Shown here piece by piece: positions 1-21,609 of a stretch of 21,609 nt of DNA. Source of the stretch: a virus; the IMG/VR virus record IMGVR_UViG_3300025122_000192, positions 1-21,609 of that record; one strand, written 5' to 3'. The notes beneath the pieces are model-generated. The model was not told the DNA's origin and searched no databases. It saw nothing but the letters and a program-made list of their open reading frames with translations. The translations under genes and the position numbers were made by a program. Numbering within the stretch: position 1 is the stretch's first letter; every line of letters starts with the position of its first letter.

Positions 1-182
1 GCCATCTGGCCGGGTATCTTGCGCGGCCCACCATCAAGATCGAAGAAGACATTCTCGGCGTCGATTAGGAAGGGGATGGAAATCAGCCCATTGGGATCGG
101 GCGCGGCATCGGTCACCGGCCCGAAGTCGGTTGCCCAGCCACCGCCGAAACTATGCCTGATATTGAGATCATCCGTCGGCAT
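1..182 (-). CDS. Partial phage structural gene, possibly tail nozzle/stopper (N-terminal 60 residues)
   Basis: The open frame begins with ATG at 182, three bases after the adaptor stop TAG, and runs off the left edge. A GAGGG sequence about 8 bases before the ATG is a good ribosome binding site. The visible protein starts MPTDDLNIRHSFGGGWATDF and later reads AENVFFDLDGGPRKIPG. An N-terminal line of the type 'A-N-V-x-F-D-x-x-G-x-x-R-K-R-P-G' is something I associate with beta-rich tail nozzle or stabilisation proteins of short-tailed phages, and a position just after the adaptor fits. That assignment is inference from context and a short motif. The frame and start are seen directly. Confidence 0.6.
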   Translation of the reverse strand, partial: MPTDDLNIRHSFGGGWATDFGPVTDAAPDPNGLISIPFLIDAENVFFDLDGGPRKIPGQM

Positions 183-185
183 ACG

Positions 186-1208
186 CTATTCCCTCATTTC
201 ATCGAAGGCGGTGCCTAGCACGAACCGGCGTCCAAGACGGCCACGGTAGGGCTTGCGCGCCTTGCTCATGTAACCGGCGACATTGGGCCGGATGCGCGGG
301 CGGTTGGCTCCGGTTTCATTATCACCGACGATGCGCGAAACCAGATCGACATACTCAGCCTTGGCCTCGGCGCTACGCTTGTCGTTCTTCTTATCCCGAT
401 ACCAGTGATAGAGCGCATGCAGCACTATCGCATGCCGGTATTGCAGCGGCACAATCGGCTCATCGTCGTCGCTCGACAAGTTGGCGGCGGCGGTGCCCGA
501 TGAAGACACCGCAAGGTTGCCGGTGACGTAGGAATAGGGAATCAGGTAGAAGTCATCAGGCGGCTTCCAGAAGCGCACGCGGCGTCGCGGCGTCGTGTTG
601 CCGGACGGCGGACGGTCGAAGATGGCCGCGATCTCAGGCTTGCCAGCGATCTTGTTGCGCGGCCAGCGACGGCGGAAGTCGTTGCGCGAGATAAGATCGA
701 TCTCGCGGTTGCTATCGAACTTCTGCAAGTCAACGGGCCGCAGGAAGTCGGACGCCAGATCATACTCATCCTCGAAATAGACATAGGACAGCCCAGCCGT
801 GGTCGCATTGATGTATGCATCGGCAAGGGTCAGGCTAGTATCACTGGCGATAGCCGTAACCTCATAGACATCAGGCTCGCCATTAATCACCATCTTACCG
901 CCGACACGCACATTGTTGACGCTGAAATCGTTGGCCGTGTTCCAGAGGGTGCTTGATCCGGTCAATGTCGTCGAGCCGATAGTGGCGGTCACCGTGCCGG
1001 TAGTGTAATCCTGCTGAGTGCGCAGAATGTCGTTACGTTCCGCCCAGTAGAACTTCTCGCCGAAGCCAACATGCATGTCGTGCAGCGCGATATTGATGTA
1101 GCGCTTGGCCTGATTGTTGGTCGCGGTAACACCCGTCGTCTGCCGCGCCCGATTAATCAGGTCGGTATAAAGATCAGAAAAATCCGTAAGCTGTGTGGTT
1201 GCGCCCAT
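186..1208 (-). CDS. Head-tail connector, SU10-type adaptor protein
   Basis: This 340-residue protein probably forms the ring that joins the portal to the tail. The N-terminus (MGATTQLTDFSDLYTDLINR) is helical and is followed by a conserved-looking stretch with NIALHDMHVGFGEKFYWAER (about residues 39-58). A beta-rich middle carries the TVTATIGSTTLTGSSTLW and GKMVINGEPDVYEVTAI pattern, and a helical region holds YRHAIVLHALYHWYRDKK (about 258-275). This layout is what I recall for the SU10-like adaptor family of podoviruses. The start ATG at 1208 has AGGAGG ten bases upstream, the clearest ribosome binding site in the tail region. A 155-base gap separates it from the gene before it, unlike most other junctions here. 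Confidence 0.75.
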   Translation of the reverse strand: MGATTQLTDFSDLYTDLINRARQTTGVTATNNQAKRYINIALHDMHVGFGEKFYWAERNDILRTQQDYTTGTVTATIGSTTLTGSSTLWNTANDFSVNNVRVGGKMVINGEPDVYEVTAIASDTSLTLADAYINATTAGLSYVYFEDEYDLASDFLRPVDLQKFDSNREIDLISRNDFRRRWPRNKIAGKPEIAAIFDRPPSGNTTPRRRVRFWKPPDDFYLIPYSYVTGNLAVSSSGTAAANLSSDDDEPIVPLQYRHAIVLHALYHWYRDKKNDKRSAEAKAEYVDLVSRIVGDNETGANRPRIRPNVAGYMSKARKPYRGRLGRRFVLGTAFDEMRE

Positions 1209-1313
1209 TACGCCAGAGCCTCCTGTATCGTTGCCCGAAAGGTAACCAGACCTGTTAAATCATCCTGCACCCGCAGCAAAAAACTATTACCGTAAATATT
1301 TCTCCAAACACCC

Positions 1314-1333
1314 GGCGCTTACCACAGAGCGCC
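1314..1333. other. Small hairpin in the gap before the adaptor gene
   Basis: GGCGCT at 1314-1319 pairs with AGCGCC at 1328-1333 around an 8-base loop. It lies in the only sizeable gap among the structural genes of this part (1209-1363). No run of T follows on either strand, so it does not look like an intrinsic terminator. It may be an mRNA processing or stability element. I see no clear promoter in the gap. Confidence 0.3.
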
Positions 1334-1363
1334 TTATCTACCAATAAACGCTACCTACTTGAG

Positions 1364-1624
1364 TCATAACAACACCTCCGGGTATTGCCAATCGGCGGGC
1401 CATTCGGAATGGATGGTCAGCCACGGCGCATTGCCGATTTGGAGATTGCCAGAGTGCGTTTCCGTCATACGGCTTGATCCGATTATCATCCGAGTCCCGG
1501 TGGCATCCACGGGGGGCTTATCTTGGATTTTTTCGATCTCTTCGTCGCCCGGCACGTTCTGTCCAAGATAGGCGTTCTTGATGGCGGTCAGCCGATTGGG
1601 GGGAAATTCGAGAAAGATGGTCAT
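1364..1624 (-). CDS. Small hypothetical phage protein, 86 aa
   Basis: I place the start at ATG 1624 (MTIFLEFPPNRLTAIKNAYL), one base after the TGA of the preceding gene, with GGA about eight bases upstream. A longer frame with an earlier ATG (1663) would overlap the preceding gene by 38 bases and is less likely. The protein contains a proline- and acid-rich middle and the line RMIIGSSRMTETHSGNLQIG, and ends in a tryptophan-rich tail (PWLTIHSEWPADWQYPEVLL). I do not recognise a family. Its place behind a LamG-type gene and ahead of the adaptor suggests a small virion or assembly protein. Confidence 0.65.
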   Translation of the reverse strand: MTIFLEFPPNRLTAIKNAYLGQNVPGDEEIEKIQDKPPVDATGTRMIIGSSRMTETHSGNLQIGNAPWLTIHSEWPADWQYPEVLL

Positions 1625-1625
1625 A

Positions 1626-2333
1626 TCAATTTCCAAAATCGTAGACGCCATCCATAGCATCATAAATTGCTGAAGCGTTTGTAGTCGTTAAAGCAGAAGT
1701 CCAAGCAGCCAATGCACCTATGCGTGATCCATTGTCTAAAAGTCCACCGCTCATACCACCATGTGCACCAATTGTTAATGGATCGTCCGCAGCACTCGCG
1801 TCAGGGGAGGTATAGGTACTATCAAATGCCGTGTCATTGGTTCCATTAACGTGCCAAAAACCCCCACCTGCACCAGTTGCTTCAGTAAGAGAGATTAAGA
1901 TAAAGTTCCAAGCACCCTCCACACACGCTGTAGTAGATGTCGCAGCAAATGGCTGACCCCCAGCAGATCGCACGGAGAATTCTGCCGTGTCTGCGCTAAC
2001 ATGGGCGGGCAACAGCCGACAGCCGATCATTCCTGCAACGCCATCGGCAGTATAGAATACATATCCATTACCATGTGTAACGGGTAGCCAATGAACACAC
2101 ATAATGGTCAGCACGGCGTTGTCTTTGTGAAATGTATTCTGCCATGCGTCGGAAGCACCGCATCGGATAAAGTCGCCGCCATCAAAACTGAAATAGCTGT
2201 CTGCTGAAAATTCTCCATCATCGTTAAATGTTGGATCATCGGTGCTTGAGCCACTATTTGCGCCGCGTGTGAGATCGGTGGTGTTACCAGCAAGGTCTTT
2301 GATTAGACTTGTAGTAACTTCTGTGGTTGCCAC
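1626..2333 (-). CDS. LamG/concanavalin A-like jelly-roll protein, probable virion surface protein
   Basis: The 235-residue protein starts with GTG at 2333, eight bases after a clear AGGAG. It shows the LamG order: SADSYFSFDGGDFIRCG (about 43-59), a strand with NAVLTIMCVHWLPV, a central SVRSAGGQPFAATS turn, WNFILISLTEATGAGGGFWH and VNGTNDTAFD (about 142-170), and the closing IGALAAWTSALTTTNASAIY (about 206-225). In LamG/ConA-like proteins this fold binds carbohydrate or acts as a trimerising surface domain; I see no catalytic signature. Its base composition is lower in G+C than the neighbours (27 of 60 in 1681-1740 against 40 of 60 in 601-660), which suggests a separately acquired module. Substrate unknown. 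Confidence 0.7.
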   Translation of the reverse strand: MATTEVTTSLIKDLAGNTTDLTRGANSGSSTDDPTFNDDGEFSADSYFSFDGGDFIRCGASDAWQNTFHKDNAVLTIMCVHWLPVTHGNGYVFYTADGVAGMIGCRLLPAHVSADTAEFSVRSAGGQPFAATSTTACVEGAWNFILISLTEATGAGGGFWHVNGTNDTAFDSTYTSPDASAADDPLTIGAHGGMSGGLLDNGSRIGALAAWTSALTTTNASAIYDAMDGVYDFGN

Positions 2334-2364
2334 GATCCTATCTCCTTTAGTAGTGAGTCACTGA

Positions 2365-3012
2365 TTAAGCCGGACCCCATGATGCCACGGCCATAGGCGA
2401 GGTTGCGGCGGTATCACTAAGCGTAGCGGAAATCGTCAGCCCCGTCTGCACCGCAGCGAAGGCGTCACTGGCAGAACTATTGTGCAGGTTATCGTCTGCA
2501 TTATCGTCGTCTTCCGTAATCCCCGCCCAAATCGTTGTGCGGTTACTGCTGTTGCAGACACCCCCGATGATTATTCCGCCGGCGGGGCAGTCAATCGTGT
2601 CTGACATGGGGGAGGGAGACACAGCTCCCGCTGTATCATGAGTCGCGCCAATACCGTAAGCCGCAAAAGTGGTTACACTATTATACAATTGCGCCCCACT
2701 CCACGTAGTTACTATATCAGCCGTGGTACCGGTGGTTAAAGCATATAACCATATCTCTGTCGTGCGAAGACTATTTTCTTGTCTCTTTACTAAAGCGGCA
2801 GCATTGCCCCCAATCGTCAGACCGGAGATCGTCCGTGTACCGGCACCTCCGCTGGCGACGACGATAACACTCCTGTCAGCCGCCGCTGTCCCAATAGCCA
2901 CCGCTGATTCGGTAAACACGGTCTGCGAGGCATTAGTAAAAGAGTGCCCTTCACGAGAAACAGTAGCAGGCGCTACGGTGCCGTACCGGAATGGGTTTAT
3001 GATGTTGCCCAT
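2365..3012 (-). CDS. Hypothetical beta-rich virion protein, 215 aa
   Basis: The frame starts with ATG at 3012, whose A is the last base of the preceding TAA stop (TAATG), so translation is probably coupled. The protein opens MGNIINPFRYGTVAPATVSR. It then consists mostly of Ser/Thr/Gly/Ala-rich beta strands such as DRSVIVVASGGAGTRTISGL and ADIVTTWSGAQLYNSVTTFA, ending SPMAVASWGPA. There is no signal peptide, membrane segment or recognisable catalytic motif. The composition and the place between a fibre-like and a LamG-like gene suggest a capsid- or tail-surface appendage. I do not know the family. Confidence 0.65.
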   Translation of the reverse strand: MGNIINPFRYGTVAPATVSREGHSFTNASQTVFTESAVAIGTAAADRSVIVVASGGAGTRTISGLTIGGNAAALVKRQENSLRTTEIWLYALTTGTTADIVTTWSGAQLYNSVTTFAAYGIGATHDTAGAVSPSPMSDTIDCPAGGIIIGGVCNSSNRTTIWAGITEDDDNADDNLHNSSASDAFAAVQTGLTISATLSDTAATSPMAVASWGPA

Positions 3013-3767
3013 TAGGTCTGATATCCGATCAAGTAAACCTTAAGGCCAGCGCCAGCAACGGATGAGCCGATCTGATCGATGTCGATGGTGATCTCGGCAT
3101 CGTCGGCTAGGGCAGCATCGCCTATCACCGGGGCTGCTACTGCCGTCGTTGAGGTTTTCTCGGTCGCGTCAATGGTGATTTTGGTTGACAGAACGGTGGT
3201 GCCGGATTCGTGAATATCGACTGTCAGCGTTGCGCCGGTTGGCGCTGTGGTTACGCTGGCCCTAACATCGGTCAGCGTAAACGCATAGGGCATCCTGAAT
3301 GTCGTTTTTGCCGCGCCGGTTTCCAGCGCCGTAGTTTCGTCCGAAGCCGCGATGATAATGGATTCAGTTTTAGCACCGATGCTCAAATCGGCCAGATCGA
3401 CGTTGGATAGACTATTGCCGGTGCCATTTGCATCGAAGGTCTTGTTGGTTAAAGTGGAGGTCGAAGACGTAGTGACAACATTGACACCCTCGATTGCGAG
3501 CACTCCCGCGCTGACGCGGGTAAGAGTGGTGTCCGATGCGTGACCAAGTTCGATGCCTGTGAATTGAGGGCTATCGCCCGCGCCAACGCCAAGCGATGTA
3601 CGGGCGGTGGTCGTAGCCTCGTAAGCAAATGTTCCGGCTCCGGTTGCAACAATGAACTGCCCGTCGGATGCCGCCGCGCCAAGCGTGTTTAGATCATCGA
3701 GAATATCGCCCCACGCCTGAACATCGGTGCCAATAATATTTTTTGCAGGGACGTATCCTTTACTCAT
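3012..3767 (-). CDS. Tail-fibre/appendage-like protein, 251 aa
   Basis: The start ATG at 3767 overlaps the TGA of the preceding gene by four bases (ATGA). The N-terminal half carries the repetitive line common in phage fibre and appendage proteins: SPQFTGIELGHASDTTLTRV (about 66-85), GVLAIEGVNVVT, STSTLTNKTFDANGTG and NVDLADLSIG. The C-terminal domain from about residue 157 (TFRMPYAFTLTDVRASVTTA, then LTVDIHESGTTVLSTKITID and DAEITIDIDQIGSSVAGAGL) reads as a compact beta sandwich found on many phage surface proteins. A role in surface decoration or host binding follows from family resemblance, not from a catalytic motif. Confidence 0.65.
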   Translation of the reverse strand: MSKGYVPAKNIIGTDVQAWGDILDDLNTLGAAASDGQFIVATGAGTFAYEATTTARTSLGVGAGDSPQFTGIELGHASDTTLTRVSAGVLAIEGVNVVTTSSTSTLTNKTFDANGTGNSLSNVDLADLSIGAKTESIIIAASDETTALETGAAKTTFRMPYAFTLTDVRASVTTAPTGATLTVDIHESGTTVLSTKITIDATEKTSTTAVAAPVIGDAALADDAEITIDIDQIGSSVAGAGLKVYLIGYQT

Positions 3768-4792
3768 CGCGGGCCGCCTTTCAGGCCGTAATCGTGTATC
3801 TCACGGTCAGTCCAATGCTGCGGCCTTTTATTTTCGAAGATCAAATGAGCGCGCGGGCTGGTTCCGGCAAGCTCGCAGTAGCAACCACGATAAAAAGTCA
3901 ATGGGCCTTCGACCGAAGAGAACGCCGACATATCAAGCTCGGTGACGAAGCCCTGATCATCGTTGACCAAGGCAATATCGGTGTCATAGAGCTTCAAGAC
4001 ATTATCAGCGCCCGTCGAAAGCAAAGCCGCGATATCGATCTGACCCGGCCCGACAAAGGCATGGCCTGATTTGGTCATCACCTTCTGAAACGGGTAGCGA
4101 TCACGCACATGGAACAACTGTGCATCGTCCATCACGAAATCGTCGATCAGGATCACGCCGGTCGTTGTCGCCAGATGATCCTGTATGCCCAGCACGCCAT
4201 GTGTTACCGCAATATTGGTGATCGACGATCCCGACGCCACCGCCGTCGTGTTGCCGTTCAAGCCATCCTTGGTGACATAGAGATCGACCGTACCGCTGGC
4301 ATCAGTTTCGATATTGACCTTAGCCTCAACCGTGTACCAGACATTGCGCTCAATCGCGGCGGCATCCCAGTTGCCGGGCACCGCACCGGATGCCGCGCCA
4401 CCGATACCAATATTAATCACGTCGGTAGCGGCCACATACCGGAAGCCCACCGAAGCGGTCACCGCATTGCCGGAACCTTGCAGTTCGAACAGAGCAACGG
4501 TGTCGTCGGCGGTCGCATCGAAGGTCGGTGAGAACCACACGTTGAAGCGGAACCAGCGGGTCACCGTGTCGGCAATATCAATGTCGCCCTCAGACACGAC
4601 CGCATCGGCAGTGCCACCGCTCAAAACCGCACGCATACAATAAGCGCCGCTGTGCGGCGCGGCACGCCAAGGATAGCGGCCCAGTTCGGTGTAATGCGGG
4701 AAGTCTAGCTGCGACGCGGCATCCGTTTCGGAATCCCACTCACCGTTGGTGCCCGCTTCGAAGTTGGATTCAAAAATCCAGGGAAAGGCCAT
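3764..4792 (-). CDS. ConA-like jelly-roll protein with extra C-terminal domain, 342 aa
   Basis: ATG at 4792 follows directly on the preceding TAA stop, with AAGGA about eight bases upstream. Residues 1 to about 225 have the polysaccharide-lyase/concanavalin layout: FESNFEAGTNGEWDSE, HSGAYCMRAVLSGGTADAVV, RWFRFNVWFSPTFD, WYTVEAKVNIETDASGTVDL and ILIDDFVMDD. The remaining 115 residues form a second domain (SGHAFVGPGQIDIAALLSTG, DNVLKLYDTDIALVNDDQGF, LTFYRGCYCELAGTSPRAHL) with no assignment. Proteins of this type may bind or cut polysaccharide, but I cannot identify active-site residues here. It is probably a virion appendage; the two-domain build argues for an anchoring domain plus a binding domain. 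Confidence 0.7.
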   Translation of the reverse strand: MAFPWIFESNFEAGTNGEWDSETDAASQLDFPHYTELGRYPWRAAPHSGAYCMRAVLSGGTADAVVSEGDIDIADTVTRWFRFNVWFSPTFDATADDTVALFELQGSGNAVTASVGFRYVAATDVINIGIGGAASGAVPGNWDAAAIERNVWYTVEAKVNIETDASGTVDLYVTKDGLNGNTTAVASGSSITNIAVTHGVLGIQDHLATTTGVILIDDFVMDDAQLFHVRDRYPFQKVMTKSGHAFVGPGQIDIAALLSTGADNVLKLYDTDIALVNDDQGFVTELDMSAFSSVEGPLTFYRGCYCELAGTSPRAHLIFENKRPQHWTDREIHDYGLKGGPR

Positions 4793-5761
4793 TTACTCAT
4801 TCCTTTTCTCATTGATCAATGATTCGATGGCGACGCGCTTTTTGCCGTGTGATTTGATACCCAGGGATGCCGCTACGGAAAGAATACTCATCTGCCCCTC
4901 GGGAGCACCCCAGGGAAGCGTCGATAAATCGGCGGGGATGCCCACGCCAACGGTGGCGATAACATCATCCCCCGCTTCCTCAGCGGGCTGACTAGCCAGC
5001 CCCAAACCTTCAGGCTCGGCACTTTCTTCATCGACGGCATCCGCTGCATCGACGACGGCAAGTTCTTCTTCCGTCGCCGGGCCACCCGTCGCCTGCAAGG
5101 CGCGCGCAAATTCAAGCACCCGCGCCCGATCTTCGTTCGACATCAGTGCCATCTTGACGAAGAGATTGGTATCAAAACTCTTGATGATCTCAGCATCCTC
5201 ATCGGTCATCACGGCCACAGAGCCGTCGATGCGGTCGGGCAGATGGAAGCTCGCGCCGGATATCTGCTCGTTGTCCATGTTAAGCTGCTGCGCGCCGCCC
5301 GTAGGGCGATAGCGCTCAAGGTTGGCAACGTCGCGCGGGCCGATGTCACTCGGCAGGGCTTCGGATTTAAATAGACGCAGACGAATGTTCTTCCATTCAA
5401 GAATTTTGTCCTTGTGACGCCCTTCCCAGGCGATCAACTTATCGACCACGCCGGTCGGGTTGCGCCGCATTTCTTCCTGCGTCGGCATACCGACAACGAA
5501 CTCTTCGCGCAGTTTCTGCTCACGCTTGACCGCCGCGTCCAGTTCCTTGCCCACGTATTTTTGAGGCGATTGGGTGTCAAGCTGACGCGCCAAGCTGCGA
5601 AGCTGGCGCACGACGTCACCGCGATTCTGTATCTGGCCCGAAATATGTGCAGGCCCGCTGATCGACGCTTCCAGACGATTCTTTTCGTCCGTCATGTCCT
5701 CAACCTGATTGGGCCGCAGCAGCGGCGTCGTTGTCTCTTTAAAAGGCTCTGTTGCTGGCAT
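4793..5761 (-). CDS. Hypothetical phage protein with C-terminal SAP/HeH-like motif, 322 aa
   Basis: I chose ATG 5761, seven bases after AGGA. A GTG two codons earlier (5767) is an alternative. Residues about 45-130 are charged and helical (GDVVRQLRSLARQLDTQ, ELDAAVKREQKLREEF, LIAWEGRHKDKILEWKNIRL). The middle includes a stretch with FHLPDRIDGSVAVMTDEDAE, and an acidic, alanine-rich linker covers about 225-270. The last 30 residues (ILSVAASLGIKSHGKKRVAI and on) look like a SAP/HeH-type helix-extension-helix: a 'leucine-x-x-x-A-x-x-L-G-I-K' line, then basic residues and a helix. Such modules bind nucleic acid or cap proteins. The overall function is unknown; no enzyme motif is visible. Lying between beta-rich structural genes, it may be a head-associated protein. 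Confidence 0.6.
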   Translation of the reverse strand: MPATEPFKETTTPLLRPNQVEDMTDEKNRLEASISGPAHISGQIQNRGDVVRQLRSLARQLDTQSPQKYVGKELDAAVKREQKLREEFVVGMPTQEEMRRNPTGVVDKLIAWEGRHKDKILEWKNIRLRLFKSEALPSDIGPRDVANLERYRPTGGAQQLNMDNEQISGASFHLPDRIDGSVAVMTDEDAEIIKSFDTNLFVKMALMSNEDRARVLEFARALQATGGPATEEELAVVDAADAVDEESAEPEGLGLASQPAEEAGDDVIATVGVGIPADLSTLPWGAPEGQMSILSVAASLGIKSHGKKRVAIESLINEKRNE

Positions 5762-5776
5762 TGTCACTTCCTTTCC

Positions 5777-6070
5777 TTATGTGACGGAGTAGGTGATGGA
5801 GTTAGGTTTTTTATCATGAAGGCACCACGGAAACGCCATAATGGACCTCTGACGACGCCCCGTAATCATGTGGATTATGCTCATTGCCAGATGCCAACTG
5901 CGTGATTTGATAATCGATTTTTCAACCTTGCAGACAACTGATGGACCCGAAACCGGCGTGAAGGTGAATGTATCCCCCTCACGAAGTTCCCGCCCCATCG
6001 GCGGAATCTGGAACAGCACGTCAGAAGGATCGCCCTCTGTGTGAACGTAAGCATTGATCCTTTCCGACAT
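5777..6070 (-). CDS. Small beta-rich hypothetical protein, 97 aa
   Basis: The protein starts MSERINAYVHTEGDPSDVLF at ATG 6070, four bases after the TAA of the beta-helix gene. A much longer frame through 6556 exists but overlaps that gene and has the composition of a shadow, so I reject the extension. No clear ribosome binding site precedes the ATG, which suggests coupling to the upstream stop. The N-terminal half reads as a small barrel (PPMGRELREGDTFTFTPVSG, then VVCKVEKSIIKSRSW), somewhat like phage head-closure or OB/SH3-type proteins. The C-terminal third is basic. The function is not recognised. Confidence 0.55.
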   Translation of the reverse strand: MSERINAYVHTEGDPSDVLFQIPPMGRELREGDTFTFTPVSGPSVVCKVEKSIIKSRSWHLAMSIIHMITGRRQRSIMAFPWCLHDKKPNSITYSVT

Positions 6071-6074
6071 CGGC

Positions 6075-7088
6075 TTATGTCGTGAACGCGCCCATTGTAC
6101 CACCAGCGGGCTGCGCCACATCGGGAACAGGCATGTTGATAAAGACGTTTGTTGAAGCCGTGGTTTCCCACTCGGTCGCACCGACGCTGGAGCAATAATC
6201 CAAGATGATCGTCCCGCCAGCACTGGCATGGACCGAAGCAACGAGATTGACAGTAGTGGCCGTCGAATTAACGCCATTATGGAACATGCAGTTGCTGAAC
6301 CAAGCCCAGCGGTCGATTGCCCCCGATGTGTTGGCATCGATGAAGATCGGCGTCGCCGCGTCAGCCTGCATCGGGAAGAAGCAGTTGCGAAAAAGGTTTC
6401 TTGTCGCCGCACTGGCGAACCGCACATTGGCATTGGCCGCGCTCCGCGCAATGGTATCAAGACCAATATAGCAGCCATCAAAGGTGTTTTCCTCACCACC
6501 ACTGATGGATAGTACTTCACTCCCAGCCCGATCAGCCGCCGATGACGAGGTGGCATTACCCATGTTCATCATCGCCACATTGCTGAAGTAGTTGCGGTTA
6601 CCGGTAACGCTGACGCAGGTGCTGTCGGCGGCCTCGTTGATTCCTTCGAAAAAGGAAATATTCGAGAAGATGTTGCCGTGACCGGAAACCAAAAGCTGCG
6701 GTGTGACAATAGTGCTTTGACCGCTGCTCGGTGAAATCCTGGCGCGCTGAGAAAGCATCGTCGGCGCACACAGGCCGATCAAATGAGTATTGTCCTTCGC
6801 CCATGTAAGAGTGCTGTCTTCCCGCGATGTGCCGGACGTGTTACCGTCGTTCATCAGGTAGATCACATCGCCGCGCGTATCGATAGTCTTGGCATAGGCA
6901 GCCGAAACCGTGTCCAGGGCATCAAACGGGCTTTCACCTGTATTGCCGTCATTGCCGTTCGCCGGGTCAACAAAAAGATTGAGCGCTTCGCCTGCGGCGG
7001 CAGTCTTGCCGCCGATAATCGGAACGTGATTGCCGATCAGCGGAACGCCGAAGCTGGAAACCCCAAAGGGGAATGCTGATAGAGTCAT
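6075..7088 (-). CDS. Pectin-lyase-like right-handed beta-helix protein, probable virion appendage
   Basis: The 337-residue protein starts at ATG 7088 with GGAGA a short distance upstream. The N-terminal segment LNLFVDPANGNDGNTGESPF (about 37-56), followed by DALDTVSAAYAKT, is the usual entry strand and cap of pectin-lyase-fold phage proteins ('F-V-D-x-x-N-G-N-D-x-x-x-G-x-S-P'). The body has repeated short strands of the parallel-helix type: NIFSNISFFEGI, NRNYFSNVAMMNMG, ENTFDGCYIGLDT, TRNLFRNCFFPM and WFSNCMFHNGV, with Asn/Phe/Cys ladders. In tailspikes this fold cuts or binds polysaccharide. I see no catalytic pair that I can assign, so surface binding or capsid decoration is equally possible. 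It lies three small genes after the capsid gene. Confidence 0.72.
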   Translation of the reverse strand: MTLSAFPFGVSSFGVPLIGNHVPIIGGKTAAAGEALNLFVDPANGNDGNTGESPFDALDTVSAAYAKTIDTRGDVIYLMNDGNTSGTSREDSTLTWAKDNTHLIGLCAPTMLSQRARISPSSGQSTIVTPQLLVSGHGNIFSNISFFEGINEAADSTCVSVTGNRNYFSNVAMMNMGNATSSSAADRAGSEVLSISGGEENTFDGCYIGLDTIARSAANANVRFASAATRNLFRNCFFPMQADAATPIFIDANTSGAIDRWAWFSNCMFHNGVNSTATTVNLVASVHASAGGTIILDYCSSVGATEWETTASTNVFINMPVPDVAQPAGGTMGAFTT

Positions 7089-7162
7089 CTAATTTCTCCG
7101 TATCAGGGACGGCCCAGTACAAGACCTAAGCCGCCTCGGGGAATCTAACCCCAACTTACCCG

Positions 7163-7354
7163 TTAAAGCCCGGTGGATTTCGGACTTACCTGCGCTTTCT
7201 TGACGCCACCCGAACGATCCTTCGGCTGCGTCTTGCCGGGAAGATCAGCGCTGGGAAATGCAGGCTTTTCCTTCGCACCCGGCTTACTACCGGAGCCGGA
7301 CATCTTGGGCGACGATGCACCGCCCTGGATGTCGGTATGAAATTTGTTGCTCAT
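7163..7354 (-). CDS. Small basic hypothetical protein, 63 aa
   Basis: ATG at 7354 overlaps the preceding TGA in an ATGA junction, which decides this start over upstream in-frame codons. The protein (MSNKFHTDIQGGASSPKMSG and on) is rich in Lys, Pro, Ser and Gly, with almost no hydrophobic residues and no predictable fold, ending KKAQVSPKSTGL. It is the last of three consecutive tiny basic proteins between the major capsid and beta-helix genes. Likely roles are DNA or RNA binding inside the head or an unstructured assembly aid; this is inference from composition and place. Confidence 0.6.
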   Translation of the reverse strand: MSNKFHTDIQGGASSPKMSGSGSKPGAKEKPAFPSADLPGKTQPKDRSGGVKKAQVSPKSTGL

Positions 7355-7575
7355 AGGCCCGGCCCGCCCCTGGCCTCGTCGCGCTCGCACGCTTCGCGAG
7401 CTTCAATCTCGCCCTGGCTCAAACCTGCGCGCCAGTCCTTCTTGGGCTTGGCAGCAGCCTTCGGCTTAGAAGCAGCTTTGGGGTTTGCAGCCGCCTTCGG
7501 CTTAGAAGCAGCTTTGGGGTTTGCAGCCGCCTTCGGCTTTGCAGGCGCTTTCGCTTTCGATGCCTTTTTTGCCAT
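7351..7575 (-). CDS. Lys/Ala/Pro-rich histone H1-like repeat protein, 74 aa
   Basis: ATG at 7575 (MAKKASKAKAPAKPK) starts seven bases after the preceding stop. The ATG at 7596 would overlap that gene and is less likely. About residues 9-45 consist of tandem K-P-K-A-A-A-N / P-K-A-A-S units, encoded by two perfect 36-base repeats plus a partial third. The tail (KKDWRAGLSQGEIEAREACE and on) is mixed charge. The composition is that of histone H1 C-terminal tails and bacterial HU-like or AlgP-like tails, which bind and condense DNA. Together with two other basic proteins beside the capsid gene, it may neutralise packaged DNA or bind nucleic acid in the host. The function is inferred. Confidence 0.65.
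   Translation of the reverse strand: MAKKASKAKAPAKPKAAANPKAASKPKAAANPKAASKPKAAAKPKKDWRAGLSQGEIEAREACERDEARGGPGL
7459..7536. repeat. 36-bp perfect tandem repeat in the basic protein gene
   Basis: Bases 7459-7494 and 7495-7530 are identical, and the unit begins again at 7531 before diverging at about 7540. Each unit encodes twelve residues of the K-P-K-A-A-A/N/S pattern on the minus strand. The perfect identity, including third codon positions, suggests recent expansion by slippage or unequal recombination. Confidence 0.9.
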
Positions 7576-7582
7576 GACACAC

Positions 7583-7762
7583 CTACCTGCTTCCACTGTG
7601 CAGACCGCGCTTGTTGGCGAGCGGCTTGCCCTTATCCGGCGACTTCGGCTGGCCCGGCGACTTGGTTATGTCCTGCATGGCATGCGTGCCAAGTGAACGA
7701 GACTTTCCGGGAAAGCTTTTACCAACCGCCGTGGAGCGTGTTCGTTCTGGAAATTTCGTCAT
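7583..7762 (-). CDS. Small highly basic hypothetical protein, 59 aa
   Basis: The start ATG at 7762 has AGGAGA seven or so bases upstream and lies just after the post-capsid hairpin. A longer frame (to 7882) overlaps the capsid gene and is rejected. The protein (MTKFPERTRSTAVGKSFPGK and on, ending NKRGLHSGSR) has many Arg, Lys, Ser and Pro residues and few hydrophobic ones. It is the first of three small basic proteins that follow the capsid gene. I do not recognise a family. Its strong ribosome binding site next to the capsid gene suggests substantial expression. Confidence 0.65.
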   Translation of the reverse strand: MTKFPERTRSTAVGKSFPGKSRSLGTHAMQDITKSPGQPKSPDKGKPLANKRGLHSGSR

Positions 7763-7780
7763 TGTCTTCTCCTGGGAAAC

Positions 7781-7802
7781 TGGGGCGGCATTAGCCGCCC
7801 CA
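7781..7802 (-). terminator. Hairpin after the capsid gene, possible partial terminator
   Basis: TGGGGCGGC at 7781-7789 pairs perfectly with GCCGCCCCA at 7794-7802 around a four-base loop. On the minus strand it lies 7 bases beyond the capsid stop and is followed by GTTTCC, a weak T tract. It could attenuate transcription between the capsid and later genes or protect the 3' end of the capsid message. Confidence 0.5.
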
Positions 7803-7809
7803 TTATCCC

Positions 7810-8727
7810 TTAGCTGACTTGACCGCCAAGAACCCAGCGCCAGCCGGTCCAGGCGTTCATATAACGCATGTACCCGCGCCACTTGGCGACAAGGGTATCA
7901 AGGTCTTCGGCAAACGCGAACTCGACCGGAACACGGTCTACCCAAAACAGGGATTGCTGCCGCAAAGCGGAATCCATCATGAACCAGTTGTTGGTATCGG
8001 TCAGGTAATTCCACTCGATTACGCGGTATGCCCCTTCATGGACGTTCCGGTTGTTGTTGGCCGTATCGACCTTACCCATCGACGCGACGATCTCATAGGC
8101 CCGCTCATAGAGATCGGGCGGAATGAGAAGTTCGTCGGGATTGAGCATCATCCGGTTGGCCGCGTCGTCGCGGAACCCAACCATCTGAATACGCGACGCC
8201 GCGACCGAAGCCGCGTTCAACGAGCTTGTCGTCAGGTTGTCGAAGCCTGAAGCCGTCGATGCGCCGGAAGTAGTCGTGTGAGAGTTTGAACAAAGCGCGA
8301 CACCTTCGGAATTGTTGTAGAAGAAGGTATCCACAGAGAACGCATTGTTTGGGATGCGTGCGCCGTGTACCTGCCGTGTCCGCTGTGCGGCGGTTGCAAG
8401 GCCGCGCGGTCGCTGATCCATGATCTGGTATTGATCATCGTCGAACAGCTTGCGCTCAACCTGCGTGCCGGATGCGAACTCGACGTGAGTACCCGTCGTG
8501 TCGTAGCCCTGAGAAGCGTCTTGATACGTCACCGAACCGGAAAACTGGGACCAGTCCGAAAACGCGCCGACGCTCGACCAACGCATGTCTGCACGGCCAT
8601 TGTCGGGCGGCATGGTAAACAGCATGCCAAGCATGTCCGGCAATTGGTCGTATTGTTCGTGAAAGATACGCTGGAACCTGGGATCAATGAGATCGCCGAA
8701 GGCTCCTGAAGCATGGGGAACTGCCAT
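7810..8727 (-). CDS. Major capsid protein (HK97 fold)
   Basis: The 305-residue protein builds the icosahedral head. ATG 8727 has AAGGAGA upstream at good spacing. Recognisable stretches are the N-terminal arm (MAVPHASGAFGDLIDPRFQR), the central YNNSEGVALCSNSHTTTSG, FDNLTTSSLNAASVAASRI, the peptide-domain line MMLNPDELLIPPDLYERAYE (about 191-210) and the C-terminal RVPVEFAFAEDLDTLVAKWR followed by GYMRYMNAWTGWRWVLGG. This pattern is typical of Mu gpT-like and related HK97-fold capsid proteins. Position after a scaffold gene and a decoration-like gene agrees. No protease gene was found nearby and the N-terminus shows no long delta domain, so assembly with a separate scaffold without proteolysis is likely (inference). 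Confidence 0.88.
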   Translation of the reverse strand: MAVPHASGAFGDLIDPRFQRIFHEQYDQLPDMLGMLFTMPPDNGRADMRWSSVGAFSDWSQFSGSVTYQDASQGYDTTGTHVEFASGTQVERKLFDDDQYQIMDQRPRGLATAAQRTRQVHGARIPNNAFSVDTFFYNNSEGVALCSNSHTTTSGASTASGFDNLTTSSLNAASVAASRIQMVGFRDDAANRMMLNPDELLIPPDLYERAYEIVASMGKVDTANNNRNVHEGAYRVIEWNYLTDTNNWFMMDSALRQQSLFWVDRVPVEFAFAEDLDTLVAKWRGYMRYMNAWTGWRWVLGGQVS

Positions 8728-8743
8728 CGTTTATCTCCTTGTC

Positions 8744-9442
8744 CTAGGTCGGACGCTGTGAATAGACGTGATCGGTCGGCACCCAATGGATATAGCTGTC
8801 TGTCGTTCCATTAAGCTCCATTGCCTTGACCTTTGCACCGGCACCGGTCGCCACCGCGATGGACGCATCAGCCTGATAGAAGTTGGTGGTTAGCTGAACC
8901 GCCGTCGTGGCATTGTACCAATACGGCGCGTCGATAAAGGTATCACCAACAACCGTTCCGTTGTCGAACGGGATCAGGACCGTAATCGACGTGCCCCCGG
9001 TGCCCGTAACCTTGCGATCCTGGCTGACATTGGCACCAGCCGTGAACCAGCAAATACCCTCATCCATGTTGGGGGAGTTATGGGCATCGCCGGTCGTCAG
9101 TGTGACGCCGCCAGCATTGGCCGTGGTGATATCGTGTTCCGTGAGCGCTGTGCCCTCGGTTGCACCGCCCGACATAAGAGCCTTCCAGACCGCCTGCGGA
9201 TTTATGATGACGGCGACTGTCCGTTCCGCCGAATCCGCTCCGGTGCCCTGCGTGGTCGTGTAAGTGGCGCTTTCGATGGCAACGCCGACCATATCAGCCA
9301 AAGAGGTTGTGGTCGGCAGGTTGACACCGGCTTCGCCAGCTACGTCGATCAAGACAGGAACATTTGGATTGGAAAGAGTTTCCGCAATCTGGTAACGCTC
9401 TATGTGGGGCGACGACTGATTGATGTCATAAACAAACTTCAT
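8744..9442 (-). CDS. Probable head decoration or minor capsid protein, 232 aa
   Basis: ATG at 9442 has GGAG about eight bases upstream and follows the previous TAG by five bases. The protein is beta-rich: MKFVYDINQSSPHIERYQIA, VPVLIDVAGEAGVNLPTT, then SLADMVGVAIESATYTTTQG, ERTVAVIINPQAVWKALMSG (about 73-92), and a C-terminal part with GDTFIDAPYWYNATTAVQL. Genes of this size directly ahead of the major capsid gene in podovirus-like genomes often encode decoration or cement proteins, and the 'M-V-G-V-A-x-x-x-A-x-Y' line is one I associate with that context. There is no enzyme motif. The role is inferred mainly from position. Confidence 0.65.
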   Translation of the reverse strand: MKFVYDINQSSPHIERYQIAETLSNPNVPVLIDVAGEAGVNLPTTTSLADMVGVAIESATYTTTQGTGADSAERTVAVIINPQAVWKALMSGGATEGTALTEHDITTANAGGVTLTTGDAHNSPNMDEGICWFTAGANVSQDRKVTGTGGTSITVLIPFDNGTVVGDTFIDAPYWYNATTAVQLTTNFYQADASIAVATGAGAKVKAMELNGTTDSYIHWVPTDHVYSQRPT

Positions 9443-9447
9443 CGTCG

Positions 9448-9741
9448 CTACTCCATTGCTTGAGTGTGATGTACCAACATCCGCATCTGATCGTCATGCT
9501 GCTTACAGCCATCACAATTTCCACGAACGAATGGTAACCGGTTTTTCCCATGAAGTTTGGGAACGTACCCATACTTCAGGGGGTTAAATTTGGGTAAGCA
9601 ATCACCACAGAGCCAAATCGCCCGCTGCGTCATCACGAAATTATCGATATGCGATCCCGCGACCTGACCGTACTTGCGGCCAGGAGCGACAAAAACATCC
9701 GCCAACTCGGCAGGCGTCCGCTTTTTCATTATCGCAAACAT
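9448..9741 (-). CDS. Small zinc-ribbon-like protein, 97 aa
   Basis: The first ATG (9741) overlaps the scaffold stop by one base (TGATG); an alternative ATG is four codons on (MKKRTPAEL). Two CxxC pairs, C45/C48 (LCGDC) and C76/C79 (NCDGC), are separated by 27 residues, as in a single zinc ribbon. The N-terminus (PAELADVFVAPGRKYGQVAG) is unlike a DNA-binding helix. It may be a small zinc-dependent assembly or regulatory protein. Its location inside the capsid operon is unusual for a regulator. No family recognised. Confidence 0.6.
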   Translation of the reverse strand: MFAIMKKRTPAELADVFVAPGRKYGQVAGSHIDNFVMTQRAIWLCGDCLPKFNPLKYGYVPKLHGKNRLPFVRGNCDGCKQHDDQMRMLVHHTQAME

Positions 9742-10499
9742 CAGACTATCGTTGCTCCATGCTTCTTGCGAAGATTCGGATTTGCAAACTTAAGCTCTTC
9801 CGCAACTTCGGCCCAACCCTTGTAGATGCCCTTCTGAATCGCATCGGAATAATGCCGATCTTCATCCGCCGACATGCCTTCCGGCTTGCCGTCGGGTGAT
9901 CCACCGCCAGAAGCAGGCGGCATACCGCCGCCCGTTTCCTGATGAGTTTCACGGTCATGAACTCTGCCAACGGATTCCAAGGCATCGATAGACCCAAACA
10001 CTTGCCGCGCCGCCGCCAGTTCGGTTGACTGGCTGTTGGGTTGCCCCAACGCCACCAGATCATTGAAAGCCTTGGTAAGTTTCTGGTTACTCTCGGAAAC
10101 TTTATCCATGATGTCCGGCACCGCTGTCTTGTAGCGCCCAATCTCGCTGTTAATCTCGGTGATCGCAGCCTGCGTCGAAACCGCCTCGGTAACTGACTTG
10201 GCGATCTGCGTGCTGATCTGCGTATCCCTCTGATTTTCACGAATTTGTGACGCTTCGGTTTCGGTCATCTGGCCTTCACGAACTGCCATATTCAACTCGG
10301 CATCGGAAAAGGTCTTTGGAGTTTCGACGGGAGCCGGTTGCGCGGCGGCGGCGTCTAACCGCCCCCTAAGCTCGGCTGCCTCTAACTCGGCAGCCTGCCG
10401 ACGATGCGTTTCCGATTCCAGCGCGGCGAGCGGCACTGTCCGCTTGTCGCCCTGCTCTCCGTCACCCGTTGCTTGTCCGGTATCTGGATTTTCAGCCAT
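9741..10499 (-). CDS. Scaffolding protein
   Basis: I start this 252-residue protein at ATG 10499 (MAENPDTGQATGDGEQ), which has GGAG at about seven bases. An earlier in-frame ATG at 10523 would lie upstream of that site. The line TVPLAALESETHRRQAAELE (about 21-40), followed by an Ala/Glu/Arg coiled coil, is the signature of phage scaffolds, and the acidic hydrophilic body, the QIAKSVTEAVSTQAAITEIN helix and the glycine-rich hinge (GGGMPPASGGGSPDGK) fit. The short basic C-terminus (NPNLRKKHGATIV) could bind capsid protein as in other scaffolds. It should guide capsid assembly and leave the head. It lies ahead of the capsid gene, as usual. Confidence 0.8.
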   Translation of the reverse strand: MAENPDTGQATGDGEQGDKRTVPLAALESETHRRQAAELEAAELRGRLDAAAAQPAPVETPKTFSDAELNMAVREGQMTETEASQIRENQRDTQISTQIAKSVTEAVSTQAAITEINSEIGRYKTAVPDIMDKVSESNQKLTKAFNDLVALGQPNSQSTELAAARQVFGSIDALESVGRVHDRETHQETGGGMPPASGGGSPDGKPEGMSADEDRHYSDAIQKGIYKGWAEVAEELKFANPNLRKKHGATIV

Positions 10500-10587
10500 C
10501 TTAATTCTCCATTGTGGCGGCACCCCACAGGATTGCCCGAAGCTGACACCGGCCCCGTATCAGCGGAAGTTTAAGGCCCGAAAAAGA

Positions 10588-10614
10588 CAAAAAGCCCGCG
10601 CCACTTTCGCGGCT
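10588..10614 (-). terminator. Rho-independent terminator between portal and capsid operons
   Basis: On the minus strand AGCC/GGCT and GCG/CGC pair with one bulged G around a seven-base loop (stem arms 10608-10614 and 10593-10600). The stem is followed by five T and, after GTC, another run of five T. It lies in the 156-base gap between the 62-residue ORF and the scaffold gene. It could end or attenuate the packaging operon, so the scaffold/capsid genes may need their own promoter. I see no convincing one. Confidence 0.6.
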
Positions 10615-10655
10615 GCGAGCTTGGGTATTCCAATAACTCAAAACGAATTAAAAAA

Positions 10656-10844
10656 TCAGACGGGTACGATTTCCTCGACGCGGACGCATTTTACCGCCCC
10701 GTCCTTTATATTTAAGACAACATTTCCGGTCTTCCCGTCAAGTAAAAAGTTAGCCACGGCTTCTGTTACGACAAGTGGCAGGGCCAGCGAATAGCCGGGC
10801 GCTGTGCCAACCTGATGACTCGATATGTCACGCATCTGATTCAT
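10656..10844 (-). CDS. Small hypothetical protein, possibly YezD/DUF2292-like, 62 aa
   Basis: The frame from ATG 10844 overlaps the previous gene by 17 bases; a second ATG at 10835 is possible. No clear ribosome binding site precedes either. The C-terminal half GKTGNVVLNIKDGAVKCVRV, followed by EEIVPV, resembles the strand-turn-strand line 'G-S-V-x-L-x-I-x-D-G-x-V-x-x-I-x-x-x-E' of the small DUF2292 (YezD-like) family, whose function is unknown. The N-terminus (MNQMRDISSHQVGTAPGYSL) has no motif. It is the last gene before the terminator. Confidence 0.5.
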   Translation of the reverse strand: MNQMRDISSHQVGTAPGYSLALPLVVTEAVANFLLDGKTGNVVLNIKDGAVKCVRVEEIVPV

Positions 10845-11235
10845 CGACTATCAATTCCCGCGCGTTCTCGCCGTTTTCCATGATGTCCTTGGGCAGATTG
10901 ATCGCCGCCTGCCACGCTTCCTTACGTGCGTTGGCGTCGGTAAGCATCGCTTTAATGCCCATGATCTCATCAGCGTTGACCACCATAGGATCATTCAATT
11001 GTGTCTGAAGATAGGCAATCTTCTGTTCGCAAATCACGACCGCATTCTGCAAATAGCTCAAGAATCGGTCAAAATCAGGATGCCCGGTCATCGCTTCGGC
11101 GCTGACTTCCGCCTGGATCAGCAGTTGCAGATCGCCCTGCGTCAACTGCCCACGCGCACGCGGCCTGCCCTGCGCTTCGGCAAGCCTCGCCTGATCGGCC
11201 TGAAAATCCTTGAATTCCCTTATATCCTGTCTCAT
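10828..11235 (-). CDS. Hypothetical helical protein after portal, 135 aa
   Basis: ATG at 11235 overlaps the portal stop in an ATGA junction. The protein is mostly helical and charged: MRQDIREFKDFQADQARLAE, GQLTQGDLQLLIQAEVSAEA, MTGHPDFDRFLSYLQNAVVI, EQKIAYLQTQLNDPMVVNAD and IMGIKAMLTDANARKEAWQA. Two likely coiled-coil stretches lie around residues 10-30 and 65-85. Genes of this size and composition directly after the portal are common in podovirus-like genomes without a known function. Coupling to the portal suggests an assembly factor. Confidence 0.65.
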   Translation of the reverse strand: MRQDIREFKDFQADQARLAEAQGRPRARGQLTQGDLQLLIQAEVSAEAMTGHPDFDRFLSYLQNAVVICEQKIAYLQTQLNDPMVVNADEIMGIKAMLTDANARKEAWQAAINLPKDIMENGENARELIVDESDA

Positions 11236-13631
11236 TGCGCACCCGTGTTGGCACCACCGCCCGCCCCTGGCAAGGTTTCGTCAAGCAGTTCCGCGCCGCC
11301 CGAAATAGGCGGCGTTTCGTTCGACGCGGGCGGCCCTTCAGGCGGACGCCCGCCCTGACCATCGCCAGCTTGCCCAGCCTGGAATCCTTGCGCCGCCTGC
11401 GCGATCTGCATCTGCCGCTGCTGCACCGCCGCTGCTTCGCCAACCTGCTGCAAGTAGATACGCAGCGCCTGCTGCTGCTCCCCGCCGACCAGCAAGCCAA
11501 AATTCTCGCTCTCGAAAAATGCCTGCAATTTCTGTAAATGCTCGATGGCACCGCCAGCTTCGGCTGGCCTGCCATCCGGCAACAGGCCATCGAAAATCAT
11601 GCTCAAGGCTTCCTCGGCGAAGATGCGCGGCTTCATCGAGCCGGGCACCGGCTCCTTGATGTAGTCATCCGGGTCTTGCCCGTGCGCCTTGGCCTTCTGC
11701 CTGAACAGCCTGTAGATACCAGCTTCGTCGATCAGGCCAAGCTGGATAGCCAGATCATTGACATAGGTTGCGATCAGCGCATCGATGGACATCTGCAAAG
11801 CCTGCTTGGACGTGTTCAGCACATTGGCCTTGAACTCGAAATCCATCGCCCCGGAAACCTCGGAACGCTTGGCGACGGTTGCATAGATATCAGCCGCCTT
11901 GCTCTGCACGCCGACCAGCCTGATCTTCTTCTCTGGCGGCAGGAAGTATTTATTCTGCTCATGCATGAGCGAGAAAACATCGGTGAAGCCCATGAAGAAG
12001 CGCCGTAGAATGCGTTCCGGTCGTGCTTCGCCCTGCCCCGCCACCATCGACATGCCGCCAATGGTGCGCAGCGCCGACGACTTCCCGGCTGGCACCCGGC
12101 CAAGCTGAAGTTCACCGATCATCGACACCCGCTCTTCCATCTGCTGCATGATGGTCAACAGGTTGATGGTCTGCGCTTCACCGGTAAAACTGAAATTCGG
12201 GAAATTGATATCACGACTCGGATCACCAAGCGGGTAAAGGTGCCCCGGCTCCATCGTGATAGTTTCCGGCTTCATGCCGCCCGTCGCCCGGTAAAACCCA
12301 AACGGCGTATTCTTGAGCGTGCCGCCGTCAACCGACTGATCAAGTAGCGTCTTCATGACATCGTGGATGCCTTCCAGGGTTTCCAGGAAGCTGATGCCGC
12401 CATAGCGGCCCTTGACCGGGATAAATGAATTACCCGCCAGCGGCCTGCGCGGCGGGTTGGACGGATACACTTCGGTCATCATCTTGCCACGCACCGTCAA
12501 CTTGGCTTCGTGCAAAACAACCCATTCCACGTCTTCGCCGATGCCGTCATTGTCGATGTCGAAAACGTCGAAGCAGCGCAGCCGCGTCAGGGTGTCCTGG
12601 CCGCGATCAGGATTCGGCGTGCCGGTTTCACTGCCCGCAGAGCCTTGCAGATCGTCCTTGGCATTCTTGTATTCCTGATTGTCCCTCGGACGCTGGATAG
12701 CTTCCAACCCGTCGGCTTCTTCCTTGGTCATCAGGTCGTAGGTTCCATCCTTTTGCAGCCGCCTAACCTCATCGATGGTCGGATAATCAACCAAGATAAC
12801 ATGCGCCGCACCACCGGGATTTGAGGGGCCGGGCGCTTGCAGATTGGCGGAACGGGCCGGATAAAGAACCTCATCCCAGTCCTTCGGGATGACACGCGGG
12901 CCGTTGTAAATCTCGACCGGCTTGGAAAATACAAGCTCGACGCCTTGGTCATCGGGGCGTGTATAGAACTTAGCCTTGAACGGCTCTTCGGTGCCCTCCA
13001 CGACATCCCAGTCCCAACCATCGCCGCCGCGTGATTGGGCGATGGCGGCCTCGGGAAATTCCTTGGTCAAGATGGCCTGGAAATACTCGGACGGAAAATC
13101 CAACGGCGCAGGGATCGGATCGTAGACCCTGATATCCGACACCTCGCGCATTTCCTTTATCCACGGCACAAACACCGTGAAGATGCCTTCGTTAACGAAA
13201 TCATCGGCAATCTCACCGACGATCTCTTCGCCGTTCTGCTCAAGGAAAAACTGGGTATCAAGCAGGCTATCGATAGTATCCTGCTGCGACCTCTGCCCGT
13301 CGTTGCGCGCCTTGGCATTGAACACCGGGCGATCTGACATGACCGCATTATGCAGCGTATCCTGCATCCGCAACGACTTCTCCATCATGTCGGAAAGAGG
13401 TACGTCGGACGCATCGGGCCAGGGCCAGTCCTTGCCCTCTACCCACATGCGGAACTTGGCATGGCGCTGGATGCGCGCCTCTTTCTCGAACTGGCGGTTG
13501 GTGTCGTCGGTATTGAAGAAGTCGATGACCCGCTTGGCGATCTCGGCACGGTCGATGTTCAACGCCTCGCGGCGGAAGCGGGTGCGGCGGATATCGGCAG
13601 TAGCAGCAGGTGTCTGCGCTGTTTCAGCCAT
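11232..13631 (-). CDS. Portal protein, 799 aa
   Basis: The portal forms the ring at one head vertex through which DNA enters and leaves. ATG 13631 overlaps the previous stop by eight bases. Residues about 50-110 (EARIQRHAKFRMWVEGKDWP, WPDASDVPLSDMMEKSLRMQ, DTLHNAVMSDRPVFNAKARN) are the N-terminal line of large podovirus-like portals. The clip/stem region includes YGGISFLETLEGIHDVMKTL and LDQSVDGGTLKNTPFGFYRA, followed by GHLYPLGDPSRDINF and helices with QQMEERVSMIGELQLGRVPA. The C-terminal 100 residues are Gln-rich coiled coil then a Pro/Gly tail (PPEGPPASNETPPISGGAEL). At 799 residues it is long, as expected for portals with an extended C-terminal barrel. Confidence 0.85.
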   Translation of the reverse strand: MAETAQTPAATADIRRTRFRREALNIDRAEIAKRVIDFFNTDDTNRQFEKEARIQRHAKFRMWVEGKDWPWPDASDVPLSDMMEKSLRMQDTLHNAVMSDRPVFNAKARNDGQRSQQDTIDSLLDTQFFLEQNGEEIVGEIADDFVNEGIFTVFVPWIKEMREVSDIRVYDPIPAPLDFPSEYFQAILTKEFPEAAIAQSRGGDGWDWDVVEGTEEPFKAKFYTRPDDQGVELVFSKPVEIYNGPRVIPKDWDEVLYPARSANLQAPGPSNPGGAAHVILVDYPTIDEVRRLQKDGTYDLMTKEEADGLEAIQRPRDNQEYKNAKDDLQGSAGSETGTPNPDRGQDTLTRLRCFDVFDIDNDGIGEDVEWVVLHEAKLTVRGKMMTEVYPSNPPRRPLAGNSFIPVKGRYGGISFLETLEGIHDVMKTLLDQSVDGGTLKNTPFGFYRATGGMKPETITMEPGHLYPLGDPSRDINFPNFSFTGEAQTINLLTIMQQMEERVSMIGELQLGRVPAGKSSALRTIGGMSMVAGQGEARPERILRRFFMGFTDVFSLMHEQNKYFLPPEKKIRLVGVQSKAADIYATVAKRSEVSGAMDFEFKANVLNTSKQALQMSIDALIATYVNDLAIQLGLIDEAGIYRLFRQKAKAHGQDPDDYIKEPVPGSMKPRIFAEEALSMIFDGLLPDGRPAEAGGAIEHLQKLQAFFESENFGLLVGGEQQQALRIYLQQVGEAAAVQQRQMQIAQAAQGFQAGQAGDGQGGRPPEGPPASNETPPISGGAELLDETLPGAGGGANTGAQ

Positions 13632-14058
13632 TTTCCCTCGCGATCATGTCCGTCCAGCGCTCGGAATAGAGGACGCCCAGCGGGGCCAGCGAAGCGACGC
13701 GGCAGATATCGTCAGCCTGGAATTTCAATTGCTCTTCACTCAACGCCTGTCCGAACATCCAGGGCTTCGCCTTCCAGTCGAATGCGAACGCCCTTATAAC
13801 ACCGGCCCATATCCTAGGCAAATTTTCGTTGACTGAATCAACGCATTCCTCACAGACGGTCCACATGGTTGTGGTGCCGTCGGTAAACAGCACGCCAACC
13901 CGAAACGCATTGTCGTAAACCTCTCCATAACGCCGTGGCTCACCCACCAACGGAGAGCCGCGACCAGCCGTTTCCTCGGTCCAGACCTCATCAACGTCAA
14001 AAAGAGGCTCGTAGCAGGCGGTGCAGAAACCGGCCCTATTTCGTGGTAGATCGCTCAA
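13624..14058 (-). CDS. Small CxxC/CxxC zinc-binding-like protein with TTG start, 144 aa
   Basis: The start is a TTG at 14058 (MSDLPRNRAGFCTACYEPLF). It is decided by AAGGA eight bases upstream and the lack of any earlier ATG in frame; it overlaps the preceding gene by 23 bases. C12/C15 (CTAC) and C69/C72 (CEEC) make a plausible zinc site with a 53-residue spacer holding a beta-rich insert (NAFRVGVLFTDGTTTMWTVC). The C-terminus has aromatic helices (WKAKPWMFGQALSEEQLKFQ). No family recognised. It lies third in a row of Cys-rich ORFs between TerL and portal. Confidence 0.6.
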   Translation of the reverse strand: MSDLPRNRAGFCTACYEPLFDVDEVWTEETAGRGSPLVGEPRRYGEVYDNAFRVGVLFTDGTTTMWTVCEECVDSVNENLPRIWAGVIRAFAFDWKAKPWMFGQALSEEQLKFQADDICRVASLAPLGVLYSERWTDMIARENG

Positions 14059-14257
14059 ACGTCACGTCCTTCGCGGTGCATTTTACATTGGTGATAAACT
14101 TTTCGTCGCATTCGGCTTCGCCGGTCGGAATGAACTTGTGGGCGCAGACGCCCTCGGAGCCGCCAACATCTTCCAGTGATTGTCGCCGTAATTCGCCGAC
14201 GTGCTTCTCGCATGACGGACAATAAATGTAGGCTTCAAACTCATCAATCTTTGGCAT
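14036..14257 (-). CDS. Small Cys-rich zinc-ribbon-like protein, 73 aa
   Basis: ATG 14257 overlaps the previous TGA by one base (TGATG). A TTG one codon earlier is less likely. The protein (MPKIDEFEAYIYCPSCEKHV) carries C13/C16 then C38, C50 and C60, the order of a zinc ribbon with an irregular second pair, plus H19 and H40 as possible ligands. It ends in a basic tail (DVTFERSTTK). Function unknown. Neighbours with similar CxxC layouts suggest a duplicated or co-evolving set. Confidence 0.6.
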   Translation of the reverse strand: MPKIDEFEAYIYCPSCEKHVGELRRQSLEDVGGSEGVCAHKFIPTGEAECDEKFITNVKCTAKDVTFERSTTK

Positions 14258-14505
14258 CAAAAATTATCAACTTTTGCATCGTCCAGCAACTTTACCTTGC
14301 CGTCGTACTCCTTGCGCAACTTCGCCAGTCCGTTGTTCCAGGTCTTGGCTACGCGATCATGCAGCTTGTCCCGCTTGCCCGCATAATCATCAACAATTTC
14401 AGCGCAATCTGCGCAGTAAATACGGGCAAGCGGGCCGCGCTCCGCAAAGTCCTCGCGGTCGTTAGAAATAATCTCACAGCCGTCGCAGACATATTTAAGC
14501 GCCAT
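14257..14505 (-). CDS. Small CxxC/CxxC zinc-ribbon-like protein, 82 aa
   Basis: ATG 14505 overlaps the previous TGA by one base. Two CxxC pairs, C7/C10 (CDGC) and C31/C34 (CADC), with a 20-residue spacer form a plausible zinc ribbon in the N-terminal half. The C-terminal half is a charged helix (DKLHDRVAKTWNNGLAKLRK) that could dimerise. No family recognised. It is followed directly by two more Cys-rich proteins. Confidence 0.6.
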   Translation of the reverse strand: MALKYVCDGCEIISNDREDFAERGPLARIYCADCAEIVDDYAGKRDKLHDRVAKTWNNGLAKLRKEYDGKVKLLDDAKVDNF

Positions 14506-14786
14506 CAGGATGGCCCCATGATATTCGGCGGGCGGGTTTCCTTGATCCGGCGCAATCCACCGAAGGCAATGTATTCACGCTTCTGATCCAGGGGCGTGAT
14601 AATCACAAAATATGGCGGCACCAAGGCATCCATCTGGCCGGTGACCTCAATCACCTTACCGTCAAGCCCTTCATAGGTGACGACCACCTGTTCACCCATC
14701 AAGGAGCTAAAAATGATACTGGCGTCGCCGGTCTGTTGAGGCTGGTTCTGCGGCGTGCCGTTGGCGCGGCGCGGCATTTCATTCAT
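14505..14786 (-). CDS. Small beta-barrel-like hypothetical protein, 93 aa
   Basis: ATG 14786 overlaps the preceding TGA in an ATGA junction. After a polar N-terminal tail (MNEMPRRANGTPQNQPQQTG) the sequence reads as five short strands: ASIIFSSLMGEQVVVTYEGL, DGKVIEVTGQMDALVPPYFV and IITPLDQKREYIAFGGLRRI. That is the layout of an Sm/SH3-like small barrel, as in Hfq-like RNA-binding proteins. The resemblance is in strand pattern only, so RNA binding is no more than a possibility. Confidence 0.55.
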   Translation of the reverse strand: MNEMPRRANGTPQNQPQQTGDASIIFSSLMGEQVVVTYEGLDGKVIEVTGQMDALVPPYFVIITPLDQKREYIAFGGLRRIKETRPPNIMGPS

Positions 14787-15016
14787 CGCTTCTTCCTCTG
14801 CTGCATTTCGGCCAGCCCCAGGCCGGTCGCCCCGTTGGGCACCTTTTCCTTGGCCGCGTTATGATCGGCGAACTGGGTCAGTTCGGCAGCCCGCTCGCGG
14901 GCACGAGTAACGGCGGCGGCCTTGCGCGCCGGATTGCGCTCAAGCGCTTCGGCTTCGGCCAAGGTATGCATATCCTGCTCGGCCTGGAATTCCTTGTCGG
15001 ATTTAATTTCAGACAT
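14783..15016 (-). CDS. Small helical hypothetical protein, 77 aa
   Basis: ATG 15016 shares one base with the TerL stop (TGATG). The protein (MSEIKSDKEFQAEQDMHTLA and on) is a single long charged helix of Ala/Glu/Arg/Lys, ending in a basic QQRKKR tail. Small helical proteins directly after TerL are frequent in tailed phages without assigned function. It could assist packaging or portal assembly, but nothing in the sequence proves it. Confidence 0.6.
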   Translation of the reverse strand: MSEIKSDKEFQAEQDMHTLAEAEALERNPARKAAAVTRARERAAELTQFADHNAAKEKVPNGATGLGLAEMQQRKKR

Positions 15017-16725
15017 CAGTACGGTCCCTTTCGTGTGCCTGGGCGGCTGATAACGGGAGCGCCATCATGCAGCATGTTGAAAGTCGGTTCAAAATTCAAG
15101 AGATATTTTAACAAAGTCGGAAAATCGTCGTCCTTGTCCTTGGGCGTCTGCTTCTGATCGCGCTCCATGTTGCGGCGATAATCATCCCACACATAGCGCT
15201 TCATCTGCGAGATTACGTTGACGCAGCGGGGATGCACGATGATGCGTGGGCGGTAGGTGTGCTCATCCGGCTTCAGATAGGTATTGACCTTCTTCCTGCC
15301 GATGCCGCTGTCGTCGGCAAGGTCGATCATGAAATTGGCGTTGTCGAATTCGTCCTGCCAAGTAATCTCCCGCTTGGCACCCGACGGCGAGCGCCCCATG
15401 TTCGGGTCCATCATCCTCTTGACGACGTTCAGTTCAAGCTCAAGCTCCTTGCTCTCGCTGTAGATGCGGACCTCTTCGGCATCATCCTCGATCAGCCCTT
15501 CCTCAATGACGTAGTAATCGTCGCCGGGCAGAACCATCACCCACATGAACATATGCGGCTTCCTGGGGTGCGGATCGATCAAATAAACCACCGGCCAGCC
15601 GGTGACCACTTCCAATTCCTCGACATGGTTGAACTCGACGATATCGTCGGACCCGCACGGCTGCTTCTCGGTGCCGGGGCAGAGGTCATCGACCGGGTAG
15701 CAGACGCCGCCATGCCCGAAGCACCAATGCTGCGGCGCGTCGGTGAACAGGGGATGCACCCGGTTGGAAAACCTGAGCGGCTGGCCCAGCACCCGCGTCT
15801 GCCGGGTCTGCTCATCCAGCCCTGCGGTGCGCTTGCGCACGGTTTCCTGATCCAGATGAATGTTGTCGGTGGTGATCAGGTTGACCCATTCGTAGTCCGG
15901 CTCCTTGCGCGCCCCAAGAATGCCCTTCTCGTAAATCTCATCGTAAATCCAGTCCACAGGTATGGAGGGATCATCGGGCCACGTCATCGACAGCAGGTGA
16001 ACGCCGTTGACATCCCAGGTGCGCGGCTCGTTCTCGCGCCAAATTGCGTAGGGCGGCGGTTCGTCATGGTGCATGATGTCGAAGGTGCCCGATGCGAAGT
16101 CGGAAGGGTCTTGGTCGAACGACATGAACTGCCACTGGCTCTCGCCGAGAATGTGGTCGAAGTCGTCGGGATCGCGGCAGAGGATGCGCAGGGTGCGCAG
16201 CTTTTCCGACCATGACCGCTCCCAGCTACCATCGACTAGGCAAGCCTTCGGTATCCATCCCCAGTGGCCCTTCGGACCGCCCAGCGGCTTCAGACCCGTC
16301 CAGGTAAAATATTGCAGCTTGGGCAGGAAAATAGGGTGCAGCACGGTGGTCAGTGATTCAAGCACCGTCCGCATGTTGATCGGCCCCCGGAACCATTGCC
16401 GGAAGATGTCTTCCATGCCTTCGGGGAAAATGCCGGTCGCCAGCGCCGCCATGTGGGCGACGCAGGTTTCGGTCTTCGATGAGCGGTTGCCGCCGCCTGC
16501 CCCGACGACGCGGACGCCGCCCGCCGCGAATTCATGGATTTTCAGGCAGCGGGGCGATGCCGTCCGGTAATAGAAAAGCTGGTTCTCGCGGCGGTCATAT
16601 TCGTTGGCCTCGACAACCTCACCGATCAGCGCCATCAGGCGTTCGTCGGTGAGGCCGCCAAGGTCTTCCGGCCTGACCTGGATTAAAACCTTGTCAGCCA
16701 CGTCGTTGTAGATAGTTTCATTCAT
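15016..16725 (-). CDS. terL: Terminase large subunit (ATPase and nuclease)
   Basis: TerL cuts concatemeric DNA and pumps it into the head. All diagnostic motifs are present in its 569 residues: Walker A GAGGGNRSSKT at 75-85, Walker B FDIMHHDE at 215-222 with catalytic Glu 222, coupling motif SMT at 246-248, and the RNase H-like nuclease acids D384 (YLIDPHP), D440 (RMMDPNMGR) and a D532-534 cluster (KDDDFPTLL). Between ATPase and nuclease lies an unusual Cys-rich stretch, C335, C342, C349 and C357 with H333 and H338, which may bind zinc. ATG 16725 has no ribosome binding site of its own; it overlaps the stop of a seven-codon leader in an ATGA junction. An in-frame TGA nine codons upstream excludes a longer ORF. 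Confidence 0.92.
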   Translation of the reverse strand: MNETIYNDVADKVLIQVRPEDLGGLTDERLMALIGEVVEANEYDRRENQLFYYRTASPRCLKIHEFAAGGVRVVGAGGGNRSSKTETCVAHMAALATGIFPEGMEDIFRQWFRGPINMRTVLESLTTVLHPIFLPKLQYFTWTGLKPLGGPKGHWGWIPKACLVDGSWERSWSEKLRTLRILCRDPDDFDHILGESQWQFMSFDQDPSDFASGTFDIMHHDEPPPYAIWRENEPRTWDVNGVHLLSMTWPDDPSIPVDWIYDEIYEKGILGARKEPDYEWVNLITTDNIHLDQETVRKRTAGLDEQTRQTRVLGQPLRFSNRVHPLFTDAPQHWCFGHGGVCYPVDDLCPGTEKQPCGSDDIVEFNHVEELEVVTGWPVVYLIDPHPRKPHMFMWVMVLPGDDYYVIEEGLIEDDAEEVRIYSESKELELELNVVKRMMDPNMGRSPSGAKREITWQDEFDNANFMIDLADDSGIGRKKVNTYLKPDEHTYRPRIIVHPRCVNVISQMKRYVWDDYRRNMERDQKQTPKDKDDDFPTLLKYLLNFEPTFNMLHDGAPVISRPGTRKGPY

Positions 16726-16745
16726 GGACGCGGTAATGGTTTCAT
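16722..16745 (-). CDS. Candidate 7-codon leader peptide in front of TerL
   Basis: ATG 16745 opens MKPLPRP followed by TGA, which overlaps the TerL ATG by four bases (ATGA). AAGGA lies nine bases upstream of the leader ATG, whereas TerL has no such site. Ribosomes could terminate here and re-start on TerL. The leader has two consecutive Pro-containing stretches (P-L-P-R-P), which may slow termination. Its translation is inferred. Confidence 0.4.
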   Translation of the reverse strand: MKPLPRP

Positions 16746-16748
16746 GGT

Positions 16749-16978
16749 GTCACATCCTTCATATTTTCCGCAACAACCTCAGTAGCCTGAAAGCAACACG
16801 CGGGTGCCGCTCAAGCCATTGGGCGATAGCCGGGTGCCCTACATTAATGCTGCCGCCTGACGGTTCGAAAGATGTAGGATCACACTTGGAGCCGAACACA
16901 ATCTTCATGGGCGGAACATAGCCACTGACATATACGCTTTGTTCACCTTCACTAATTCCCATGCGTCACATCCTTCAT
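16749..16978. repeat. Duplicated 14-bp ribosome-binding cassette (16749-16762 and 16965-16978)
   Basis: GTCACATCCTTCAT on the plus strand (ATGAAGGATGTGAC on the minus strand) occurs at 16749-16762 and 16965-16978. Each copy supplies AAGGA for the next start codon (leader at 16745, ORF at 16962) and each contains the ATG of a short Met-Lys-Asp-Val-Thr reading frame. It suggests a local duplication of the translation start region. Confidence 0.7.
16759..16962 (-). CDS. Small hypothetical protein, 67 aa
   Basis: ATG 16962 has AAGGA eight bases upstream, inside the 3' end of the TerS candidate, and overlaps it by 11 bases. The protein (MGISEGEQSVYVSGYVPPMK) has a beta-like first half and a basic amphipathic C-terminus (AQWLERHPRVAFRLLRLLRK). 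The C-terminal helix could bind nucleic acid or another protein. No family recognised. It lies between the terminase subunit genes. Confidence 0.6.
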   Translation of the reverse strand: MGISEGEQSVYVSGYVPPMKIVFGSKCDPTSFEPSGGSINVGHPAIAQWLERHPRVAFRLLRLLRKI

Positions 16979-17452
16979 AACCTCGACCTTGACCTCCCCA
17001 GTGGCTTCCTCGACATGGTGCTCGATGGTCAGGCCGCGCCGCTCGACCTCGGCGACCAGGGCGGGCAGCAGGTTGGAAATATTCTTCCTGTCGCCGTGGC
17101 TCAGGATATGCGTCGGCTCGCCGCTCAGAAGCTGCCGCTTATCGACACCGATGCCGATGATGGTCATCAGGTCGCGGGCGTTGGTCTTCGCCATGACCAC
17201 CGGATCGAGAAACGAAAATGCCAGCCCGATCACCCGGTCAAGCTCACTGAGAATGCCCTTGGTATCGAGCTTGTCGGTCTTCAGGTCAAGCTCGCCGTTG
17301 ATCGCCCGATGCCGCAGGGTGATGGCATCGAGCATCATCTGCGGCAGACCAAGGCGCTTGCCCGCCGCGATGAAATCATCGAGCGGGGCCAGCGGACGCG
17401 CGTATATCTCATTGCCGCCCGTGGCGTGATCGGGGAGAACGTAATTATTCAT
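16952..17452 (-). CDS. Probable terminase small subunit, 166 aa
   Basis: I start at ATG 17452 (MNNYVLPDHATGGNEIYARP), which overlaps the previous TAA by eight bases. A longer frame to 17551 only adds a shadow sequence. The protein is helical. The line ARDLMTIIGIGVDKRQLLSG at 92-111, followed by EPT, resembles the 'D-L-x-x-x-x-G-I-x-x-D-K-x-x-L-L-x-G-x-P-T' helix-turn-helix edge seen in many phage small terminases, which recognise the packaging site and load TerL. The C-terminal half (NISNLLPALVAEVERRGLTI) is a likely oligomerisation helix with a beta tail. Position just ahead of TerL supports this. The match is from memory and moderate. Confidence 0.6.
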   Translation of the reverse strand: MNNYVLPDHATGGNEIYARPLAPLDDFIAAGKRLGLPQMMLDAITLRHRAINGELDLKTDKLDTKGILSELDRVIGLAFSFLDPVVMAKTNARDLMTIIGIGVDKRQLLSGEPTHILSHGDRKNISNLLPALVAEVERRGLTIEHHVEEATGEVKVEVMKDVTHGN

Positions 17453-17978
17453 CAGTTTCCTCTCCGTCGATGCCCTTGATGAAGTCGCGCATTTCTTCCA
17501 GCACCTTGATGTTTTCGTCGGTGTAGAAATCCTTGAAGTTGTTCTGCTCATCGGGAAAAAGGTAGCCGCGTATCAGGCCGTCGATGCGTGAAACCTCAAA
17601 CCAGTCCTTAAACTCGCGCTCTTCCTGGAAATCCGGGTGATTGGCGAAAAACTGATAGGCATCCTCCTGCTCAAGCATCTGGCGCTTATTCAAGGTCTTG
17701 ACAAAAGAATCGCGCAGCTTGCTGAACTCGTTGTTGATCAATGGCAGTTCATGCATCAATTCACCGGCAACCAAACTTTCGGGCCACTTACCCTTGATGT
17801 CGGAATTACGAACCTCGATCAGCGGCACGCCCGGCGTCGGGCTGCGCGATTCGCTGGACGGGTAAAACTCGGCATGACCATGCCCGGTGCCGCGCCGGAT
17901 GGTGGCATTGATATTACCCAAAACCGGGAAGCGGTCGTTGACCGTGGACAAGGCGCGCTCAAGCTCGATGTCAGCCAT
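17445..17978 (-). CDS. Hypothetical phage protein, first gene of the packaging operon, 177 aa
   Basis: ATG 17978 lies immediately downstream of a palindromic cluster; only a weak GGAT precedes it. Visible segments are GHGHAEFYPSSESRSPTPGV (about 32-51), the line PLIEVRNSDIKGKWPESLVA then GELMHELPLI (about 71-80, with a G-E-x-x-H pattern), REFKDWFEVSRIDGLIRGYL (121-140) and FPDEQNNF. I recall similar proteins in phages and in prophage polyproteins, without a firm function. The G-E-x-x-H element might hint at a metal site, but a full HExxH is absent. Its place at the head of the operon suggests packaging or early assembly. Confidence 0.65.
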   Translation of the reverse strand: MADIELERALSTVNDRFPVLGNINATIRRGTGHGHAEFYPSSESRSPTPGVPLIEVRNSDIKGKWPESLVAGELMHELPLINNEFSKLRDSFVKTLNKRQMLEQEDAYQFFANHPDFQEEREFKDWFEVSRIDGLIRGYLFPDEQNNFKDFYTDENIKVLEEMRDFIKGIDGEETDE

Positions 17979-17979
17979 C

Positions 17980-18001
17980 GGATTTCAAATCCACAGGATT
18001 T
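17980..18001. promoter_or_regulatory. Three-half-site palindrome overlapping the packaging-operon leader
   Basis: GGATTT-C-AAATCC (17980-17992) is a perfect palindrome and its right arm forms a second perfect inverted repeat, AAATCC-ACA-GGATTT (17987-18001). It ends two bases before the ATG at 17978 on the minus strand, so a bound repressor or an RNA hairpin there could block ribosome entry. The function is inferred from place and symmetry. Confidence 0.5.
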
Positions 18002-18017
18002 GTGAATGCCATCAGGC

Positions 18018-18047
18018 TGCATACCACAGGTGCTATTGATTTTTCAA
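18018..18047 (-). promoter_or_regulatory. Candidate sigma70-type promoter for the packaging operon
   Basis: On the minus strand TTGAAA (18042-18047) and TATGCA (18018-18023) are separated by 18 bases, with TG preceding the -10 as in an extended element. It would start transcription near 18010, just ahead of the palindromic cluster and the first packaging gene. The -10 match is poor, so this is only a candidate. Confidence 0.35.
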
Positions 18048-18089
18048 CAGGAAACGGCTAGGCTGCCGCAATCCTCCCTAAAACTCCTG

Positions 18090-18116
18090 CCGCGCCTTCG
18101 GGCGCGGTCTTTTCTG
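18090..18116 (+). terminator. Rightward intrinsic terminator-like hairpin with no visible rightward gene
   Basis: CCGCGCC (18090-18096) and GGCGCGG (18101-18107) form a perfect seven-pair stem with a TTCG loop, followed on the plus strand by TCTTTTCT. The plus strand shows the T tract directly after the stem. On the minus strand TTTT comes only about eight bases later, so it may terminate weakly in that direction as well. Confidence 0.55.
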
Positions 18117-18157
18117 CCATGTTGCGCTTGCCAAGGTCATGTATTTCTGATGGGCGA

Positions 18158-18304
18158 CTATTGGGGCAAAGCCGGGTTCGCCGGGGAGCTTGATCCCCGG
18201 TTGCCGAACAGGTACTGGCTCACCCACGCATCGGGAGCTTCGATATATTTATTGATATTGCTGACGCTGCCATGTTTGATTTTGTGGTCTGTGAATCCGG
18301 TCAT
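18158..18304 (-). CDS. Small hypothetical protein, 48 aa
   Basis: ATG 18304 overlaps the methyltransferase TGA in an ATGA junction and has AGGAG eight bases upstream, so translation is well supported. The protein reads MTGFTDHKIKHGSVSNINKY followed by IEAPDAWVSQYLFGNRGSSS and ends PANPALPQ. No family recognised. The next reading frame (+1) stays open past the TAG for 34 more codons, and CCC-C just before the stop might allow a frame shift; see findings. Confidence 0.6.
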   Translation of the reverse strand: MTGFTDHKIKHGSVSNINKYIEAPDAWVSQYLFGNRGSSSPANPALPQ

Positions 18305-19017
18305 AGTAGAATCTCCTGTATAGCCTTTTTGGGCGGCTCTATGAACATGTCCAGTTGATCGTATGTTTGTTCGATCCGCTTGCAGGCTATGTCGAAGTAT
18401 TTTGGCTCTAGTTCAATGCCGATGAACTTGCGGCCCAGTTTGGCGCAGGCTACTCCGGTGGTGCCGCTACCCATAAAGGGATCGACTGTTTCGTCGGCGG
18501 CAATCCAATCTACTAGCCGATACATAAGAGCGTCGGGCTTTCCCCAAGCACCCAAAGGGCCAGACATATTGCGGGGGAAAATCTGTACGCTGTTCAGGTG
18601 CTTGCGCGGATTCGGTGTGTAAGTTCGGTTGCCAAGGCAATCTTTACCAATCGCTGTCTTGCCCTTTTTCTGTGGTTCCACTTCTTGGAAAGGACCGACG
18701 TCGGCTGTTCCAGCCGCGCCGTACAAATAAATGTAGTCGTGCGTCACCCTCGGAAGATAGGGGCTGATCCATCTGCCATCTGCAAAATGCCACACCAGTT
18801 CACAACGTGGTTTTCCAAGTTTCGACTCGACCGCAAACCTCGACGGTGGGGAACAGAATGCGAGAATACTTTGAGCTTTTGGGATGGAAAATGTTGCCCA
18901 TTCCTCAAACGGCGGATCGAGAATCAGCGTTTCTATTGGCCCAAGTGTGGGCAGGATTTCAAGACAATCTCCTTGATACAGTGTGGCATCGCCTATGATT
19001 GTCGGCGTATGACTCAT
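18301..19017 (-). CDS. Solitary DNA methyltransferase (N4/N6 adenine or cytosine, beta class)
   Basis: The 238-residue protein transfers a methyl group from S-adenosylmethionine to exocyclic nitrogen of adenine or cytosine. Motif IV, DPPF at 34-37, comes first and motif I, DPFMGSGTTG at 179-188 (the SAM pocket), comes near the C-terminus, with IGIELEPKYFDIACKRI at 199-215 behind it. This order defines beta-class N6A/N4C enzymes (PF01555 type). The Phe in DPPF replaces the commoner Tyr. The length is that of a minimal enzyme without a large recognition domain. ATG 19017 overlaps the previous ORF stop (ATGA). No restriction enzyme is visible, so it may protect phage DNA or control expression (inference). 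Target site unknown. Confidence 0.85.
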   Translation of the reverse strand: MSHTPTIIGDATLYQGDCLEILPTLGPIETLILDPPFEEWATFSIPKAQSILAFCSPPSRFAVESKLGKPRCELVWHFADGRWISPYLPRVTHDYIYLYGAAGTADVGPFQEVEPQKKGKTAIGKDCLGNRTYTPNPRKHLNSVQIFPRNMSGPLGAWGKPDALMYRLVDWIAADETVDPFMGSGTTGVACAKLGRKFIGIELEPKYFDIACKRIEQTYDQLDMFIEPPKKAIQEILL

Positions 19018-19091
19018 GCTATTTCCGCCAGCAACGCAGCGTACCCGGCGGCATCGACCGCATCGACGGCGCCTAGTGAAATGATGTTCAT
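19014..19091 (-). CDS. Mini-ORF, 25 aa
   Basis: ATG 19091 shares one base with the previous TGA (TGATG) and the ORF ends in a TGA that overlaps the methyltransferase ATG (ATGA). The peptide reads MNIISLGAVDAVDAAGYAAL followed by LAEIA, rich in Ala and hydrophobic residues. Flanking stop/start coupling on both sides is the main evidence. It may be a translational bridge to the methyltransferase or a true peptide. Confidence 0.4.
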   Translation of the reverse strand: MNIISLGAVDAVDAAGYAALLAEIA

Positions 19092-19195
19092 CACCGTCTC
19101 AATTCCCGCCGCCTGAAAAAGAAATACGCCGCCAACACGCCAACCAGCGCGGCGGTGATGATGACGTTGCCGACGGTGAGGACCAAAAAATACAT
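19091..19195 (-). CDS. Single-span membrane mini-protein, 34 aa
   Basis: ATG 19195 has AGGAG nine bases upstream, one of the clearest sites in this stretch. The protein MYFLVLTVGNVIITAALVGV then LAAYFFFRRRELRR is one hydrophobic segment (about residues 2-27) followed by a strongly basic tail, so it should sit in the inner membrane with the C-terminus in the cytoplasm. It could be a tiny holin- or regulator-like peptide; no family recognised. Confidence 0.55.
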   Translation of the reverse strand: MYFLVLTVGNVIITAALVGVLAAYFFFRRRELRR

Positions 19196-19234
19196 CACGC
19201 TATGCTCCTATATTCCACAGGGACTCCAGCCTTG

Positions 19235-19402
19235 TCAGCAGCCGCGATGCCGAAAACCATCCCATTCGATATCCCCCGGCCCGAAAATCGATGACAGTTC
19301 CCGGCGGTTATACCTTAACACACAGCGCCCAATCTGAAACGCCCATCCGACATCATGGACAATCTCACCGCGCTCCCGCCGTATGTATCTTTTGAACCGC
19401 AT
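19235..19402 (-). CDS. Small basic hypothetical protein, 55 aa
   Basis: ATG 19402 shares one base with the previous TGA (TGATG). The protein MRFKRYIRRERGEIVHDVGW then AFQIGRCVLRYNRRELSSIF and GPGDIEWDGFRHRGC is full length without gaps and strongly basic at the N-terminus. No family recognised. No ribosome binding site other than coupling is clear. Confidence 0.5.
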   Translation of the reverse strand: MRFKRYIRRERGEIVHDVGWAFQIGRCVLRYNRRELSSIFGPGDIEWDGFRHRGC

Positions 19403-19446
19403 CAATATCGCGCGCTTTCAATCGCCCATTGCCGGGTGTCCGTCAT
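19402..19446 (-). CDS. Mini-ORF, 14 aa
   Basis: ATG 19446 overlaps the previous TGA in an ATGA junction and the stop overlaps the next ATG by one base. The peptide is MTDTRQWAIESARY. So short an ORF is doubtful alone; the chained junctions on both sides are the only support. Confidence 0.3.
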   Translation of the reverse strand: MTDTRQWAIESARY

Positions 19447-19505
19447 TGGCTGGCCGCAATTACGGCGATGATGATCAGCGGTGCGAAAAATGCAAGAGCA
19501 ATCAT
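19443..19505 (-). CDS. Hydrophobic mini-ORF, 20 aa
   Basis: ATG 19505 has AGGAGA six bases upstream, and this site includes the stop of the regulator gene. The peptide MIALAFFAPLIIIAVIAASQ is one membrane-spanning segment. A strong ribosome site and the tight link to the next ORF make translation plausible. Its role is unknown. Confidence 0.45.
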   Translation of the reverse strand: MIALAFFAPLIIIAVIAASQ

Positions 19506-19515
19506 GGTGCTTCTC

Positions 19516-20301
19516 CTAGGTGAAATAAACTCCCGGCCTCACCTTCTTCAGTCGGCCAGCATTAAGCAGGTCGGATATACGCTTCTTGAAATTCACCCTC
19601 TTTATCTCAGGATGCCCAGGCCAAACGGCAGCAATGATTTCCGCCGTTGTTACAGGGCCACTCTGAACATTAACAAAATCAAATATATCTCGCGCCAAGA
19701 CGGATATAATCTCACCGTTCGCAATGCGCGCGCGCCGGATGCCTTCTTGCCGGGCGCTGCGCGCAGCCTTGTCGGGACGGTTCCTGCTGGTGTGCCGGAT
19801 GTGCGCCTGCTTGCAGGGTGGACAAAGAACACTTCCCTTCCTAGTCGCCGCCCACGCCGATACCTGATGCTCGACGCTGCAATCGGGGCAACGCACCATC
19901 GCCAACTTGCCCCCCATTTTCTCATGGCTCGCCCTAACCCCAGCCAACCCAGTCTCCTTCAGCCTAGCCCTGACAGCCGGGACATGGGCAATCCTCTTCT
20001 CGGTCGTCGATGCATCACGCGCCGCCGCGCCCTTCGCCATGAATTCCTCAAGCCAACCCTCCCCCTGCGCCGCAATCCTCCTGGCCGTGGCGGCGCTCAG
20101 TTTTTCATGAAGAGGGGCGCTTACCAACTTGCGGCTGCGCGGAATTCCAAAATGCTCCTTGTACTCCACGCAATCAATAGCATGCGCGCGAAGAATATGA
20201 TTGCCAAGCTGTTGGTAATGATTGCCACAAAATAAACACTCAATCGTCGCCGAGCCAAGATAAGCGTTAACCTCATCCATCGTCTTGAATTTTTCAAACA
20301 T
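19516..20301 (-). CDS. Ros/MucR-like zinc-finger protein with second zinc site and winged helix
   Basis: The 261-residue protein is probably a DNA-binding regulator. Residues 20-54 (IECLFCGNHYQQLGNHILRA, then HAIDCVEYKEHFGIP) match the Ros/MucR zinc finger: C22, C25, H35 and H40 have the spacing CX2C-X9-H-X4-H known from Agrobacterium Ros, and the 'V-E-Y-K-x-x-F-G-I-P' tail is characteristic. A second pair set, C138/C141 and C160/C163, makes a zinc ribbon. Residues about 196-261 (GPVTTAEIIAAVWPGHPEIK, KRISDLLNAGRLKKVRPGVY) form a winged helix. MucR itself is about half as long, so the C-terminal part is an addition. ATG 20301 has only a weak AGG upstream. Its targets may lie in the adjacent repeat-rich region (inference). 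Confidence 0.7.
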   Translation of the reverse strand: MFEKFKTMDEVNAYLGSATIECLFCGNHYQQLGNHILRAHAIDCVEYKEHFGIPRSRKLVSAPLHEKLSAATARRIAAQGEGWLEEFMAKGAAARDASTTEKRIAHVPAVRARLKETGLAGVRASHEKMGGKLAMVRCPDCSVEHQVSAWAATRKGSVLCPPCKQAHIRHTSRNRPDKAARSARQEGIRRARIANGEIISVLARDIFDFVNVQSGPVTTAEIIAAVWPGHPEIKRVNFKKRISDLLNAGRLKKVRPGVYFT

Positions 20302-20378
20302 ATTGCTTGCCTAATTTTCCCAGCGATAAATATCATGACAATAATAAGAAAGCAAGGTCTTTTGTTTGAGGGATGAGC

Positions 20379-20416
20379 GGCGGGGACCCGGCCCCCAGCC
20401 CCAGGGGTGGGGGGTG
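20379..20416. repeat. G/C-rich block with imperfect hairpin
   Basis: A run of C tracts (CCCGGCCCCCAGCCCC) is followed by GGGGTGGGGGGT, able to pair with wobble and one mismatch. The right arm also pairs with CCCCCCACCC at 20652-20662 across 240 bases. G tracts on the plus strand could form other structures. Significance unknown. Confidence 0.4.
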
Positions 20417-20489
20417 CGCCGAACCGCCCATCGGGCCAAAACCTAATGATATCAATGGCTTACGCGCTAGACTGGACTGGTTCTAGTCG

Positions 20490-20505
20490 CATAATATATA
20501 TTATG
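20490..20505. repeat. 16-bp perfect palindrome
   Basis: CATAATATATATTATG at 20490-20505 equals its own reverse complement over all 16 bases. It lies some 190 bases upstream of the regulator start. It suits an operator for a dimeric protein or a melting element. Confidence 0.6.
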
Positions 20506-20668
20506 ATAAGCGCTGGCTTGGTGCTAAGGCATTGATAACGCTCAATAGTGCGCATAATGCCGGGATATCACACCGATAGGCGGCCTAAGCTGGCCGTAAT
20601 ACATGCATATGCGTCTTTTTAGGCCGTAAGCCACGGCCAGCAACGGGTCCAGCCCCCCACCCTTCCCA

Positions 20669-20677
20669 TAATCCACA
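20669..20677 (+). promoter_or_regulatory. DnaA-box-like sequence, one mismatch
   Basis: TAATCCACA differs from the consensus TTATCCACA at one position. It belongs to a set of similar sites in the intergenic region. Confidence 0.35.
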
Positions 20678-20691
20678 GTATGTATATAGGG

Positions 20692-20722
20692 GCGAAATAG
20701 ACGTGCTTCGTTTCTATTTCGC
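20692..20722. repeat. Hairpin with 10-bp perfect stem
   Basis: GCGAAATAGA (20692-20701) pairs with TCTATTTCGC (20713-20722), and two further CG pairs can form inside the 11-base loop. No T tract follows on either strand, so it is not a standard terminator. It may be an operator or a structural signal. Confidence 0.6.
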
Positions 20723-20928
20723 GCGCGCTCGCAACCGCATCGATCTTATATATATCTCCGCCTAATTTCCCCTTATCCATGTTAAGCCACCCTAGAATAC
20801 AACTATGTTTACCCTGTTGCCAGTTGCGAGAGAACGAATGTGATACACCGTTGATTTATAACGATAATCACGGGGCGATTACGGGTTGCGGGAAAACCAA
20901 GGGTGTCGGGCGCGTTTCACTGGAAATC

Positions 20929-21019
20929 TCGCAATCTCGTAATCGGGTCGATTTAATTGGGCGTAATCAATGGGTTATGACTTGTTACGAGAAGCTCGCA
21001 ATTAATCTCACAATCGGGT
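20929..21019. repeat. Imperfect direct repeat CTCGCAAT...AATCGGGT
   Basis: CTCGCAAT-CTCGT-AATCGGGT at 20929-20948 recurs, with a five-base insertion and small changes, as CTCGCAAT...AATCGGGT at 20996-21019. It supports repeated protein-binding sites in this region. Confidence 0.45.
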
Positions 21020-21100
21020 AACCATCAAAACAGTTGCGGGCGTCAATTAACCGGGCATTATCAATGGGTTACAGCGTGTCCACATTTTGCGGCATCATAT

Positions 21101-21125
21101 TAATTAACTGAATATCGGTTAATTA
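21101..21125. repeat. AT-rich inverted repeat
   Basis: TAATTAAC (21101-21108) pairs with GTTAATTA (21118-21125) across nine bases. It lies 36 bases from the perfect DnaA box. It could be a duplex-unwinding element; inference. Confidence 0.5.
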
Positions 21126-21160
21126 TTTGCGATCCCAGCTTGTAATGATGCTAGACTACC

Positions 21161-21169
21161 TGTGGATAA
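21161..21169 (-). promoter_or_regulatory. Perfect DnaA box
   Basis: TGTGGATAA on the plus strand is TTATCCACA on the minus strand, the full consensus for DnaA binding. It is surrounded by the AT-rich inverted repeat and by copies of the 12-bp repeat. Confidence 0.6.
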
Positions 21170-21277
21170 CTTGGGATAACTCTGTAACCCATTGATTTAT
21201 AGGGCAGTTGCGGGCTTGCAAAACCGCGTTAATCATTTCTCAGTTGCGAATATATATATGGTGGCGTGCATTGGATG

Positions 21278-21286
21278 TTATCCCCA
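21278..21286 (+). promoter_or_regulatory. DnaA-box-like sequence, one mismatch
   Basis: TTATCCCCA differs from the consensus TTATCCACA at one position. It is the second best match in the window and lies beside a short inverted repeat (CACAAT-T-ATTGTG, 21285-21297). Confidence 0.4.
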
Positions 21287-21350
21287 CAATTATTGTGCAA
21301 GTCGAGTGTTGCGCCTAGCCAGCCCCATTTTAAGCGCTTCTCAGGGCAAC

Positions 21351-21384
21351 AAAATGCCCGGCTAGGTGAGGGCCTAACCGGGCA
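21351..21384 (-). terminator. Leftward intrinsic terminator closing the upstream operon
   Basis: TGCCCGG (21355-21361) and CCGGGCA (21378-21384) pair perfectly, and TAGG/CCTA inside extends the hairpin. On the minus strand the stem is followed by TTTTGTT. It lies 22 bases downstream of the 45-residue ORF stop. Confidence 0.7.
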
Positions 21385-21405
21385 GAGTTTACGCTGTGCG
21401 GCGCG

Positions 21406-21543
21406 TTATAGGGATGTGATCTGGAACAATGGCGCACCCTGGTAGCCGAATACCAGATCGACGCCGAATAGGATTACGCCAGCCAGGATAGCAACGGCTA
21501 TCATTGCCAGGGTAAACGCGCTGACTTCGAATAGCCGCCTCAT
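21406..21543 (-). CDS. Single-span membrane protein, 45 aa
   Basis: ATG 21543 overlaps the TGA of the preceding gene (ATGA). The protein reads MRRLFEVSAFTLAMIAVAIL then AGVILFGVDLVFGYQGAPLF and QITSL. Two N-terminal arginines precede one long hydrophobic segment (about residues 9-33), so it should insert with the N-terminus inside. It may be a holin-like or other phage membrane peptide; no family recognised. The terminator follows directly, so it is the last gene of its operon. Confidence 0.65.
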   Translation of the reverse strand: MRRLFEVSAFTLAMIAVAILAGVILFGVDLVFGYQGAPLFQITSL

Positions 21544-21609
21544 GCCGCCAGCCCCAATTGGGTTTTAAGGTAGCGCCGCATGGTGCGTTTGAATTGCGCG
21601 GTCAATCCC
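21540..21609 (-). CDS. Partial gene, C-terminal 22 residues
   Basis: Only the end is in the window: GLTAQFKRTMRRYLKTQLGL then AA and TGA, which overlaps the next ATG by four bases. The visible part is basic and helical. Nothing can be said about function. Confidence 0.5.
   Translation of the reverse strand, partial: GLTAQFKRTMRRYLKTQLGLAA

Follow-up and report, generated by a model that had tools for sequence, protein, structure and literature searches.

A dif-like XerC/XerD site with IHF-type motifs in the non-coding gap upstream of the packaging operon of a tailed phage

The non-coding gap upstream of the packaging operon in a fragment of a tailed-phage genome contains a 28 bp sequence with the architecture of a XerC/XerD recombination site, and exact matches to an IHF consensus lie on both sides of it. 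The motifs exceed chance expectation, the position of the dif-like site is conserved among relatives of the phage, and the combination of dif-like site and IHF motif recurs upstream of terminases elsewhere. We consider it rather probable that the gap is a control region at the packaging end of the genome, in which a site for the host XerCD recombinase, together with IHF, would circularise the genome or keep it monomeric, and of which one half is probably an origin or an equivalent assembly site. Binding by XerCD, IHF and DnaA, as well as the outcome of recombination, is what we infer from the motifs.

The window and its non-coding gap

The whole stretch of DNA analysed, here called the window, is one IMG/VR record of 21,609 bases and represents a fragment of a phage genome. 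Every called gene of the window is on the minus strand, and the gene calls include capsid genes and an SU10-type portal with adaptor on that strand. The nearest terminases found are at most 57% identical to that of the window. The genes and signals that frame the gap are the following:

15016..16725, minus strand: large terminase gene, the anchor for finding relatives
18301-19017, minus strand: N6/N4-type DNA methylase gene, part of the packaging operon and adjoining the MucR-like regulator gene
19516..20301, minus strand: MucR/Ros-like regulator gene (PF05443, E 2.6e-7), the first gene downstream of the gap
21355..21384, minus strand: strong intrinsic terminator of the upstream minus-strand operon (z -4.5)

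The gap at 20302-21405 is gene-free, with short open reading frames only (the longest of 80 aa), and is bounded by the MucR-like gene and by a translationally coupled pair of minus-strand genes ending at 21406. The MucR-like gene points to an alphaproteobacterial host for the window phage; among the control genomes, a match to the MucR family was found only in Caulobacter. Searches returned no DNA relatives of the gap region in INPHARED, no relative of the MucR-like gene in IMG/VR, no Rfam match to the gap region and no tRNA, and CtrA sites (TTAAN7TTAA) were not enriched.

A dif-like site flanked by IHF consensus sites

The highest dif score of the whole window was found within the gap, at 20484-20511, where the arms matched in 15 of 18 positions, a value reached in 5 of 2000 shuffles of the gap. 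The scoring considered the arms only, against a proteobacterial consensus compiled manually from known sites. As in XerCD sites, a 6-bp centre is enclosed by two inverted arms of 11 bp whose inner halves are conserved; the outer half of the XerD arm is degenerate. The elements in and around this site, and the remaining IHF consensus sites of the gap, are:

20405..20420, minus strand: C-rich element GGCGCACCCCCCACCC, a candidate packaging (cos/pac) site
20450..20462, plus strand: IHF consensus site TATCAATGGCTTA, exact WATCAANNNNTTR, 21 bp from the dif-like site
20484..20511, plus strand: dif-like site TAGTCGCATAA-TATATA-TTATGATAAGC (XerC arm, 6-bp centre, XerD arm), 28 bp
20525..20537, minus strand: IHF consensus site TATCAATGCCTTA, exact WATCAANNNNTTR, 13 bp beyond the dif-like site and inverted relative to the first
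20548..20559, plus strand: GTGCGCATAATG, identical to the XerC half and the start of the centre of E. coli dif, a single instance read from the sequence
20965..20977, plus strand: IHF consensus site AATCAATGGGTTA, exact match, 190 bp from the DnaA box
21059..21071, plus strand: IHF consensus site TATCAATGGGTTA, left of the DnaA box at 21161
21185..21197, minus strand: IHF consensus site AATCAATGGGTTA, right of the DnaA box at 21161

The element GTGCGCATAATG, 36 bp beyond the dif-like site, is possibly a second XerC half-site.

The most significant repeat of the gap, ATCAATGGGTTA, fits WATCAANNNNTTR, which we take to be the IHF consensus and on which the naming of the repeat as an IHF site is based. 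A first-pass annotation of the same DNA had raised the possibility of iteron-like sites here; the supposed iteron ATCAATGGSTTA is the IHF consensus WATCAANNNNTTR. There are five exact copies of WATCAANNNNTTR in the gap and none in the other 20.3 kb of the window, and five copies were reached in none of 1000 shuffles of the gap.

The C-rich element GGCGCACCCCCCACCC is present as an identical 16-mer in the relative G010. About 15 relatives, some with an integrase and some lacking one, have elements of the type GGCNYACCCCC ahead of the terminase, and in most of those bearing a dif-like site the C-rich element lies between this site and the packaging genes.

Conservation among relatives

About ten relatives, with terminases roughly 50% identical, have a dif-like site at the equivalent position (L058, G010, G013, G014/G015, L076, L110, L111, L098, L090 and G019, the last with a degenerate XerD arm). 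Of 82 loci, 10 had a dif score of at least 14.5 on the upstream side of the terminase, whereas none of 61 did on the downstream side (p = 0.003, or p = 0.016 once redundant loci are merged). The gene caller was simple and misses small genes, so the gene maps of the relatives are rough; terminal repeats of 83-144 bp in relatives resemble assembler overlaps and were used solely as a sign of circular assembly.

Dif-like site and phage integrase look mutually exclusive. Among 12 complete or near-complete relatives, the site was present in none of the six bearing an integrase and in four of the six lacking one (Fisher p = 0.03, or p = 0.09 without the degenerate G019 site). A tyrosine integrase (PF00589) was not found in the dif-bearing G010, G013, G014 and G019, serine recombinases (PF00239) were found in none of the 11 relatives searched, and a ParA-type partition gene scored over the cut-off in none of 12.

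An IHF element of the TATCAATGGCTTA type also adjoins the dif-like sites of L058 and L090. The IHF consensus is absent from the gaps of G010 and G013 and from the surroundings of the dif-like sites in Vequintavirus (below), hence IHF is not universal.

Recurrence in unrelated tailed phages

The layout of dif-like site and IHF motif just upstream of packaging genes recurs in many unrelated phages. An exact scan of IMG/VR with one strict pattern (CGCATAAN6TTATGTTAA) gave at least 80 loci, and TerL was recognised in 34 listed loci by similarity to five seeds and to the terminase of the window. Among the matches listed, the strict site was upstream of the TerL start in all 34 contigs having both, and within 800 bp of TerL in 27 of these 34, with about 0.11 expected by chance per locus. 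The TerLs of the 34 listed loci fall into 12 clusters at 70% identity and into four groups without detectable similarity to each other. An IHF consensus was located at most 100 bp from the dif site in 14 of 65 listed non-redundant loci versus 3 of 570 control windows (p = 2e-12); conversely, dif-like sites were enriched near the IHF-type motif (5/60 versus 0/252). The motif GTAASCYATTGATATC was tried as an integrase arm site and rejected: tyrosine integrases were near in 3 of 80 loci and never close, and the motif is the reverse complement of an IHF consensus. It is itself common upstream of terminases and hence a poor control for terminase distance.

In the named phages of INPHARED, where the query was E. 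coli dif and enterobacterial phages are thereby favoured, a dif-like site was common in the lytic Vequintavirinae. The arms match in 18 of 18 positions and the centre is TGGGTA or GGTGTA, compared with TGTATA in E. coli dif. In phage Gotham the annotated direct terminal repeats (1-459 and 136567-137025) each contain the site, giving a copy per end, and in Hena1 it falls within the annotated direct terminal repeat 1-519.

DnaA boxes, repeats and a possible origin

The first-pass annotation had described 20760-21300 as an origin-like region with a perfect DnaA box, two near-boxes and an AT-rich inverted repeat in a gene-free interval. All of these were confirmed in place, one near-box falling outside that interval; the annotation had not recorded the dif-like site, four CAGTTGCG repeats or the conserved C-rich element, nor recognised the repeat as an IHF site. 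The features are:

20585..20645, plus strand: GC-rich hairpin CTGGCCGT/ACGGCCAG (z -2.75)
20669..20677, plus strand: DnaA near-box TAATCCACA, one mismatch, outside 20760-21300
20821..20828, plus strand: CAGTTGCG repeat 1
21031..21038, plus strand: CAGTTGCG repeat 2
21101..21125, no strand: AT-rich inverted repeat TAATTAAC (21101-21108) / GTTAATTA (21118-21125), z -5.1 against shuffles
21161..21169, minus strand: perfect DnaA box TTATCCACA (p = 0.008, gap shuffles)
21205..21212, plus strand: CAGTTGCG repeat 3
21241..21248, plus strand: CAGTTGCG repeat 4, adjoining ATATATATAT, position read from the sequence
21278..21286, plus strand: DnaA near-box TTATCCCCA, one mismatch

Judged against 500 dinucleotide shuffles of the gap, the perfect DnaA box has p = 0.008 and the presence of three boxes, each allowed one mismatch, p = 0.004; for the repeated 8-mers and 10-mers, p = 0.002. 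The whole window contains eight boxes with at most one mismatch, and since five of the eight are in coding DNA, single boxes mean little. The repeat CAGTTGCG occurs four times in the gap, against 0.03 expected, and once in the other 20.3 kb; it is a candidate iteron, and the three copies of ATCAATGGGTTA are better read as IHF sites. We noticed that the four CAGTTGCG copies at 20821-21248 sit among at least seven words of the type TTGCGR. A second hairpin is present at 20690-20724 (z about -1.9), and both hairpins fall in the interval that separates the dif-like site from the DnaA/IHF cluster.

Four perfect DnaA boxes (shuffle mean 0.01) and repeats were found in the equivalent gap of L090, and two perfect boxes within about 60 bp of the dif-like site in the circular G010. 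Since DnaA boxes are strongly clustered in the one relative and paired next to dif in the other, those of the window are probably meaningful. Perfect boxes are absent from the equivalent gap of L058, G013 and G014. At 3300-3610 of L090, near the four perfect boxes, there are also clustered TGTAACT repeats and a TATATATACATATA stretch, and this region is a stronger origin candidate than the gap of the window.

The earlier proposal of an origin using host DnaA is thus upheld in part: boxes and repeats are more frequent than expected by chance, the DnaA box has IHF sites on either side, and boxes recur in L090 and G010, but not as perfect boxes in all relatives. The GC-skew comparison suggested with it gave a sign change near the gap, although the skew follows gene direction, and no replication initiator gene was seen within the 21.6-kb window, the replication genes lying outside the fragment. 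G013 has a DUF1376-type gene together with DnaB. With its DnaA box, three IHF sites, CAGTTGCG repeats and AT-rich stretches, 20800-21290 is probably an origin or an equivalent assembly site for DnaA and IHF; that an origin lies somewhere within it has about an even chance.

Proposed role of the dif-like site

In the reading we favour, the tailed-phage genome has at its packaging end a non-coding control region, namely this gap, with the packaging operon immediately downstream of it. Its core would be the dif-like site, with IHF sites on both sides and a candidate packaging site beside it. A location at the packaging end would mean that terminally redundant virion DNA carries the dif-like site twice, and host XerCD would act between these copies of the phage's own site. 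With bending by IHF, which could serve as accessory factor at a phage Xer site, the infecting genome would be circularised or kept monomeric in the manner of Cre/lox in P1. The packaging-end position and the occurrence inside the terminal repeats of lytic phages favour circularisation over multimer resolution or integration. Were the window phage of the cos type, the dif-like site would be present once per genome, which would count against the model. Strand exchange by XerCD requires matching centres, and recombination between two phage copies is therefore favoured, as the phage centres mostly differ from the usual chromosomal one. Integrative phages, by comparison, retain at least part of the host dif centre (PMC5357621).

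The phages known to exploit host XerCD are mainly filamentous, micro- and membrane phages. More tentatively than for the window itself, we suggest that tailed phages of many unrelated lineages may share a so far unrecognised end-site, a dif-like XerCD site beside the terminase, often with IHF, at which the host machinery for chromosome dimers would circularise the DNA or resolve multimers. A full-text literature search, of incomplete coverage, turned up no account of tailed phages that keep a dif-like site at their packaging end. If true, the proposal would be a host-powered counterpart of P1 Cre/lox, would explain how many linear phage genomes become and stay circular by host enzymes alone, would apply to lytic and integrase-less tailed phages, and would supply a sequence signature of virion ends in metagenomic phages.

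Alternative explanations

The dif-like site might instead be an attP, by which phages lacking an integrase integrate through host XerCD at the chromosomal dif or another dif-like site, as integrative mobile elements exploiting Xer (IMEX) do. This is a serious alternative, although a less likely one. The site is present where the integrase is absent, and host-XerCD integration without an integrase has precedents in filamentous phages and in the Rhodobacter membrane phage Jorvik, which has a dif-like attB away from dif (PMC5357621, PMC10589892). No prophage of the window's family was seen at dif. The sole chromosomal relative, a prophage at 1-27300 of L110 at the end of a 290-kb gammaproteobacterial contig, joins host genes (sigma-54 activator) near 27.3 kb, away from its dif-like site; for G010, the search for the dif of its host gave no confident identification. 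The centres, moreover, vary widely and are mostly unlike the usual TGTATA, and an attP leaves unexplained both the position upstream of the terminase and the location inside the terminal repeats of lytic phages. The earlier guess of a plasmid-like prophage touches on a real XerCD-like site, albeit one that the first-pass annotation had missed.

IHF sites flanking DnaA boxes are common in bacterial and plasmid origins, and such sites lie on both sides of the DnaA box in the window. The region could then simply be a DnaA-dependent origin with iterons, its resemblance to dif being secondary; the boxes and repeats in excess of chance, more strongly so in L090, and the change of skew sign near the gap agree with this. 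We nevertheless regard it as quite unlikely: the supposed iteron is an IHF consensus, L058, G013 and G014 keep the dif-like site without perfect DnaA boxes, no initiator gene was seen in the window, and the skew tracks gene direction. A packaging region resembling lambda cosB, which uses IHF, is more improbable still. IHF would there aid terminase assembly at the C-rich element, whose conservation immediately ahead of the packaging operon extends to relatives with and without an integrase, and the dif-like palindrome would be incidental. Against this, dif-like arms are found at the corresponding position in relatives and in unrelated phages much more often than in controls, and the IHF enrichment is centred on dif. 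Finally, the region might be a promoter whose repeats serve a phage repressor or activator as operators and take no part in recombination or in an origin. Promoter-like hexamers number 8 in the gap against 2.8 in shuffles, the CAGTTGCG repeats have no assigned binder and a MucR-like regulator gene is adjacent, but operators cannot account for the dif, IHF and DnaA matches together or for their conservation, which makes this a very remote prospect.

Comparison with known systems

Chromosomal dif and the plasmid sites cer and psi (dif/xrs) resemble the window site in length (28 bp) and in having a 6-bp centre between two arms of 11 bp, the inner halves of which are conserved. The window site differs by its place at the packaging end of a tailed phage and by a centre unlike that of usual dif. 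Sites for accessory proteins are close to the Xer site in cer and psi too, where they are for ArgR/ArcA-PepA rather than of the IHF type. Small enterobacterial plasmids have Xer sites of 28-30 bp with accessory sequences (PMC11724359). As with the attP of IMEX (filamentous and Jorvik-like phages), a dif-like site is carried by the phage and the complete relatives bearing it lack an integrase gene, but here the phage is a double-stranded tailed one of ~47 kb, no integration at dif was seen, and the site is linked to the terminase. The logic proposed is that of loxP beside pac in P1, where recombination at a site near the end used for packaging turns redundant virion DNA into circles and maintains the plasmid prophage as a monomer; here host XerCD would take the part that Cre plays in P1.

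The gap resembles DnaA/IHF iteron origins (pSC101, oriC) in combining short repeats and AT-rich stretches with IHF sites and a DnaA box, but the window has no visible initiator gene and its boxes are not conserved in all relatives. Lambda cosB likewise has IHF sites beside the packaging site upstream of terminase genes; the window adds a XerCD-like site and DnaA boxes, and the packaging role of its C-rich element is putative.

Further dif-like sites

Avunavirus 18-1-2 (L393), Rheinheimera phage Barba8S (L396) and Pseudoalteromonas phage J2-1 (L397) have dif-like sites in large non-coding gaps, away from annotated terminases. A second class of dif-like site, with the XerC arm ACGTCYGATAA, is common to the four distant phages L090, L098, L111 and G019 (L148 3969).
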